DNA of 64,000 nt from Calothrix sp. PCC 7103 (GTDB lineage Bacteria; Cyanobacteriota; Cyanobacteriia; Cyanobacteriales; Nostocaceae): contig NZ_KB217478.1 of the NCBI RefSeq assembly GCF_000331305.1, positions 4,676,296-4,740,295 of the forward strand. Direction: 5' to 3'. A program made the position numbers and the translations under genes. Of the stretch, positions 1 through 64,000 are shown piece by piece (position 1 is the stretch's first letter; the number at the start of each line of letters is the position of its first letter). The notes beneath the pieces were generated by a model that saw only the letters and a program-made list of their open reading frames with translations, had not been told where the DNA came from and made no database searches.

Positions 1-9
1 ATTTTCAAG

Positions 10-45
10 CTTTTTAGATGCTTCACTACGGTGACTCATGACATG
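10..45. repeat. Dispersed repeat of the 'ttc-actacg-gactcatgac' type
   Basis: The sequence from about 14 (gatgcttcactacg, then a variable stretch, then catgac) recurs at 41094-41121 and, more diverged, at 22408-22433 (gattcttcgctgcactcaga, then atgac). All three copies are intergenic. They look like one family of short interspersed repeats. No coding potential is seen. Confidence 0.55.
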
Positions 46-72
46 ATATTTCAAAATTGGATGTTCCCATAT

Positions 73-1095
73 TTAGGCTTCAATATCTAAGCTTACATCT
101 TCTTCATACAGCTTTATAGAAGTGTCAATTATTAGATTATTCGGCATTCCTTCTTTAATATCATAAAATTTAGCGTTAATATTTTCTGCTTTTTCTAAGC
201 AACATAGCTGAATACTTTCTTGGTGTTTACGCGCGAGTAATTCAATTTTTTTTAGTACAAAGTAGCTATGAGTAGCCATATAAATTTGTGTCCCAGCTTG
301 ACTAAGTGCAAAAAGTGTCTCACATAAGGTGATGATGGTACGAGGATGTAAGCTTGTCTCTGGCTCATCAATAAATAAAATTGTATCTTTTTTAATTGCT
401 CCATTACGGATTAAGGTAGTCAATAAACTAATTTTTTTGATACCTTCTGCCACTTGCGACATTTCATACTTCTCACTTCCGTGTTGAAATATGAATCGTT
501 TTTCCTCTAGAGCGAGTTCTCCTTGAAATAAGTTTTGTAAAGAGTCAAGAGCATCTTCAAGAGGTTTATCCAATTTTTTAGTAGAAGTTGGTACTATTAA
601 AGCGTCAGTTAAATCTTGGTAAGTTTGGTCAAAACCAAAAACCCTTAGCTGTTTGTAAAATGTTGCTATAGTCTCAACAGCGTTTAGAAATTGTTTTGAA
701 GGTATGTATAAAGCATTTAAGTCTAATTTATTCGCAGATTGTTCACATTCAGTAATAGTTTGTTTGGTGTCTTTACCAAACGAACAACTATATTTATCTC
801 CTTGTAGTAGTGCTTTTATATTTAGAAGGTCGCCACTTTTACGAACTACTTCACCAAGATTAAGGTTATTAGGTTGAAATACCCTAACCATTTTTTCTGA
901 TAAAGTGTCTTTCCAGCTTTTATCATCGAGATTTATTGTATATTCTTCAACGCTCTTGGCTAGACAATATAAGAGCTTTAAAAGATAAGTTTTTCCTGTA
1001 TCATTGTCACCAATGATAATATTAATTTTTTGATGATTTTGCCATTCTAAGCGCGAAAAAATCCCAAAATCTTCTGCAAGCAAATACTCAAACAT
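73..1095 (-). CDS. AAA/ABC-type ATPase (OLD/RecF-like), candidate defence-system ATPase
   Basis: Predicted 340-residue cytoplasmic ATPase. The P-loop is GDNDTGKT at residues 29-36, an ABC-signature-like stretch lies near 211-222, the Walker B is ILFIDEPE (239-246), and a switch histidine follows in MATHS (about H276). This domain order fits AAA_15/AAA_21 proteins used as motors or sensors in prokaryotic conflict systems. It is the last gene of a minus-strand group after a nuclease-like and a phosphoribosyltransferase-like gene, with a 78-base gap upstream. That gap begins with a copy of the 3' end of the gene at 2873-4390, part of a 48-bp direct repeat. No nuclease or TOPRIM domain is fused to it. 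The ATPase call is firm; the defence role is inferred from neighbours. Confidence 0.85.
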   Translation of the reverse strand: MFEYLLAEDFGIFSRLEWQNHQKINIIIGDNDTGKTYLLKLLYCLAKSVEEYTINLDDKSWKDTLSEKMVRVFQPNNLNLGEVVRKSGDLLNIKALLQGDKYSCSFGKDTKQTITECEQSANKLDLNALYIPSKQFLNAVETIATFYKQLRVFGFDQTYQDLTDALIVPTSTKKLDKPLEDALDSLQNLFQGELALEEKRFIFQHGSEKYEMSQVAEGIKKISLLTTLIRNGAIKKDTILFIDEPETSLHPRTIITLCETLFALSQAGTQIYMATHSYFVLKKIELLARKHQESIQLCCLEKAENINAKFYDIKEGMPNNLIIDTSIKLYEEDVSLDIEA

Positions 1096-1119
1096 GATTT
1101 TAACTACCTTCAGGCGCCT
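1072..1119. repeat. 48-bp direct repeat, copy A (over ATPase start)
   Basis: Matches 2845-2892 at 47 of 48 positions, the one difference being base 1087 versus 2860. Read on the minus strand it carries the last codons and stop of the gene that ends at 2873, then the first eight codons of the ATPase gene. Here the ATPase part is functional and the upstream part is a remnant. Confidence 0.95.
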
Positions 1120-1173
1120 ATCTGATTAATAACCGTGCTAATTTTGGTGTCATGTCTAACTTTGTTCTACTTA

Positions 1174-1917
1174 TTAGGAAGAAATGTATTGAGAAGTTGT
1201 ATCCTTACCTAAAGCGTTATTACTATGGAGAAAATTAGCACGTCTTTGCTTTACTATCTCTGGAATATATTGATTTTTGTCGTCCTGGTTTGCAAAACCT
1301 AGTCTTGTGTAAACATTTCCACCTATCCCTGGAATTACTTCACCTTCTGGAGTCCTTTCTGTATCCTTAGCAAAGTAGAAAAACTTAAATTTTTGATAAA
1401 TATCTTCTTCAAATTCATTTTTCAGCTTTTCTTCAGCGTTGTAGTAAACAACAGGCGCCGCTATAAATATTTTTTCAGGCTCAATTTTTTGAATAAGATT
1501 AACTAAATTCGTTCGGACTACACACGCACCCGAAATAATCGATTTTACAACTATTAAATATTTAACTTTACTTCCAGTCGGTTCTTGATATTTCTTTAAA
1601 ATCGGAGCGACTTTTAAATCTTCTATTTCAAAAGGAGAAAAACGTTTATTCCAAAAACAAGCAAAAGCAAGTTTAGACAACCTATTCTCTAAACTAGTTA
1701 GTATACCCTTAGCCAAAAAATCAGCATCTTCCACTGTAGATGCTAAATATACATCAGACTCTTTATTGTCAATTTGATCCAAAATGCAATCACCCAGGCT
1801 ACTACCAAGCTGGGTCATAGTTTTTTTGTATAGATGAGGCTCAATACTTTTATCAGCTAAAATTTCTAGCCAATTATGGACATCATCATTACATAAATCT
1901 GAGTAAGCTCTAGTCAT
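1174..1917 (-). CDS. Phosphoribosyltransferase-like protein of a putative conflict system
   Basis: 247 residues with features of the type I (uracil) phosphoribosyltransferase fold. There is an early 'VYLASTVEDADFLAKG' stretch (56-71), a hydrophobic strand running into 'KSIISGACVV' (about 125-134) where PRTases bind PRPP, a strand at 150-157, and 'PGIGGNVYTRLG' (196-207), which recalls the uracil-binding loop. The acidic pair normal in a PRPP loop is not obvious (KSIISG), so catalysis is uncertain and a ligand-sensing role is possible. Its start overlaps the stop of the nuclease-like gene by 4 bases (ATGA, 1914-1917), implying coupled translation. In ABC-three-component terms it would occupy the middle-component position. 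Confidence 0.6.
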   Translation of the reverse strand: MTRAYSDLCNDDVHNWLEILADKSIEPHLYKKTMTQLGSSLGDCILDQIDNKESDVYLASTVEDADFLAKGILTSLENRLSKLAFACFWNKRFSPFEIEDLKVAPILKKYQEPTGSKVKYLIVVKSIISGACVVRTNLVNLIQKIEPEKIFIAAPVVYYNAEEKLKNEFEEDIYQKFKFFYFAKDTERTPEGEVIPGIGGNVYTRLGFANQDDKNQYIPEIVKQRRANFLHSNNALGKDTTSQYISS

Positions 1918-2810
1918 ATTAAAAAGACCTCTAACTCTTCAAAACAAGTAGGTCGATTCTTTTTTATTAACTCCTGAAATTTTTGGAAACGTTCGGTTTC
2001 AATACTGTAAGAAAGTATACCTTCCTCAAGTCCGTCCTGAAACTTCCAACATAAAAAACCTCTTGAAATTTTGTAAGTAAAGGAATCAACATTATTTAAG
2101 ATTTTTTTTACTTCAGGGTCTAAATCTAAGCCAGTTTGGAAACTCCGAATGTATGAAGGAATAAACTCTTGAGCTTTCCTTAGTATATCTATCACGGATG
2201 CAATAGATTTATCACTTGCTCTCCAAGCTCCTAATAGTACAGATGCTACACATTCAAGTTTGTCTGGGTCTGGATTGTCAAAAGCGCACAGGTACTCAAT
2301 TGAACGTCTAAAATCAGGCTCCTTGTCGATTATTCTAGGTAAACTATTATCATAGCAAAAATACAATACCTTACTATAATTTTTTATATCATTAGGTATA
2401 CTTTTATTTAATTTTTCTCTAAGTTCCTGTGAAGAAACTACAAGATATATTTCAGACTCCTTAGATATGGCTTGATTTAAGGTGTATTGCTTATGAAAAT
2501 CGTCACGTATTGTTTTTTCTCCATCTCCCCAGATAACATTTGAGCTATTTTTGAGTTGATAGTGTCTTAGTACTGCTTCAGTTTTACAGTCAATTACTAA
2601 GTCGTCAACAAAGGCAAAGCACTGGCTTAATATATCTATTTCTTGATTACTTTCGATTACACATTTTGACAACAAGGCTAATTGATAAACAGCAAAGATA
2701 TCTTCATATTTAATTCCTTTGTTACTACTAGTGCCACCTGTATTTTTATTTTTGAGATATTCTAAGGCTTTGGCACCAAATAAGCTTTCTATTTGTTTTT
2801 CTGTGTACAT
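1914..2810 (-). CDS. DUF4297/Cap4-like PD-(D/E)XK nuclease candidate
   Basis: An ORF continues to a TTG at 2864, but those first 18 codons overlap the 48-bp repeat scar. The ATG at 2808-2810 (MYTEKQIESLFG) is therefore preferred, giving 298 residues. The N-terminal part resembles Cap4/DUF4297 endonucleases: 'GIKYED', about 35 residues later 'FVDDLVID', then 'HYQLKN', matching the E - D - (Q/E)xK spacing of PD-(D/E)XK enzymes. The C-terminal half is helical and unrecognised, and could be the part that contacts partners or senses a signal. Downstream is the PRTase-like gene (4-base overlap), then the ATPase. DNA cleavage is inferred from motifs only. The region is more AT-rich than the flanking genes. 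Confidence 0.55.
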   Translation of the reverse strand: MYTEKQIESLFGAKALEYLKNKNTGGTSSNKGIKYEDIFAVYQLALLSKCVIESNQEIDILSQCFAFVDDLVIDCKTEAVLRHYQLKNSSNVIWGDGEKTIRDDFHKQYTLNQAISKESEIYLVVSSQELREKLNKSIPNDIKNYSKVLYFCYDNSLPRIIDKEPDFRRSIEYLCAFDNPDPDKLECVASVLLGAWRASDKSIASVIDILRKAQEFIPSYIRSFQTGLDLDPEVKKILNNVDSFTYKISRGFLCWKFQDGLEEGILSYSIETERFQKFQELIKKNRPTCFEELEVFLI

Positions 2811-2844
2811 TTTGTCATTTGAGTCACTTAAAAATGTAATAATA

Positions 2845-2892
2845 TTCTGCAAGCAAATATTCAAACATGATTTTAACTACCTTCAGGCGCCT
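2845..2892. repeat. 48-bp direct repeat, copy B (end of regulator gene)
   Basis: Partner of 1072-1119. On the minus strand it contains the true 3' end of the 2873-4390 gene followed by an ATG and codons for MFEYLLAE, the ATPase N-terminus. That reading frame then diverges and stops within about six codons. This copy is therefore a dead duplicate of the ATPase start. Confidence 0.95.
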
Positions 2893-4390
2893 CTCTTGCT
2901 AAATCTAACAAATGCGATTTCAGTTGATACTTTTCTGTTTCAAAGTCAATTAGCATCTGTTTTTGCAAACCTTGGCACATTACGAGTGCGTCATCACTAC
3001 TGGCGCCAGTTCCCGAACAAATTTCAGCAAGCGTCATTCCCGCAGGAGCATTACCCAAAAGTCCCAAAATTCTTGCAGCTTCGGGGGAAATGGTAACTCC
3101 TAAACGCTTTTTCCAAAAAGCATCAGCGATAATTTTTAATGGACGCGAATCAAGTTCAATGCGGAAGCGGTTATTTTGGTCATCAGATTCGATAATTGGA
3201 GGACGACGTTTTGCATTACGCCAAACACGAGAGACTTCGCGCAAACCAGAACCAGCTAGTTCGGCAAAGCCAATTAGTTTTAACGCACGTGCGATTAATG
3301 GATTACGAGCAGTACTAGTTCTACCATTCATTAAATCTTTTTGCGATACCAATGAGGCGCCAGCGTTAACCATAATTGTACGATGTGGTACAAGTTCGAT
3401 TTGGGCGACAGTACGCTGGTCTTTATAATCTTGGTGAATAATTAAGTTGATTAAAGCCTCGCGCACTGCAACATAATCAGCAGAACCTGTAGGTGCCTGA
3501 AGATTTTCTGTTGATAACCCTTCGATGGGGTTATAGTGGGTAATAAAATCAATTGTTTTTCGCAGTGCTTGAAGTACGTTTTCTGTTAATTCCTCGCGCT
3601 CATTCCAACGTCCTTCCGGATTAAAACTTGCTCGTAAGTCTAGAATATCGCGTTTTATTTGACGGCGAATATTTATACTCGTGCCAAATAGTAGTATTAA
3701 TTGATGCATCTCATCAGGAGTAAATTCCCCTCTTCCATCAAGTAAAATTTGCCGAATTACCTCTGCTGGGTTGTTCCAATCAAGTTTGATCCCCTTAGCA
3801 TCAAAAGCATCTGAATTCACCTTTGCTTTTAATACAGTACTGTACCATTGTAGAGTTTGCTTATCTAATTCTGCCCAGTCAATATTTTGATAAAAATTTA
3901 ATGTACTTGTAATCATAAGCTTTCGCTTTTCCCCCCAAGCTTCTAAAAAAGTTCTGCCATCATGGAAAGTAATTGTTTCAATTGGCACAAGCTCACCATC
4001 GAGTACCCGTAATAAATCCTGTGGCAATATTGATTCATTAGGTGGGTTAAAAGCTGCTAAGGAATTGTATATAAGACTATCGTTAGCAACTTTATCTATT
4101 AAGTAAAGACTTTGTGCGGCTCTATCTCTCTCCAAACCCCATATTAACATTGGATAGACCAAAAGGGCGCCTGTTGTTGTGCCAACATAAAGTTTTTTAT
4201 CATCAGATAAAAAGTCCGAGACAGCAATTTCTTCTGGTATTGGTTCGTTTGATTCTCCCATTAATACTAAGCGATTAATATGGTTAACCTTGCGTACAGG
4301 TCTTTGGGTATCAACTAAAAACAAAGGTAACTCATATAAAGCTGAAAGTCCTTGCAGTGCTTTGCGAACGGGTACGGTAGATGTTGCCAT
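2873..4390 (-). CDS. ATP-binding (HATPase_c_4) RecG-like regulator with C-terminal winged helix
   Basis: About 505 residues from the ATG at 4388-4390; a TTG four codons earlier is also open. The centre has the 'VREALINLIIHQDY' motif (near residues 309-322) and a downstream 'GSGLREV' glycine motif, diagnostic of the GHKL-type ATP-binding domain in COG2865-like proteins. These usually follow an AlbA_2/Schlafen DNA- or RNA-binding domain, but the N-terminal region here is not a clear AlbA_2. The C-terminus (about 435-500) looks like a winged helix. Such proteins are common in mobile and defence regions and are thought to act as regulators; the role here is unknown. Its last codons are duplicated ahead of the ATPase at 1095. 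Confidence 0.75.
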   Translation of the reverse strand: MATSTVPVRKALQGLSALYELPLFLVDTQRPVRKVNHINRLVLMGESNEPIPEEIAVSDFLSDDKKLYVGTTTGALLVYPMLIWGLERDRAAQSLYLIDKVANDSLIYNSLAAFNPPNESILPQDLLRVLDGELVPIETITFHDGRTFLEAWGEKRKLMITSTLNFYQNIDWAELDKQTLQWYSTVLKAKVNSDAFDAKGIKLDWNNPAEVIRQILLDGRGEFTPDEMHQLILLFGTSINIRRQIKRDILDLRASFNPEGRWNEREELTENVLQALRKTIDFITHYNPIEGLSTENLQAPTGSADYVAVREALINLIIHQDYKDQRTVAQIELVPHRTIMVNAGASLVSQKDLMNGRTSTARNPLIARALKLIGFAELAGSGLREVSRVWRNAKRRPPIIESDDQNNRFRIELDSRPLKIIADAFWKKRLGVTISPEAARILGLLGNAPAGMTLAEICSGTGASSDDALVMCQGLQKQMLIDFETEKYQLKSHLLDLAREAPEGS

Positions 4391-4517
4391 ATGCGTAGGC
4401 AATTGGCTGAGGCTTAACCATTAAATAATCTCTACGCACTAATAGATAAGAATAGTATTATATTCTCAACTAAAATGGTATAATTATAGATTATAAGAAA
4501 AACGATAATGAAAAATT

Positions 4518-4799
4518 ATGGCACTTCGACAACCGCAATTTAGTAAAGAAGAATTTGCAAGACTGGGTGATGAGATTTACGAACGCGATATTTATCCGCA
4601 GCTTCAACCCGGTAGTGCAGGTAAAATAGTTGCTGTAGATATTTCTACAGGCGCCTGGGAAATAGATGATGATGAAATTTCAGCTTGTAATCGTCTTGAA
4701 AAACGTTACCCAAATGCACAAATTTGGATTGTACGAGTTGGTTCTCGGTATGTTCGCAGATTTGGCGCCAGTCGCAGTCAAAAAACAAAAACAACATGA
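4518..4799 (+). CDS. Small conserved protein, antitoxin-like first gene of a pair
   Basis: 93 residues with acidic and amphipathic segments (FSKEEFARLGDEIYERDI, then WEIDDDEISACNRLEKRYP) and a basic tail (YVRRFGASRSQK). No catalytic motif is seen. The stop overlaps the next start by 4 bases (ATGA, 4796-4799), the arrangement typical of gene pairs in which the second codes for a clan AA retropepsin-like protein. That partner is broken here. It is likely a conserved cyanobacterial two-gene unit; function is unknown. Confidence 0.6.
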   Translation: MALRQPQFSKEEFARLGDEIYERDIYPQLQPGSAGKIVAVDISTGAWEIDDDEISACNRLEKRYPNAQIWIVRVGSRYVRRFGASRSQKTKTT

Positions 4800-4918
4800 T
4801 TATTGGAAAAGTTAATGCGGACTATGAGCCAATTATTCGCGTTGAGATTCATGGTTTTAATGGAAGGATTGACGAGCGAGATGCAGTTAAAGTCAAGAAA
4901 AAACTATTGTGCCAATGA
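4796..4918 (+). pseudogene. Truncated clan AA aspartic-protease-like gene
   Basis: The 40-codon product begins MIIGKVNADYEPIIRVEI, which I recognise as the N-terminus of small retropepsin-like (clan AA) proteins. It then jumps to 'GFNGRIDERDAVKVKKK' and stops. The catalytic DTG(F/A) motif expected about 30 residues in is missing; only 'GFNG' remains of it. An internal deletion is the simplest reading. It is coupled to the upstream 93-residue gene by ATGA. Confidence 0.5.
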
Positions 4919-5004
4919 TACAATCTCAAGCTTATAAAGAATGGTTAAGTTCTGAGAACAATATTTATGATGAACTCTTCACCGATGAATTTTCAACGCG
5001 GTAA
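4915..5004 (+). CDS. Short ORF, probable gene remnant
   Basis: A 29-codon frame begins at an ATG that overlaps the previous stop (4915-4918) and contains KEWLSSENNIYDELF, with normal codon use. It may be the start of a third gene in the broken unit or an antitoxin fragment. No ribosome binding site or fold can be supported. Confidence 0.25.
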   Translation: MIQSQAYKEWLSSENNIYDELFTDEFSTR

Positions 5005-5074
5005 TGTTGTGTGGCACTAAACACATAGTTGGCAAAAACAGATAGAATGGGTGTAGAGTTTTTAGGCTGAAACT

Positions 5075-5413
5075 ATGCAAGATACATCACCGCTCTACTT
5101 GATTGACCAGCAGTTAGAACTCTTGACTCTTAAAGAATTAATAGAGATCAGAGTTAAAGTGGATGAGTTAATTGAGAAAAAGAACATTTCAAGTAATGGC
5201 AATCATGAGATAATCTCTCATCTGAGCAAAGAAATAAGCCCAGTATTTGCTGCTATTTATGTTCAACTCCTTGAACGAAAAGATGTCAAAAATGATTCCA
5301 TAGAAAATGTAAATAAGCTTGTTTCTGAATGGATGCAAGATGAATCGGATTATGATGAGGAAACCTATCCTCTACTTGAGGAAGGATTAAAAAATAATCG
5401 TTTTTCTATATAA
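5075..5413 (+). CDS. Hypothetical protein, likely antitoxin partner of the PIN protein
   Basis: 112 residues, acidic and helical, with 'LLTLKELIEIRVKVDELIEKK' near the N-terminus suggesting a short coiled coil and an acidic tail (QDESDYDEETYPLLEEGLKNNR). No classical DNA-binding motif (AbrB, RHH, Phd) is visible. It ends 7 bases before the PIN-domain gene, a spacing typical of toxin-antitoxin operons with the antitoxin first. Function is inferred only from this position. Confidence 0.6.
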   Translation: MQDTSPLYLIDQQLELLTLKELIEIRVKVDELIEKKNISSNGNHEIISHLSKEISPVFAAIYVQLLERKDVKNDSIENVNKLVSEWMQDESDYDEETYPLLEEGLKNNRFSI

Positions 5414-5420
5414 AAAATTC

Positions 5421-5891
5421 ATGACCAGGGTTGTTTTGCTGGATTCAGGACCATTGGGACAAGTTGTCCACCCGAAAAGAGGCTCAAAAATTACTAAGTG
5501 GTTAAAGATGTTACAGGAGCAGTCTTATAAACTGCGAGTTCCTGAAATTGCCGATTACGAAGTACGGCGTGAACTTTTGAGACTAAAAAGAAACAAAAGT
5601 ATAAATAGATTAAATCAACTAGCTCGCTATAACTTGATACCACTTGATACAGATACAATGAGGACAGCAGCAGAACTTTGGGCAAATATAAGAACCGAGG
5701 GACAGCCTACAGCTAGTGACGATAGTTTAGATGGAGATGTTATTCTTGCAGCGCAAGCAATTCTCCAGTTAAGTAATTTTGATGAGGTTGTAGTAGTAAC
5801 CACTAATTTGAATCACATATCAAGGTTTGAAAGCGCAGGTATACAAGTTCAAGACTGGCAACAAATTCTTGATAATTTGGATGATTTATAA
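5421..5891 (+). CDS. PIN-domain protein (VapC-like ribonuclease toxin)
   Basis: 156 residues with the PIN layout: the first acidic residue in VVLLDSGPL (D8), a second acid in DYEVRR (E47), and a third cluster in SLDGDVILAAQA (D104/D106) before a C-terminal 'VVVTTNLNHISRF'. These are the metal-binding acids of the PIN nuclease fold, so ribonuclease activity is plausible. It follows the 112-residue gene by 7 bases. The slightly long 'PLGQVVHPKRGSK' N-terminus matches a cyanobacterial PIN subfamily rather than canonical VapC. It is probably a toxin of a type II-like pair; targets are unknown. Confidence 0.75.
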   Translation: MTRVVLLDSGPLGQVVHPKRGSKITKWLKMLQEQSYKLRVPEIADYEVRRELLRLKRNKSINRLNQLARYNLIPLDTDTMRTAAELWANIRTEGQPTASDDSLDGDVILAAQAILQLSNFDEVVVVTTNLNHISRFESAGIQVQDWQQILDNLDDL

Positions 5892-5902
5892 ATAATTTAA
5901 TT

Positions 5903-6160
5903 TTATTTGAGTCCCTTAAGAAAAGTTAGGAGTTTTCCCTCACTAAAACGTTGAAATTCTCCTTTCATTAAATGCGATACTTCTGGTTGTGGAATACCAA
6001 GAAATTGACTAATTTCGCGCTGCTTTAGGCCGCGTTGTTTTAATATACTAAGTACTTGAATCCCGATTTTCCCACGGGTAAAAAGTTCATCCGCATCTTC
6101 TAGACTAAGGTCAGCGAATACATTACCACTACTTTCTTCAAAAACAGGTTCTTGTGTCAT
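5903..6160 (-). CDS. XRE/HTH antitoxin-like protein (HigA-type) coupled to addA
   Basis: 85 residues: an acidic N-terminus, then a helix-turn-helix 'GLKQREISQFLGIPQPEVSHLMKGEF' of the COG5606/HigA type that usually represses its own toxin operon. No HigB/RelE toxin is adjacent. Its ATG instead overlaps the stop of addA by 4 bases (6157-6160), making it the third gene of an addB-addA-xre operon. It may regulate that operon or be an orphan antitoxin; the sequence cannot decide. Confidence 0.75.
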   Translation of the reverse strand: MTQEPVFEESSGNVFADLSLEDADELFTRGKIGIQVLSILKQRGLKQREISQFLGIPQPEVSHLMKGEFQRFSEGKLLTFLKGLK

Positions 6161-9100
6161 GCTTGTTTTTCTCTTTCTTGTGCGTCTTTATTAACCACTA
6201 AAAAGCCATCTATGGGATAACTTTTATATTCTGGATGTTCTGGTTCAGCATAAATTAAATGATTATTTTCAATGCTTCCGTTCCACACTGCTACTATAAT
6301 GCGATTGCGGGATAGTCTCTGAAGACACCCCAGAGGGTTAAGCTTGAGGGAAACATCAAACAAAATTTCCAGGTGTTCTAAAAAAATTACTTCATTATCA
6401 TTATCATTTACTATTTTCTTTAATAACTCTTCAGCTTTTAACGCTCGTTGCCGTTGCGTCAACTCTAACAGGCGCCGACTCAATTCCAAGTTAACATTGA
6501 TGTATCCACTATTATGAGTCTCAGCTATTTGCCGAAAGTTGATTGACGAAGTGTTTTGGTATGGAACAATTATTAATTGATAGTACTGTTCTGCTGCTTG
6601 GGGGAAGTAGCTAGTAAGTTGACTTATACTATCTCTCTGTTGCAGTTGCGTTTCCATATCAACTAAGCTTAATTCTTTATGACCTGTTTCTCTATAATTA
6701 TTTTCACAAATTTCTGCATAAGCACAGTAACTACAATTCTTCTGAGATGGCGCCGCTGAATAATGCCCGTCTAAAATGTTCTGCACCAAAATTTCCGCTT
6801 CTTGTGCTGTACTTTCTAATTCCGCAGTGGTACATGTGTGTAAATAATTGTGACGTAAATACGCAATATGGGCAGTTTTACTATCTGTGGCTTTTGCATA
6901 AGCCCAAAGTTGAAATCGGTGATGATTCGGGTTTATCTCTTGGTCGGTTTTAAAGTCTAATACCCAATCTTCCCCTAATATGTCAACAATACCATTTAGA
7001 GTTAAACCACCAATATTTAATGTTACTGACTTTTCTCTTTGCCCTTGCTGAAATGCTGCAAAATCCGCTACCTCATCAAATCGCTGGGCTAACTGTAAAG
7101 CTGTTTCTACATCTTCTCTTGACAAAGTTGTATCATAATCTGCCAAAATATCAATATCACGAATACCACGTTCTAAGGCTAAGTGGGTTAAAATTCCAAT
7201 ATTTCCTGCTGTGGCAAATCCGCTACCTATCCCTGGATGTCCTTGTATAAATTTATATTGAAATCGTGCTGGACATATAGCATATTCAGTCAAAGCAGTA
7301 ACAGGCAATTCAAATAATCCTGAACCTGTAGGTTTGATAAGCAAGCTGTGAGGTTCTGCTGGTAAAGGTGGGTCAGGAAGAATTGGAGGTTTGGCTGATT
7401 CCTCATCAAACGGGATGCTATTTATAGTTATTCCCGCAGCGTTTAAACCTGGTTCTAACAGTTTTAATCTTCCTCGACTCTCACTGTTTGCTGTAAGAAT
7501 TAACTTGTCACGCACACGAGTTAAAGCGACATAAAGCACTCGCAAAGCTTCTTCATTTTCTTGCTGTTTGCGTAATTGCTCTAGCCATACATAAAGTACT
7601 GGTTTGGTTTGGCTTTCTTCGTCTCCTAATTTTAAAGCAACACCGTAGGTAGGGTCAAAGTACACTACTTCGCCTGTTCCCGGTTCTTTACGAGTCAAAT
7701 CTGGTACTACAACTACTGACCATTCCAAACCCTTGGCAGCGTGAATAGTCATTAACGATACTGCATTTGATGCTGATAACGCTGGACGGGGAATTTCAAC
7801 TGAATAAGCTAACCGTTTTAGGCGCCTAACCACGGCAAACACATCACTATTACCATGTTCTAACTCGCGTACTAAGTCAAAAAAACCACGCCAGTCAGCA
7901 TCTCGTCGTGGCGCCCCTGCTAAATTAGCTATAACCGCAGTGTAACCAGTTAAATTATCTGCAAGCTGTAAAAGTCGAGTTGGAGATTCTAAATTACGCA
8001 GATGCAAAAGTTTACTCAACACCTCTACTGGGCGCCGTAATTCCAGATAATCTGAATTTTTCAGGTTTTGCCACCAGTTAATTTTAGATTCGGATGTTTG
8101 TTTTTCTTGAGCTTGAATGAATATAAATAATACCTTATCGCTAACTGCAAAAAACGGACTACGTAATACAGCAACTAAAGCTAAATCATCGCTTGTATCG
8201 GCTAAAAATCGTAATAATGCCCAAGCATCTTTTGCTTCGCGCGTTTCGAGTAAATTTCCACCTCCAGCTAAAGCAACGGGAATACCTAGACTTTCTAATG
8301 CTTCACCGTAATCTTCTAAAGGCGCCCAAGTACGCGATAATATAGCAATATCTCCGGCAACAATTGGACGCAGTGTATTAGTTTTTTTATCATGCACTAA
8401 GGTTTGCTTATCTAACATTTCTTTGAGCAACCTAGCAATATGGGCAGCTTCTACACGCAAACGTTGAGGTTTATTTGTGTCAGCGCCTTCTACTGTATAT
8501 ACTCTTATTGCTGGATAATCATGAGGACACTCTGTACGATAAGCATCTAAGTCTTGGTGCAATTCACCTAACAATGGTGCAAAAATACTGTTGATATTAT
8601 CTACTAAAGGTTTATGAGTGCGAAAACTAGTACTTAATACTTCTTTGTTGCCACCGTTATTTTCAATTTTATTGCACCAATCGCCAAAAATCTGTACATC
8701 TGCGCGTCGAAATCCATAAATTGATTGTTTGGCATCACCAACTATTGTTAATAAAGCGTTTGATGTTATTTTCTGTAACATTTCTGACTGTACAGGGTTA
8801 ACATCTTGAAATTCATCGATTAAAAAAGCTTTCCAGCGTTGTGCATAATAAAATTGTACTTGAGTATCTTGCAGAGCTTGTAAGGCGCCAACTTCCAAGT
8901 CAGCGAAGTCAAGAACGCGCTCCCGATACTTGGCATTACGAATATATTTTTTAACTAAATCAAAAGCTTCTCGTAATTGTGGTAATATAGCTGCTAACTT
9001 TTGGTCAGCAGCACTAATTTCTAGAGTAATTAAACCAGCTTTAAGATAATTTTGTACTAAATCTCTTAATTGTTTGATACACTCTTTAACAATTTCTAAT

Positions 9101-9873
9101 GCTCCTTCTTTCCAATTCTTTTTACTGCCAAAATTTATTTTGAGTTTATCTATTACAGATAAAGCTTCTTTTGGACTTCCTCCCATTTCTAAAACATTTA
9201 TTGCTTGTAACGCTGGTTGACGGGTTTCCACTTCTAAACGGTCGCTCGCAGAACCTGAATATATTTGTAAGGTATCTCGTACTTCTTGCCAAGTGGGATG
9301 TTGCAACAATTCATCAAGTGCATTTTGTTGTAACTCTTGTGCTAATTGTTGCCAGTTACTAGTATCTTGGGTGAATGCTTTTTCTGCACTAATTGGGTCG
9401 CAAAGCAGTATTTGCAAGACTTGAGACATTAACGAATGCGATATTTGTTCGTAAAGTTTTACAGGCAAAGTATCTAATGCTTCATCTAACCATTCCGAAG
9501 CTCGCAAAGCTCCTTCATACTTATCAAGAACAGTAAAATCAGCAGGTACACCCGCAGCTTCAGGATGTTCGCGACAAATTCGCATTGCCAAAGCGTGAAT
9601 AGTGCTTATTTGCGCTGCTTCTAATTCTGCCAATAAATCTGGATGATGGGGAAGTTGCTTTGAGACAGTAGCACGAATGCGCGCACGTAACTCGGAAGCT
9701 GCTTTTTCTGTAAAGGTAACTGCGACTATTTCTAATGGGGAAAGTTCATGTGCTTGTAAATGGTGAACATACCGTTCCGCTAGCATATGAGTTTTGCCAG
9801 TTCCCGCTCCTGCTGTGACTGCGACACTACCCGACGCAGAAGCTGCTTTTTGCTGTTGTACAGTTAAACTCAT
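6157..9873 (-). CDS. addA: AddA-type helicase-nuclease subunit (UvrD-family, PD-(D/E)XK)
   Basis: 1238 residues. An SF1A (UvrD-like) helicase has Walker A AGAGTGKT (21-28), motif II LIDEFQDV (near 352), and motif VI 'VALTRVRDKLIL'. A C-terminal PD-(D/E)XK nuclease follows with 'WVLDFKTD' (near 973). 'CSYCAYAEIC' (about 1046-1055) together with an upstream Cys in 'YAICPARF' forms the iron-sulfur staple known in AddA/AddB nucleases. It would resect double-strand ends with AddB and load RecA. The start overlaps the addB stop by 4 bases (ATGA, 9870-9873). A tail of about 120 residues beyond the cysteine cluster is unassigned. The family call is strong; subunit naming rests on the pairing with the 875-residue neighbour. 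Confidence 0.85.
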   Translation of the reverse strand: MSLTVQQQKAASASGSVAVTAGAGTGKTHMLAERYVHHLQAHELSPLEIVAVTFTEKAASELRARIRATVSKQLPHHPDLLAELEAAQISTIHALAMRICREHPEAAGVPADFTVLDKYEGALRASEWLDEALDTLPVKLYEQISHSLMSQVLQILLCDPISAEKAFTQDTSNWQQLAQELQQNALDELLQHPTWQEVRDTLQIYSGSASDRLEVETRQPALQAINVLEMGGSPKEALSVIDKLKINFGSKKNWKEGALEIVKECIKQLRDLVQNYLKAGLITLEISAADQKLAAILPQLREAFDLVKKYIRNAKYRERVLDFADLEVGALQALQDTQVQFYYAQRWKAFLIDEFQDVNPVQSEMLQKITSNALLTIVGDAKQSIYGFRRADVQIFGDWCNKIENNGGNKEVLSTSFRTHKPLVDNINSIFAPLLGELHQDLDAYRTECPHDYPAIRVYTVEGADTNKPQRLRVEAAHIARLLKEMLDKQTLVHDKKTNTLRPIVAGDIAILSRTWAPLEDYGEALESLGIPVALAGGGNLLETREAKDAWALLRFLADTSDDLALVAVLRSPFFAVSDKVLFIFIQAQEKQTSESKINWWQNLKNSDYLELRRPVEVLSKLLHLRNLESPTRLLQLADNLTGYTAVIANLAGAPRRDADWRGFFDLVRELEHGNSDVFAVVRRLKRLAYSVEIPRPALSASNAVSLMTIHAAKGLEWSVVVVPDLTRKEPGTGEVVYFDPTYGVALKLGDEESQTKPVLYVWLEQLRKQQENEEALRVLYVALTRVRDKLILTANSESRGRLKLLEPGLNAAGITINSIPFDEESAKPPILPDPPLPAEPHSLLIKPTGSGLFELPVTALTEYAICPARFQYKFIQGHPGIGSGFATAGNIGILTHLALERGIRDIDILADYDTTLSREDVETALQLAQRFDEVADFAAFQQGQREKSVTLNIGGLTLNGIVDILGEDWVLDFKTDQEINPNHHRFQLWAYAKATDSKTAHIAYLRHNYLHTCTTAELESTAQEAEILVQNILDGHYSAAPSQKNCSYCAYAEICENNYRETGHKELSLVDMETQLQQRDSISQLTSYFPQAAEQYYQLIIVPYQNTSSINFRQIAETHNSGYINVNLELSRRLLELTQRQRALKAEELLKKIVNDNDNEVIFLEHLEILFDVSLKLNPLGCLQRLSRNRIIVAVWNGSIENNHLIYAEPEHPEYKSYPIDGFLVVNKDAQEREKQA

Positions 9874-12497
9874 GAGTTGCCTCCTTTACGACTTTGACGT
9901 ACACCTTTACGACAAACTAAGTCGTAAGCACAATAACGACAAGCATTTTGGTTAATATCCGGTTCGACTGGGTAATATCCTTGTTGTAAGTAAGTCTTGA
10001 TTTTTTCAGCAATAGCTTGGAGAGTTTCTTCGCTTGGCTGTTTTTTAGGAAGCTTTTTCCCTTTAGTTAGCGAGTAATAGTAAGCTTCTTGTACAGTTTC
10101 CCCAGGAAATAATTTTGTACTAGCGACATGAGTATATAAAGACATTTGAATATCTATATTCGCTTTGCCAAATTCATCTTTGACACCTGGTGGCGCCTGA
10201 GAACTGGTTTTGTAATCTAATAGCACTAAGCCTTGAGGTGTATGGTCAATTCTATCAATACTTCCCGTCACTGTTAAACCATACCATTCAGCAGTAAACT
10301 TAGTTTCTGGCTGTAATATATGTGCTTCTTGCTTAATAAAATCTGGCTGCGAACAAGCATTATTTAAAATCTGAAGATGCTCAGTTCTACGTGCTTCCCA
10401 AGCTGATAATACAGGTAGTTTACAATCTTGCTCTGCTTGTAAAAACGCTGCTTCTAAATTAGCTGTTATTTGGGTTAAATCGGTTACACCTGATAAAGCC
10501 AATTCTAAACTACGGTGATAAAGATTACCTCTAAGTAATGCGCTCAGTTCTAATTCAGCTTCTTCCAATTCCTGTAATTTCAATACTTTATTGGCAAACC
10601 ATTTAAAAGCACACTGACCTAAAGCTGTAAGCTGAGATGCACTAAACACTCGTGCGCCAGGGTCTAAAGGTAAACCAATAACTCCATTGTACTCATCATA
10701 AGCTTCTGCTCCTTCGCGACGTTTTTCTACTTGCCAAGCATGAAAGGCATGTGGTAAAACATCATCGAAATTATCTAGGAACGAATTATCTCGTCGTAGA
10801 TAAATTCGTCGTGCTTCTTCAAGACTTGCAACGGGTAAAGATGGCGCCTCAACAGCGTTTATTCCCAACTGTGTAAGATAAGGACTAGGTATTGCGGCAT
10901 CTTTTAGCATCTGCGGATAAGAAAAAATTATCCTCGAAGTGGGAATTTGCAGTAAAGCATAAAATGAAATAGCTTCTCGTCGCGCGCTCGTTGCTGCATC
11001 TTCTAAATTAAATTTTTGTTGACGTAGTTGTTTACGTTGAAAAAAATCCAACATTGGGTCATCTTGTATTGGCGCTGGTAAAATACCTTCAACTGCACCC
11101 AAAACAAAAACATATTTATATGTGGCGCCGAATATAGAACCTGGTGTATGTAACTCCACACCTCCTCTACCCGGTTGAGCAGGTACTGTTAATAAAGCTA
11201 AAGTACCCGTAATATCAGCCGCAAATTCTTCTATGCTGATAATCTTATCTTCTGGTTTTGCTAAATCTACTAAAGCATCCTGAAATTTATAGTAAGCAAC
11301 AATTTCTCGTGCCCAACGTCCGGCGCCAGTGCGAATTTGATATTTATTAAGTACATCTTGCATATTCTGTACCCAATTTGCACGGGTATCTTGATGGCGC
11401 CAATCTAAAAGTGCAAGGTTCACACCTAAGTTTTGCCATTCTAAAAGTGTTGAGGGATGCTGCTTTCTAGCTTCTTGCCACACGTTCGTAGATAAACTAG
11501 AACACAAAGGATGACTCAATAATTTTGCTGTAGACTCAAACGGAAATCTTTCTTGAATAACTTCTAGCAACAACTGTACCCAGGCGCCTAACCGAGTAGC
11601 ACTTAAAGGTACTCCATAAAAAGCGCGCACAGGTAAATTATATTCCTGTGCTACATCTAGTACTTTAGAACCATAAAAAGCATCATCCCTTGCTACCAAC
11701 ACTATATCGTTTGCTGGTGTTCCCTCATGAAGAAGACTTTTAACTCGTGCTAAAACACCGCGCACCTCTGCTTCTAAATGCGGGTAAATATGAGCCGTAA
11801 CTTCTGAACAAACGTTTGTACTGTCAAGAAAACACCTTTGTAGCTGTTCACCAACGGTATTCGGTTCTTCTTTCCATTCTTGTATTTCCCAACCTTGTTT
11901 TTGCAGCCAGTTAACAGCTTTTTGATTCTCATTAAAAATATTAGATTCATTACAAGGTAGCATCATCACACTACCATCACCTGCAATTACATCCAAAAAA
12001 TGCAGATGGTCAACACGGGGATTGAAATAACCATATATAAGCAAACTTTGGCGCCTATTCACAACTTTACTGGCTTGCCAGAAGACTTCCGCAGAGTCAA
12101 CTATTCCCTGCTCTCGAAGTAAATGAGTATAATTTTTAGCTAGATAAGCAATTTGCTTAGTACGAAAGCTGCCTACTTTAGCTACCGCATCTGTATCAAT
12201 TCCATCTCGTAAAATAGCTTTTAGCGCATTCTCTAAAGCGCGCTTCGTTGCTTCAATATCTGTAGTTTGTATAACATTACTTACGGCAGTGCTAAGTAAG
12301 CGCGAAGATTGCAGCAAAGGAGCAATACGCAAGGCATTATCTCTTAAAGTATGTTCAGCAAGAGCTTCTAAACTGTAGTGAGATACTTTTAAAGTCCGTG
12401 CGGCTTGAGGAGATGAGGTAATTACCCTAAAATTAGAATCGTTAGCTAGTTGCTCACATAATCTTTGAGATGAGACAAGATAAAGGTATCGCTTCAT
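9870..12497 (-). CDS. addB: AddB-like subunit: inactivated helicase plus PD-(D/E)XK nuclease
   Basis: 875 residues. The N-terminal part lacks a clear P-loop and looks like a degenerate UvrD-type domain. The middle contains 'VFVLGAVEGILPAPIQDDPML', typical of AddB-like proteins. The C-terminus is a nuclease with 'LVLLDYKTSS' (near 760). A cysteine in 'QCAFKWFANK' (about 629) and the 'CRYCAYDLVCRK' cluster (about 852-862) complete a 4Fe-4S staple. It is the first gene of the operon, 450 bases from the divergent P450 gene. It should act with AddA in double-strand-break end processing and degradation of foreign linear DNA. Confidence 0.8.
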   Translation of the reverse strand: MKRYLYLVSSQRLCEQLANDSNFRVITSSPQAARTLKVSHYSLEALAEHTLRDNALRIAPLLQSSRLLSTAVSNVIQTTDIEATKRALENALKAILRDGIDTDAVAKVGSFRTKQIAYLAKNYTHLLREQGIVDSAEVFWQASKVVNRRQSLLIYGYFNPRVDHLHFLDVIAGDGSVMMLPCNESNIFNENQKAVNWLQKQGWEIQEWKEEPNTVGEQLQRCFLDSTNVCSEVTAHIYPHLEAEVRGVLARVKSLLHEGTPANDIVLVARDDAFYGSKVLDVAQEYNLPVRAFYGVPLSATRLGAWVQLLLEVIQERFPFESTAKLLSHPLCSSLSTNVWQEARKQHPSTLLEWQNLGVNLALLDWRHQDTRANWVQNMQDVLNKYQIRTGAGRWAREIVAYYKFQDALVDLAKPEDKIISIEEFAADITGTLALLTVPAQPGRGGVELHTPGSIFGATYKYVFVLGAVEGILPAPIQDDPMLDFFQRKQLRQQKFNLEDAATSARREAISFYALLQIPTSRIIFSYPQMLKDAAIPSPYLTQLGINAVEAPSLPVASLEEARRIYLRRDNSFLDNFDDVLPHAFHAWQVEKRREGAEAYDEYNGVIGLPLDPGARVFSASQLTALGQCAFKWFANKVLKLQELEEAELELSALLRGNLYHRSLELALSGVTDLTQITANLEAAFLQAEQDCKLPVLSAWEARRTEHLQILNNACSQPDFIKQEAHILQPETKFTAEWYGLTVTGSIDRIDHTPQGLVLLDYKTSSQAPPGVKDEFGKANIDIQMSLYTHVASTKLFPGETVQEAYYYSLTKGKKLPKKQPSEETLQAIAEKIKTYLQQGYYPVEPDINQNACRYCAYDLVCRKGVRQSRKGGNS

Positions 12498-12944
12498 TTA
12501 AATATGGTTATCATTTTCATGATTACGGCTTTGTATTTTGTTCGTAACTTGGCAGGATTACAAGAAATACTTTATACGTAATATAAATCATATACTGGGA
12601 TATAAAAGTAGATAAAATAACAATCTTAATTTAATTTTTATCATAAATATTGACTATTCATCTAAGTATTAACACTTAAGTATGATTAAATTGCGTTCAA
12701 TACTACAAGGGATAAAATTGAATCCCCCCCAACCGCTACGGTGTACACACATCTTTTCATTACCCTTACATTCTTTCTCTTTGCGTTCTTTGCGTCCTTA
12801 GCGGTTCGTAAAAAAATAACCGCAAAGTACGCAAAGTACGCAAAGTAAAGAGAAGAAAAGTAACTTTCAGAGACTTGTGTGTATACGGTAGCCTTATTAA
12901 GGGGGGCTAGTGGGGAGCAATTATTACATTAAAAGGATACAAAA
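12498..12944. other. Divergent intergenic region, addB to P450
   Basis: 447 bases without a gene. It holds AT-rich DNA next to addB, which must contain that operon's promoter, and a long imperfect palindrome at 12721-12907. The P450 ribosome binding site (AGGA near 12935) is about eight bases before the ATG. No confident -35/-10 pair was identified. Confidence 0.6.
12721..12907. repeat. Long imperfect palindrome, MITE-like
   Basis: Outer arms are cccccc (12723 on) and gggggg (to 12907). Next in are 'gctacggtgtacacac' (about 12735-12750) and its near complement 'gtgtgtatacggtagc' (about 12878-12893). The inner arms contain ctttgcg/cttagcggtt and aaccgcaaagtacgcaaag around a short A/T loop near 12812-12822. 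A one-arm relative occurs at 45895-45955. It resembles a non-autonomous palindromic element; no coding sequence is present. Confidence 0.65.
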
Positions 12945-14285
12945 ATGACGATTCAACAAATTACAGAATTAAAAGGCGCCTCATTATTACCTGGAAACTT
13001 TGGCTTACCTTTCTTAGGGGACGCTTTTGGACTGTTTGCAGGGGAAGAATTATTCTACTGGGAAAAATTCCGGCGCCACGGTAGTATTTTTAAAACAAGT
13101 GTTTTAGGTAAAAAGTATGCATTCTTAATTGGTCCGGAAGCTAACTCTATAGTGTTCAAAGAACAAGCAGATTGTCTTTCATCACGTTTAGGTTGGTGGT
13201 TTTTAGAGCCAATATTTGGTAATGGACTTTTGATGCAAGACGGCGCCGAACATGCATCTGCACGTAGGTTGATGTATCCAGCGTTTCAGTCTAAAACAGT
13301 AGCTACTTATTTTGATGTTATCAACTCAACAGTCAAAGAATATATCAAAGATTGGGGTACACGCGGTGTTATTCCCTTGGCATCTGATTTTCGTAAACTG
13401 ACTTTAATTGTTGCTAGTCGATTATTTTTGGGTACGCAAACTATTGAGGAAATTGAAAAAACCTGTGATTGGTTTACACAACTTGTAGCGGGTAAACTGG
13501 CTATAGTACGTTGGGATAATCCTTTAACTTTATATGGTCGCTCCCAAAACGCACGCCGTAAATTACACGAGTATTTACTTCAAACTATTAACAGGCGCCG
13601 AAATGGTTCAAAAGAATATTCGGATGTTCTTGCTTTATTAATGAACGCGGTTGGTGAAGATGGTGTACGTTTGAGTGATTCAGAAATAATCGAGCAAACT
13701 TTATTATTGCTCGTAGCTGGACATGAAACAACAGCGAACTTAATATCTTGGGTGCTGTTTGAATTGGCTTCTCACCCAGAGTGGATAAATAAACTGCGTC
13801 AGGAATTGACTCAGGTTGCTGGTGATGAACTTAAAGTTGAACACCTAAAGCAACTTACCCAAATGACCAATGTGCTAAAAGAAATAGAACGTTTATACCC
13901 TCCCCTTTACGGTATTCCACGTGGAGTCGTTAAAGATATTGAATATAAGGGTTTTCATATTCCGGCAGGTTGGGTTGTAGTTGTATCGCCAATGTTAACT
14001 CATCGTATGGAGTCGATATACTCAAATCCTGACAGCTTTGACCCTGACCGTTTTGCTTATCCACGAGAAGAAGATAAAAAATATCCTTTTGCGCTAGCTG
14101 GTTTTGGTCATGGACCTCACAGTTGCTTGGGTTTTCAGTTTGCTCAAATGGAAATGAAAATTATTCTAAGCCAACTGCTACATCAATATGATTGGTCAGT
14201 TAAACCGGAATATGAGAAAATTACTCCTGTTTTGGCGCCTTCTAAATTCTTGAACAAACTACGCGCTCATATTAAATTACGGTGA
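12945..14285 (+). CDS. Cytochrome P450, CYP120-like
   Basis: 446 residues with the P450 hallmarks: I-helix oxygen-activation motif AGHETT (258-263), K-helix ExxR as E313-x-x-R316, a PERF-like 'FDPDRF' segment, and the haem-thiolate motif [10 protein letters not shown] with Cys394. The opening '[12 protein letters not shown]' is a proline-rich hinge without a membrane anchor, so the enzyme should be soluble. Overall character is closest to cyanobacterial CYP120 enzymes, which hydroxylate retinoids. Substrate and redox partner are not shown here. Its 3' end overlaps convergent pdxH by 9 bases. Confidence 0.9.
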
Positions 14286-14924
14286 TAAGCGTTCAATTTT
14301 CCAAGTGCCGTCTTCTTCATTAAGAGTGTAACGTAAGCGGTCATGTAAACGACTTGGGCGCCCTTGCCAAAATTCAATTTCAAAAGGAATAACTCGTAAA
14401 CCTCCCCAATGCGCGGGACGTGGCACATAAGAGTCTAAATATTTACTTTCTAATTCTTTCAAACGCTGTTCTAATACTTCGCGGTTTTCTATAACTTCGC
14501 TTTGCTCTGATGCCCAGGCGCCGAGCCGACTCGATATTGGACGACTGTAATAATACGTATCTGACTCTGTATCTGATACTTTTTCGACATGACCGCATAC
14601 TCGTACTTGACGTTCGAGTTCTGCCCACCAAAAGACAAGTGCTGCTTGGGGATTTTCTGCTAGTTCTTGCCCTTTATGGCTGTTGTAGTTTGTGTAGAAA
14701 ACAAAACCTCGTGCGTCAAAGTCTTTTAATAGTACTATTCGTGCTGATGGTTGACCTTCTTGTGTGGTGGTGGCAAGTGTCATTGCGTTAGGTTCACTCA
14801 GTTGGGAAGAGCGCGCTTCGTCGAACCATCGTTTAAACTGGACGAATGGGTTGGTGTCTACGTCGTTTTCGTGGAGACCTTGTAAGGTATAGTCTTTGCG
14901 TAGGTCTGCTATGCTTTTATCCAT
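14277..14924 (-). CDS. pdxH: Pyridoxine/pyridoxamine 5'-phosphate oxidase
   Basis: An FMN enzyme making pyridoxal 5'-phosphate. Motifs include '[25 protein letters not shown]' (FMN binding), '[22 protein letters not shown]', '[11 protein letters not shown]', and the C-terminal '[25 protein letters not shown]'. The ATG at 14922-14924 is chosen because AGGAG lies eight bases upstream. A GTG three codons earlier would overlap that site. The product is then 215 residues, normal for the family. The gene ends tail-to-tail with the P450 gene, overlapping it by 9 bases. Confidence 0.95.
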
Positions 14925-15031
14925 CAACTGCACTCCTATTTGGCTTGACTGACTAAGGGTTTTGTGGTTGGCGTTTGCCTAAAAGAATTTATCATAGCAA
15001 TTTAAAATTTATTATCTTAACTTGTAAGCAA

Positions 15032-15091
15032 GGTGCGTGACGCCACCAGATTGCTAGCTTCGTTTTAAGATTATTCATAGCGTCACGCACC
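15032..15091. repeat. Inverted repeat just upstream of the AI-2E permease gene
   Basis: Perfect 12-base arms ggtgcgtgacgc (15032-15043) and gcgtcacgcacc (15080-15091) are separated by 36 bases. The second arm ends 13 bases before the ATG at 15105, so the hairpin would form in the leader. It could affect translation or simply be a dispersed extragenic repeat. Confidence 0.8.
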
Positions 15092-15104
15092 CTACTAAAT
15101 TATT

Positions 15105-16163
15105 ATGCGCCGTTCAGCAACATTTAAAAATCTACTATTTTATGGTCTGAGCGGTCCTATTATCGCTCTCAATGTTTGGATACTGTCACAACTGTTCAAT
15201 TTTTTCCAGCACCCTATCACTATTTTGAGTGTTGCTGCTATTCTGGCTTTCTTGCTCAACTACCTTGTCAAGTTTTTTGAACGAGCGTATTTGAACCGCA
15301 CGCAAGCTGTTACTCTCGTTTTGCTGGTTACTTTGATGGTTTTTGTGATACTCGGTGTGACACTTGTACCTGTCATTATTGACCAAGCTACACAGTTATT
15401 GAACAAAATACCCAATTTATTGACTCAGAGCCAATCAAACTTGCTTTTTTTAGAGAAATTAGCCAGGGAACGGCGTTTACCTCTAGATTTTACCGTTGTT
15501 AGCAAGCAGATTAATGCCAATATCCAAATTTATATTCAAAATATAGTACAGCAGGTAGCTTCTGGTGCAGTAGGGTTTGCTTCTTCGATTGTGTTATGGA
15601 TATTAGATTTTATTTTGGTAATTGTGCTGGCTTTTTACATGCTGCTTTATGGAGATACAGTTTGGTTTGGTTTATCTAGTCTCTTACCCGATAATATCCG
15701 TGAACCCCTGACAAAATCGATACTACTCAATTTTCACTATTTCTTTCTCAGTCAAATTTTGTTAGCTTTGTTTATGACTGCTTGTTTGATCCCCATTTTT
15801 CTTGTACTCAAGGTACCTTTTGCTTTGTTGTTTGCCATTGTCATTGGTATCTCTCAACTTGTTCCTGTAATTGGAGCTACGTTAGGAATTGGATTAGTCA
15901 CACTGCTGGTACTGTTGCAAAACTGGAGTCTTGGACTTCAAGTTGGGGTCGCTTCGATGATTATGCAGCAAGTTAAAGATAACTTTTTGGCGCCGAGATT
16001 AATCGGTAATTTTATTGGCTTAAATCCACTCTGGATTTTTGTAGCAATATTAATGGGTTTTGAAATCGCTGGACTTTTCGGAACTATTGTCGCTATCCCT
16101 ATCGCTGGTACAATCAAGGGCACATATGACACTTTCAAAGCTAGCAAACTCGAAGATAAGTAA
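15105..16163 (+). CDS. AI-2E family transporter (PerM-like membrane protein)
   Basis: 352 residues with about seven to eight hydrophobic segments: two near 20-75, 'AVTLVLLVTLMVFVILGVTL', a central pair around 145-185, and a C-terminal cluster from about 200 to 330. The soluble loop between segments three and four and the 'GISQLVPVIGATLGIG' stretch with 'DNFLAPRLIGN' are typical of the UPF0118/PerM family. Family members export small molecules or act in Na+/H+ exchange; the substrate here is not predictable. The gene is monocistronic as far as the spacing shows. Confidence 0.85.
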   Translation: MRRSATFKNLLFYGLSGPIIALNVWILSQLFNFFQHPITILSVAAILAFLLNYLVKFFERAYLNRTQAVTLVLLVTLMVFVILGVTLVPVIIDQATQLLNKIPNLLTQSQSNLLFLEKLARERRLPLDFTVVSKQINANIQIYIQNIVQQVASGAVGFASSIVLWILDFILVIVLAFYMLLYGDTVWFGLSSLLPDNIREPLTKSILLNFHYFFLSQILLALFMTACLIPIFLVLKVPFALLFAIVIGISQLVPVIGATLGIGLVTLLVLLQNWSLGLQVGVASMIMQQVKDNFLAPRLIGNFIGLNPLWIFVAILMGFEIAGLFGTIVAIPIAGTIKGTYDTFKASKLEDK

Positions 16164-16410
16164 TTTTTTTACCCGTGCTTATTTTTACCAGTATTTAGAC
16201 AAAGCTTAAATTACAGTCAGTATTTACGAAATAAAAGTATAAAATTTAACTAATACGTAAATGCCAATCTATCATAAAATACTTGCTTGAAAAAAACTTT
16301 TCTTATAAGATTTTGGCTGTAAACATGTAATACTTGTACCGTTAGTCAACGAAGGCGTTTTACGGCGCCAATATTGGAATAAAACGAGAAAATATAGTTT
16401 GTACTAATTA

Positions 16411-17235
16411 ATGGATGCCTCCGAGCTATTAGAAACAATTACACAACTCATTCACCAAGCAGAGTCCGGGGACATAGACCCTTGGGACGTGAAGGTGATT
16501 GATGTAATAGACCGTTTTCTCGAACTAATGGCTACTGTAGCAACGCGAGGATATGAAACCGACTTGTCCACATCAGGACAAGCATTTCTATCTGCTTCGA
16601 TGTTGGTATTATTCAAAGCCAATACTTTAACGCAATTGCAAGCGGTCGAAGAAGAACTTGAACCTGAAGACGGTGAATTTGCAGACGAAGAAAACGTATT
16701 TTTAAGAACCCAGAGATTACCATTAGAGCGCGCGTTACGTCGTCGTTCTGCTGCAATGCCTCCATCGAAACGTCGCGTCACGCTTCCAGAACTTATCGAA
16801 CAGCTACATGTAATGGCTGAACAGCTTAAAAAAGTTCAGTTAAACAGAGAAGTTAAGGCGCCTCGAAGCATTCGCAATACAAGTAATAACGTGCGAACAA
16901 TGCGGCAAGCATTGGATTTAGCACACCAAGAAAACTTGACGGAAGTCGCTCTTGAACTTGAACAGCTATTATATCATTCGGCAAGTGAGCTATCGTTAGA
17001 CAAAGAGTGGATGGATTTAGAACAACTTGTCGCGCTTTGGCTTCACGCACAGCCCAATAAAACTTTATCAGGTCATCATTCACCGAACAGCGAGACAGTC
17101 GGGGTGTTTTGGGCATTATTACTACTGTCTGCTCAGTCTAAGGTGGAGTTATATCAAGAAGAATTTTACGCTAATGTCAAAATTCGATTACTCACAGACG
17201 TTAGTACAAATAAATCATTGGATGCCGCAGTGTAG
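16411..17235 (+). CDS. scpA: Segregation and condensation protein A
   Basis: 274 residues. ScpA is the kleisin bridging SMC heads. The N-terminal 'LLETITQLIHQAESGDIDPWDVKVIDVIDRFLELM' matches the SMC-neck-binding helix region, with 'LSTSGQAFLSASMLVLFKANTL' next. A C-terminal winged-helix portion contains 'VGVFWALLLLSAQSKVELYQEEFYANVKI'. ScpB is not adjacent. The stop codon lies inside a perfect 28-bp palindrome (17232-17259). Confidence 0.9.
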   Translation: MDASELLETITQLIHQAESGDIDPWDVKVIDVIDRFLELMATVATRGYETDLSTSGQAFLSASMLVLFKANTLTQLQAVEEELEPEDGEFADEENVFLRTQRLPLERALRRRSAAMPPSKRRVTLPELIEQLHVMAEQLKKVQLNREVKAPRSIRNTSNNVRTMRQALDLAHQENLTEVALELEQLLYHSASELSLDKEWMDLEQLVALWLHAQPNKTLSGHHSPNSETVGVFWALLLLSAQSKVELYQEEFYANVKIRLLTDVSTNKSLDAAV

Positions 17236-17259
17236 AGAGGTGACATGTCACCTCTCTAC
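17232..17259. terminator. Perfect 28-bp palindrome across the scpA stop codon
   Basis: The half-sequence gtagagaggtgaca is followed directly by its exact complement, with no loop. It includes the TAG stop of scpA. As RNA it would fold into a hairpin with at most a four-base loop. No T-run follows, so it is a processing or protection hairpin or a protein-binding palindrome rather than a classical intrinsic terminator. Confidence 0.7.
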
Positions 17260-17486
17260 CGGAGCATTCCAAAATTTTGATACATGAGTCACCAAAATCT
17301 GAGTAAATTGGATAGATGACCTAATTAATCCTCATCATACTTACACTTATGGTTACATAAAGCGCTTGAGTACCGCTATCCGTGCTTTTAAGGATGACTT
17401 AGAGTAGAAATAAACAGATGATTAAGTATCACGAACATCAAAGTAAACAAGCTTGTGGCTGAGGAATAACGAGGGAAAAACACATT

Positions 17487-18653
17487 ATGAAGGCGATGAT
17501 TCTAGCAGCAGGTAAAGGTACACGTGTGCGTCCTATTACCTACACCACTCCCAAACCGATGATTCCTATTTTGCAAAAACCTGTAATGGAATTTTTGCTG
17601 GAACTATTACGGCAACACGGTTTTGACCAAATTATGGTCAATGTTAGCCATTTAGCTGAGGAAATCGAAAGTTACTTCCGGGACGGTCAAAAGTTTGGCG
17701 TTCAAATCGCTTATTCTTTTGAAGGTAAAATTGCTGATGGTAATTTAATTGGAGAAGCGGTTGGTTCAGCTGGAGGGATGAAACGTATCCAAGACTTCTC
17801 GCCGTTTTTTGATGATACATTTGTTGTATTATGCGGTGATGCCTTAATTGACTTAGATTTAACCGAAGCTGTTAAATGGCACCGTTCTAAGGGTTCAATC
17901 GCGACTATTATCACCAAGACAGTTCCGAAGGAAGAGGTTTCTAGCTATGGTGTGGTTGTAACTGAAGAAGACGGTCGCATTAAAGCTTTCCAAGAAAAGC
18001 CTTCGGTAGAAGAAGCACTTAGCACCAACATCAACACGGGTATTTATATCTTTGAACCAGAGGTCTTAAATTATATCCCATCTGGGGTTGAATATGATAT
18101 CGGTGGACAGTTATTTCCTAAATTAGTAGAAATCGGTGCCCCATTTTTCGCGAAACCAATGGACTTTGAATGGGTTGACATTGGTAAAGTACCCGATTAC
18201 TGGCGCGCAATTCGCGGTGTACTATTAGGAGAAATCAAAAACGTCCAAATTCCAGGTCATGAAGTGGCGCCTGGTATTTATACTGGATTAAACGTTGCAG
18301 TTAACTGGGACAAAGTAGATATTACTGGCCCAGTCTACATTGGTGGTATGACCAAAATTGAAGACGGCGCCAAAATTATTGGACCTGCAATGATTGGCCC
18401 CAACTGCTGGATTTGCAGTGGCGCCACCGTTGATAATAGCGTTATTTTTGAATGGTCACGCTTGGGACCCGGTGTTCGCTTAGTCGATAAACTAGTGTTT
18501 GGTCGCTACTGTGTCGATAAAACTGGTGCCACCATCGACGTTCAAGAAGCACAGTTAGACTGGTTAATCACCGACGCACGTCAAGACCCCCCAGTTCAAA
18601 CTCCTGTAGAGCATCAAGCTATTGCTGAATTATTAGAAACAAAACCAGGTTAA
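17487..18653 (+). CDS. NDP-sugar (mannose-1-phosphate guanylyltransferase-like) nucleotidyltransferase
   Basis: 388 residues. The N-terminal nucleotidyltransferase carries the signature LAAGKGTRVRP followed by 'TTPKPMIPI' (about 6-28) and the metal-site region 'VVLCGDALIDLDL'. 'FEWVDIGKVPDYWRA' closes the catalytic domain. From about residue 255 come left-handed beta-helix hexapeptides ('TGPVYIGGMTKIEDGAKIIGPAMIG'). This architecture is GDP-mannose or glucose-1-phosphate type, feeding exopolysaccharide or glycolipid synthesis. It lacks the long C-terminal phosphomutase-like domain of some cyanobacterial paralogues. A strong hairpin terminator follows at 18658. Confidence 0.85.
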   Translation: MKAMILAAGKGTRVRPITYTTPKPMIPILQKPVMEFLLELLRQHGFDQIMVNVSHLAEEIESYFRDGQKFGVQIAYSFEGKIADGNLIGEAVGSAGGMKRIQDFSPFFDDTFVVLCGDALIDLDLTEAVKWHRSKGSIATIITKTVPKEEVSSYGVVVTEEDGRIKAFQEKPSVEEALSTNINTGIYIFEPEVLNYIPSGVEYDIGGQLFPKLVEIGAPFFAKPMDFEWVDIGKVPDYWRAIRGVLLGEIKNVQIPGHEVAPGIYTGLNVAVNWDKVDITGPVYIGGMTKIEDGAKIIGPAMIGPNCWICSGATVDNSVIFEWSRLGPGVRLVDKLVFGRYCVDKTGATIDVQEAQLDWLITDARQDPPVQTPVEHQAIAELLETKPG

Positions 18654-18657
18654 TTTA

Positions 18658-18691
18658 AAGAAACCGGGTTTTTGTAGAAACCCGGTTTCTT
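18658..18691 (+). terminator. Hairpin of the GAAACCGGGTTTC repeat family
   Basis: Arms aagaaaccgggttt (18658-18671) and aaacccggtttctt (18678-18691) are perfectly complementary around a 6-base loop, five bases after the nucleotidyltransferase stop. It likely ends that transcript. It belongs to a dispersed family also seen at 29955, 44013, 44079, 44131 and 52375. Confidence 0.8.
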
Positions 18692-18886
18692 CTTGTGCAT
18701 TTTTGGTATATCCTGTAGTATTTCTATACCCGCAATGCTTATATTTGGACTAGATATATATTTTTCAATTGTTTTTATACTGACAAGCACAACATTAATT
18801 AACTGACATTTTACTTGCTTTATAGCTTCAGAAAGTGAGCTTGCAAAATTACTCATGTTCGTAGTGCTACAAGCGTGCAAATATCA

Positions 18887-19087
18887 TTATTTAAGTAACC
18901 GAGTTACTCGAATGTCATATTCAGTAGCTGTTGGATAGTCATTTCTAGCTTTAGTGAATGCCACACCGTCAGCTTTTGATTTCGATTCCGCATCAATTTC
19001 GTAGCGCGTACTTCCTAAGCGCGCGGTGTTGCTTGTGTAGTTAGGAAATACTACAACATCAACGAACACTTCGTAGGTATGAACCAT
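18887..19087 (-). CDS. Small conserved hypothetical protein
   Basis: 66 residues, 'MVHTYEVFVDVVVFPNYTSN...', mixed alpha/beta with alternating hydrophobic residues, no signal peptide and no cysteines. Coding is supported by a GAGG ribosome binding site seven bases before the ATG and by an ordered amino-acid composition. I do not recognise a named family. It stands alone between the nucleotidyltransferase terminator and speA. Confidence 0.65.
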   Translation of the reverse strand: MVHTYEVFVDVVVFPNYTSNTARLGSTRYEIDAESKSKADGVAFTKARNDYPTATEYDIRVTRLLK

Positions 19088-19502
19088 GTTTCTACCTCGC
19101 TATGTGAAATTAAAAATTGAGAATAAATTCAGTATATGAAAGTTTGATAATAGAGAGTTATCTCTCAAGTAAATAAGAACAATTCTTTATAATACTTAAA
19201 GTACTACTTGCTAAACTTAAATTAACGAAACATTTTATTAATTGTTCTATTTGCACAATAAATTAGAAAAATATGCCAAAAATGATTATTTAAGCACAAT
19301 TTTAAATATTAGGATTAACAACAAAATGCAAAGTTATGTTTAGCAATCAAATACTTATGTTTAGCAATTGTAATTGATTGCAACAATTATATAGGAAGAA
19401 CGCAACCCAACAACTTTTTTTACCGAGCGTTGGGTTGTGCCTACCCTTCGGGATATCCTACGGATAACGGTATACTACGTAAACGCAAAGCCTCCACTCA
19501 AC
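19088..19502. other. Intergenic region between the small gene and speA
   Basis: 415 bases, AT-rich. It holds an inverted repeat with arms gcaacccaac (19402-19411) and gttgggttg (19429-19437), which is the probable terminator of speA. A dispersed element (ctacccttcgggatatccta, 19441-19460) recurs in inverse orientation at 22305-22335. No gene is seen. Confidence 0.6.
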
Positions 19503-21530
19503 CTACGAGGAAAGGTAAGTGTATCTACTTAAGCTTTGTTCATAAGTTTGTAATAATCTCTGTGATTCAGCTAAAGTAATACGCTTTTCTTCGAGTGCTT
19601 TTTCACAGCGCTGGCGAATGTTTTCAACCATGTCCTCAGAGTCGTACTGTACGTAGCTAACTACCTCACTCATGGTGTCGCCTTTAACAACATGTTCGAT
19701 TTGGTAACCTTTTGGTGTTAGCTGAATGTGAACGGTGTTTGTGTCGCCAAACAAGTTGTGCAAGTTGCCCATAATTTCTTGATAGGCGCCATTCAGGAAC
19801 ATGCCAAGATAATAAGGTTCGCCCTGTTTAAACGGGTGTAACTCTAATACAGGTTTCACATCGCGTAAATCGATAAAGTTATCGATTTTTCCATCGCTGT
19901 CACAAGTTAAATCTGCCAATATCCCCCGTCGCGTTGGTTCTTCTCCCAAACGATGTATGGGCATAATGGGAAATAATTGGTCTATTGCCCAACAATCTGG
20001 CGCCGATTGAAACACCGAAAAATTGACATAATAAATGGAAGCCATAATTTGTTCGAGGTCTTCCAATTCATCGGGCACATATTCATGCTGCCGAGTCAGA
20101 TAAAGTATTTTATGGCAACATGCCCAGAACAAACGTTCGGCTTTGGCGCGTTCAGTGAGGCTAAAAATTCCCAGCTTAAAGCGGCTAATAGCTTCATCTT
20201 TAAACTGGGTGGCGTCATGATAAAGTTCTTGATAGTTATCGTTGTTGATTGATTGATAAGTTTCCCAAAGATAGTTAATAATGTGGGACTCACCTTCTTT
20301 TGGAGGTTCGGGTTGTTCGTGGGGGACTTCGCACGTACTAAGAACATCGAAAATCAACACTGACTGATGCGACGCAATTGCGCGTCCACTTTCACTAATT
20401 AATGTTGGTACTCCTATACCACGCTCGCTACAGGTATCTTTTAACTCTGCCACAATATCATTGGCATAGTTTTGCATGTTGTAGTTTTTCGAGGCATAGA
20501 AATTAGTTTGCGAGCCATCGTAGTCTACACCTAAACCACCACCAACATCGAGATACTTCATATTGGCACCGAGTGCTGCTAGTTCTACGTAAATCTGACT
20601 AGCTTCTTGAATGGCATCTTTGATTACATGAATGGCTGAGATTTGTGAGCCAATATGAAAGTGTAAAAGCTGTAAAGAATCTAACAAATCTGCCGCACGT
20701 AGTTTATCAACAGCTTGGATAATTTCGGGGATGCTCAAACCAAATTTAGCACGGTCGCCTGATGAAGTTCCCCAACGTCCCATTCCTTGGGTACTAAGTT
20801 TCGCGCGTATACCTAAAATTGGTTTAATACCCAACTGAAGGTTTGCTTCAATAACTAGGTCAACTTCTTCAACTTGTTCAAGCACAATAATTGGAGTTTG
20901 CCCAAGTTTGATTGCTAGCATCGCGGTTTCAACGTACTCGCGGTCTTTATAACCGTTACATACTAACAAGGCGCCTGGAGTATCGAGTAATGCTAGAGCA
21001 ATCATTAACTCTGGTTTAGAGCCAGCTTCTAAACCAAACTGATGAGGTTTGCCGAACTTGACTAAATCTTCAATGAGATGTCGCTGTTGGTTGCATTTGA
21101 CTGGAAATACACCACGGTATACACCTGGATAATTATAGCGGGCAATTGCTTTAGCAAAACAAGCATTAAGACGCTCGATTCGGTCTTCCAAAATATCAGA
21201 GAATCGAATTAGTAACGGTAAACCAAGATTACGCTGCTTGAGTGCATTAACCAAATCATATAAATCTAGCGAACCACCTCTGTCACCTTTGGGGGAAACC
21301 GTAATATGACCAGCTGCGTTAATCGAAAAATAAGGCTGTCCCCATCCGTCAATGCGATATAAATCTTCGCTATCTTCAATAGTCCAGTGACGACGGGGGG
21401 TATTTGGCGTACTACTCGCTAAAAGCAACTGTTTTTGCTTATTGTTTGAATTATGACTCAGTGCAGCTTTTTTACCGTTGGACGGAGGTTTCAACACCTC
21501 ATCAGTCGTAGCAGTTGACTCAACACCCAT
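19503..21530 (-). CDS. speA: Biosynthetic arginine decarboxylase
   Basis: 675 residues. A PLP enzyme converting arginine to agmatine, the first step of polyamine synthesis. The PLP-binding lysine is K145 in 'GVFPVKCNQQ', followed by 'FGLEAGSKPEL'. 'LDVGGGLGVDYDGS' is the phosphate-binding glycine loop, and 'CDSDGKID' near the C-terminus carries the active-site Cys of the fold III decarboxylases. A 45-residue low-complexity N-terminus precedes the conserved part. Two arginine decarboxylase paralogues are common in Nostocales; only one is in this window. Confidence 0.95.
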   Translation of the reverse strand: MGVESTATTDEVLKPPSNGKKAALSHNSNNKQKQLLLASSTPNTPRRHWTIEDSEDLYRIDGWGQPYFSINAAGHITVSPKGDRGGSLDLYDLVNALKQRNLGLPLLIRFSDILEDRIERLNACFAKAIARYNYPGVYRGVFPVKCNQQRHLIEDLVKFGKPHQFGLEAGSKPELMIALALLDTPGALLVCNGYKDREYVETAMLAIKLGQTPIIVLEQVEEVDLVIEANLQLGIKPILGIRAKLSTQGMGRWGTSSGDRAKFGLSIPEIIQAVDKLRAADLLDSLQLLHFHIGSQISAIHVIKDAIQEASQIYVELAALGANMKYLDVGGGLGVDYDGSQTNFYASKNYNMQNYANDIVAELKDTCSERGIGVPTLISESGRAIASHQSVLIFDVLSTCEVPHEQPEPPKEGESHIINYLWETYQSINNDNYQELYHDATQFKDEAISRFKLGIFSLTERAKAERLFWACCHKILYLTRQHEYVPDELEDLEQIMASIYYVNFSVFQSAPDCWAIDQLFPIMPIHRLGEEPTRRGILADLTCDSDGKIDNFIDLRDVKPVLELHPFKQGEPYYLGMFLNGAYQEIMGNLHNLFGDTNTVHIQLTPKGYQIEHVVKGDTMSEVVSYVQYDSEDMVENIRQRCEKALEEKRITLAESQRLLQTYEQSLSRYTYLSS

Positions 21531-21748
21531 TTTTTACTAAACCTCTATATTCACCCACGAAACTACAATTTAGCAAAATTCCACGCTATGTCCTGCACCA
21601 TCAAGAAGATTAACAAAAGATTAAGAGGCACCGATAAGGTAACGGGTTGGATGTTTTTGGCTGTCCCCTTTCCGCTTTCGCCTTTAGCCGATAAACTTTT
21701 ATTGGTCAGTTGAATTTTCACGATTACCCATATTTGAGGAGTACAACT

Positions 21749-22198
21749 TTGGAGCGCACATTCTTAGCAATTAAACCCGATGGCGTACAGCGTAAGCTTG
21801 TTGGCGAAATTATCCGCCGCTTTGAAACAAAGGGTTTTACCCTTGTTGCGCTGAAGTTCATGAATGTTAGTCGCGAATTAGCTCAAGCGCATTACGATGT
21901 TCACCGCGAACGCCCTTTCTTTGCAAGCTTGATAGATTTTATTACCTCTGGCCCAGTTGTAGCTATGGTATGGGAAGGTGATGGTGTTATTGCCTCTGCC
22001 CGTAAACTTATTGGCGCCACCAACCCTCTCAACTCTGAACCAGGTACTATTAGGGGTGACTTTGGTGTAAATACAGGTCGTAACATCATCCACGGTTCCG
22101 ATGCTCCTGAAACCGCAAAAAACGAAATCGCTCTATGGTTTAAAGAAGAAGAACTAGTCAACTGGACACCTGAAATCAAAGGTTGGTTGTACGAATAA
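21749..22198 (+). CDS. ndk: Nucleoside-diphosphate kinase
   Basis: The frame is open from an ATG at 21710, but the family begins (M)[14 protein letters not shown]. The TTG at 21749-21751 encodes that first residue and has GAGGAG (21736-21741) seven bases upstream, so TTG is chosen. The product is 149 residues, the usual length. The phosphorylated histidine is H115 in '[12 protein letters not shown]'. The enzyme balances NTP/dNTP pools. Confidence 0.93.
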
Positions 22199-22204
22199 AA
22201 ATAA

Positions 22205-22487
22205 GTTAGGAGTTAGGAGTTAAGAGTTGGGAGTTATGAGTTACGAGTGCAAACGGGTAAAATGTAAATTTGTGTCATGAGTCGTGAACGTTAACGCAGT
22301 TTTCCCGTTATCCGAAGGATATCCCGAAGGGTAGGGTAGCATCTTAAAGATTTTGACGCTTTTATAAAACTAAAACTCTAACCCGTTTTAAAGTGAAAGA
22401 ACTTAAAGATTCTTCGCTGCACTCAGAATGACAGTTCTAATCCGTTTTCTATATAACCCCTAACTCCTAACTCCTAACTCCTAACTT
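22205..22487. repeat. Heptamer tandem repeats (STRR-like) in facing arrays, with other repeats
   Basis: 22205-22248 holds imperfect copies of the heptamer GTTAGGA. 22461-22487 holds the complementary TCCTAAC copies, so the 289-base gap between ndk and terC is bounded by inverted arrays. Between them lie the inverse copy of the 19441 element (22305-22335) and a gattcttcgctgcactcaga repeat (22408). Such STRRs are typical of heterocystous cyanobacteria. No gene is seen. Confidence 0.85.
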
Positions 22488-23225
22488 TTATTCTGCAACT
22501 TCTTGTTTCTTCAATTCAGGCGCCGTTAAAACTTCTTCTACTACCTCTGGTTCGTTACGTTTAGAGAATCCCCACATTAGAATAACCGCAATTGCGCTAA
22601 TTACAATCCACTGTGGAGGAACAAGCGATTCGTTAATGACTTTGAGAAGTAAGCGTAAACCCACAAATGCCACGGTGATATAACCAGCATCTTCTAAATG
22701 CACAAACTCATCCAACCAGCGAATAAATAAACCTGCCATGAAACGCAGAGTGATAACGCCAATAGTGGTACCTGTTAAAACTAACCAAGTTTCCTGACTT
22801 ACCGCAATAGCTGTTGTAACGCTGTCTAATGAGAAAGCTAAATCAGTAAGCGCAATTACCGGAATAAGCCGTAAAACTGAACTAAACTTGGGACCGTGAT
22901 GCTGATTTTCTTCGTCTTCCTCTGACGTAAAATGCTGGAAAACTAACCACAGCAAGTAAGAGGCGCCGATTAGCTCAAACTGCCAATACTTTTGTACCCA
23001 AGTAGCTGTAAGCAGCAGTGTGATACGAAGCACATAAGCTATCACCAAGCCATAGTTAAGAGCTTCTTTCTCTTTTTCCTTATCGTCAAGCCCTTGGGCA
23101 ATAGCTGCAAGTGCAATAGCGTTATCAGCAGAAAGTACTGCCTCTAAAAATATCAGCAGTAACAGCACGATAGATGCTTCTACGCTGAAATGAAATTGGA
23201 GGTTATCAAAAATTCGGTCTAGCAT
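22488..23225 (-). CDS. TerC family integral membrane protein
   Basis: 245 residues with about seven membrane segments. The family signature 'LEAVLSADNAIALAAIA' (about 28-44) and 'TDLAFSLDSVTTAIAVS' (about 130-146) carries the conserved acidic residues thought to bind metal. Family members export manganese, and in plants a homologue assists thylakoid biogenesis. A role in Mn handling is plausible. The C-terminal 25 residues are charged and cytoplasmic. Confidence 0.9.
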   Translation of the reverse strand: MLDRIFDNLQFHFSVEASIVLLLLIFLEAVLSADNAIALAAIAQGLDDKEKEKEALNYGLVIAYVLRITLLLTATWVQKYWQFELIGASYLLWLVFQHFTSEEDEENQHHGPKFSSVLRLIPVIALTDLAFSLDSVTTAIAVSQETWLVLTGTTIGVITLRFMAGLFIRWLDEFVHLEDAGYITVAFVGLRLLLKVINESLVPPQWIVISAIAVILMWGFSKRNEPEVVEEVLTAPELKKQEVAE

Positions 23226-23702
23226 TACAGTTTTCTTGAGTTGAAATAAAAAATTAACACTTAGGGCGAAATTTATATAAATAGCGCTGAAAAAATGCTA
23301 CTCTCTTCCAGCTTAACCTGTGCTAGCAAAATTATCACATGCGGGTTTCCACCATACTTAATATAAAGTGCTGAGTGGAAAGTGCGCTCGTGCTGAGTAT
23401 TAATTTCCTACTTAGCACTCAGAACTCATTATTTCTTAAATCTTTATTAATTAATTAGTTTTGTTGAACCTATTTTTAGGCTGTGCAGCTTTAATAAATG
23501 TATAATTTTACTCACGTGTTGAACAGTAATTGGTAACTTTGAGTGTGGTTGAATATATATAAAATAAGGTTTATTAAAAAAAATTACATCAAAATTAAGT
23601 CGTTAAAAATGGTAACAAATATAACTTTAAGATGATTGGGAATCGTTAGATATTTCTAAGTACGATTGTTGGTACATTTAACGGCACTGTGCTTGGTAAG
23701 GA
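23226..23702. other. Divergent intergenic region, terC to lprI-like gene
   Basis: 477 AT-rich bases. The only structure noticed is a 10-base inverted repeat with one mismatch, gtgctgagta (23391 on) and tacttagcac (ending near 23419). Promoters for both flanking genes must lie here, but no box is convincing. Confidence 0.5.
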
Positions 23703-23708
23703 GTGGCA

Positions 23709-24125
23709 ATGGAATTGCTCTTGCGCTGGAATATATTAATTATCACGGGATTGTTATTATCGGGAGTTCCCACCGCACCTGTGGGAGCGCAAACTCAAAA
23801 GCAGCTACCACCCCCGAACTGTAAAGACCCCCAAACAACAAGAGATATGATTGAGTGTGGCGAACGCACCTACAAAGAAGCAAGTAAAAAGCTCAGTTCC
23901 ATAAATAAACAATTGCTGGACAAGGTGAGTGTTAGTCAAAGAAAACGTTTAGTCGCATCACACCAAAACTGGTTGAAGCATCGCGATACATTCTGTGCGT
24001 TTGAGGCAGGAATGTATGAAGGTGGAACACTTGAACCAACGACACGGATTAATTGTTACGCGCGCATGACACACCAGCGAAGTCAAGAACTCAATACTTG
24101 GCTAATTGAATTAAATCGACGCTAG
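23709..24125 (+). CDS. Secreted LprI/DUF1311-domain protein
   Basis: About 138 residues from the ATG at 23709, which has AAGGAG (23698-23703) five bases upstream. A GTG at 23703 would overlap that site. The signal peptide is a hydrophobic core 'ILIITGLLLSGVPTAPVGAQ'. The mature part has four cysteines ('CKDPQTTRDMIECGERTY', 'FCAFEAGMYEGGTLEPTTRINC') in the pattern of lysozyme-inhibitor LprI-like domains. It is probably periplasmic; the target is unknown. Confidence 0.8.
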   Translation: MELLLRWNILIITGLLLSGVPTAPVGAQTQKQLPPPNCKDPQTTRDMIECGERTYKEASKKLSSINKQLLDKVSVSQRKRLVASHQNWLKHRDTFCAFEAGMYEGGTLEPTTRINCYARMTHQRSQELNTWLIELNRR

Positions 24126-24183
24126 TTTTTACTGATTTTAACTCGCCCCAAATACATCAGTTTCAAAGCTATCTGGGGCGCCA

Positions 24184-24894
24184 TTAACTACACAAAAGTT
24201 CACCCAACCAATTCTCAACTTGCAAGCGTAGACGGCAACCAGCACCATCGTTACTGTTTTGTGAGGTTGGTAGCTTCTCTAAAGCACGACGATAATCGGC
24301 AATAGCCCAATTCCAATCACCCCAAAGATGATAGGTACGTCCGCGCTCTGCAAGAATGTGACCCTCGTATTGGTCAAATAACAACGCGCATTCAAAATTA
24401 TCTGTCGCTTCTTCATATCGTCCCAAGTCACGTAGCGTAATTCCACGGTTTATCCAAGCACGCGCATAGCTAGGATTTAAGTCTAATGCTTTGTCGTAAT
24501 CATCGATTGCTGCCGCTAAATCACCAATTGCAGCGTAATAGTTTGCACGGTTATTATAAGCACTGGCTAAATTCGGGTTAAGCTCAATTGCTGTGTTATA
24601 GTCGCAAATAGCCTTTTGTCTTTCGCCACACTGATAATAAATTAATCCCCGATTATTATAATCAATCGCGTTTTCAGGGTGGCGCTGTAAAAGTAAACTC
24701 AATAGTGATATGGCTTCGCGGTAGTCCCCAAGTTTCGCAGAACGCAGCGCACAAGAACGTAAGTTCCCATCTCCCACATAGAAGTTGTCGTTACTCGATG
24801 TTTCTTGATGTCGAACCTGGTTTTTCGTACTGGCAACAAACTGGTTGGAGTAGTGTTGCTCATCGTCAGATGCGAGAAAAGTGTGAGTATTCAT
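24184..24894 (-). CDS. Tetratricopeptide-repeat protein
   Basis: 236 residues with about four and a half TPR units between roughly 55 and 215 ('AIDYNNRGLIYYQCGERQKAICDY', 'ASAYNNRANYYAAIGDLAAAIDDY', 'ARAWINRGITLRDLGRYEEATDNF', 'GHILAERGRTYHLWGDWNWAIADY'). The N-terminal 50 residues are polar and unstructured. There is no signal peptide, so it is a cytoplasmic scaffold. Ribosome binding site AGGAAG is close to the ATG. Partners are unknown. Confidence 0.88.
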   Translation of the reverse strand: MNTHTFLASDDEQHYSNQFVASTKNQVRHQETSSNDNFYVGDGNLRSCALRSAKLGDYREAISLLSLLLQRHPENAIDYNNRGLIYYQCGERQKAICDYNTAIELNPNLASAYNNRANYYAAIGDLAAAIDDYDKALDLNPSYARAWINRGITLRDLGRYEEATDNFECALLFDQYEGHILAERGRTYHLWGDWNWAIADYRRALEKLPTSQNSNDGAGCRLRLQVENWLGELLCS

Positions 24895-25323
24895 ATCTTC
24901 CTGCCTGTGGTGCTGCTTTGATTGTTGTTGGTTAGTATCGGTACTGCCCCTGTATCAAGAATGAATCTGGTGAAAGTGTACGAGGAGGAAGTATCTTTTT
25001 AGAACAGTCACCGCGAATTGACGCGCGTTCATGCTCTAATTCAATTAATGGTCGAATCTATTAATAGATACTTCGTCCTCTAGTTCAATTCCAGAAAAAG
25101 TAAACCTCAATCTGCCAGACTAGGCAAGTGGTGAGAGTTACAGGTTGCTAAAATCCACCTCAAGGGTGTATTCGAGCAATTACTCTACAGGGCTTTTAAA
25201 CATTCAGGGTTAAAAGTCGCCTTTCAACCCTTTCGCTTTTATAGTTCCCACCTATAAGCTGGTAGTCTCAATTTTCTGTTAAATAGTTTCTATTTGTTTA
25301 TTAAATTTTCATAAATTTTTCTT
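24895..25323. other. Intergenic region with a 15-bp spaced inverted repeat
   Basis: 429 bases. Arms gaggaggaagtatct (24982-24996) and agatacttcgtcctc (25066-25080) pair with one mismatch across 69 bases, enough for a long leader hairpin or operator pair upstream of the gene at 25324. No coding frame or known riboswitch core was recognised. Confidence 0.6.
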
Positions 25324-25785
25324 ATGTCAGGAACTTCTTACCCCAGCGCACCCGACTTGACTCAAGACGACTATATTGTTCTAGGTTTAGCAACATGCTT
25401 CGTCAAAGAAGATGGTGAAGTCCATCAAGTCGAAGTTATCGAACCAATACCATCAGCAGCATTAGAAGCACTAGTTAAAGGAATTCCCACTTCATATAAA
25501 TTTGCCTGTGGAACAACGCTTGGAAGTATTTTAAGCGGCAGTAACCTTCAAATTCCCTCAGAATTCCCCGAAACTGCTCAATTAAGTGACGAATTTGAGC
25601 AAAGAGTGTTTTCAGCTGCACGTACTTACAAACGACGCGAAAGTGCTAAATCTCTTATTCCTGAAGGTACATGTTACCAAGACTTTCAGTACTCCATCGA
25701 CCGTAAGCGTGTACTAAACGCTGCACGAGTCGTCACAAAAGACGATAACGTTAAACAACATCCAAATACCCACAAAATCCTCTAA
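25324..25785 (+). CDS. Conserved hypothetical protein
   Basis: 153 residues, no signal peptide or membrane segment, with two cysteines near the middle ('LATCFVKEDGE', 'KFACGTTLGSILSG') and a basic C-terminal half ('ARTYKRRESAKSLIPEGTCYQDFQYSIDRKRVLNAARVV'). I do not recognise a family. It ends 7 bases before the GST gene, suggesting a two-gene operon. Composition is like its neighbours. Confidence 0.75.
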   Translation: MSGTSYPSAPDLTQDDYIVLGLATCFVKEDGEVHQVEVIEPIPSAALEALVKGIPTSYKFACGTTLGSILSGSNLQIPSEFPETAQLSDEFEQRVFSAARTYKRRESAKSLIPEGTCYQDFQYSIDRKRVLNAARVVTKDDNVKQHPNTHKIL

Positions 25786-25792
25786 TCTTATC

Positions 25793-26344
25793 ATGCTTAA
25801 ACTATATGCAGGCGCCCGCAGTCGCGCATCAATCGTACAATGGTATCTTGAAGAACTGAGTGTTCCTTATGAGCTAGTTATGCTTGACATGGCAGCAGGA
25901 GAACATCGTCAAGATGCATTTTTAGCAATAAACCCATTTGGCAAAGTCCCAGCAATAGTAGACGGTGACTTTAAACTATGGGAGTCAGGTGCCATTTTAA
26001 TGTACCTTGCCGAAAAACACGCAGGAATTACATCAGTAGAAACACGCGCAGTACTTAATCAATGGGTATTATTTGGTAATTCGACTTTGGCAACAGGAGT
26101 TTTTATCGAAGCAAGCAGAGAAAAAGAAATGCCGCGTTTGATGACGGCACTTAATAGTATGTTCGAGAAGCAACCTTTTATTATGGGTGATGAATTTACG
26201 GTTGCTGATGTCGCAGTTGGCTCTATCCTTTGTTACATTCCAATAATGCTACAACTTGATTTAAGTGCCTACCCAGCAGTACTTGATTATATCAAGCGTA
26301 TGACCGAACGCGATGGATTTAAAAAAAGTATTGGCGCCCGTTAG
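25793..26344 (+). CDS. Glutathione S-transferase family protein
   Basis: 183 residues. The N-terminal thioredoxin-like domain begins 'LKLYAGARSRASIVQWYLEELSVPYELV' with a serine/arginine at the catalytic position. It continues with the cis-proline segment 'FGKVPAIVDGDFKLWESGAILMYLAEKH', whose E-S pair binds the glutathione gamma-glutamyl group. A short helical C-domain follows ('PFIMGDEFTVADVAVGSILCYI'). It is slightly shorter than usual GSTs (about 200 residues). Substrate is unknown. Confidence 0.9.
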   Translation: MLKLYAGARSRASIVQWYLEELSVPYELVMLDMAAGEHRQDAFLAINPFGKVPAIVDGDFKLWESGAILMYLAEKHAGITSVETRAVLNQWVLFGNSTLATGVFIEASREKEMPRLMTALNSMFEKQPFIMGDEFTVADVAVGSILCYIPIMLQLDLSAYPAVLDYIKRMTERDGFKKSIGAR

Positions 26345-26391
26345 GCAATGGATATAAACGGATGTAACGGATAAGTTGTTTGTGACATCCG

Positions 26392-27027
26392 TTACATCTG
26401 TTGCCAATGGTCTTCGATTAGAGATGCAATATCAGTAGGTTTAACTTGGTTGTATTTTTTATTACCAAGTTGTACGATACAGTTAGGCGCCTTGGAGCAT
26501 TTCTTTAAACAACCAGTGCTTTGAATTTTAACTTTGTCTCGCACTTCAGATACTTGCTGTGGTGATAGCTTGGTAAGCTTAAGAGTTTTTTCTATCTTTG
26601 ATAATAATTGTTTGGCGCCTCGTTTACGACAACCAGAACCTTGACATACCAAAATTTTGGCTTTTTTTGAACATTCAGGGTTATGAGTTGTGTGTAGGGG
26701 TGATTTATTTATAGGACAGACAGGTAAAGGTGTGACATCATATGCTTTGAGCTTGATATCACCTGTACGTATATGTAATTTACTATAGCCGATAACGCGA
26801 ATGTGGGCGCCTGGTGTTAAAGAACTAGAAAGTGCTTTTCGTAATTCTTTAGGAAGTTTGATTTTCAAATTTCCGGATGTAAGTGCGGTAACGGCGTTAC
26901 ACTTGGTTAAGGCAAATTGTAAATATTTGAAATTTTGGTGCTTGAATTTTTTGGGGTGATTGTCTGCAAAACCCAGAAATTCACCTTCAATGTCGAATTC
27001 TGATAGTTTGAGATAGTTGTTACCCAT
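26392..27027 (-). CDS. (2Fe-2S) thioredoxin-like ferredoxin domain protein
   Basis: 211 residues. The C-terminal 90 residues form a thioredoxin-like [2Fe-2S] ferredoxin: 'LVCQGSGCRKRGA' then 'IQSTGCLKKCSKAPNCIV', giving the four-cysteine CX(n)C...CX3C ligand set. The N-terminal 110 residues ('FDIEGEFLGFADN...GAHIRVIGYSKLHI') look like a small beta-barrel. It sits 129 bases downstream of nifT on the same strand across a heptamer-repeat array. An electron-transfer role linked to nitrogen fixation is possible but rests on location only. Confidence 0.8.
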   Translation of the reverse strand: MGNNYLKLSEFDIEGEFLGFADNHPKKFKHQNFKYLQFALTKCNAVTALTSGNLKIKLPKELRKALSSSLTPGAHIRVIGYSKLHIRTGDIKLKAYDVTPLPVCPINKSPLHTTHNPECSKKAKILVCQGSGCRKRGAKQLLSKIEKTLKLTKLSPQQVSEVRDKVKIQSTGCLKKCSKAPNCIVQLGNKKYNQVKPTDIASLIEDHWQQM

Positions 27028-27113
27028 TTTAGATGTTTAATTAATAGATAGGGGTAGACTGTAAGTAATATGGCGCCAATAAGAAGCTAAGAGTAATTGT
27101 TAAATATGAGCTA

Positions 27114-27156
27114 TTAACTCCTAACTCCTAACTCCTAATTCCTAACTCCTAACTCT
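27114..27156. repeat. Heptamer tandem repeat (STRR-like) after nifT
   Basis: About six copies of TCCTAAC and close variants run up to the nifT stop codon. It is the same family as 22205-22487. It separates nifT from the ferredoxin-like gene and may affect read-through. Confidence 0.85.
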
Positions 27157-27359
27157 TAATTTACTCGTCTCGCTTCGTAGGTTTGAGGAATTTTTAGAGG
27201 TTCGGCTAAATTTGAAATCTCTAATTCCCAACCGTTTGCTAAGGTGAAAACTTTACCTGCTTCTGAATCTATTTGTTTGACAACTTCTTCCTCTAGGTCT
27301 TTTTTGGGAACGTAGACTGTCAACTTACCAGCAGAATTTTCACGCAACATTACTTTCAT
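27156..27359 (-). CDS. nifT: NifT/FixU family protein
   Basis: 67 residues. The sequence opens 'MKVMLRENSAGKLTVYVPKKDLEEEVV' and continues 'FTLANGWELEI', which is the NifT pattern. NifT is a small accessory protein of nitrogen-fixation clusters whose biochemical role is unclear. The start overlaps the nifZ stop by 4 bases (27356-27359), so the two are translationally coupled. Confidence 0.93.
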   Translation of the reverse strand: MKVMLRENSAGKLTVYVPKKDLEEEVVKQIDSEAGKVFTLANGWELEISNLAEPLKIPQTYEARRVN

Positions 27360-27643
27360 CTATTTGCCTCTTTATCTGGATTTTTTTCAATTAGTTCAAG
27401 TTCCTTTTTTTTACAGCCAACGACAAACCCTGACTGTAAAAAATGCACTGCGTATATATAGGAGCTTTGCAGAAATGTACCTATACTAACGACGTATCCA
27501 ATTTCTCCCTTTTTGGCAAGAACAGTACCAATTTCTTGACCGGGAAAGGTTCCATCGTTTTTTAGAAGCTTACGAGTACGAACTTTATCGCCAATATCAA
27601 ATTCTGGTGGCGAATGTAGTTCCATTTCATCAGATTGTTGCAT
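27356..27643 (-). CDS. nifZ: NifZ nitrogenase maturation protein
   Basis: 95 residues with the SH3-like NifZ core 'FDIGDKVRTRKLLKNDGTFPGQEIGTVLAKKGEIGYVVSIGTF'. NifZ assists formation of the second P-cluster of the MoFe protein. It begins 12 bases after nifV ends and overlaps nifT by 4 bases, so nifV-nifZ-nifT form one operon. The first dozen residues (MQQSDEMELHSP) are variable. Confidence 0.93.
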   Translation of the reverse strand: MQQSDEMELHSPPEFDIGDKVRTRKLLKNDGTFPGQEIGTVLAKKGEIGYVVSIGTFLQSSYIYAVHFLQSGFVVGCKKKELELIEKNPDKEANR

Positions 27644-27655
27644 GGCTTTATACCT

Positions 27656-28765
27656 CTATTTACGTGCTAAATTCAACAGTTCTTGCGTAGTTAGGCTACG
27701 TTTTTTGTAAGTTGATTCTTGCCGTACAGCGTCTAATACTGTTTGAGTTTCTTCGTGATTTAGGACAATGCCATGCTCTTTTAGCACGTTCATTAGTAAA
27801 TGCCGTCCAGAATGCTTGCCAACAACTAGGCGCCGTTCCCAACCAACTTCTTCTGGTGCGAACGGTTCATAAGTGCTGGGGTTTTGTAATACACCGTGGG
27901 CGTGAATTCCTGACTCGTGAGCAAAGGTATTGTCACCCACAATTGCTTTCCAAGGTGGAACGTTGCAACCAGATGCTTTTGCAACTAATCGGGAAAGTTC
28001 TAACAGTCGGCGTGTATCGATGCCCAAGTCAATGCCGTGCAAACGTTTGAGTGCCATGACGACTTCTTCTAATGCAGCATTACCAGCACGCTCACCCAAA
28101 CCATTTACGGTAGTGTTAATTGATGTTGCACCAGCTTTGACACCTACGAGTGCATTTGCTGTTGCTAGTCCAAAGTCGTTGTGGGTGTGCATTTCCACAG
28201 GAATCTGCAAACCTGTAACAAGTTTTTTAACACGTGTGCAGGTGCTAAAAGGGTCGAGTATTCCTACTGTGTCGCAAAATCTAAATCGTCTGGCACCCCA
28301 TTCTTGAGCATATAATGCAACATCTTGAAGGAAGCATTCATCTGCTCTAGAAGAATCTTCACCACCGACGGCAACCCATAGTCCGTTATCAACAGCATAG
28401 CTGATAGAATTTCTGAGTTGCTGTAACGTTGTACGCCATTGTCCCTGAAATTTAGCTGCTATTTGAACTCCAGAAACAGGTATCGATATGTGAACTCGAT
28501 GCAATCCGCACTTTATCGAAGCTTGGATATCAGAAATAACTGCACGGTTCCAGCCAAGCAGTTTAGCTTTTAAGCCAGAATCTAATATTGCGCGAATTGC
28601 ATAGATTTCTTCCTGACCCATTGCCGGAATACCGACTTCTAGCTCATGAACACCGATTGCATCTAAAAACTTAGCAATCGCAACTTTTTCTTGCAAATTA
28701 AACGCAACGCCAGCAGCTTGTTCGCCATCACGCAGCGTAGTGTCGTTTATCGAGATTGGGTTCAT
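27656..28765 (-). CDS. nifV: Homocitrate synthase
   Basis: 369 residues. A DRE-TIM metallolyase: '[18 protein letters not shown]' carries the R-D-E catalytic set, '[24 protein letters not shown]' holds the metal-binding HxH, and '[23 protein letters not shown]' is the third signature. It condenses acetyl-CoA with 2-oxoglutarate to homocitrate for FeMo-cofactor. Position ahead of nifZ and nifT supports NifV over LeuA. nifH, nifD and nifK are outside the window. Confidence 0.96.
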
Positions 28766-29056
28766 CTAATAAATACCTAATACAATTAACTAACGCATAA
28801 ACTAGTGCATAATTTTGATGATTTTAATAATTTACACATTTATACATATTCCTACTGCTATTAATTTTCCTTCGCTAAAGTCTTTATATAACTTTTGCCT
28901 AGTAATAATAATTTATCTGTATACTAACCGACCATAAAGCTAACTATTTATGAATCATTTTTACTTTTATATATTGCAATTTTACTGAGTATTCTGTATA
29001 AAATTAAAACTCTATAAACTCGGTTGATTAGCGTATAAAATTAATTTTATATGTGT
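28766..29056. promoter_or_regulatory. Leader region of nifV
   Basis: 291 AT-rich bases between the DUF2949-like gene and nifV, with no ORF. A spacer this long suggests nifV has its own promoter, or an RNA processing site if co-transcribed. I looked for NtcA-like GTA-N8-TAC and found no good match. Confidence 0.35.
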
Positions 29057-29257
29057 TTATAATACTTGTTTTTCTAACCAATCAAAAATACGTGCTAATT
29101 CTTCAATATTAACCAATCCATATTGCCAGAGTAACATCGGGAAAGGTGCATTTTTTGACTCTGGATGCCTTAGAGCTACTGAAATATCATCTGTTGACAG
29201 GTTAATTTCATTTTGCAAAAAATGAATTAATTTTGTGTCACTATTACAACTTATCAT
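29057..29257 (-). CDS. DUF2949-like small protein upstream of nifV
   Basis: 66 residues, 'LIHFLQNEINLSTDDISVALRHPESKNAPFPMLLWQYGLVNIEELARIFDWLE'. It looks like the short helical DUF2949 family of cyanobacteria. Small genes occupy the same place between nifP and nifV in Anabaena PCC 7120 as I remember (asr1405/asr1406), so this is probably part of the nif neighbourhood. Function is unknown. Confidence 0.75.
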   Translation of the reverse strand: MISCNSDTKLIHFLQNEINLSTDDISVALRHPESKNAPFPMLLWQYGLVNIEELARIFDWLEKQVL

Positions 29258-29309
29258 ACTTAACTAAACTCCTCTAATTGCCATAGCTAACTATTGACCT
29301 GACAAAAAG

Positions 29310-29555
29310 TTATAGGCGCCAGCATTGTTCAAGCCAATCAATTAAATCGGCTCGATTCGCAAAAAACTGCATCAAAGTGCTACGGACAAGAATAGCTGTA
29401 AGGACGCTGTTAATATGCACTTGTAATGAACCATCGTCTGGACACCAGCAAGCGATTCTTAACTCTTGTAAGCGATGATAAATTTGCCAACGTTCTGCAA
29501 ACGGAATGTTCATAATTTGCAGCTTTTGATTTTCTAAATGATTCTGTGGGAACAT
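29310..29555 (-). CDS. Small conserved nif-neighbourhood protein
   Basis: 81 residues, or 67 if it starts at the internal ATG near 29513 (MNIPFAERWQIYHRLQEL). It has a helical pattern with 'ACWCPDDGSLQVHINS' containing two close cysteines and a C-terminal 'FFANRADLIDWLEQCW'. It lies 52 bases before the DUF2949-like gene on the same strand and is probably co-transcribed. No nifP/cysE homologue precedes it here. Confidence 0.7.
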   Translation of the reverse strand: MFPQNHLENQKLQIMNIPFAERWQIYHRLQELRIACWCPDDGSLQVHINSVLTAILVRSTLMQFFANRADLIDWLEQCWRL

Positions 29556-30106
29556 GTCTTCTCAATAAGCAACGTGCTAGTTTTATGCTTATATCAGGCG
29601 CCTTGAACTAGCTAGCTCTGAATATGCGTGTTAAATTTATTTAATTAATTAACAATGTACTCAATTGTCCAAATATAGACTTAACAAAACTTAAAAATCT
29701 TTCTTAGGGTAGGGGCACGAGCATTTATAGGGTGAGGTACTAGATTTTTTAGGGTAAGGGATAAGTATTTTTGCACTCAATCTAAAAGTCAGAACCGCCT
29801 AAAATCATCATCTTTGAGCCAATTCGTTCTTAAAATGAACTTGTACTCACACATAATCAAGCAATACAAATAAGTAAAGTTTTGTATATCTAGCCACTCT
29901 TCGTCATCATATACCGATATTGACTAGAACATATGATTTCTTTAGGTTGTTTTCAGAAACCGGGTTTCTAGTAGATTTTGCAATAAAACTTTAATCTCTC
30001 ATTAAAAAAACCGGATTATGTAATTTTTTTAACAATAAAATGCTACTAGATGATAAAATCAAGCAGTTTATCAACAAAAATTAAAAACTAAAAGGGCTGT
30101 GTAAAA
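29556..30106. other. Intergenic region between nif cluster and metallopeptidase gene
   Basis: 551 bases without a gene. It contains a three-copy direct repeat (29705-29772), a near-palindromic agaaaccgggtttct element (29955-29969) and AT-rich DNA before the next start. Divergent promoters for both flanking genes should lie here. Confidence 0.6.
29705..29772. repeat. Three-copy direct repeat of about 23 bp
   Basis: TAGGGT starts at 29705, 29728 and 29750, each followed by an a/g-rich then t-rich stretch. Spacings are 23 and 22 bases, about two helical turns. It may be an array of regulator sites or a simple tandem repeat. It lies 335 bases before the metallopeptidase start and 150 bases from the nif-side gene. 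Confidence 0.65.
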
Positions 30107-32083
30107 ATGGCAGAACGAAGAAAACCTGCGTCTCGAAAAGTTTCCTCTACGTCTAAACCTTCTTCGGCACAAAAGCGTCCGTTGGCAAGAAGAGCATCAA
30201 GTGCCTCGAAGGTTTCCTCGACGGGAAAAAAAACGAAAGAGGCACAAGTTGCTTCTGCCTCAAATGCTTCAGATGATGAAGAAGTAATAGCAACAGTTGA
30301 AGACACAACTTTTACAACTGAGACTACAACCGATGAACTCTCGATGCCAACTCAGGAACCTGTAGCAAAAAAGGCGCCTGCAACTAAAGCAATAGGGATG
30401 TTTTTACAAGACCCTAGCTTGCCAAAACTAAGAGGTAACTATAAATTTCCTCTAGACAAAGACTATTTAATAGCAACAGGTTCAAGTCGGTTTACGATTC
30501 GGGATACCAATGAAGGTGGAGAACCCGTTTTCGCAAGTCCTGATTGGTCAAAACAAGAGGACTTATCGTTTGAGCATTTCGAGCTTCAGGGTTTAGTAGA
30601 TAACCCTGCATTCCATCAGGTAAATGTATTTGGTGTATTAAGTCGTACCTTAGATTTAGTAGAAGAAGAAGTTGGTCATCCCATAGTTTGGAAAGATGGT
30701 GGGCCTCTTATTATTCGTCCTCATGCATTTGAAGGGATGAACGCATATTATGACCCAATGAATCCTTCGCTAAATTTTGGCTACTTTAATTCTCCGTTCC
30801 GACGGGCGCCAGTTTGGACTTGTTTATCGCACGATATAGTTTCGCACGAATTAGGACACGCGATTTTAGATACCTTCCGTCCTCTATATTTGTATAGTAC
30901 TGACATTGATACATCAGCATTACATGAATCTTTTGCTGATATCTTAGCAATGTTCGCAGCACTGCAATATCCAAGTGTAGTTGAATATATATATAGAGAA
31001 ACAGGTGGTGATATGCGCCATCCTAGTTTAATTACTCGACTGGCAGAGGAATTTGGTGTCGGTATTTTTGGTGCAGGTGTACCTTATTTGCGCTCTGCAC
31101 TCGAAGGAGCAAAATATGCTGCTGACACACCAAAACAACCGCATGTGCGTTCAACAATTTGGACTGCTGCGATTTATGAAATTATGCAAAAACTCGTCGA
31201 AGCTATAGAACCAAATGTTTCTGATGATACAGCATCCGGGTTTGCAGGATTTATCACTGCACTTGTCAAAGCTACGCACGTATTAAAAGGAATGCTTATC
31301 CGTGCCCTGCATTACACTGCACCAACTTCGTTATCAATGCCAATGTTGGCACGATTAATATACGAAGCTGACGCGCGTGTTTATCCTACTGACAGCAAAT
31401 TTAGAGATATTGCGAAAGAAGTATTTACAGCGCGCAATCTGTGGAATGAAAAAATCGACTTGAAGGCGCCAAATATTGGTAATGTATTCAAAGAATTACA
31501 AGGCGCCGATACACGCACATTAATGCGGGCACTTGTTCATAACGCTCCGGCATTACGTATACCAGAAAATGCCTCACGTTTTCTCAAACCACGTTTAATT
31601 ACTACCACCCGTCGAATAGACAAAGTAAAAGCAGGCGAAGAAACCACAGTCAAAGAAATTACAGAACACTACCTTGAATATACTTATGAATATTCACAAA
31701 TGGTGTCAGATTTTCTCTCAGGTGGCATGAGCGCATTTACCGTCTACGGTGGTGGAACTTTAGTAATGGACGAAAACTGGAACGCCGTTTGTCTCGCAGC
31801 TTACCCAGAACCCATACAAGAAGACCCAGCAGGCGCCGAAGGAGGCTCTTCTGCATGGAAACGTGTGCGCGAACAGTTCGATAAAATACACGGAGGCAGC
31901 ATTCAACGCACACTAGCATCCAAAGACGAAAACCGCAGTCTCAAAGACCGCCCCGTCGTTCCCGGTTGCCCATTCGTAATTCAATCAACATCAACCGGAG
32001 GATACAGACTACTACGTCGTTGCTGCAACCTGCACGAACACATCAAAGGAATTTCAGTAACTCAAAATGGACTAGCTGACTAA
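30107..32083 (+). CDS. Putative gluzincin (M4/thermolysin-like) zinc metallopeptidase, cytoplasmic
   Basis: 658 residues. The zinc motif is HELGH at 247-251, followed by 'ALHESFADILAMF' with E274 as third ligand, the HEXXH...E layout of gluzincins. 'IYRETGGDMRHPSLITRLAEEFGVG' and 'VRSTIWTAAIYEIM' follow as in M4 catalytic domains. There is no signal peptide. The first 75 residues are Ser/Lys/Ala-rich low complexity, unlike secreted thermolysins with a long propeptide. The 'IDKVKAGEETTVKEITEHYLEYTYEY' C-terminal part is not recognised. A clean intrinsic terminator follows at 32111. Peptidase activity is inferred from the motif. Confidence 0.65.
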   Translation: MAERRKPASRKVSSTSKPSSAQKRPLARRASSASKVSSTGKKTKEAQVASASNASDDEEVIATVEDTTFTTETTTDELSMPTQEPVAKKAPATKAIGMFLQDPSLPKLRGNYKFPLDKDYLIATGSSRFTIRDTNEGGEPVFASPDWSKQEDLSFEHFELQGLVDNPAFHQVNVFGVLSRTLDLVEEEVGHPIVWKDGGPLIIRPHAFEGMNAYYDPMNPSLNFGYFNSPFRRAPVWTCLSHDIVSHELGHAILDTFRPLYLYSTDIDTSALHESFADILAMFAALQYPSVVEYIYRETGGDMRHPSLITRLAEEFGVGIFGAGVPYLRSALEGAKYAADTPKQPHVRSTIWTAAIYEIMQKLVEAIEPNVSDDTASGFAGFITALVKATHVLKGMLIRALHYTAPTSLSMPMLARLIYEADARVYPTDSKFRDIAKEVFTARNLWNEKIDLKAPNIGNVFKELQGADTRTLMRALVHNAPALRIPENASRFLKPRLITTTRRIDKVKAGEETTVKEITEHYLEYTYEYSQMVSDFLSGGMSAFTVYGGGTLVMDENWNAVCLAAYPEPIQEDPAGAEGGSSAWKRVREQFDKIHGGSIQRTLASKDENRSLKDRPVVPGCPFVIQSTSTGGYRLLRRCCNLHEHIKGISVTQNGLAD

Positions 32084-32110
32084 TTTTAATTTTAATATTT
32101 CTCTTGTGGA

Positions 32111-32132
32111 ACGGGCATCCTGCCCGTTTTTT
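32111..32132 (+). terminator. Rho-independent terminator
   Basis: Stem acgggca (32111-32117), loop tcc, stem tgcccgt (32121-32127), then a run of six T. It lies 28 bases after the metallopeptidase stop and is the clearest intrinsic terminator in the window. Confidence 0.93.
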
Positions 32133-32309
32133 CACATAATTAGCTTATATTTTACAGAGGATATAGTAAAAGTAGAATAATGTATAAATATGTCATTAGT
32201 CACGCAGCAAATAACAAATGGATGATGTATGGAAGACAATAATCATTATTATTCTTAACAACAGCTTGCTGAACAAATGTATTGATGATGTCAATCGGTC
32301 GTGCCACAC

Positions 32310-33062
32310 CTACAAAGCAATTCGAGTAAGTAGTTCTGCAAGACGCGCGCTTTGGGACAAGTATGGGCAGTGTCCACTTTTCAACTCTATTGCTTCAACT
32401 CCCAAGCGTTCACGTGCTGCGTATTTAGACCAAGCAGGAGAAATTATTCTATCTTCAGTACAAACAATATATGATGACTCCACATTTGGTAGAGCTTGTA
32501 AAGGAAAAACCTCAGTTAAATGTGCAGATGATAAATGATTTCGCAATTTAGACACAGCGAAACGCACAACCTCTGGTTCGCAGTCGTGAAAAAGAAATTC
32601 TATCGCCACTGCTTCATCTTCCAATGGGCTTTTTTCCAACGAACTCGGATTAAATATATCAGGTTCATCACGTAGCTGCTCAAATTTACTTGAATAAGGC
32701 GCCTCAAAACCAGCAGCCTTCCACATATCAGGCACAACATCCTCATACATTTGCTCAATTACACTCATTCCTGGATATGGAATCAAAGCACCAAGATATA
32801 CAAGTTTCCGAACTCGGTGCTGTGCTGCCACCAATGGTATAACAGTACCTGCCATTGATGCTCCCACAAGTATTACATCATCCTCGTTTGATGGGAGCGC
32901 TTGAATTACAGCTTCTGCATAGTCTGACAAAGTAGCTTTGGGGTTTTCAATTGGCAAATCCATTGCTACCGAAGAATGACCCTTTGCTTCTAATTGCGGA
33001 ATTAGCAAATCCCAAGACCAGGCGCCTTGAAAAGCCGCATGTACTAAACAAAAAACACTCAT
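32310..33062 (-). CDS. Alpha/beta-hydrolase (EstC/MES-like esterase)
   Basis: 250 residues. It begins 'FCLVHAAFQGAWSWDLLIPQLEAKGH', the oxyanion-hole region of the methylesterase/hydroxynitrile-lyase-like family. The nucleophile is in 'VGASMAGTV' (GxSxxG), with an acid candidate in 'CTEDRIISPAW' and the histidine in 'KSGHCPYLSQ'. It is soluble with no leader peptide. Substrate is unknown; relatives hydrolyse small methyl esters. It converges on the metallopeptidase gene. Confidence 0.85.
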   Translation of the reverse strand: MSVFCLVHAAFQGAWSWDLLIPQLEAKGHSSVAMDLPIENPKATLSDYAEAVIQALPSNEDDVILVGASMAGTVIPLVAAQHRVRKLVYLGALIPYPGMSVIEQMYEDVVPDMWKAAGFEAPYSSKFEQLRDEPDIFNPSSLEKSPLEDEAVAIEFLFHDCEPEVVRFAVSKLRNHLSSAHLTEVFPLQALPNVESSYIVCTEDRIISPAWSKYAARERLGVEAIELKSGHCPYLSQSARLAELLTRIAL

Positions 33063-33221
33063 ATTGATTTTTAACTTTGATATTTAAGCGATTGCTTAAA
33101 TATAAGCTAGCACATTAAAACAGATTGTCAATCAAACCAAAATTAGCAACCTTTCCGTAATACCGCTACCACATACTGTAGATATTAGTAATAAAAATCA
33201 CGCTTACTTAGGAAGTATAAA

Positions 33222-33635
33222 ATGCAAGTTCGTACACAAACAGTATCTAAATTTTCTTGGCGCCAGTTGGTTTTAGTAACATTAGGAGTTTGTTCATTAT
33301 CACTACCACTGACTCAAACAGTTGATGCAAGGCAACCAAGAAGGGAACGTAACTACTGTCAAAAGCAAGAAAGTATGTTTTTATCAGTCGAGACAAAGAG
33401 CTTTTGGGTAAATATTTGTGGTGGTGACTTAGCACACACTTATGTTGGTGTAAATAAAAAGACTGGTAAATCTATACGTTTACCTCTGAAAGATGTTGAC
33501 CAACAAGGTCGCTACTTTGAAGCTGCTAGTGGCCCTTATACATATATACTGGCAGATTCTACTAAAGGTAAAAATTTGACCGTAAGTAAAGGAACTCGCG
33601 AATTGTTGCGTGAACCTGTTTTGAGAGGTTGGTAA
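33222..33635 (+). CDS. Secreted hypothetical protein
   Basis: 137 residues with a signal peptide: basic start, hydrophobic 'LVLVTLGVCSLSLPLTQ', likely cleavage after VDA. The mature part has two cysteines ('RNYCQKQ', 'WVNICGGD') spaced for one disulfide and a beta-rich pattern ('AHTYVGVNKKTGKSIRLPL', 'GPYTYILADSTKGKNL'). No family is recognised. It is followed by an inverted-repeat hairpin at 33654. Confidence 0.7.
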   Translation: MQVRTQTVSKFSWRQLVLVTLGVCSLSLPLTQTVDARQPRRERNYCQKQESMFLSVETKSFWVNICGGDLAHTYVGVNKKTGKSIRLPLKDVDQQGRYFEAASGPYTYILADSTKGKNLTVSKGTRELLREPVLRGW

Positions 33636-33653
33636 TTTCAAAGCTACATGATT

Positions 33654-33692
33654 TTCCTAGAGGATATATTAATGAGATTTATCCTCTAGGAA
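33654..33692. terminator. Inverted repeat, copy 1 of a duplicated hairpin
   Basis: Perfect 12-base arms ttcctagaggat (33654-33665) and atcctctaggaa (33681-33692), loop of 15. It is almost identical to the hairpin at 33747-33785. Placed 18 bases after the secreted-protein stop, it is a likely terminator. Confidence 0.8.
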
Positions 33693-33746
33693 TTTTGGAA
33701 CATTATTAGGATTTACTTAGTATAAAAAATATATGCTTTGGAAATT

Positions 33747-33785
33747 TTCCTAGAGGATATATTAATGCAATTTATCCTCTAGGAA
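33747..33785. terminator. Inverted repeat, copy 2, includes the end of the exoprotein gene
   Basis: The same arms as 33654-33692 (33747-33758 and 33774-33785). The stop codon and last codons of the exoprotein gene (stop at 33772-33774) lie inside this copy, so the repeat supplies the protein's final residues. It sits between convergent genes and could terminate both. Confidence 0.8.
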
Positions 33786-36700
33786 TTTTGGCGCCAGGAC
33801 ATTTGTTTGTTGTGTGGGTAACTGTATAAGGCGCCGTTGCTACAAGGGAAATGTTACCATCGGCGCCTTTTACCCATGCTTGTGCTTCTATGATTTGTGT
33901 GGGGGTGGGTTTAGTAGATTGTTCTGTTAATTTAGCTGATGTTGGTGAACCCACCCCTACGAGATTGTTTGTGATGATGGCGCCTGGTAATGGTTCTAGG
34001 GGACTGGGTGGTAAACTACCACGTCCCGTAATGGTAAATTCACCTAACGGTTTGGCTTTATTGAGGCCTCTTGGACAGGTTTGACCAATTTGATTACTTG
34101 CGTCAGTGAATTGTCCTGGGAGTTCTTGTAATTCTTGTGTTGGTTGAATTTCAGGTTGAGTTATAGTAATTTGCCCTTGAGGCCCTTCTGCTGAACTAGC
34201 GGTGATATCACTTTCTAATGTTGTATTTGCGCGCGGTTCAATACCAAAAATAGTTTGAACAGTTAAATTTACATTGCCTCCTTTTCCAGTGAAGGCATTT
34301 GCTGTAATATCGCTATTTTCTTTGAGTACGGCAACAATAAAAGGTGTATTAATGCTGATGTTACCACCATCTCCACCAGCAAAAGCTGTTCCAGCAGATG
34401 TTGATATTTGACTACCACGACGCAGCAATAGAAAGTCATTGGCTATTAGCTTAAGATTTCCACCATTTCCAGAATTGGTTATTGCTGCTATTGCACTAGC
34501 GTTGTCAAGTCGTAACGTCTTAGAATTTATCTCAATATCACCTGCGCTTCCTTGTCCCAAGCTACTACTAGTTACTACTCCACGGTTGATAGATAAAGTC
34601 TGCCCAGTAATTTTAATGTCACCGCCTTTACCAATACCGTTATTTACGACCAAGCTATATACTCCACTAAATGCTCCGCTATCACCTACCCCGTCAAAGC
34701 TAACTGTATCACGAGCATTTATATTAATTTTTCCTGCATTTCCCTTTCCATTAGTTGCAGAATTTACTTGTGAGCCATTTCTAACAAACAGTGAACGTGC
34801 ATCAATATCAATATTTCCTGCTTGCCCACGCACGACAGAATCATTAGCAACAGGAATTATAGACGATGTGATAATGCTTTTAGTATCTAACAAAATATCA
34901 TTTTGTGCCTTTATGAATACATTACCAGCATTTGCTTGCCCTGTACTTTGAGTGTTAATTGATGAGTTATTAACTAAAGTCAGCGAACCTGCTGTAATGC
35001 TAATATTTCCTCCATTTCCAGTACCTCTGAATTGTGGAATTGATGAGCCTCCATCTACAACACTACTTAAAATAAAGCCTTTATCTATATATATATTATC
35101 GCGGGCGTTGATAGTGACATTAGCACCTTTTCCTGATGAAGCTGTACTAGCATTAATTTGTCCCGATAAAAGTGGAGTTCTTTCTGCCCCAGAAATAGAT
35201 GAAAGCAAACTTGCAGGACGTTCCATAGTTAAAGAGTCAGTATCTATTATTATGGCTCCGGCATTACCTGCTCCTACCGTACCGCTATCAATACCTGCAT
35301 TTTCTTTAAAAGAAAGCAATCCTGTTTGCAGTTGAATATTTCCACCCCGTCCGCTACTCCCATCTTGGACTGAACTATTTAATGCTGCGAATGACCTTGC
35401 TAATTCTAATTGGTCGGCTTGAATAAGTATACTACCTGCGTTACCTTGTCCACGAGTCGTGCTTGTAATAGATGCACCATCACTGATAGAAAAGTTTTTT
35501 GCTTGAATGCGAACATTTCCTGCATTCCCAGTTGCTTGCTTCTCTACTCGCATAAAAATTCCACTAGAAACAACAAAGCCACTATTATCAGGAAATCGAA
35601 CAATGTCTTTAAAAGTAATATCGCTGGCTTTAATACTAATATCTCCAAGGTTGCCGCTTCCAGATGTTAGTCCACCTAACAGGGCGCCGCTCTGCAAAGT
35701 TAAAGATTCGGTATCAATAAAAATACCTCCACCTGTACCAATAGCATTATTTAGCATACTATTATCTAGAAACGAAAACTTATCGGCATCAATTGAGCTA
35801 GCTTGAATCTGAATTTTACCTGCTGTTCCAATTCCCTGCTCTTCTACCGAATTACTAAAATAGCTTGTATCTGTTAGTGTAACATTATCGCGTGCATTCA
35901 CTGTTATATTACCACTATTACCTCGCCCATAACTTCTAGCTTCGAGCTTAGAACCTTGCAGCGATATAAAACCAGATTCAAGTGTAATATTTCCACCATT
36001 TCCAACAGCAGTAGCATTTGCTTCGCTAAAAATGCTGCTACCAATTAGAGAAATTCCGTCTCTTGCTTGTATTAAAACATTTCCAGCATTTGATTGCCCA
36101 GAAGTACTAGCATTTATTTGGGATTTATCTAAAATCAATGAGCCTGTATTAATTTTGACATCACCTGGTTTACCAGAAACTCCTTCCAAGATAACATTGG
36201 CTACAAAACTTACATCTTTTAAAGTTGTTGTACCTGTTGAGTTGATAACAATATTACCAGCTTGCCCTTCTAATGTGCTATTTGTTGCAATTCCGGCGCG
36301 GAGTTTACTTTCTTCAGTTAAACTTAAATTTGCTGCGTGAATAGCTATACTACCATTATTGGCGCCGCGAACATTTATTTCTGCTCCATTGCTTAAAGAT
36401 ACATCCGCACGTTGAATTTGTGCTGTTACATCCAAGTTAATGTTATCACTCGTAATTAATCCTACTTCCCCAGGCGCCGCAACCGAAGCTACTTCTACAT
36501 TTCCCTCATACGCTCTCAAAGCTCCCGAATTTATATTTACATTACCCCCAACAAATAATAAACTTCTACCATCTGCAACTCGTAAACCTGTAATACTTTC
36601 ACCAGTCGGACTCACTCCAGCAGGCGCCTGTGATAAATTGGTAATGCTAGCTGGTTGTATTTGATTAAACGATAAAGCTGAGGGATTTACTGTTAATAAA

Positions 36701-37191
36701 GCCGGAGCTTCAGGGTTTGCAGCGCTAAATAATCCTTGGTTGCCCAATTTAATACCACTTGCTGTAGTAGCTAAAAAGCTTCCCCGCACATCTAAACTGG
36801 CATTCTTTCCAAATAGAATACCATTTGGATTGATTAAAAATAAATTTGCGGCGCCAGTAACTCCCAGAGTTCCTAAAATATTCGAGGCATTACCACCTGT
36901 GACGCGCGTTAATATATTTTGCACGTTGCTAGGATTCGCAAAATATACCCGTTGACCATCACCAACATTAAAATCACTAAAACTGTGAAAAAGATTCACA
37001 CCACGTTGGGCGCCGCCATTAATTAAGTTAAAATTAATACCGTTGATTTGAAAAGGCACAATGCTGGAATTTTCAGAACCAAGAGTATTATCTGGTATAA
37101 TTTCTCCACAAACTGGCAGAGGATAGTTCAGTATTAAAAAACTACACAAAAGTGATTTATTAAACCAGTTTTGTAAGCGGTTCATATACAT
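33772..37191 (-). CDS. Two-partner-secretion exoprotein (filamentous haemagglutinin-like, TpsA)
   Basis: 1139 residues. A signal peptide ('LLCSFLILNYPLPVCG') is followed by the TPS secretion domain, 'FHSFSDFNVGDGQRVYFANP', 'NILTRVTGGNASNILGTLGV', 'ANLFLINPNGILFG' and 'FLATTAS'. Residues about 250-1000 are beta-helix repeats with recurring 'GNAGNI.I.A' units. The C-terminus has the 'TCPRGLNKAKPLGEFTITGRGSLPPSP' motif shared by cyanobacterial TpsA proteins. It would be exported through an outer-membrane TpsB pore; none is adjacent. Probably surface adhesion. The repetitive composition creates long open frames on the opposite strand that are not genes. Confidence 0.9.
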   Translation of the reverse strand: MYMNRLQNWFNKSLLCSFLILNYPLPVCGEIIPDNTLGSENSSIVPFQINGINFNLINGGAQRGVNLFHSFSDFNVGDGQRVYFANPSNVQNILTRVTGGNASNILGTLGVTGAANLFLINPNGILFGKNASLDVRGSFLATTASGIKLGNQGLFSAANPEAPALLTVNPSALSFNQIQPASITNLSQAPAGVSPTGESITGLRVADGRSLLFVGGNVNINSGALRAYEGNVEVASVAAPGEVGLITSDNINLDVTAQIQRADVSLSNGAEINVRGANNGSIAIHAANLSLTEESKLRAGIATNSTLEGQAGNIVINSTGTTTLKDVSFVANVILEGVSGKPGDVKINTGSLILDKSQINASTSGQSNAGNVLIQARDGISLIGSSIFSEANATAVGNGGNITLESGFISLQGSKLEARSYGRGNSGNITVNARDNVTLTDTSYFSNSVEEQGIGTAGKIQIQASSIDADKFSFLDNSMLNNAIGTGGGIFIDTESLTLQSGALLGGLTSGSGNLGDISIKASDITFKDIVRFPDNSGFVVSSGIFMRVEKQATGNAGNVRIQAKNFSISDGASITSTTRGQGNAGSILIQADQLELARSFAALNSSVQDGSSGRGGNIQLQTGLLSFKENAGIDSGTVGAGNAGAIIIDTDSLTMERPASLLSSISGAERTPLLSGQINASTASSGKGANVTINARDNIYIDKGFILSSVVDGGSSIPQFRGTGNGGNISITAGSLTLVNNSSINTQSTGQANAGNVFIKAQNDILLDTKSIITSSIIPVANDSVVRGQAGNIDIDARSLFVRNGSQVNSATNGKGNAGKININARDTVSFDGVGDSGAFSGVYSLVVNNGIGKGGDIKITGQTLSINRGVVTSSSLGQGSAGDIEINSKTLRLDNASAIAAITNSGNGGNLKLIANDFLLLRRGSQISTSAGTAFAGGDGGNISINTPFIVAVLKENSDITANAFTGKGGNVNLTVQTIFGIEPRANTTLESDITASSAEGPQGQITITQPEIQPTQELQELPGQFTDASNQIGQTCPRGLNKAKPLGEFTITGRGSLPPSPLEPLPGAIITNNLVGVGSPTSAKLTEQSTKPTPTQIIEAQAWVKGADGNISLVATAPYTVTHTTNKCPGAKIPRG

Positions 37192-37391
37192 TTATGTATA
37201 AATTTATTAAGTTTGCATCAGTGAATGAATTATTGCAGGTTTTATTCTCACCAAATAATAATTTTGTTTTAATTTAACAATAACTCTGAATCATTAGCAG
37301 AAACAGTATTGTAGTATTAATTAAAACAGCTTGATATTAGCAGGTTGCAAATGTATCGAACTATAGTATAAATATTAAGTATATAACTTAT

Positions 37392-37668
37392 CTATTTGTT
37401 CATTCTATCAAAAAGTAAACGCGACATTTTTGGAAAAATATCCTGACTTTTACCATAAGTTATATCATCTCCAAACACTGCAATTATATATCTAGTTTTA
37501 CCGTCATTTGTTGCGACATACGCTACTTCTTGACGCGAATTTGTAGTCCAACCAGCTTTTGAAACAAATTCAACTTTATTTGCTGGTAATGATTCACCTA
37601 GAAAATTATTTACAGGATGGAATTCTTCAGGGTTTAATGGTATTGCTTGCTGACACCTGTCATCTAGT
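37392..37668 (-). pseudogene. C-terminal remnant of a class A beta-lactamase-like serine hydrolase
   Basis: A minus-strand frame translates to '...PANKVEFVSKAGWTTNSRQEVAYVATNDGKTRYIIAVFGDD...DIFPKMSRLLFDRMNK' then stop. K-A-G-W stands where the family has the K-T/S-G box, and the end matches the last helix of these hydrolases. A stop lies upstream in frame, there is no start codon, and the SxxK and SDN regions are missing. It is therefore a decayed gene of about 90 codons, between the exoprotein and the primase-like gene. Confidence 0.7.
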
Positions 37669-37735
37669 TACAAATGTTTCTCTAACATGGGCAGTGTAAT
37701 TGGCGCCGTCAGTAGTTTTTACAATCACGCTCCCA

Positions 37736-40000
37736 TTAAGTTGATTCGTAGTTGGTCAATTCACCTTTGGCTTTTACGGCGCCATTCAGTCTCCGAACTT
37801 CTACATCGCAACCAATAAAATCACTCACATCACCATCTATTCCTACCTGTAAAAGTGAGATGTCGTTACCAGATTGATTGTCTTCTAGGTCTTGTTCCGC
37901 ATTGTGATGAGTATCTTGAAACTCTTGTTTTACTGGCTCTTCATTCGTTTGAACGCTCTGTTGGTTATCGTGCTTCTGGTAAGTGTCTTCCTGGAATTCT
38001 GTAACTAGTTGCTCTTGAGAGCTAATTGTATATAAAGTGACACGATTATCATGGTTAGATGTAACGGTAGAAATTAGGCGCCTGGATTCCATGCGGTTAA
38101 GTTCGTTATAAACAGGGCGCCCTTCTTCCTTGGTCATTCCCATAAGTTCAATGATTTCCTGCCCGCTCAAACCGTTCTTGTGAAGACGCAATACAGAAAG
38201 TATTTGGTCACGTAGTTTATCTTGCTCGTTAATTAGTTCTTGGTCAGTACGCGCATAGGAGTTGTTTTCAGGCTTAAATTCCAGCTTGAGGAGTTGTCCC
38301 TCGATATCACGAGGAAAAACTGTAAGCAGGCGACCTGGGTCTGCTGGGTCAATAACTAAACTTTTACCACCGTTTGGAGAAGGTTTGGGAATATGGTCAA
38401 TAATCCAAGTACCCCAAGTAGCCGCAACAATAGAGGATGAGCCACGTAATTTAGAAACACCCATTGCATCTTTGTTTTTATTCGTGTGGTGAATCAAAAT
38501 GCCCGCACAGTTAAAACGGTTTAGAACAGTTTTGAGATTGTAGATGATATTAGCAAATTCTGCGGAGTTTTCGCTAATTCGAGAATTTGTGCTGATTGAT
38601 TTTAAAGAATCAATAATTACTAGGTCAGGTTGAAAATCTTCCATAGCCATTTCTAGTTCGTAAAGCTGGTCTACTTTCCAATCGCTGACAACAAATAAAT
38701 TCTCCCCGTCCCCGTTTCTAAATCCACGTCTTAAAAGTTTTGCTTTAGTAGAACGAACTGTTTCATCATTAGATATAACCAAAACCTTCCCACGTTCGCA
38801 TTTAAACCCAAGAAAATCATCTTCACCTGTAGCAATTGCAAAAGCTGCATCAATCGCCATCAAAGTTTTACCACTCTTAGGCACCCCACCAAGCACAACC
38901 AATTCTCCGCGCGGCAGTAATTCAGGAATCAGCCAAGATAAACTTTCTGATTCAAGTTCGAGTAGCTCATCGAACGAGTAAACTTTAAGGCGCCTAGACT
39001 GAGTTTTTTGCTCCGTTTCTTTAAGTAAAGATTCAAGCTCTTTCTTCGTAATTTTGTAGTGCTTACAGATATGTGAGCGTTTGATAGCGCGCGCGACTGA
39101 ATCAGTTTCCTGTACTAAATCAAGCAAATCTAACCGTAGGCGCTCGGTATTACTCATAATATTTTCTTCTGTAACTGTTTTCGGTGAGGGGGTAAATTTT
39201 TCAACTGTTTCTAATTTTTCTCCAACAACTGCCAAGAGGTCTGATGCACAGGCGCCACCATCATTAATCCAGTCTTTAACATCCAAGCCGTTTGACTTAG
39301 GCAATTTGCTCCAGTAAAACTCACTTGGCGGAGCATATAACCATTTGGCATCGGAGAAATCTTTGTAGATATCCTCCATATGGAAAACACCTGGTTCATC
39401 ACGGTCGGGACAGAGAATTAATTTGGCGCCGCTCAAATCTTTTTGATAAGCAATTCCATACGCACGATATTTTCCGGCACCTCCAATTGTAGTGGTAGCA
39501 GGTAAACCTAAATCCCATAAAGCATCAGCAACACCTTCACCCTCTACAACAAATATTTGTTTATTTTCTACAACTGCTTCTAGTACATCTGCATATCTGT
39601 ACCAGGTAATTTGCTGTTGGTACTGGTGCTTTGTTGAACTATCAATACTTGTAGCTTTAACCCAACGGCGCCCATTCCAGTATTCCTGAAATACATCTTT
39701 GTCTCTAGTTTTACCTGGATGTACAACAACCACTTTGATTAGTGGATTGTTATCGCGGTCAGTATAAATAAATTCTTCACGACCTGTTAGACGTGGCGCC
39801 TTCTTTGATTCAGGTGCATAGTACGGCACACCAGCTTTATCGCACTTCGAGGTTTTTATCCAAGCATTGGCAGGAATGGCGCCGCGATTACACACTGTCA
39901 AATCACCAACTGAATAGCACCAATCTTCGTGATTACAGTGGGGACATTTGGCACCATTCTTGAATTCTTGAAGTAAAGAAGGCATAATAGAGGTCTCCAT
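37736..40000 (-). CDS. Plasmid/phage-type TOPRIM primase-like protein with RecA-like ATPase (AAA_25)
   Basis: 754 residues. N-terminal zinc-ribbon-like cysteines (CPHCNHEDWC...C, 19-36). TOPRIM with 'FVVEGEGVADALWDLGLPATTTIGG' and 'ILCPDRDEPG'. A RecA/DnaB-like ATPase with Walker A 'GGVPKSGKT', 'VLVISNDE', Walker B 'LVIIDSLKS' and 'GILIHHTNK'. A C-terminal winged helix ('SGQEIIELMGMTKEEGRPVYNEL') precedes an acidic tail. This order is that of replication or repression proteins of integrated plasmids and prophages. An alternative start at 39985 has GGAG nine bases upstream. A divergent XRE gene at 40118 completes a control-like pair. Confidence 0.75.
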   Translation of the reverse strand: METSIMPSLLQEFKNGAKCPHCNHEDWCYSVGDLTVCNRGAIPANAWIKTSKCDKAGVPYYAPESKKAPRLTGREEFIYTDRDNNPLIKVVVVHPGKTRDKDVFQEYWNGRRWVKATSIDSSTKHQYQQQITWYRYADVLEAVVENKQIFVVEGEGVADALWDLGLPATTTIGGAGKYRAYGIAYQKDLSGAKLILCPDRDEPGVFHMEDIYKDFSDAKWLYAPPSEFYWSKLPKSNGLDVKDWINDGGACASDLLAVVGEKLETVEKFTPSPKTVTEENIMSNTERLRLDLLDLVQETDSVARAIKRSHICKHYKITKKELESLLKETEQKTQSRRLKVYSFDELLELESESLSWLIPELLPRGELVVLGGVPKSGKTLMAIDAAFAIATGEDDFLGFKCERGKVLVISNDETVRSTKAKLLRRGFRNGDGENLFVVSDWKVDQLYELEMAMEDFQPDLVIIDSLKSISTNSRISENSAEFANIIYNLKTVLNRFNCAGILIHHTNKNKDAMGVSKLRGSSSIVAATWGTWIIDHIPKPSPNGGKSLVIDPADPGRLLTVFPRDIEGQLLKLEFKPENNSYARTDQELINEQDKLRDQILSVLRLHKNGLSGQEIIELMGMTKEEGRPVYNELNRMESRRLISTVTSNHDNRVTLYTISSQEQLVTEFQEDTYQKHDNQQSVQTNEEPVKQEFQDTHHNAEQDLEDNQSGNDISLLQVGIDGDVSDFIGCDVEVRRLNGAVKAKGELTNYEST

Positions 40001-40117
40001 ATATTTTTTGTGGGGAGAAGGCGCCTACAGACTTCCAATCACTAAGCGCCTTCTCTTTGTGTTATATTATTGTTTGTTGCGTAACAGTAGTCAAGTTGTT
40101 CATAATATTTTACATAG

Positions 40118-40417
40118 ATGGTAAATTTAAAGGGTCGTGCGAATCGCCATTTAATGAGGATAATTGTTGAGGTAGAAGTTGAAGGTTTGGGGAAAGCTCT
40201 CAAGCAAGCAAGAGAAGCAGCTTCCTTAAGTGTTGCTGCGGCTGGTGAGCGTGCTGGAATGAGCGGCGCCAATTTTAATCGCATTGAGAATGAGGAAACC
40301 AAGGGGGTTCCTTTAGAAACTCTTGCAAGGGCAGCTAGAGCAGTTGGTTTAGATTTATCTGTTTATATGGGCGATTGGATTAAGTGTGTACCAGCCATTG
40401 GCGAACAGCGAAGGTAA
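40118..40417 (+). CDS. XRE-family repressor-like protein
   Basis: 99 residues, or 87 from the ATG at 40154. The helix-turn-helix is 'LGKALKQAREAASLSVAAAGERAGMSGANFNRIENEETKGVPLETLARAARAVGLDL', a lambda-repressor-like fold. It is transcribed divergently from the primase-like gene across 117 bases, as phage or plasmid repressors are. It likely controls that neighbour. Confidence 0.8.
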   Translation: MVNLKGRANRHLMRIIVEVEVEGLGKALKQAREAASLSVAAAGERAGMSGANFNRIENEETKGVPLETLARAARAVGLDLSVYMGDWIKCVPAIGEQRR

Positions 40418-40470
40418 TAATGATGATGATTAGAATTGGCGCCTAAAATTGCACGTATTACTATTAGTTA

Positions 40471-40968
40471 TTATGTATTGGGACTTGACCAATTTAAGGG
40501 TTCTTTTAACAAAGCATCACAAAGGTTTTTTCCAAATATTTTTTCACTTGCTTCATCTATAACTTCCATAGTCGCCCAAAGAATTTCTGGGGAACCCCAT
40601 TTTTTACCTAATATTGCGTGATAAAGCCATTGGATGAGACTTAAAGCGGTTGTACAAGTTTCTATATCGATTTCATACATATTCATTTGATATTCATCAT
40701 TTGAAAAATATAAATCGATTTGAATGGTTAAATTTGATTCCTTAAACCAAATGCGATACCATCGTTTTTGTTTATCTATTTGCCATTGATATGAAGGTTT
40801 GCTACGTTTAGCAAGTTGGCTTATTTCAACTAGTTCAAAAAAATCTGATACATTAATTATTAGTGGTTTATTCGTTGGGTTGGTGGTATTTACCGAATCA
40901 ACAAACTCTACTGCTTGAACCCATCGTTCAATTGGACTATTAATTAGTTGATTTGTAACTGAACTCAT
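40471..40968 (-). CDS. Hypothetical protein
   Basis: 165 residues, soluble, aromatic-rich ('YQWQIDKQKRWYRIWFKESNLTIQIDLYF', 'LIQWLYHAILGKKWGSPEILWATMEVIDEASEKIFG'). No motif is recognised. It may be a late gene of the same integrated element as the primase-like protein, since it converges on the XRE gene. The ATG is followed by a plausible N-terminus, but no ribosome binding site stands out. Confidence 0.6.
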   Translation of the reverse strand: MSSVTNQLINSPIERWVQAVEFVDSVNTTNPTNKPLIINVSDFFELVEISQLAKRSKPSYQWQIDKQKRWYRIWFKESNLTIQIDLYFSNDEYQMNMYEIDIETCTTALSLIQWLYHAILGKKWGSPEILWATMEVIDEASEKIFGKNLCDALLKEPLNWSSPNT

Positions 40969-41093
40969 ATTTTTATGTTGACATTACAGCTAAATACAGT
41001 TGAGTTGTAACTATATTACAACTATGTACTGTGTTTTTATTTTAAGTCTATGTATATGATTTGATAATTAAAATATTCTATTGAGATTTTGAT

Positions 41094-41121
41094 AGATGCT
41101 TCACTACGTTCAGCATGACAT
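41094..41121. repeat. Dispersed gatgcttcactacg-type repeat
   Basis: A close match to the start of the window (14-45): gatgcttcactacg, then ttcagcatgac. It is intergenic, 10 bases downstream of the histidine-kinase stop. Confidence 0.65.
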
Positions 41122-41130
41122 AACATGTTT

Positions 41131-43950
41131 TTATTCATGTACTATAATTAAATCTAAAATAATATCAAGGCGAAAATTATCAACTAAGTGTTTTAAACCT
41201 TGAATTAAACAAGTTTCACTTGCTGGTATCTGGTCAATTAGATTTAATACAAGTTTGTCATCCAGTGTTTTTGCTGCTTCAGCTAATTCTAAAAGCCACT
41301 CTCTTGGCATTATATTCAAATTATTACTGGTTAGTTTAATTGTATGTGTCGGCGCCTCTATTACTTCAGGTAGATTATTTGCATTTTCGTAAATGTATCG
41401 CACACTCAAATGTTGAGCAATTTTTTCTAAAAGTGTTTCTTCTGTAAAAGGTTTATATATTAAGTCATCACAACCTGCTGCGAATATAGCTGTGCGCTGT
41501 TCTTCAAATGCATTAGCTGTTAAGGCAATAATAATGCATGTACTTTCTTGTTTAATTATTCTAGTTGCTTCGTATCCATCCATTACCGGCATTAACATAT
41601 CCATACAAATAAGATGAGGGTGCCAATTTCTGAATTTTTCGATTCCTTCAGCACCGTTTGCTGCTGTACAAACTTCAAATCCTACTAAGGTAAGCATTTT
41701 TGTTAGCAATATACTATTTTCTAACATATCTTCCACTATTAATATACGGTATTTAGATTGATTTGCTTCTATACTAATAATGTGACGATATGCTAATTTC
41801 TGTTTAAAATGAGAGTCATCTGCTAACTCAATAGGAATATGAAATGAAAAAATGGACCCTTGCTGATAAATACTCTTGACGCTGATATCACCTCCCATTG
41901 CTTGAACAAATTTTTGGCTAATAGTTAACCCTAAACCTGTACCTTCAATTGATTCTCTTCCGCTTTGAGATTGAACGAAAGGAACAAATAGTTGACTTAT
42001 TTCAGCTTCTGCAATTCCTGCTCCTGTATCTTGTACTTCAAAGTATAAAGTTGGTTTAAAATCATGATGAGAATAATTTACTTTTAAGATAACGCTACCT
42101 TTGCTAGTAAATTTTATTGCATTACCAAGTAAATTAATTAAAATTTGACGTAATTTGCTTTCATCGGTTTTGATATATTTTGGTAAGTTATTTTGACTTT
42201 TAAAAATTAATTTGATATTTTTAGATTTAGCTTTAATCGTTAACATTTGTTCTAATAAATCTAAAAATTCTAAAAAATTAAAGCTATTACTTTTTACAGT
42301 GATTTTTCCCGCTTCGATTTTAGACATCGATAAAACATCATTAATCAGTTGCAGTAAATGATTTCCACTACGATGAATAATATTTATATTATTTCGATGT
42401 TCTTGTGTTAAGCAACTATCTCGCTCCATGATTTGCGTAAAACCTAAAATCACATTTAAAGGTGTTCGTAATTCATGACTTACCTTTGAGAGAAATTCAC
42501 TTTTTGCTTCAGATGCTGCGTTTGCTGCTACTAATGCTTTTTGCAGCGCTATTTCAGCTTGTTCTCGCTTTTGTAAAGCAGATTGTAATTCTTTGGTACG
42601 GTTTTTTACGCGAGAATCTAATTGATTGTTAGCATTTTCTAGAGCTATAAACGCATTATAAATTTCTTGCGCCATGCTATTAAATAAATCTGACAATACT
42701 AAAAATTCATGAATTTTATGAGTATTAACATGGTTTTTATATTTAAAAGAGTTACTACTATTAAAATCGGAGTTTACTGCTTCCTCTGTTAATATTTTTG
42801 CTGCAAAACTTAATTGCTTTATCGGTGCCGCAATCCAGCGCGATGTCAAAATTCCAATTATAATTGCTAATATCAAAGTTAGTAAGCATAATAAAATTGT
42901 AGTCTGATTATTGGCATTAATCTTTGCCATAAAGTCACATTCAGGCACGACTATAACAATTAACCAATCTATGCCGTATTTATCCTGCCAAGGAGTCACT
43001 TGCACAAACTGCTTTTGATTATTAAATGTAAAATCAAGTTGAGTTGTAATAGTAATCTTATTAAGATTTGGAAATTGTTTATTTAAAAAAACTGCTGTTC
43101 CTTTAATTAAAGGAGTGCTAATTTGAGACGCTTTAATTCGTTTTGCTTCATTCTTAATAATAATGTATCCAGGTTCTTTTGAAGAACTTGCTACTAACAT
43201 GCCATTGCGCTCAATAATAAAAGTTTGTGATTTAGGACTAATACGGATGTTACGCAAAAAAGCGCTAAGTTCTGATAAAATTAAATCTACTCCCAATACG
43301 CCAATTAATTTATTATTACTGTTATATACTGGATAACTCGCAGAAATAGCTATAACATTACTGTTATCTTGCCAATTATAAATCTCACTCCATATCGGTT
43401 TTTTGCTTTTTACTGCATCCGTATACCAAGATGCTTCATTTGGATGTCCACCCGGCTTAATTGTAACTGTACTAAGGCGCCTACCATTCTCATCAACTGA
43501 AAAAATTTCGTAATCCTTATTGCTTAACTTTTCAGAAATGCGCTCATAACCGTCCTCTAGTCCGGCGCCGATGAATTCACCTTTTGTATTACCAAAGTTA
43601 ATATAGCTGACATCAAAAATTTTAAGTTGATTCCAAAAATATTGTCCTGTTTTTTGAAAGTCTTCTAAGTCCAACATCCCTAACTTTACAGCTTGCAAGT
43701 TAGTTTGATTAACTTGGTGCGGAGTTTCCAAGTAACTGTCGAGTTTTTGGTCTATACGCTTACTAATTTCATTTCGCATTTGTGCCGCTAAGTTGTTAAC
43801 TGCCATTTGCCCATTGTGGTAAGAAAAATAACCTACTAGTAACACCGCAGTAAAAGTTTGCACAACAAATGGTACTGACAAAACCGTTGTTAATGAAAAA
43901 GAACGTTCAAATTTAGGACGGAAAAAGCGATTTAGCCGTTTGATAGACAT
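41131..43950 (-). CDS. Hybrid sensor histidine kinase (dCache-HAMP-HisKA-HATPase-REC)
   Basis: 939 residues. A first membrane segment near 25-40, an extracytoplasmic double-Cache sensor (about 45-335, with 'DVSYINFGNTKGEFIGAG' and 'GVLGVDLILSEL'), a second membrane segment ('TTILLCLLTLILAIIIGILTSRW'), HAMP, and a coiled coil ('RVKNRTKELQSALQKREQAEIALQKAL'). HisKA follows with H492 in 'SHELRTPLN', the HATPase has 'DTGAGI' and 'GTGLGLTI', and a C-terminal receiver has its phospho-acceptor at D784 in 'CMDMLMP'. The last 70 residues are helical, Hpt-like in position but without a clear phosphohistidine. Probably senses a small extracellular ligand. Signal and partner are unknown. Confidence 0.92.
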   Translation of the reverse strand: MSIKRLNRFFRPKFERSFSLTTVLSVPFVVQTFTAVLLVGYFSYHNGQMAVNNLAAQMRNEISKRIDQKLDSYLETPHQVNQTNLQAVKLGMLDLEDFQKTGQYFWNQLKIFDVSYINFGNTKGEFIGAGLEDGYERISEKLSNKDYEIFSVDENGRRLSTVTIKPGGHPNEASWYTDAVKSKKPIWSEIYNWQDNSNVIAISASYPVYNSNNKLIGVLGVDLILSELSAFLRNIRISPKSQTFIIERNGMLVASSSKEPGYIIIKNEAKRIKASQISTPLIKGTAVFLNKQFPNLNKITITTQLDFTFNNQKQFVQVTPWQDKYGIDWLIVIVVPECDFMAKINANNQTTILLCLLTLILAIIIGILTSRWIAAPIKQLSFAAKILTEEAVNSDFNSSNSFKYKNHVNTHKIHEFLVLSDLFNSMAQEIYNAFIALENANNQLDSRVKNRTKELQSALQKREQAEIALQKALVAANAASEAKSEFLSKVSHELRTPLNVILGFTQIMERDSCLTQEHRNNINIIHRSGNHLLQLINDVLSMSKIEAGKITVKSNSFNFLEFLDLLEQMLTIKAKSKNIKLIFKSQNNLPKYIKTDESKLRQILINLLGNAIKFTSKGSVILKVNYSHHDFKPTLYFEVQDTGAGIAEAEISQLFVPFVQSQSGRESIEGTGLGLTISQKFVQAMGGDISVKSIYQQGSIFSFHIPIELADDSHFKQKLAYRHIISIEANQSKYRILIVEDMLENSILLTKMLTLVGFEVCTAANGAEGIEKFRNWHPHLICMDMLMPVMDGYEATRIIKQESTCIIIALTANAFEEQRTAIFAAGCDDLIYKPFTEETLLEKIAQHLSVRYIYENANNLPEVIEAPTHTIKLTSNNLNIMPREWLLELAEAAKTLDDKLVLNLIDQIPASETCLIQGLKHLVDNFRLDIILDLIIVHE

Positions 43951-44308
43951 GATATAACTACACTATCAAGCTCAAGTATGCCGTTTGTTAATTTGCTTAC
44001 ATTAACACGTCAGAAACGGGGTTTCTATCCAAAATTACTTTTTATTACAATATGTTAATGAAGAAACTGTGTAATGAAGAAACCAGGTTTCTATCCAAAA
44101 TTGTTTTTTTTGTTACAATATGTCAATAAACAAACCCGGTTTCTATAGTTTCTGGTTTATTGGAATTTATTTAAACTGTATCAACAAATAATTCGATATA
44201 TTAAGAGTTTCCTAATAGTTGTGTCATGTTGTCCAATAATACCGGACGTTTTCAAATCAATTGTGTATCCTGAAAAAAATCAGTCGATTATTTGGAATGG
44301 AGGTAAAT
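43951..44308. repeat. Intergenic GAAACCGGGTTTC-type repeat cluster
   Basis: gaaacggggtttc (44013), gaaaccaggtttc (44079) and caaacccggtttc (44131) are each part of a longer direct repeat. The first two share tatccaaaatt, a T-rich stretch and ttacaatatgt before the next unit, at periods of 66 and 52 bases. Nothing coding is seen. Confidence 0.8.
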
Positions 44309-44527
44309 GTGACTCCGAATCTTATGCGTCAGTTTTGGTCGGTACTAGAAAGCGCTCAGAGTAGAACGCTTTTACAAATGGATGATGCAAGCTTGGTACA
44401 ATGGCTCGTAAGACAGACCAAGATGCAAACATCCCTCGATTACAGCGAAACTGCTTTTTTGAACGATTACATTCAATCACGGTTAGCTCTTATCCGTGAC
44501 ATGGCTTACGAACGTTCGTACAATTAA
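44309..44527 (+). CDS. Small conserved hypothetical protein
   Basis: 72 residues from the GTG at 44309, chosen because GGAGG (44299-44303) is five bases upstream. The frame is open further upstream, with an ATG at 44297 and a TTG at 44261. It is helical: 'MRQFWSVLESAQSRTLLQMDDASLVQWLVRQTKMQTSLDYSETAFLNDYIQSRLALIRDMAYER'. No named family is recognised, though the pattern looks conserved among cyanobacteria. It overlaps the convergent ribD end by 4 bases. Confidence 0.7.
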   Translation: MTPNLMRQFWSVLESAQSRTLLQMDDASLVQWLVRQTKMQTSLDYSETAFLNDYIQSRLALIRDMAYERSYN

Positions 44528-45687
44528 ATATTAAGAGGTAAATACCCCTCAATTAAACAGTCAGTTCCAACTAAACGCATTTCGACACGTTCTAAAGCAA
44601 GTGCTTCAGTCATAGTGGTAAAGCCTAAATCTCCTACGGGGGTAGGAGCAGCACTGCCACCTATGATTTTAGGGGCAATAAAAGCTAAAACCTTTTGTAC
44701 AGCATTTTGTTTAATTGCACTTGCTGCTAATGTTCCACCACACTCCCACAACACGTTACAGAAACCGCGCTCATAAAAATATGCCATAGCTTTATCGGGT
44801 GTAAGTAAATCTAATTCAATTACTTCTACCCCACGACGACCTAGACTTGCCTGAAAATCGGGGTTTGCTCCCTTACTCGTCAGTACCAAAGTTGGAGCTA
44901 CCTCGGTTTGCCACAGGTGAGCTTCATCTGGTAAGTCAAGACTACGACTCATTACTACCCGTAAAGGATTACGTGCGAACTCGTTATGACTTGTCAAATA
45001 TGGATTATCTTTTCTAACTGTATTTCCACCTATAATTACTGCATCACATGCTACTCGCGTTTGATAAACTACGTTGCGAGCTTCCTGATTTGTAATCCAA
45101 GCGCTATGACCTGTATTTGTGGCGATTTTACCATCTAGAGTCATGGCATATTTTAATATACCCAACGGGCGCCGATGCAATATTCTATGTATAAAACCTT
45201 CATTTAACTTTTTACAAGCAGCTTCTTCGACTCCAACTATTACCTCAATACCCGCATCGCGAAGTTTAGTAATACCACCACCTGCTACTAAAGGGTTTGG
45301 GTCAACCATCCCCACAACGACTTTTGCTACACCTGCTTTTACTAAGGCAGACGAACAAGGTGGAGTGCGTCCATAGTGGTTACAAGGTTCGAGACTAACA
45401 TAAGCTGTGGCGCCACATGCATTTTCACCAGCTTCTCGAAGTGCAAAAACCTCCGCGTGAGGTTCACCAGCTTTTGGATGATACCCTTCTCCAACTATTT
45501 TTCCATCCTTAACAATAACCGCTCCAACCATCGGGTTTGGCGCCGTGCATCCCAAAGCTTTGCGCGCAAGTTCCAAGCATCGCTGCATCATGCGCGCGTC
45601 ATAACCCAAAGTTGAGGTCTTAACTTCATTTTCCTGACTTTTGAACGCTTCTGCATCGGGATGAGCGATGATTGGGGAATTATCCAT
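44524..45687 (-). CDS. ribD: Bifunctional riboflavin biosynthesis deaminase/reductase
   Basis: About 387 residues from the ATG at 45685-45687; a GTG four codons upstream is also open. The N-terminal deaminase has the zinc site 'HAEVFAL' and 'PCNHYGRTPPCSSAL'. The C-terminal reductase contains 'GILKYAMTLDGKIATNTGHSAWI' and 'DAVIIGGNTVRKDNP'. Together they carry out the second and third steps of riboflavin synthesis from GTP. No FMN riboswitch fold was recognised upstream. The neighbouring genes are unrelated. Confidence 0.95.
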   Translation of the reverse strand: MDNSPIIAHPDAEAFKSQENEVKTSTLGYDARMMQRCLELARKALGCTAPNPMVGAVIVKDGKIVGEGYHPKAGEPHAEVFALREAGENACGATAYVSLEPCNHYGRTPPCSSALVKAGVAKVVVGMVDPNPLVAGGGITKLRDAGIEVIVGVEEAACKKLNEGFIHRILHRRPLGILKYAMTLDGKIATNTGHSAWITNQEARNVVYQTRVACDAVIIGGNTVRKDNPYLTSHNEFARNPLRVVMSRSLDLPDEAHLWQTEVAPTLVLTSKGANPDFQASLGRRGVEVIELDLLTPDKAMAYFYERGFCNVLWECGGTLAASAIKQNAVQKVLAFIAPKIIGGSAAPTPVGDLGFTTMTEALALERVEMRLVGTDCLIEGYLPLNI

Positions 45688-46170
45688 ACCTTTTAACACA
45701 ACGAATCTAATTACAGGAACTTAAGCAGAGTTTAGAACATGAAGCTTAACAAATCCACTAAAAAGATAAAATTGTGATTTTATTGATAATTTTTATTAAA
45801 AAGCCTTGTTCGTAATACTTCAAGGTATAAAATTTATCCCCTAACCCCCGAACTTCGGAGGGCTAAAAATCTATTGGTCTGTGTAAAAAGTTTTGGTGTG
45901 TTCTCTTCTCTTATTTCTTCCTTTGCGCCCTTTGCGTACTTTGCGGTTCGTTTTTTGTACTCTCCAAAATTAATGACATAAACTACTAGCACTCATTTTG
46001 GGGAGTAGGCGCCAATTTCTAACTCAGCTACAAGCAAATATGTTAAGAGTCCCATCTTCACCAAAGAAAATGGGACTCTTATTTCTCACCACACTCCGCC
46101 CAATGATTCGGTGTTAACAAGTAAAATACCAGCCAACACTTTTAATAACGTTAAAATTTGATTCAAACAT
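45688..46170. other. Intergenic region with repeats between ribD and mreD
   Basis: 483 bases. A one-arm relative of the 12721-12907 palindrome lies at 45895-45955 (ctttgcgccctttgcgtact, then ttgcggttcg). A strong hairpin is at 46045-46080. The ribD promoter should lie within the first 150 bases. No gene is seen. Confidence 0.65.
46045..46080. terminator. Hairpin downstream of mreBCD
   Basis: Perfect 11-base arms aagagtcccat (46045-46055) and atgggactctt (46070-46080) with a 14-base loop. It lies about 90 bases past the mreD stop on the minus strand, where it would end the mreBCD transcript. The following U-run is weak. Confidence 0.75.
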
Positions 46171-46854
46171 TTAGTTTTGCTCTGCGAGCTTAAGCTTTTG
46201 CCACCAGCGGTTTAAAGGATAATAAACTACAGGCGCCCAAAGGCTACTAAGAATTGCAGAAGCAAGAGCGACTCGCTGAAAATATGTCCAAATAAATGTG
46301 ACATTTCGACCTCCACTCAAAGCTAGTTGTGATGCAAAAACAGCTTCACTAAAAACTGCCATTACAAAAACAATTAAAGCAATAGAGATAAAGTCCTCTT
46401 CTATAAATCGCTGCTTTTGAATTCCACCAGTGATTAATCCTACCAAACCCAGAGGCAATGCATGAGTTGGTTCAGAATATGTCATGGCATCTTGAAGGAA
46501 TCCTAAAATGATACCAGCGAAGGCGCCTTGCCATGCATTACGCTTAACACTCCAAGCGACTACCCAAATGAGCAGCCAATTTGGCGCAATTCCGAGTAAC
46601 TCCATACCTGGTAAACGGTTGGGTAGCAACATCAAACATAAGAGTACACTGAAAAACATTAAAGAGTAATCTACGATTTGACGAGTTCGGGGTTTCCAAC
46701 TAGCAACTGGCTTGAAGTTGAATTTAAATAGTGGTTTTGATTTTGGTTTTGAAGAAGGCGCCTCTTTTTGGCGCGCGGCCTGTTTTCTTTTTTTAGGTTT
46801 TGCGGAATAAGAGCTAGTGCGACGCTTGGAACCCTTCCATGAAAATAGCTTCAT
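46171..46854 (-). CDS. mreD: Rod shape-determining protein MreD
   Basis: 227 residues. A basic, Lys/Ser-rich cytoplasmic N-terminus of about 60 residues precedes about five membrane segments ('LMFFSVLLCLMLLPNRLPGMELLGIAPNWLLIWVVAWSV', 'GAFAGIILGFLQDAM', 'ISIALIVFVMAVFSEAVFA'). Third gene after mreB and mreC on the same strand, 46 bases from mreC. MreD is the membrane part of the elongasome. The long basic extension is a cyanobacterial feature. Confidence 0.9.
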   Translation of the reverse strand: MKLFSWKGSKRRTSSYSAKPKKRKQAARQKEAPSSKPKSKPLFKFNFKPVASWKPRTRQIVDYSLMFFSVLLCLMLLPNRLPGMELLGIAPNWLLIWVVAWSVKRNAWQGAFAGIILGFLQDAMTYSEPTHALPLGLVGLITGGIQKQRFIEEDFISIALIVFVMAVFSEAVFASQLALSGGRNVTFIWTYFQRVALASAILSSLWAPVVYYPLNRWWQKLKLAEQN

Positions 46855-46900
46855 ACTCTTTGAGGTGATGCGTATCTTAAATGTTTAATTATTTGGTTGG

Positions 46901-47737
46901 TTAATTAGGTTTAGCTTGTGAAAAAGATTTTTGTGATTCTTGAGTTTCTTTTTGTTTATCAGCGTTTACTGAAGCTTCTGGTTGCACTTCTGGCTTTGAA
47001 TAAATTTCAACCCAATCAAGCGAACGAATTGGTGGGAAAAGTTCGATTTTGGCAATCGATGCAGGTAAGCGCTTTAAATCTAAAGATTTGATACGACCAA
47101 CCGCAATTCCTGATGGAAATTTTTGGCTGTAGGTGGATGTAGCGATTAAATCACCAATTTTGACGTTGGGGACTTTTTCGTAAAACTCAAGTACAGCTTC
47201 ACTAGAACCATCACCGCGTAATACACCTTTGGCGCCAGTTCGACTAACGGTTACACCAACTTGGCTTTTGAAGTCGCTAACTAACAGCACGCGACTAGAG
47301 TTTGGAGTTACATTTTCTACAAGACCAATCAACCCACCTTCGGCGCGAACAACAGAACCCTCTTGAACTCCACTGGAACTACCATGATCAAGCGTTACTT
47401 GTTGCCACCAATTGTCAGCACTGCGCCCAATTACACGAGCTACAGCCAAACGTTGTGAAGTTTTGCCTTGTTCTTTATAGCCAACTATTTGCTTAAGCTT
47501 TAGATTTTGACTTTGTAACTCAGTAATTTGGGTTTCCAATTCCAATAACTGAGCATCACGTAATCTTTCTTCTTTAGTTGGACCAGAACTCATAATTTGT
47601 AGTGGACGAGTTATGCCTTGATATACCTCAAGTAAAAATGAACCTTGAGTTTGTCGCAGTACAAAAGCACCACCAACTACTAAACCGAGTAAACCTATTT
47701 GTAAGCCCCTACGCTCCCACCACCGTGCTGTAAACAT
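46901..47737 (-). CDS. mreC: Rod shape-determining protein MreC
   Basis: 278 residues. One N-terminal membrane anchor ('LQIGLLGLVVGGAFVLRQ'), a coiled coil ('KEERLRDAQLLELETQITELQSQNLKLKQIV'), then the beta-domain 'ARVIGRSADNWWQQVTLDHGSSSGVQEGSVVRAEGGLIGLV' and 'DFKSQVGVTVSRTGAKGVLRGDGSSEAVLEF', all MreC hallmarks. It organises the periplasmic face of the elongation complex. The Gln/Lys-rich last 30 residues are poorly conserved. Confidence 0.94.
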   Translation of the reverse strand: MFTARWWERRGLQIGLLGLVVGGAFVLRQTQGSFLLEVYQGITRPLQIMSSGPTKEERLRDAQLLELETQITELQSQNLKLKQIVGYKEQGKTSQRLAVARVIGRSADNWWQQVTLDHGSSSGVQEGSVVRAEGGLIGLVENVTPNSSRVLLVSDFKSQVGVTVSRTGAKGVLRGDGSSEAVLEFYEKVPNVKIGDLIATSTYSQKFPSGIAVGRIKSLDLKRLPASIAKIELFPPIRSLDWVEIYSKPEVQPEASVNADKQKETQESQKSFSQAKPN

Positions 47738-47815
47738 ACGTACCTTTCTTATAGCTATAAATAATAGGGATACTGGATTCTACCGAGAATCCAGTAACAC
47801 TTGCTGCATTCTGCT

Positions 47816-48859
47816 TTACATATTTCGTGAACGAGCGCTAAATACTCGCTCATGCTGTTTGAAGTTCTCCAATACACGACCAGTACCAAGAACTACACAA
47901 CTTAATGGGTCTGATGCTACATGTGTAACAATACCCGTTTCATGACTAATTAAAGTGTCAATACCCTTAAGTAACGCACCCCCACCAGCAAGCATAATAC
48001 CCCTGTCGATAATATCTGCTGCAAGTTCCGGAGGTGTACGCTCCAAAGTTCGCTTCACTGCTTCAATAATTACGCTTAAAGGTTCAGACATGCTTTCGCG
48101 AATCTCTGGTCCTTTAATTGTGACAGTACGTGGTAATCCTGAAAGCAAGTGCAAACCGCGAACTTCCATAATCGCTTCTTCGTCATCAGAAGTAGGATAA
48201 GCCGAGCCAATACGAATTTTAATATCTTCGGCAGTTCGTTCGCCAATCACCAAATTATGAACTTTCTTCATATATCCGATTATGGACTCGGTTAACTCAT
48301 CACCTGCGATACGTACCGATTCGCTTAATACTGTACCTTGTAGGCTCAAAACTGCTACCTCTGTGGTGCCGCCACCAATATCAATAATCATGTTACCTGT
48401 TGGGTCAGCAACTGGTAATCCGGCACCTATTGCTGCTGCAACAGGTTCATCAATCAAAAACACTTCCCTGGCGCCTGCTTGGGCAGCAGCATCCATCACA
48501 GCCCGTCGTTCAACACCAGTTACACCGCTAGGAATACCGATGACAATTCTTGGTAAAACCAATGACTTGCCCTCGTTAACGCGCTGGATAAAGCTTTTCA
48601 ACATCAGCTCGGCGGTATCAAAGTCAGCGATTACACCGTCACGCAAGGGGCGGAGAGCAACCACATTACCTGGTGTCCGACCGAGCATTTTTTTTGCTTC
48701 TTCTCCCACTGCCAATGCGACCTTTTCATTTTGGTCGATGGCTACCACCGAAGGTTCTTGGAGAACAATACCTTTACCACATACGTAAACGAGGGTGTTG
48801 GCTGTACCTAAATCGATACCCATATCCCGCGATAAGGAAAACTTTTTAAAAAGACCCAC
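47816..48859 (-). CDS. mreB: Rod shape-determining protein MreB (bacterial actin)
   Basis: 347 residues starting at a GTG (48857-48859). Actin-fold motifs: phosphate 1 '[15 protein letters not shown]', '[25 protein letters not shown]', phosphate 2 '[16 protein letters not shown]', and the adenosine motif '[15 protein letters not shown]'. The amphipathic N-terminus '[11 protein letters not shown]' could bind membrane. It polymerises under the membrane to direct lateral wall synthesis. First gene of mreB-mreC-mreD, with 78 bases to mreC. Confidence 0.97.
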
Positions 48860-49198
48860 GCGCTTCTACGCCCCCTATTTGCGATACTTTTGACTATGAG
48901 TTTTTGAGTGAATCGTGCTGGATTCTATTACTTTTTTTATCTTGAGTCTAGTAAAGCAGGCTATTTTTTATAGAACTTTTGGTAATCTTTACTAAACATC
49001 ACATGCACTACTTTTTTCTATTCTATGGCTACGTCAGTATATCCGTAAGGATTCACCCGGTGCCGAAGTAATTTTTACCAATTTCCCTGTTTATCATGAA
49101 TTGCTCTTTATCTAAACATATATTTTAGATAGTGACAATTCCTTTATGATACAAGTAATATATATAAAGTACCTTTGTACTGAATAAATGACATTAGT
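48860..49198. promoter_or_regulatory. Divergent promoter region, mreB / ssb
   Basis: 339 bases between two divergently transcribed genes. AT-rich near ssb ('tacaagtaatatatataaag'). No inverted repeat or confident promoter hexamer pair was found, so only its position supports promoter content. Confidence 0.5.
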
Positions 49199-49558
49199 AT
49201 GAGTATAAATTCTATCACTCTTATCGGTCGTGTCGGCTCAGACCCAGAACTAAATTACTACGATTCGGGTCGTGTCAGATGTAAATTAACACTCGCAGTT
49301 AACCGTCGTAGTCGCTCTGACGAACCTGATTGGTTTAACCTCGAACTATGGGGGAAAACCGCAGAAATTGCCAAGAATTATGTACAAAAGGGTAAGCAAA
49401 TAGGAGTCAAAGGCTCATTAAAGTTTAATACTTGGGTTGATAATAAAGGCGCCAATCGTTCGTCACCAGTTATTGTAGTAGACCAGCTTGAATTGCTCGG
49501 CTCCAAACGCGACACCGATAACTCAGCAAGCGACTTCGACGGATCTGATAATTTTTAA
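49199..49558 (+). CDS. ssb: Single-stranded DNA-binding protein (short cyanobacterial type)
   Basis: 119 residues, one OB-fold: 'SINSITLIGRVGSDPELNYYDSGRVRCKLTLAVNR', 'DWFNLELWGKTAEIAKNYVQKGKQIGVKGSLKFNTWVDNKGANRSSPVIVVDQLELLG'. It ends in a short acidic tail 'NSASDFDGSDNF' rather than the canonical DFxDDIPF tip. Heterocystous cyanobacteria often carry more than one SSB; this looks like the shorter paralogue. Confidence 0.92.
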   Translation: MSINSITLIGRVGSDPELNYYDSGRVRCKLTLAVNRRSRSDEPDWFNLELWGKTAEIAKNYVQKGKQIGVKGSLKFNTWVDNKGANRSSPVIVVDQLELLGSKRDTDNSASDFDGSDNF

Positions 49559-49671
49559 CTTGTAGCACAGAGTCCCAGATGTGTAATTCTCTGTGAACTC
49601 TGTGCCTCTGTGGTAAATATTATTACCTGGAAACACAAAGCTTGCGATGCCTGTTCTATAAGAGTTTAAGG

Positions 49672-50436
49672 TTAATAACTAATTTGTAAGGTTACTGAAG
49701 CTTCAACTTGTTGCTCACCACCAACAACAGGAGTTGGAGGCGCCGCTGCATCAACCACCCTTGAAGCCTGAGCCATTTCTTTATATACAGGTCTAGGAGG
49801 AACGGCGCCGTTAATTTGTACATTAACTACTTCTTTCGCTTTCAAGCCAAGAGTCGTGAATACTGCATTTGCTTGTTGTTGTGCGTCTTGAGTTGCTTTT
49901 TGTAAAGCTTGTCTTTGTGCTTGGGATATCGCTTCATCACTCGCGACAAAACTTATGCCATCAATACGTGTGGCGCCTGCTTTGACTACATCATCAAGCA
50001 AATTACCAGTTCTATCAGTAGGAATACGGAAATTAACTGTGTTAGTAGCACTGTAACCAGTAATTCGCTGTACGTTGTTAGCGTAGCTGTAAACTGGATT
50101 AAGGTTAATGTTTGTTGTTTGTAGCTTTTCAACCCCAGGACGCGATTTTATTAACGTGACTACAGCACTTGAACGACGCGCCGCTTCTTGTTGAACTTGT
50201 TTTGCGTCTTTCCCTTGCACTTCTACAGCAACGTTAACTTGAGAAAGAGTAGTCGGTATAGACTCCACACCACGTCCACTCACCGTTAACGTCCGTAGCA
50301 TCCGCTCCTTTTCTTGAGCTAAACTAGGCTCCACAAAACTAGCGCACAGTAATAACGCGACTGGTAACGCTTTCCAAAAATTGCCATTAACTAACTTGGG
50401 GGTTGGCGCCACTAATTGTCCTGTAATTTGACTCAT
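49672..50436 (-). CDS. SIMPL (DUF541) domain periplasmic protein
   Basis: About 254 residues from the ATG at 50434-50436. GAGGAG lies upstream, and a GTG one codon earlier is also possible. Signal peptide 'ALPVALLLCASFVEPSLAQ'. The SIMPL domain runs from 'LTVSGRGVESIPTTLSQVNVAVEVQGKDAKQVQQEAARRSSAVV' to the C-terminal 'VEASVTLQISY'. Family members (YggE-like) are linked to oxidative stress and outer-membrane channels; the role here is unknown. Confidence 0.9.
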   Translation of the reverse strand: MSQITGQLVAPTPKLVNGNFWKALPVALLLCASFVEPSLAQEKERMLRTLTVSGRGVESIPTTLSQVNVAVEVQGKDAKQVQQEAARRSSAVVTLIKSRPGVEKLQTTNINLNPVYSYANNVQRITGYSATNTVNFRIPTDRTGNLLDDVVKAGATRIDGISFVASDEAISQAQRQALQKATQDAQQQANAVFTTLGLKAKEVVNVQINGAVPPRPVYKEMAQASRVVDAAAPPTPVVGGEQQVEASVTLQISY

Positions 50437-50972
50437 CACTCTTCACTCCTCATAGAATATATACACGCGAAACTTGCCAGATACTTAAGTAAAATCAATA
50501 GTACCTGAAATAAATTAAATGTCAAAAAATTCAAGAATGTATCTAGTAAATTAGTAAAAAATTACTTATAAATATTTACTAATATATTAGATAAATCTCG
50601 TGTCTATATGCTTTAAACTGAACTTATATATCACCTGTCATATGACAAAGACAATATACAACAAAGCTTTGGCTCTAATCACAAAATATTATATGATACA
50701 GCTTTATCCCAAAGATGTGGCTATTTATTTTTGTTGAATGCACTGCTTTTCAGTTCAGTTCAAAGCTAAACTTTCATGTTTATACTTTGACATGGCGCCT
50801 TCTTAAAACGATGCACGGTTACGTTTTTTGAAACTAAAAAATTACCAGAAACCTCGTTTATTGCTATAGATCATAGAAACGAGGTTTCTTAGAAATAGTA
50901 ATTATTGAGAAGAATTACTATTTATTTGGAGTCAATAAGAATTAATCGCCTAGCACTTGATAGAGTAGAGGG
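50437..50972. other. Divergent intergenic region, SIMPL gene to antiporter
   Basis: 536 bases, AT-rich, with one dispersed-type hairpin (50847-50889) 84 bases before the antiporter start and a GGCGCC at 50794. No gene is seen. Confidence 0.6.
50847..50889. repeat. Inverted repeat agaaacctcgttt / aaacgaggtttct
   Basis: Perfect 13-base arms (50847-50859 and 50877-50889) around a 17-base loop. Sequence and size resemble the GAAACC repeat family, with a CTCG core instead of CGGG. It lies in the leader region of the antiporter gene. Confidence 0.8.
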
Positions 50973-52367
50973 ATGATTTCGCGTCTTATGAAAATGCAAT
51001 TAGACTCAATGACAATTTTTTTTCGACCGTTACATTTACTTGCATCTACAGCTGAGACTGCCGATAGTTCTTTGGTATTAGCATCAGTACTACTAAGTTT
51101 AGTGGTAGTTTACTTTGCTAGCAAGTTGGGTGGAGAGCTATCTAACCGCATCGGGTTACCTCCTGTTTTAGGAGAACTTGTAGGTGGTGTATTAGTAGGT
51201 GTTTCAGCTTTACACCTTTTGGTATTTGGTGATGCTGAAGCTTCAAGCTCAGTAATAATGCAATTCTTGACGTTTACGGGTGGTTTAAGTCCCGAAGCTG
51301 CAAACAGCGTATTTCATGCACAGTCAGAAGTAATATCTGTTTTGGCAGAATTAGGTGTTATTATCCTGCTGTTTGAAATTGGCTTGGAGTCTAATTTAAA
51401 GGATTTGTTATCTGTTGGACTGCAAGCAACGGTGGTAGCTTTTGTTGGGGTGGTGGTTCCCTTTGCAGCGGGTACTGCTGGGCTAATGTTAATATTTGGT
51501 GTGGGTGCGGTTCCTGCTATTTTTGCTGGAGCGGCGTTAACTGCTACAAGTATTGGTATTACATCCAGGGTACTATCAGAGTTAGGGCGCCTCAATTCTA
51601 AAGAAGGGCAAATAATTTTGGGGGCTGCTGTTATTGACGACGTGTTGGGTATTATTGTTCTGGCTGTCGTCGCTAGTCTTGCTAAAGATGGTGCTGTAGA
51701 TGTTGGCAAAGTCATATACTTGATTTTTAGTGCTGCTGGCTTCTTGGTAGGCGCCATTGCACTAGGTAATTTCTTTAACAAATCGTTTGTAGCAGTTGTT
51801 AATGTTCTCAAAACCCGTGGTGAACTTATATTACCCGCGTTTATTTTCGCTTTTTTAATGGCATATTTTGCCGCGTCTATTCAGTTAGAAGCAATTTTAG
51901 GTTCGTTTGCTGCTGGTTTAGTTCTTGAAGAAACTGAAAAACGCAAAGAGCTACAGCAACAAATAATTCCAATTGCTGATATGTTAGTACCAATTTTCTT
52001 TGTAACTGTAGGTGCCCAAACTGATTTAAGCGTTCTAAACCCCGCTATACCTAGTAACCGCGAAGGGTTAATAATGGCAATCTTTTTAGTAACGGTAGCT
52101 ATTCTCGGTAAACTTGTTACAGGTTTGAGTGTATTTGGACAGGAAAAAATTAACCGCTTGGCTATTGGTGTAGGTATGATACCACGCGGAGAAGTTGGAC
52201 TAGTATTTTTGGGTATTGGTTCAAGTGTAGGTATTTTAACCAAGCCATTAGAAGCGGCAATCATAGTCATGGTGATAGTTACAACATTTTTGGCGCCGCC
52301 ATTTTTAAGGATTGTATTCCCAGACCCAGAACCAGCTGCTTTGAGCAATACTGCCGAAAATCCATAA
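50973..52367 (+). CDS. Monovalent cation:proton antiporter (CPA2, NapA/KefB-like)
   Basis: 464 residues, about 12-13 membrane segments. Family features: 'IGLPPVLGELVGGVLVG' near 60-76, the 'VIILLFEIGLESNLKDLL' segment, 'FAGAALTATSIGITSRVLSELG', and the ion-site 'ILGAAVIDDVLGIIVLAV' with the conserved D-D pair (about residues 218-219). 'GVGMIPRGEVGLVFLGIGSS' comes near the end. The C-terminus is short, with no RCK domain. It probably exchanges Na+ or K+ for H+ across the plasma or thylakoid membrane. Confidence 0.93.
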   Translation: MISRLMKMQLDSMTIFFRPLHLLASTAETADSSLVLASVLLSLVVVYFASKLGGELSNRIGLPPVLGELVGGVLVGVSALHLLVFGDAEASSSVIMQFLTFTGGLSPEAANSVFHAQSEVISVLAELGVIILLFEIGLESNLKDLLSVGLQATVVAFVGVVVPFAAGTAGLMLIFGVGAVPAIFAGAALTATSIGITSRVLSELGRLNSKEGQIILGAAVIDDVLGIIVLAVVASLAKDGAVDVGKVIYLIFSAAGFLVGAIALGNFFNKSFVAVVNVLKTRGELILPAFIFAFLMAYFAASIQLEAILGSFAAGLVLEETEKRKELQQQIIPIADMLVPIFFVTVGAQTDLSVLNPAIPSNREGLIMAIFLVTVAILGKLVTGLSVFGQEKINRLAIGVGMIPRGEVGLVFLGIGSSVGILTKPLEAAIIVMVIVTTFLAPPFLRIVFPDPEPAALSNTAENP

Positions 52368-52374
52368 TCAGCAA

Positions 52375-52456
52375 AGAAACCGGGTTTTTTCGTTGAAGTC
52401 TTGTAATAAAAATGATGATTTGTCTACGACAATGAATGCGTAAAAACCGGCTTTCT
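52375..52456. repeat. GAAACCGGGTTTT-family inverted repeat after the antiporter gene
   Basis: agaaaccgggtttttt (52375-52390) and aaaaaccggctttct (52442-52456) pair with one mismatch across about 50 bases. The first arm starts eight bases after the antiporter stop and ends in a T-run, so it may serve as a terminator. The rest of the gap up to 52776 shows nothing else. Confidence 0.65.
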
Positions 52457-52776
52457 AAGATTTAGCTATTAATTTTAGCTATCAAAGGGCAAAGAAGTTG
52501 TATAAAAAGCTTATATGTTACGGCGCCTTCTATTGGTGCCTTTTATTTTGTGTTTAGATTTATATTTTGACGGAAGTATTTTAAATTATGACGTGGATGT
52601 GCGGAGTAGTTTGTGATACCATATGACGCTACCTGCTGTTTGCCAGAATTATTGAGAAATCTCAACGATTGGGTAACAACAGATGCTAGAGTATCCGTGC
52701 GTTGACTGCATAAGGATTTGCCAATGCTGTCTTCAGATTGCACTACTACCAGGAACGTTTTGGTGGAGAAAATATT

Positions 52777-54369
52777 GTGAAACTACATTGGTTGTTATCA
52801 GGTACTTTTATAACTTCGATTTTGATACTGCCGTCCGAAGTTCGCGCTCTGAACGGTTCAATTATATTTGATAACGATAATGAATCAAAAATAATACAAA
52901 TATCCCAACTAGTTCAAAAACTCAACACAGCTCAAGCTGGAACACAAATCGAAAATGTACGAGTTACGGGTGACGGTTTTTTCGTCCGTACCAGTGGTGG
53001 GAATCCTTTGGTTCGTATTTCTCGTAGTCGTGATCAAAAAACTATCAATATAGATATATCGGGAGCATCGCTAGCAGCAACTTTAACGCGAGAGATGATG
53101 GTGAATCGTTTTGGTGTTAGCCAAGTAATTTTATCGCAGCTTGAAGGTAATACTCCCATTGTTAGGATGTCTTTACAAGTTGAAAGAAACAGCCCTAACT
53201 GGAGAGTTTTGAAAAATGCTAGCAATCTAATTTTTTTACCAGACCGTTTTGGTGGTGGCAGCAATACTTCAGGGTCTAATAGTGGTGGTTCAAATAATCC
53301 TGCTCCTTCCCCTTCACCTTCCCCTCCAACTTCCCCTCCACCTTCAACACCGTTCCCTGGTATTCCACCAACACCGGGCCGCAGTAATACTCCAGCAACA
53401 ATTCAATCAGTAGAGCTTGCAGGTGGTGGAACACAATTAATTATTCGCGCAGACCAAAACTTTACTGCCACAAGCGGTTGGGATAGAACAACAGGAATGT
53501 TCCGTATTACCGTATCAAACGCGCGTCTTACTAACAACGTTCGTGGTCCAGCACTTGATAGTAATAGCCCTATTCTTAGGATTCGGTTAACCGAACAAAA
53601 AGAATCAAATACTGTAGTAATTTTGGTGCAACCTGCTAGCGGAGTGCAAATTGGGCAACTAAATCAAATTACTGGGCAGTTTTTAGCGCTTGAATTGCGC
53701 CGTAATAGACCAATACCACCGATTACGCCGTTTCCTGACCCAATTAGACCAGGTGGTTCTGGACCAATTATTGGTGAACCTCCACGTCCTCCTATAGACC
53801 CGATACCTGGGCGAAGGCGTAATGATGGGCGTTTAGTCGTGATTATTGACCCAGGACACGGAGGTAAGGACTCAGGCGCCCTTGGAATAGGGGGTGCTAT
53901 GGAAAAAGATGTAATTTTGCCAATAGGTATTAGAGTAGCTCAAATTCTTCAGCAAAACGGTATACAAGCAGTAATGACGCGCAATGCGGACTATTTTGTG
54001 ACGTTGCAAGGTCGAGTGGATATGGCGGAGCGAATCAACGCTGATGTTTTTGTTAGCATCCACGCGAATTCTGCCGGTGCAAGTCGTCCGGATGTGAATG
54101 GATTGGAAACGTATTATTACGACAGTGGTCTAGAACTCGCTCGCATAGTCCACAGTACCATACTTCAGAGTCTCAGTGTCCGAGACAGAGGAGTACGGCG
54201 AGCTAGATTTTTTGTCTTGAGAAAAAGCTCAATGCCCTCAATTTTAGTAGAAACCGGGTTTATGACAGGTACTCAAGACGTATCGCGGCTCGTTACACCA
54301 CAATACCAAGCTCAAATGGCTGATGCCATAGCGCGCGGTGTTTTGCAATATCTCCGACAAATTCGATAG
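52777..54369 (+). CDS. amiC1: N-acetylmuramoyl-L-alanine amidase with AMIN domains (AmiC1-type)
   Basis: The frame opens at a TTG (52738), but the GTG at 52777 is preferred: GGTGGAG precedes it and it starts a signal peptide (MKLHWLLSGTFITSILILP). 530 residues. Two AMIN-type domains (about 50-150 and 200-315), proline-rich linkers, then amidase_3 with zinc ligands H361 ('DPGHGGKD'), E376 ('MEKDV') and H429 ('SIHANS') and catalytic E492 ('LVETGF'). It cleaves septal peptidoglycan. In Anabaena such enzymes drill septal nanopores needed for cell-cell communication and heterocyst formation. The first AMIN domain of its neighbour AmiC2 is missing here. Confidence 0.9.
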   Translation: MKLHWLLSGTFITSILILPSEVRALNGSIIFDNDNESKIIQISQLVQKLNTAQAGTQIENVRVTGDGFFVRTSGGNPLVRISRSRDQKTINIDISGASLAATLTREMMVNRFGVSQVILSQLEGNTPIVRMSLQVERNSPNWRVLKNASNLIFLPDRFGGGSNTSGSNSGGSNNPAPSPSPSPPTSPPPSTPFPGIPPTPGRSNTPATIQSVELAGGGTQLIIRADQNFTATSGWDRTTGMFRITVSNARLTNNVRGPALDSNSPILRIRLTEQKESNTVVILVQPASGVQIGQLNQITGQFLALELRRNRPIPPITPFPDPIRPGGSGPIIGEPPRPPIDPIPGRRRNDGRLVVIIDPGHGGKDSGALGIGGAMEKDVILPIGIRVAQILQQNGIQAVMTRNADYFVTLQGRVDMAERINADVFVSIHANSAGASRPDVNGLETYYYDSGLELARIVHSTILQSLSVRDRGVRRARFFVLRKSSMPSILVETGFMTGTQDVSRLVTPQYQAQMADAIARGVLQYLRQIR

Positions 54370-55101
54370 CAAATAGACTCATATGTTTAAACCGAACACC
54401 AAGTATTTTGTACTGCCATTACAAATAGCATTGTAGAGACGCCATTCCCAAGCGTCTCGCTTATTGGTTATTGGTAACTAGTTTTATTGGTCAGCATCAA
54501 AGAAAGCACCCCTGACCAAGAACAAAATTCCAACAATCAACGACTACATAGACAGGGACTTATATAACGCTCACGTGCATCGATTGTTGATAATTGCTCA
54601 TACGTCCTATTCCTCGCTACTTCCATCAACTTTACCTTTCGACAAATTTATTATTTCTTTATGCTTGGGTTGACACTACGATTCAAAACTGGATAAATTG
54701 TTTCAAAAAATACAAGTCTTATTTTGGGCAGTTTGTTAAACGTAGGTCTTGTGTGCCTGGGAGGATCGTTGTTCTCAAAATCTCAAATAACACGCGGTAT
54801 ATGTTACAACCAATGATTGGCGCTTACTGTTAATTTTGGTTATCTCATTGTTGGCGTAATAATAATGCTGTAGTGAGCAATTTTTGATACGTAATTGTAT
54901 CAAAAGTTAATTTTCTCTTCTGAGCATTCATATGCTGGCGCCATATAACTGCGATAGCAATACAAAATGTGTGGTGACCAGAACGCCTGCAATAAATGTT
55001 TCTCGTTGGGTGACGGTGTGAGGAATAGCTAAAAAAACAAAACATTATATTTGACCGATTGACGCTTCGGCGTTACATCAATGGATTCAGGAGAAAACAC
55101 T
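54370..55101. other. Intergenic region between amiC1 and amiC2
   Basis: 732 bases. A short hairpin with arms gagacgc (54435-54441) and gcgtctc (54452-54458) follows amiC1 and may terminate it. The rest is without clear ORFs and has one GGCGCC at 54937. It is long for genes that act together, so amiC2 likely has its own promoter. Confidence 0.6.
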
Positions 55102-57033
55102 GTGAGATTACACTGGTTACTACCCAGCACCCTTTTTACTGTCTTCATACTTCCGTCGCCCGCCCATGCAGCTAAACTGAACTCTTGGCGGTTTGATGCC
55201 AGTCAAAACCGATTGGAAATCATTACCGACGGCGCCGTGCAACCAAAAGCACAGCTAATTTTTAACCCAACACGGGTAGTTATCGATTTACCAGGAACGC
55301 GGTTTGGGCGTCCCCAACTTACGCAACCAATAGGTGGGGCAATACGCTCGCTTCGTATCGGACAATTTGACGAAAATACAGCGCGTCTTGTCGTTGAACT
55401 CGCACCTGGTTTTACGCTTGACCCTGCTCAAGTTAAATTTGTCGGGGTTAGTCCCAGTCGTTGGACTGTACAATTACCAAAACCCGAACGTGAACAAGTT
55501 GGAGATTCCTCTGATAAAGGTATCTATAACGTAGTCACTACTCCCTCCAATAACACGCCTCCTAGCAATGCAAATAACTCAAGACCCTTACCCCCATCAA
55601 CAGTAGTTGCCGCTTCGTCCATACCAACCACAGTTGAGAATGTTCAAATTACGGGTGATGGTTTTTTTGTTCGCACTAGTGGGGCTGGAAATCCACAGTT
55701 GAGAGTAATTCGCAGTCTCGATAGACGCTCGATAGATGTAGACATTACTGGCGCCACAATATCATCGCAAGTGCAACGCGACATTTCAGTTAATAAACAC
55801 GGTGTTAACAGAGTTTTATTATCTCAACTAAATTCTAGAACTCCGACTGTCAGGATGCAGCTACAGGTAAATAGAGACAGTCCTGACTGGAATGCCTCAT
55901 TAAGCGGTGCGAATGGATTGATTCTAATTCCTAGCGCTACCCCAGTTGTTAGACTTCCAAGTCCAAATAATCCTCGTCCTCCTATCAACCAACCAAACCA
56001 AAATCCACCAATAACTGTTAATACAGTTGCCACAATTCAATCGGTTGAACTAAACGCTACAGGAACACAACTCATCATTAGTGGAGACCAGCGTTTAACG
56101 GGAAGCGGTGGGTGGGATAGGTCTACTGGACAATATCGTATTACTATTCCTAACGCCAAGTTACAGCAAAACGTTCGGGGTCCAAGTTTTGGCGCCAATA
56201 GTCCAGTATTAAAAGTTCGTTTACAGCAGCAAGACCCCAATACCGTCGCAATATTAGTACAACCTGCTGCGGGAGTACAATTTGGACAAGTCAATCAACT
56301 TAGTGGTCAACTACTATCACTCGAACTCACTCGTGGACGTATAAGTACCCTACCATCTATTAATCCACCGTCCCAACCTATTAAACCTCCTGTAGTTCTT
56401 CCATTACCGCTTCCACGTCCTAACCCCCAACCGTTACCTCCCGGTGGCAACCCTGTCCCTACCCCACAACCTCCAGTACGTCAACCAACTCCTAAAGGCA
56501 AAATCGTTGTGGTTGTTGACCCAGGACATGGAGGTAAAGATTCAGGCGCCCCAGGTCTTCGTGGTTTACTTGAAAAAGACGTAATTCTACCTATAGGTCT
56601 AAGAGTTAGGTCAATCCTGGAACAAAATGGTATTCAAGTTGTCATGACTCGCGATTCTGATTACTTTGTTGACTTAAAACCACGGGTAGACATGGCAGAA
56701 CGTGTTAACGCCACTTTATTTGTTAGTATCCACGCTAACTCTATTAGTGGGCGCCCAGATGTCAACGGCTTGGAAGTTTACTATTATGACAGTGGTTATC
56801 GTCTTGCTGAAGCAGTTCGCCAAAGTATTCTCCAAAATATCTCTACCATTAAAGACCGAGGCACCCGTAAAGCCAGATTTTATGTTTTGAGAAAAAGCTC
56901 AATGCCTTCGATTTTAGTAGAAACAGGTTATATGACAGGAGTTCAAGATAATCCCCGTCTCGGTAATCGTGAGTATCAAAATCGCATGGCTGAAGCTATC
57001 GCACGCGGTGTTCTCAGATATCTAGGAAGATAA
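55102..57033 (+). CDS. amiC2: N-acetylmuramoyl-L-alanine amidase with three AMIN domains (AmiC2-type)
   Basis: GTG at 55102 preferred over the ATG at 55081: AGGAG is eight bases upstream and the signal peptide MRLHWLLPSTLFTVFILPSPAHA parallels AmiC1. 643 residues. A canonical AMIN domain comes first ('LNSWRFDASQNRLEI...VVIDLPGTRFGRPQL...RLVVELAPG', about 25-115), then two more AMIN-type units and proline-rich linkers. Amidase_3 follows with H476 ('DPGHGGKD'), E491 and 'SIHANS', and catalytic Glu in 'ILVETGYM'. Paralogue of the gene before it; the last 180 residues are nearly the same. Septal peptidoglycan hydrolase of the periplasm. Confidence 0.92.
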   Translation: MRLHWLLPSTLFTVFILPSPAHAAKLNSWRFDASQNRLEIITDGAVQPKAQLIFNPTRVVIDLPGTRFGRPQLTQPIGGAIRSLRIGQFDENTARLVVELAPGFTLDPAQVKFVGVSPSRWTVQLPKPEREQVGDSSDKGIYNVVTTPSNNTPPSNANNSRPLPPSTVVAASSIPTTVENVQITGDGFFVRTSGAGNPQLRVIRSLDRRSIDVDITGATISSQVQRDISVNKHGVNRVLLSQLNSRTPTVRMQLQVNRDSPDWNASLSGANGLILIPSATPVVRLPSPNNPRPPINQPNQNPPITVNTVATIQSVELNATGTQLIISGDQRLTGSGGWDRSTGQYRITIPNAKLQQNVRGPSFGANSPVLKVRLQQQDPNTVAILVQPAAGVQFGQVNQLSGQLLSLELTRGRISTLPSINPPSQPIKPPVVLPLPLPRPNPQPLPPGGNPVPTPQPPVRQPTPKGKIVVVVDPGHGGKDSGAPGLRGLLEKDVILPIGLRVRSILEQNGIQVVMTRDSDYFVDLKPRVDMAERVNATLFVSIHANSISGRPDVNGLEVYYYDSGYRLAEAVRQSILQNISTIKDRGTRKARFYVLRKSSMPSILVETGYMTGVQDNPRLGNREYQNRMAEAIARGVLRYLGR

Positions 57034-57042
57034 ATACACGAC

Positions 57043-57094
57043 TATAGAGACGCGATTTATTCCCTGCGGGACACTCCGTGAACGCGTCTCTATA
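57043..57094. terminator. Nested inverted repeat after amiC2
   Basis: Outer arms tatagagacgcg (57043-57054) and cgcgtctctata (57083-57094) are perfect. Inside lies a second small hairpin, ccctgcggg (57062-57070). It belongs to the 'gagacgc' repeats seen in cyanobacterial intergenic DNA (another at 54435) and probably ends the amiC2 transcript. Confidence 0.8.
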
Positions 57095-57192
57095 TTAGGA
57101 CTCCCTATTTGTAATAAAAATCCTTGGCTAGATATTTGTGTAATTGTTATAAATCCTGTATTGTTATTCAAAAATAAAAAGACTAACTAGCT

Positions 57193-58059
57193 GTGTTTCT
57201 ATCCTCGAATTTTGAAACCAATCTTCTCCAAGAAAACTTTAACTATTACACAGAGCCACAGCGTGCCCCGATTGGGGTATTTGATAGTGGTGTGGGGGGT
57301 TTAACTGTACTACGCGAACTGTATCGCCAGATTCCGAATGAGTCGATTCTCTATTTTGGAGATACGGCTCGACTACCTTATGGTATTCGCTCTCAAGCTG
57401 AAATTATTCAGTTTAACCGCGAAATTCTAACTTGGATGCAGCGTGTTGGTGTTAAAATGGCGGTAATGGCTTGTAATACAAGTTCTGCACTCGCCCTTGA
57501 AACTGTACGCGAAGAATTTAATTTTCCTATTATTGGTGTTATTCTTCCAGGTGCTAAGGCCGCAGTTCAACATGGAAAACGTATAGGTGTTATCGCGACT
57601 CCAGCCACAGCAAAAAGTAACGCCTATAAAAACGCTATCCTAGAAATTGATGCTCAAACTCAAGTTTGGCAAGTTAGCTGCCCTGAATTTGTCCCTTTAA
57701 TAGAACAAAACCGTATTCATGACCCCTACACTGTTGAAGTGGCAACCTCATACCTAGAACCATTAATTCAACAGGAAATTGATACATTGGTCTACGGTTG
57801 TACTCACTATCCTCACTTGGCGCCAATTTTACGCTCGCTTTTACCAAGCACAGTTAACATCGTAGACCCAGCAGTTTACGTTGCTTCTGCTTGCGCTACT
57901 GAACTTGATATACTCAACTTACGTAATAACTTCCCGCCAATGCCAACTCGCTTTGTCGTCAGTGGTTGCCCAGAAACGTTCGCACTTACTTCTGTAAATT
58001 GGCTCGGTTGCACTCCAACAGTTGAAGTTGTAAACTGTGGGGCAGGCATTCCTGCTTGA
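57193..58059 (+). CDS. murI: Glutamate racemase
   Basis: 288 residues from a GTG. A PLP-independent racemase making D-glutamate for peptidoglycan: 'IGVFDSGVGGLTVLRELYRQIP', first catalytic Cys in 'VMACNTSSALAL', second in 'VYGCTHYPHLAPIL'. The first 20 residues are variable, so a later start is possible. Placement after the amidases groups cell-wall functions. Confidence 0.95.
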   Translation: MFLSSNFETNLLQENFNYYTEPQRAPIGVFDSGVGGLTVLRELYRQIPNESILYFGDTARLPYGIRSQAEIIQFNREILTWMQRVGVKMAVMACNTSSALALETVREEFNFPIIGVILPGAKAAVQHGKRIGVIATPATAKSNAYKNAILEIDAQTQVWQVSCPEFVPLIEQNRIHDPYTVEVATSYLEPLIQQEIDTLVYGCTHYPHLAPILRSLLPSTVNIVDPAVYVASACATELDILNLRNNFPPMPTRFVVSGCPETFALTSVNWLGCTPTVEVVNCGAGIPA

Positions 58060-58124
58060 GTACTGCACAGGCGTTTGGGCCTGTGCTACAATTCAACAAA
58101 ATTAATAATGGTATCGAGTACTAC

Positions 58125-58229
58125 TTACACATCATCAATTGGCGAAGTTTTGTTTCCAGAACGTTTCGCTAATGCCAATAAGAGGTATACAGTAAATAAA
58201 TATCCAGAAGCTAATATAAAAATCGTCAT
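58125..58229 (-). CDS. Candidate 34-residue single-membrane-span protein
   Basis: A short minus-strand frame, ATG at 58227-58229, TAA at 58125-58127. It begins MTIFILASGYLFTVYLLLAL and ends with a polar tail (AKRSGNKTSPIDDV). One clear membrane helix with a positive residue cluster after it is the design of small photosynthetic or NDH-1 subunits. The ribosome binding site is weak. I cannot match it to PetL, PetN, PsbX, Psb30 or similar. It may be a real small gene missed by length cut-offs, or chance. Confidence 0.4.
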   Translation of the reverse strand: MTIFILASGYLFTVYLLLALAKRSGNKTSPIDDV

Positions 58230-59199
58230 CACCGTTCTCACATAAACTATTTTTTTTTACGAGTTATTTGTGTTTAATATTAAGCAAACACCATTAGCTA
58301 ACCGTAAGCGTGTGAATACATCTCACGATTACAGCAACACTCTGTTTCGTGCTAACAATAATTAGTACGATTTAGTTTGCCTAGAACTAAGTTCTTTGCT
58401 TTTTTTGCTTTATAGTTATGTATATTTACAGACTCACTGCTGTTATTAAGCTACCATTACGCCATACAGCAATTTAGAGCGCTGCCTTTGACAGTCTCTT
58501 CAAGTCTGCAAAATTACTGCCTTTGCGTTTAGTCACAACACAAAGACAATGTAAGCCTCTGATTTAAGCGTTAAAGGCCTACTGACTCCTCCACCGAAAT
58601 AATTACGAATTCCGGCAAGAAACTATATGAACCTGCTGTTAAACCACTGAAATTGCTAAAAACAGCTTCCTTAGTTCAACGAACGGTATCTATTTGACTC
58701 ACGACTCTCGAAAAGGAAAACACCCGTAAGCGCATTACTTTTCGTGCGGTGATTAACAAAAAACTTTATAAGTCCCTTCATTTTAGCCTAACATAACCAC
58801 CGGGACTTTTCATCTCAGTTCTGAGTTATTTTTCAAATATTTTGGCAATCACAGAAATAAGTTTTACTTTTGTTTTCAACCTATTTCATAAGCAATACTT
58901 ATCAAACTTGCGTAGATATTAATAATCTTGCACCCTTTTCTTATGTAGTAAATAATATAACAATAATTATCTCACTTCAGCAAACGCTTAAAAGTATTAT
59001 TTTATACATACACCTAATTTTGAGTATCATCTGACCTCAAAATGCCTTGTTGAGGCATTGTGGGTAGAAAAAAAATACTGCTTTTGCCATTGGTTAATAG
59101 AATGATTCTTCACAATAAGCTTTGCAGTCTACCTGCGTTATCTTAAAATGAGTATAGAATATGTAAACTTTCGTAACTTAAGCCAGAGTCCGCCCATCC
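58230..59199. other. Long gene-poor region upstream of sds
   Basis: About 970 bases with no credible long ORF on either strand. It contains a T9 tract (58241-58249), an imperfect inverted repeat with arms aagtccc (58770-58776) and gggactt (58802-58808), and moderately GC-rich stretches near 58560-58760. That texture would suit a non-coding RNA or a long 5' leader. No known RNA family could be assigned by eye. Confidence 0.45.
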
Positions 59200-60168
59200 A
59201 TGACCCCAGCAACCTCCCTTTTTACTCCTGTGGAAGCAGACCTGCGATTACTAGCAGACAATCTGATACAGTTAGTTGGAACAGACCACCCCATCCTCTA
59301 TGCGGCGGCAAAACACCTATTTGGAGCTGGGGGAAAGCGTATCAGACCAGCGATAGTTCTGCTTATATCGCGTGCCACCATGTTGTCTGATATTACTACT
59401 CGTCATCGGCGCCTAGCTGAAATCACAGAAATGATTCACACAGCGAGTTTGGTACACGATGATGTAGTAGATGAGTCCTCATCGCGACGTGGAGTTCCAA
59501 CAATTCATAGTTTGTTTGGAAATCGCGTTGCTGTACTGGCAGGAGATTTCTTCTTTGCCCAGTCTTCTTGGCACTTAGCCAACTTAGATAATTTAGAAGT
59601 TGTAAAACTGTTATCACAAGTATTGATGGATTTCGCAGTTGGAGAAATTCAACAGGGACTAAACCGTTTTGATGCGAGTATCACAATTGATACTTATCTT
59701 CAAAAAAATTATTATAAAACTGCAACATTATTTGCTAACAGCGCCAAAGCCGCTGGAGTGTTGAGCGAAGTTTCAGCATCAACGGCAGAACAGATGTATT
59801 GTTATGGACGTGACATCGGTTTGGCGTTCCAAATAGTTGATGATATTTTAGACTTTACGAGTTCATCAGAAGCGTTAGGCAAACCAGCAGGTTCAGATTT
59901 GAAAAGCGGTACCTTGACGGCGCCTGTTTTGTATGCGTTGGAAGAAAAGCCAGCTTTGTTTATGCTAATAGAGCGAGAGTTTGCTCAAGAAGGAGACTTA
60001 GAGCAAGCGTTGGCGTTAATTTCTGACAGTCAAGGTATCGCAAGAGCAAGGGAGCTAGCAGCACATCACGCGAAGTTGGCTGTGGAGCATTTGGTAGATT
60101 TACCATATTCAGAGTCTCGTCAAGCTTTGATAAACATGACTGATTTTGCGCTGAGTCGATTGTATTAA
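59200..60168 (+). CDS. sds: Solanesyl diphosphate synthase (all-trans polyprenyl synthase)
   Basis: 322 residues. First aspartate-rich motif 'LVHDDVVDESSSRRG' (about 85-99), second 'FQIVDDILDFTSSSEALGKPAGSDLKSGTLTAPVLYAL', and the opening 'AAKHLFGAGGKRIRPAIVLL' for isoprenyl-diphosphate binding. It makes the C45 side chain of plastoquinone. Context with murI and hetZ matches Nostocales order as I remember it. Confidence 0.93.
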   Translation: MTPATSLFTPVEADLRLLADNLIQLVGTDHPILYAAAKHLFGAGGKRIRPAIVLLISRATMLSDITTRHRRLAEITEMIHTASLVHDDVVDESSSRRGVPTIHSLFGNRVAVLAGDFFFAQSSWHLANLDNLEVVKLLSQVLMDFAVGEIQQGLNRFDASITIDTYLQKNYYKTATLFANSAKAAGVLSEVSASTAEQMYCYGRDIGLAFQIVDDILDFTSSSEALGKPAGSDLKSGTLTAPVLYALEEKPALFMLIEREFAQEGDLEQALALISDSQGIARARELAAHHAKLAVEHLVDLPYSESRQALINMTDFALSRLY

Positions 60169-60204
60169 GTTTTTTATTTACCAAATTTAATTTATTGGTC
60201 TTGA

Positions 60205-60264
60205 AAGAGCTAAGGAGTAGGCACAGACGGTAAAATCCAGTAGTGCTAGTTACCCTTAGCTCTT
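60205..60264. terminator. Inverted repeat between convergent genes
   Basis: Perfect 11-base arms aagagctaagg (60205-60215) and ccttagctctt (60254-60264) with a 38-base loop, between sds and the convergent gene ending at 60329. Possible bidirectional terminator. Confidence 0.65.
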
Positions 60265-60328
60265 GAAATAGTTACAGCAATTTCCCACAATAACCCGTAT
60301 GACAAGTTAAGCTGATATCTGGTAGTTT

Positions 60329-60868
60329 TTAAGCGATATCAGGAGGCACGGAGGAGTTACGGTACGGCGCCATTACCTGTTGGATCAATAATTGTAGCTC
60401 AAAACGTGGGATTTCGATTGTATCACCACTCACGCCAGAAGTTTCAAAAAAAACTATACTATCTACGGGTTCCATTGCCGTTAACTGAAACAAAACGTGT
60501 ATAACTCCGATTGGTTTAGCAGTTAACTGAGGGTTATCCCTCCTGTATTGGCTTTTAATCGCATCTTGTAATGTAGGGTAAGCATATACCACTCGTTTTT
60601 CGAGTTCTGGATTAGTACTATTGCTCAGTGTGGTGACAACCCACTCTTCGTCCATACTTTGGAGGATGAAATACTGTTTATGGGCTAGCCTTTGAGCAAG
60701 CGTCTGTAAAGCCGGAGCGATTGCTGTTATCAGTTGTGGTGTAATGCCATCTTGGGGTGCATTTTCTTTCAGCAATTGAATTTGTGCTTGTAAATCCATA
60801 AATGTACCAGAGGGAAAAATGATAACGGTTGGAAAGAATTTTGTCAGGTTGAGCTTTATAATCACCAT
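60329..60868 (-). CDS. Conserved hypothetical cyanobacterial protein
   Basis: 179 residues as read from the ATG at 60868. A second ATG at 60797-60799 (MDLQAQIQLLKENAPQDG) may be the true start, giving 156 residues; neither has a clear ribosome binding site. Pattern: helical N-terminus, then 'QYFILQSMDEEWVVTTLSN' and 'KPIGVIHVLFQLTAMEPVDSIVFFETSG', a beta-rich fold. No membrane segment. Function is unknown; it lies between sds and hetZ on the opposite strand. Confidence 0.75.
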   Translation of the reverse strand: MVIIKLNLTKFFPTVIIFPSGTFMDLQAQIQLLKENAPQDGITPQLITAIAPALQTLAQRLAHKQYFILQSMDEEWVVTTLSNSTNPELEKRVVYAYPTLQDAIKSQYRRDNPQLTAKPIGVIHVLFQLTAMEPVDSIVFFETSGVSGDTIEIPRFELQLLIQQVMAPYRNSSVPPDIA

Positions 60869-61014
60869 TTGGTTGGGAATAATAAACTAAACCAATTCTT
60901 TAATTATGGTGTGCGTCAATCACGCTAATCTTAGACATGATACTTTTTTACCAATTATTCATTTTGATCCCAGGCTGTAAATATATATGTTAGGGTCTTT
61001 TTAAGAACGAGACT

Positions 61015-62205
61015 ATGAATTTAGCCGCAACCACAACTATTCAGGGAGAAAATTCTATCGGCGTGGAGGCGATATTAGAACTTTCCTTGCAGGAACTAAG
61101 GCAATCAACCAAAGCTTCGGAGAAAAATTGTCACGATGTGGCAATGCGTATCACGAACGAAGTTTATCGGATTTGCAATGAGAGCAAACGCATCCAAGCT
61201 TCTGGCTCTATAGAAAGCTCCGCCATTACCCTGGCTCGACATCGCCTGACTCAGTGCTTGCGATATTACCAGTTAGGTTCATCTCGTGGCAGGGTCGAAC
61301 TTCACAGTACTTTGAGTGCAATTATCTATCGTTATATTAATCCTCCGCAACGCCAATTGAGCTATCAAGGGCGCCTAACGATAATTGAAGATTTTCTACA
61401 AAGTTTTTATTTAGAAGCTCTTAATGCTTTTCGCAGAGAAAATCAACTTGGTGCGACCTACCAGCCTCACACACTCATAGAATTAGCCGAGTATATGGCG
61501 TTCACCGAACGTTACGGTAAACGTCGCATCCCTTTACCAGGAAGACAGCAACAACTTATTATTCTGCGCGCACAAACTTTTTCTCAACAACAACCGCCAG
61601 AAACCTGTGTTGACATCGAACAAGCTGCCGAAGGTAGTGGAGGTGAAAGTGATGGCTCTTGGGAAGAGCCAGCGGTTCAAATGCTGCGAAGCGCAATGGC
61701 TACACAGCCCGAACCAGAACCAACTGAAGATACGCTACGTTCTGTTGTAATAACTGAATTAATGAGTTATTTAGAGGAACGACAACAAACCGATTGTGCA
61801 GATTATTTTGCGCTGCGGTTACAGGATATGTCGGCAACTGAAATCGAATCAGTTTTGAATTTGACCTCCAGGCAACGCGATTATTTACAACAGCGTTTTA
61901 AGTATCACTTGATTCGATTTGCTTTACTGCACCGCTGGGAACTAGTTCACGAATGGCTTGAAGCTGATTTAAGTACAAATTTGGGCTTGACACCTATTCA
62001 GTGGGAAAAGTTTATTGAAGAAATGGATCCGAAGCAACGGTCTTTACTCGAACTAAAGCAACAAAAAGAACCTGATGAAAAAATTGCCAAGTTGTGCGGG
62101 TTATCAATGGCACAACTGCAAAAGCGATGGTTTAAAATTCTTGAACAAGCCTGGGAAATTCGTAACTCTCTAGTGTCCGGATCGGGTGCATCTACTCATG
62201 AATAG
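61015..62205 (+). CDS. hetZ: Heterocyst differentiation regulator HetZ
   Basis: 396 residues, close to the about 400 of HetZ in Anabaena. It contains 'HDVAMRITNEVYRICNESKRIQASGSIESSAITLARHRLTQCLRYYQLGSSRGRVELHSTLSAIIYRYI' and a C-terminal sigma/HTH-like segment ('LTSRQRDYLQQRFKYHLIRFALLHRWELVHEWLEADL', then 'SLLELKQQKEPDEKIAKLCGLSMAQLQKRWFKILEQAW'). HetZ acts early in heterocyst development, with HetR, and is thought to bind DNA. Its stop overlaps the patU start region, as in hetZ-patU operons. Confidence 0.9.
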   Translation: MNLAATTTIQGENSIGVEAILELSLQELRQSTKASEKNCHDVAMRITNEVYRICNESKRIQASGSIESSAITLARHRLTQCLRYYQLGSSRGRVELHSTLSAIIYRYINPPQRQLSYQGRLTIIEDFLQSFYLEALNAFRRENQLGATYQPHTLIELAEYMAFTERYGKRRIPLPGRQQQLIILRAQTFSQQQPPETCVDIEQAAEGSGGESDGSWEEPAVQMLRSAMATQPEPEPTEDTLRSVVITELMSYLEERQQTDCADYFALRLQDMSATEIESVLNLTSRQRDYLQQRFKYHLIRFALLHRWELVHEWLEADLSTNLGLTPIQWEKFIEEMDPKQRSLLELKQQKEPDEKIAKLCGLSMAQLQKRWFKILEQAWEIRNSLVSGSGASTHE

Positions 62206-63172
62206 TGACTCAGAATCCTTACAAAACCAGTTGTTTAGATGGTTAATAGCTAAGTATGCTATAGAATCAGAAAATACCTCGGTCAATTGTAAGGAAAATA
62301 ACGGGGTCGAAAATATACCTAGTGCTGCGAATACTCCAATTGATTTGCAGCAACTGGAATGGACGCCCCAAACCTCTCAACTAGGAGAAATTCCTACTGT
62401 GCAAGAACGTTTCCAAGCCGTCCTTAAACGTCGGTTACAAATTCAAATACAAAACCATCCTCCGTTATTCCCTTGGGAAACCCAAATCCAAGAATATCCT
62501 GACTACGTAGACAATCCCTCAGTCGCGTTAGTTCCTACGTGGGGATGGAGTCGTGGAGCATCTTTAACGCTCCCGATTGACTTACCAGAACGTGTATTTC
62601 AGCAATTGCTGGCTAGATGCCAAGAATTAGTTGCTTCTTCATTACCGTTAGGAGCAAAATTAGTGGCTGCTGTGGAAAGCTTATTTCCTAACGATGAGCA
62701 GGCAATTAATGATTTAGCAGGATTAGTGCTAAGAACTCCTTATCGTTCTGCTTCGGCCATTGAAGCAATGCCTAATTTGGATGGTGATTACTTTGATCTT
62801 CAAAGTCGTCAGCAAATGGCCGTTTCATTGTTGGCAGCAAAACAACTGTTTGATAACTTAACATTACCTGTTTCTGCGACTAATCCAGTTGTAGAAAGAG
62901 AATGGTTAACTGATGTTGGTGCTATCAAACTTCATGTTGAGTACGCACAATACGGTGCCGAAGCAAAGCTTTGTGTTCGGGCTGATTTACCTACTCAAGG
63001 AAACATCAAAGTTGGCAATGCTAGCACAAGTGCAATGGCTCAGTCTTGGAGTTCAGGTAACTTACGTGTGGAAATACTTTGTGTTTCTCCACGTCAACCT
63101 TACACTCTCGAAGTAAAACTAACAGAAATCGACCAACAACCGTTGACATTTTTAATTCTTCCCACTGTGTAG
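62198..63172 (+). CDS. patU: Pattern-formation protein PatU (single, unsplit form)
   Basis: 324 residues from the ATG at 62198, which overlaps the hetZ stop by 8 bases. An ATG 12 bases upstream is in the same frame. It starts 'SESLQNQLFRWLIAKYAIESEN' and continues 'QLEWTPQTSQLGEIPTVQERFQAVLKRRLQIQIQNHPPLFPWETQIQEYPD', with a beta-rich C-terminus ('EVKLTEIDQQPLTFLILPTV'). In Anabaena PCC 7120, as I recall, patU is split into patU5 and patU3 after hetZ; here it is one uninterrupted gene. It modulates heterocyst spacing; the mechanism is not clear. Confidence 0.88.
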   Translation: MNSDSESLQNQLFRWLIAKYAIESENTSVNCKENNGVENIPSAANTPIDLQQLEWTPQTSQLGEIPTVQERFQAVLKRRLQIQIQNHPPLFPWETQIQEYPDYVDNPSVALVPTWGWSRGASLTLPIDLPERVFQQLLARCQELVASSLPLGAKLVAAVESLFPNDEQAINDLAGLVLRTPYRSASAIEAMPNLDGDYFDLQSRQQMAVSLLAAKQLFDNLTLPVSATNPVVEREWLTDVGAIKLHVEYAQYGAEAKLCVRADLPTQGNIKVGNASTSAMAQSWSSGNLRVEILCVSPRQPYTLEVKLTEIDQQPLTFLILPTV

Positions 63173-63288
63173 AAAATAATACTTACTGCTAGCACCAATA
63201 TATTTAGATAGGCTCTTGTTGGTTTTCGAGTCAGGTGACGAAACCTAGTTTAAAGCGTATGCTTGGTATAAATAAGCGGTCATTACTA

Positions 63289-63327
63289 AGGCACTAGTAC
63301 ATGTCGATTTTCGACGGTATAGTGCCT
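63289..63327. terminator. Two-tier hairpin after patU
   Basis: Outer arms aggcacta (63289-63296) and tagtgcct (63320-63327) enclose an inner gtcga-ttt-tcgac hairpin (63303-63315). It lies about 115 bases after the patU stop in a 284-base gap that is otherwise featureless. Possible terminator or regulatory hairpin; no T-run. Confidence 0.6.
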
Positions 63328-63456
63328 GTAGCGTCTACGGTCAACAGCATTTTATCCGGACAATGTATTAAGAGTTTATACTGACTACATTAGTATCCGT
63401 TGTCTACAAATGCATCGCTTAGTGATTACATCCACTAATTGCTTTATAACTAAAAA

Positions 63457-64000
63457 ATGTTTACCAGGATACGACTTGGCGCCCCAAAACCTGAATGGAA
63501 TTATTGGCGCAACGGGTTTAAAGCATCTGCAATCGAAGTTGAAAATTCAATTGCTTTAAGGGTGCTGGTGCTAGCAAATGTAATTGTGGGAATTATTGCA
63601 ACGGATATAGCGGCAGAAACTCAATTATCTTTTTGGGCAGCACCGCTTTCGGTTGTGGGGGCAGCTTGGAGTTATAGAAGGCGCCAACATCGCAATGTAT
63701 CGGTCAAATTTGGAATCGCGATCTTGATGTTAATAGCACTGGGTGCTTTCTTTGGTCGAATACTGGGGGAATTGAACGATACGCGATTAGTTTTGGCGCA
63801 GTTACTAGTACAACTCCAAGTACTCCACAGCTTTGATATGCCTAGGCGTAAAGACTTGGGGTATTCGATTCTTATTGCGATGATTTTGATAGGTGTAGCG
63901 GCAACATTAAGTCAAACTTTAGCGTTTGCACCAGTGTTGTTACTATTTTTAGCTATCGCTCTACCAACTTTAATATTCGATTACCGCTCAAGGCTAGGTA
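63457..64000 (+). CDS. TgpA/DUF3488-like transglutaminase membrane protein, N-terminal part
   Basis: The frame is open from the ATG at 63457 to the window edge (181 codons), so the gene is cut. It begins MFTRIRLGAPKPEWNYWRNG and has about five hydrophobic segments: 'LRVLVLANVIVGIIATDIA', 'FWAAPLSVVGAAW', 'FGIAILMLIALGAFFG', 'GYSILIAMILIGVAATL' and 'FAPVLLLFLAIALPTLI'. The loop 'QLLVQLQVLHSFDMPRRKDLGYS' is the DUF3488 signature of TgpA proteins, whose later part is a periplasmic transglutaminase-like domain, not visible here. Confidence 0.8.
   Translation, partial: MFTRIRLGAPKPEWNYWRNGFKASAIEVENSIALRVLVLANVIVGIIATDIAAETQLSFWAAPLSVVGAAWSYRRRQHRNVSVKFGIAILMLIALGAFFGRILGELNDTRLVLAQLLVQLQVLHSFDMPRRKDLGYSILIAMILIGVAATLSQTLAFAPVLLLFLAIALPTLIFDYRSRLG

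Follow-up and report, generated by a model that had tools for sequence, protein, structure and literature searches.

A two-gene cassette with a duplicated flanking gene junction, probably an insertion, in a BREX-like locus of Calothrix sp. PCC 7103

In the stretch of Calothrix sp. PCC 7103 DNA analysed here (the window; 64,000 nucleotides of contig NZ_KB217478.1, positions 4,676,296 to 4,740,295), a gene coding for a nuclease-like protein (NUC) and one coding for a phosphoribosyltransferase (PRTase)-like protein (PRT) lie between a regulator gene (REG) and an ATPase gene, flanked by two copies of a REG-ATPase junction. Sequence comparison makes it very probable that the NUC-PRT pair was inserted in this junction and that the junction was duplicated. 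The complete explanation, which combines insertion and duplication with an inferred function of the pair, we still regard as likely. The locus would be a defence operon caught during assembly: it would have gained a two-gene effector between two of its genes, and neither was broken because the junction was copied. The relevant features are as follows.

73..1095, minus strand: ATPase gene, 340 aa, ABC/OLD-type AAA_21, host operon downstream of the cassette (PADLOC HEC-02A, 355.7 bits; Pfam AAA_21, 1.8e-18)
1038..1119, minus strand: junction copy A, stub of the REG tail, ribosome-binding region and live ATPase start (repeat search, alignment)
1072..1119, minus strand: 48-bp core of copy A (47/48 vs copy B; two genome copies)
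1174..1917, minus strand: PRT, 247 aa, uracil-PRTase fold, PRPP-site acids replaced (AF2, Foldseek, invariant residues)
1914..2810, minus strand: NUC, 298 aa, nuclease-like by motif only (E36 / D70 / Q85-x-K87; invariant in 10 members)
2811..2892, minus strand: junction copy B, REG end and dead ATPase start, up to the NUC ATG (+24..+58 shuffle tests)
2845..2892, minus strand: 48-bp core of copy B (47/48 vs copy A; two genome copies)
2824..2868, minus strand: 14-codon relic ORF of the dead ATPase start (MFEYLLAEYYYIFK, TGA; from the sequence, length and TGA matched in genome G002)
2873..4402, minus strand: REG, 509 aa, HATPase_c_4 and weak wHTH, host operon upstream of the cassette (Pfam HATPase_c_4, 5.5e-8; MarR_2, 0.0033, below its cut-off)

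The first-pass annotation had described a 48-bp direct repeat, and alignment, repeat search and a genome-wide count all confirmed it: 1072-1119 and 2845-2892 agree on the same strand at 47 of 48 positions. The chance expectation for such a match in 8 kb is about 5e-19, and the core has exactly two copies, with up to 3 mismatches allowed, in the whole 11.6-Mb genome (G000; the reversed control had none), which rules out both a chance repeat and a dispersed repeat family in G000. The extent of the repeat had to be revised. Although the 48-bp core is real, it is only the best-preserved part of a junction duplication of at least 82 bp, which reaches the NUC start codon and supersedes the view that the target duplication comprised 48 bp in all; the repeat search paired 1036-1123 with 2809-2896 (83%, offset 1773). 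In the extension from +24 to +58, copy B of G002 matched the junction of genome G018 at 24 of 34 positions, a score reached by none of 2000 shuffles, and copy B of G000 matched copy A at 21 of 34 (7 of 2000 shuffles). The upstream arm beyond -24 was not significant in G000 when 30-80 bp were compared with copy B (the score was reached by 1704-1893 of 2000 shuffles), and for copy A of G002 the upstream extension was weak (42 and 50 of 2000 shuffles at 45 bp).

It was also borne out that each copy represents the end of REG joined to the start of the ATPase gene. Copy A contains the live ATPase start at 1095, and copy B contains the REG stop (2873-2875) together with an ATPase start which dies after 14 codons (TGA 2824-2826). 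This decayed start indicates that the ATPase gene formerly followed REG at that place. Since copy B retains the REG stop and copy A provides the ATPase start, both host genes are whole. The surplus start would have decayed to the relic ORF, which stops 13 nt short of the NUC ATG and may deliver ribosomes to NUC. Promoter and terminator scans gave counts no higher than in shuffled sequences.

The earlier proposal that REG and the ATPase gene were once adjacent, and that a two-gene cassette of about 1.77 kb was inserted between them with duplication of the junction, is supported by the G018 genome, by in-silico removal of the cassette and by the occurrence of NUC-PRT elsewhere without REG and ATPase. 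As the proposal had suggested, relatives were searched for direct adjacency, and in G018 the two genes do adjoin across a single junction copy, without the cassette and with the same BrxH-like and AddA-like neighbours as in the window. After in-silico deletion of the 1773 bp between the repeats, REG (509 aa) and the ATPase gene (340 aa) were both still complete, and 199 of 240 positions of the resulting empty site matched G018 in a gap-free alignment. The four genes with both repeats are thus not a property of all relatives, and no relative had the four genes without the repeat; the only further genome with all four genes is G002, in which both copies are present but diverged. The REG gene of G018 has an internal deletion, and its BrxH gene is in pieces.

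It must be noted that the empty site was seen in one genome only, and that excision there would give the same arrangement. If the four-gene operon were ancestral, the pair would have disappeared from G018 through recombination between repeats that were maintained because they serve as a stop/start module, and the better preservation of the G000 core than of its flank (p 2e-5) would fit such a function. We consider this very improbable: NUC-PRT occurs in many unrelated contexts, the dead ATPase start in copy B implies that the ATPase gene was there first, and no match to NUC-PRT or REG was found in the shorter stretches compared around relatives of the ATPase in G058, G044, G043 and G172.

How the insertion could have occurred is less obvious. 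Direct repeats flanking an insert, together with an empty site, resemble a transposon with target-site duplication. Such duplications usually comprise a few bp, whereas here the duplicated stretch is at least 82 bp long. No transposase or integrase gene was found in or beside the cassette and no recombinase gene within it (only NUC, PRT and short overlapping ORFs lie between the repeats), no tRNA gene is located in or beside it, and none of 22 inverted pairs of at least 16 nt joins its two ends; a transposon or integrase element was therefore rejected. The unusual length could be accounted for if the REG-ATPase border had first been duplicated in tandem and NUC-PRT had later replaced the intervening DNA by illegitimate recombination, which would also agree with the lack of duplication at another NUC-PRT site, between YqeG and ProB. 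This order of events is quite unlikely in our judgement, because it requires two events where one suffices, and no genome was found with the tandem duplication but without the cassette.

The insertion looks older than the split of G000 and G002 rather than fresh. The copy-B boundary and the TGA are identical in the two genomes. The two copies of the core differ at 1 of 48 positions in G000 and at 9 of 48 in G002 (Fisher p 0.015), although their ages should be equal; the core was probably homogenised later in G000 by gene conversion. Between G000 and G002 the dN/dS values of NUC (0.13) and PRT (0.16) are lower than those of ATPase and REG_C (both 0.35). The dS of the cassette (0.22-0.25) is likewise below that of ATPase and REG (0.34-0.42). 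Of five neighbour genes compared, three have a dS (0.02-0.11) below the values at the locus (0.22-0.42), so that the locus may not have been inherited strictly vertically. The lower cassette dS and the homogenised core would be in line with another route: recombination between the repeats of a different BREX-like locus could have released junction-NUC-PRT as circular or linear DNA, which then integrated here through one crossover in the junction. In that case the repeat would represent crossover homology and not an enzyme-made target duplication, and the observed gene order with long direct repeats would arise exactly, without any recombinase gene. We hold this to be unlikely as an alternative, since it presupposes that an insertion duplicating the junction in the same way had already taken place, and explains spread rather than origin; moreover, no donor locus was found beyond G000, G002 and the remnant in G003. 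The preferred scenario remains that several Calothrix-like strains had an ancestor in which a compact NUC-PRT module entered a BREX-like locus at the REG/ATPase junction, an event that very probably duplicated at least 82 bp of the junction and left four genes in one direction.

The pair itself is not confined to this locus. Both genes were open at 12 loci, including G000 and G002, many of them without REG and ATPase, and in a sample of 386 genomes eight of the ten genomes having either gene had both. The contexts comprise ARMADA/Druantia-like loci, plasmids, positions between housekeeping genes and one viral contig; no PRT match was found in phage records. In G016 and in a Chroococcidiopsis plasmid the pair is located between an MTase gene and a gene for a YprA/DruE-like helicase, but only 3 of the 28 genomes of the sample having such a helicase carry NUC-PRT. 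A strong link to ARMADA was rejected when merging two near-identical genomes changed the Fisher p from 0.021 to 0.10. A duplication common to all NUC-PRT sites was also rejected: among ten loci scanned, the one convincing flanking pair, in G074, belongs to a dispersed repeat type. There, 45-nt repeats of 82% identity flank NUC-PRT at the start of the YprA-helicase gene, and G148 has a single copy at this site; the repeat type occurs in 136 copies in G148 and in 4 in G074. At the YqeG-ProB site, in G174, there is no comparable duplication. It is conceivable, but in our opinion doubtful, that NUC-PRT is a nomadic cassette which enters and duplicates start junctions of defence genes, so that the host genes keep their own starts, and which can be shed by recombination between the copies, thus forming a switchable effector slot. 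G074 would be a possible second case, weighed against by the dispersed nature of its repeat and by the G174 site.

In the window NUC and PRT are co-directional and the NUC stop is overlapped by the PRT start (ATGA); such overlap of two co-directional genes is a trait of toxin-antitoxin modules. Intact NUC without PRT was not seen (0/12), but intact PRT without intact NUC was found in four lineages, an asymmetry suggestive of an antidote whose sign test rests on 4:0 only. This asymmetry suggests, as a tentative interpretation that may prove correct, that NUC and PRT are an effector and its sensor or inhibitor. NUC would be the effector, probably a PD-(D/E)XK-type nuclease, judging from the E36, D70 and Q85-x-K87 residues, which are invariant in 10 members (the E/D/QxK pattern was read by eye). 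The window protein had no match in Pfam, PDB or PHROGs, its AF2 model was poor (pLDDT 47.6), and the idea of a Cap4/DUF4297 relationship found no support in hhalign with a two-sequence Cap4 profile (probability 0.17%). Its start is likely ATG 2810 rather than the TTG 2864 of the ORF listing: at the nine other NUC loci whose 5' end is covered, the frame stays open for only 1-12 residues above this Met, except in G002, which has the same 22-residue upstream extension as the window.

The model of PRT (AF2, pLDDT 72.1) has the uracil-PRTase fold, with 1xtt, a uracil PRTase, as best Foldseek match (E 1.2e-8). PRT differs from these enzymes in the PRPP-binding loop, whose acidic residue (D) aligns, in a weak alignment (E 0.026), with K125, and in the loop end, GIGG instead of GLGD; K125 and G200 are invariant in 13 members. 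PRT may be a catalytically dead relative of uracil PRTase which either keeps NUC inactive or detects phage attack through a nucleotide signal; if it is such a sensor or inhibitor, nucleotide sensing would be suggested as the trigger. Alternatively, the toxic component could be PRT, by analogy with the PRTase-like effector of type III-A retrons, and NUC would be a partner or processing factor. The sole PADLOC match of PRT, PRTase_III-A, is in line with this but weak (E 0.0017), and III-A1 retrons characteristically contain PRTase/WH genes (PMC12548924). The likeness to these retrons lies in a defence-linked PRTase-like protein; neither RT nor ncRNA was found here, the partner being NUC. Window positions 1-6000 gave no Rfam match, neither the four proteins nor the scanned neighbours included an RT, and PADLOC showed no RT-effector context for the loci. 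PRT as toxin appears improbable to us, as the PRPP-site acids are replaced, and intact PRT where NUC is broken or absent, never the reverse, would be odd for a toxin.

No informative match to NUC-PRT was obtained in Pfam, NCBIfam, PADLOC or PHROGs scans, and no published description of a nuclease paired with a UPRTase-like protein was found in literature searches covering mostly titles and the beginnings of abstracts. This little-described pair of a nuclease-like and a degenerate uracil-PRTase protein is found repeatedly, in loci of the BREX-like and ARMADA-like kinds as well as on plasmids and a viral contig, and may be an accessory effector pair nested in larger defence systems. Among YprA-helicase systems of the ARMADA/Druantia kind, as described in PMC12458937, the G016 and Chroococcidiopsis loci appear comparable, NUC-PRT being optional there; 'phosphoribosyl' is absent from the main text of that article. 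PMC12839542 describes small nuclease-bearing auxiliary or backup effectors inside BREX operons, between core genes, and names PD-(D/E)XK, OLD-ABC modules and Schlafen + minimal histidine kinase + wHTH proteins; a term search of its main text found neither 'PRTase' nor 'phosphoribosyl'. REG and ATPase resemble proteins so named, whereas here a NUC-PRT pair separates two genes of this kind and their junction is duplicated. The ATPase matched the HEC-02A profile over residues 1-337 (6.8e-107).

The host locus is BREX-like, with matches to BrxA (5.2e-86), PglZ (3.3e-246) and the BrxHI/HII profile (1310 bits), and so has BrxA, PglZ and BrxHII in common with type-3 BREX. The BrxF profile matched residues 1084-1230 of the 1238-aa helicase-nuclease and not a separate gene. 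BrxC and the BrxX methyltransferase were not among the proteins scanned, which beyond position 9800 came, in one of the scans, from 10 of the 40 listed ORFs.

The locus is an old insertion of a NUC-PRT module into a BREX-like locus. On the minus strand the gene order is REG, NUC, PRT, ATPase:

2873-4402, minus strand: REG, regulator with HATPase_c_4
1914-2810, minus strand: NUC, nuclease-like by motif
1174-1917, minus strand: PRT, uracil-PRTase-fold protein
73-1095, minus strand: ATPase, ABC/OLD-type

The direct repeat that the first-pass annotation had described around NUC and PRT is borne out: copy A (core 1072-1119, ATPase start) and copy B (core 2845-2892, REG end) agree at 47/48 core positions, the core has two copies in the whole genome and none further (≤3 mismatches allowed), and the computed expectation makes a chance origin negligibly probable. 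The proposed 48 bp holds for the best-kept core but not for the full extent. A repeat scan extended the pair to 88 bases at 83% identity. In an alignment of five junctions on the ATPase start (copies A and B of the own genome, G000, and of G002, and the junction of G018) ATPase bases +24 to +58 persist in copy B as far as the NUC ATG. Over this stretch G002 copy B matches G018 at 24/34 positions (0/2000 shuffles as good), and G000 copy B matches G018 at 21/34 (11/2000) and its own copy A at 21/34 (7/2000). The unusually long duplication thus spans at least 82 bp, 58 nt of ATPase start plus 24 bases upstream of the ATG.

In copy B the REG stop TAA is separated by 4 nt from a dead ATPase ATG, whose frame closes at a TGA after 14 codons, 13 nt before the NUC ATG. 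The NUC stop overlaps the PRT start (ATGA); ribosomes may run through the relic ORF into NUC. Copy B keeps the REG stop and copy A holds the ATPase start, so the duplication leaves both host genes unharmed.

The earlier suggestion that REG and ATPase were once adjacent and that a cassette was inserted between them is upheld, and the adjacent arrangement has its counterpart in G018. Among 60 related genomes NUC had a match in 6, ATPase (E ≤ 1e-30) in 6 and REG in 4. In G018 the ATPase (L020 2493-3515) directly adjoins the REG C-terminus, and NUC and PRT are absent. As in the window, the pair is flanked by BrxH-like pieces and, at its opposite end, by the AddA-like gene. The G018 REG has an internal deletion (residues about 79-346 absent) and a whole 3' end. 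Cutting 1773 bp from the window in silico leaves REG and ATPase both whole, and the resulting site is identical to G018 at 199/240 positions, ungapped (±120 bp around the ATPase start). The empty site is a single genome, since a family-wide search of 217 genomes added only one ATPase locus (G172), without REG beside it; excision in G018 would give the same picture. In G172 the ORF just before the ATPase relative resembles, by eye, an IscB/HNH RNA-guided-nuclease-type protein (L056 5370-6644). In the REG relatives of G018 (L020 3508-4595) and G003 (L024 7177-7686) the reading frame continues upstream of the window's REG start, therefore the latter may be N-terminally shortened.

G002 has whole NUC, PRT and ATPase, REG as C-terminal part only, and both junction copies. 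As it shares with G000 the copy-B boundary and the TGA closing the relic ORF, the two share one insertion. G003 is an eroded occupied locus: REG residues 12-181 are joined there to PRT residues 23-144, and remnants of BrxH, PglZ and BrxA come next. Core differences are 1 between A and B in G000, 9 in G002, 5 between the A copies, 5 between the B copies, and 12-14 from any of these to G018. The A-B divergence differs between G000 and G002 (1/48 vs 9/48, Fisher p 0.015), and core and own flank differ in G000 (1/48 vs 13/34, p 2e-5) more than in G002 (9/48 vs 13/34, p 0.076). The simplest reading of the near-identical core in G000 is gene conversion; an alternative is that the core is under stronger constraint. 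Between G000 and G002 dN/dS is 0.13 for NUC and 0.16 for PRT, 0.35 for both ATPase and the REG C-terminal part, and 0.09-0.27 for five neighbour genes (dS 0.02-0.54); the cassette is well kept and the surrounding host genes are more relaxed.

By PADLOC, the ATPase has BrxA, PglZ and BrxHI/HII as neighbours, and BrxF profiles match the C-terminus (residues 1084-1230) of the adjoining AddA/UvrD-type helicase-nuclease (6157-9873, minus strand); the fusion partner gene is also present in G018. Neither BrxC nor a BREX methyltransferase turned up among the scanned proteins, which included 10/40 ORFs beyond 9800. Among the backup effectors of BREX loci, PMC12839542 (section 35) names OLD-ABC ATPases and Schlafen + histidine-kinase + wHTH proteins; REG, with HATPase_c_4 and a weak wHTH, and ATPase, with an HEC-02A match, resemble them, but a Schlafen domain was not detected in REG. 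A small toxin-antitoxin-like gene pair lies at 5075-5891 (plus strand); the second of the two matches PIN weakly (E 0.0017, short of the cut-off).

The PRT structure model (pLDDT 72.1) has a uracil PRTase as best Foldseek match (E 1.2e-8, TM 0.57/0.66), with 27 matches at E ≤ 0.001, for the most part UPRTases; a profile search against PDB sequences gave a single UPRTase (E 0.026). In this weak alignment K125 stands opposite the PRPP-loop D and G200 opposite the final D of GLGD; both are invariant in 13 members. The window's NUC had no match in Pfam, PDB or PHROGs, and 10 NUC members gave single weak Pfam-type matches only. With a longer start the ORF weakly matched Cas6 (PADLOC, 0.012) and HAD-IG nucleotidase (NCBIfam, 0.0026, below cut-off). 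Its invariant E36, D70 and Q85-L-K87 are reminiscent of PD-(D/E)XK nucleases, but hhalign against two Cap4 relatives was negative and structure prediction yielded no usable model.

NUC-PRT is a recurrent, little-described two-gene accessory module. Among 386 genomes of the phylum PRT occurs in 9, NUC in 9 and both in 8. Both genes are open at 12 loci (G000, G002, G016, Brasilonema, G052, G074, G347, G174, G571 with NUC visible from residue 49, G189, viral L045, a Chroococcidiopsis plasmid). Intact PRT without intact NUC was met in four cases: G019/G273 (identical PRT, counted once), a second PRT of the own genome, G166, and viral L043/L046 (L044 and L047, each with <0.95 kb upstream, were left out). 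Intact NUC without PRT was seen at 0/12, and NUC fragments without PRT in G025, G404 and G174:C11. This 4:0 asymmetry, PRT outlasting NUC, is suggestive, not proof. The second own PRT (L048 8552-9271; G000:C7:52566-53270) is 70% identical, and NUC was not found near it; plasmid-type genes are close by (by eye). The viral contigs L043 (PRT 8001-8708), L046 and L045 have identical PRT, with NUC in L045 and other upstream DNA elsewhere. The sequences of L043 and L045 agree from a point 27 bp above PRT and differ further up, which could also be an assembly join; a phage-borne PRT without NUC might serve as an antidote.

NUC-PRT lies between an MTase and a YprA/DruE-like helicase in G016 and on the Chroococcidiopsis plasmid (typed conjugative; MTase three small ORFs further), and before such a helicase at a contig start in G074; in G019/G273, where NUC is truncated, it follows the helicase. 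G025 has NUC in the G016 position, but broken, and PRT was not found there. To the author's reading, the MTase/helicase gene set is like ARMADA Type I as PMC12458937 presents it. Since 3/28 genomes with this helicase carry PRT, the module is optional there. In G174 it sits between YqeG and ProB, which adjoin without it in G572 of the same genus; G571 has NUC-PRT-ProB, with YqeG beyond view. Further copies are on a Geminocystis plasmid and viral L045 (3905-5511), and the G166 PRT is near type I RM-like genes (by eye). A transposase-like ORF (L028 5521-6441) splits the NUC remnant in G019 and is missing from that point in near-identical G273. A dispersed short repeat (136 matches in G148, 4 in G074) lies right where the YprA-type helicase begins and flanks NUC-PRT in G074 (L050 27-71 and 1821-1865).
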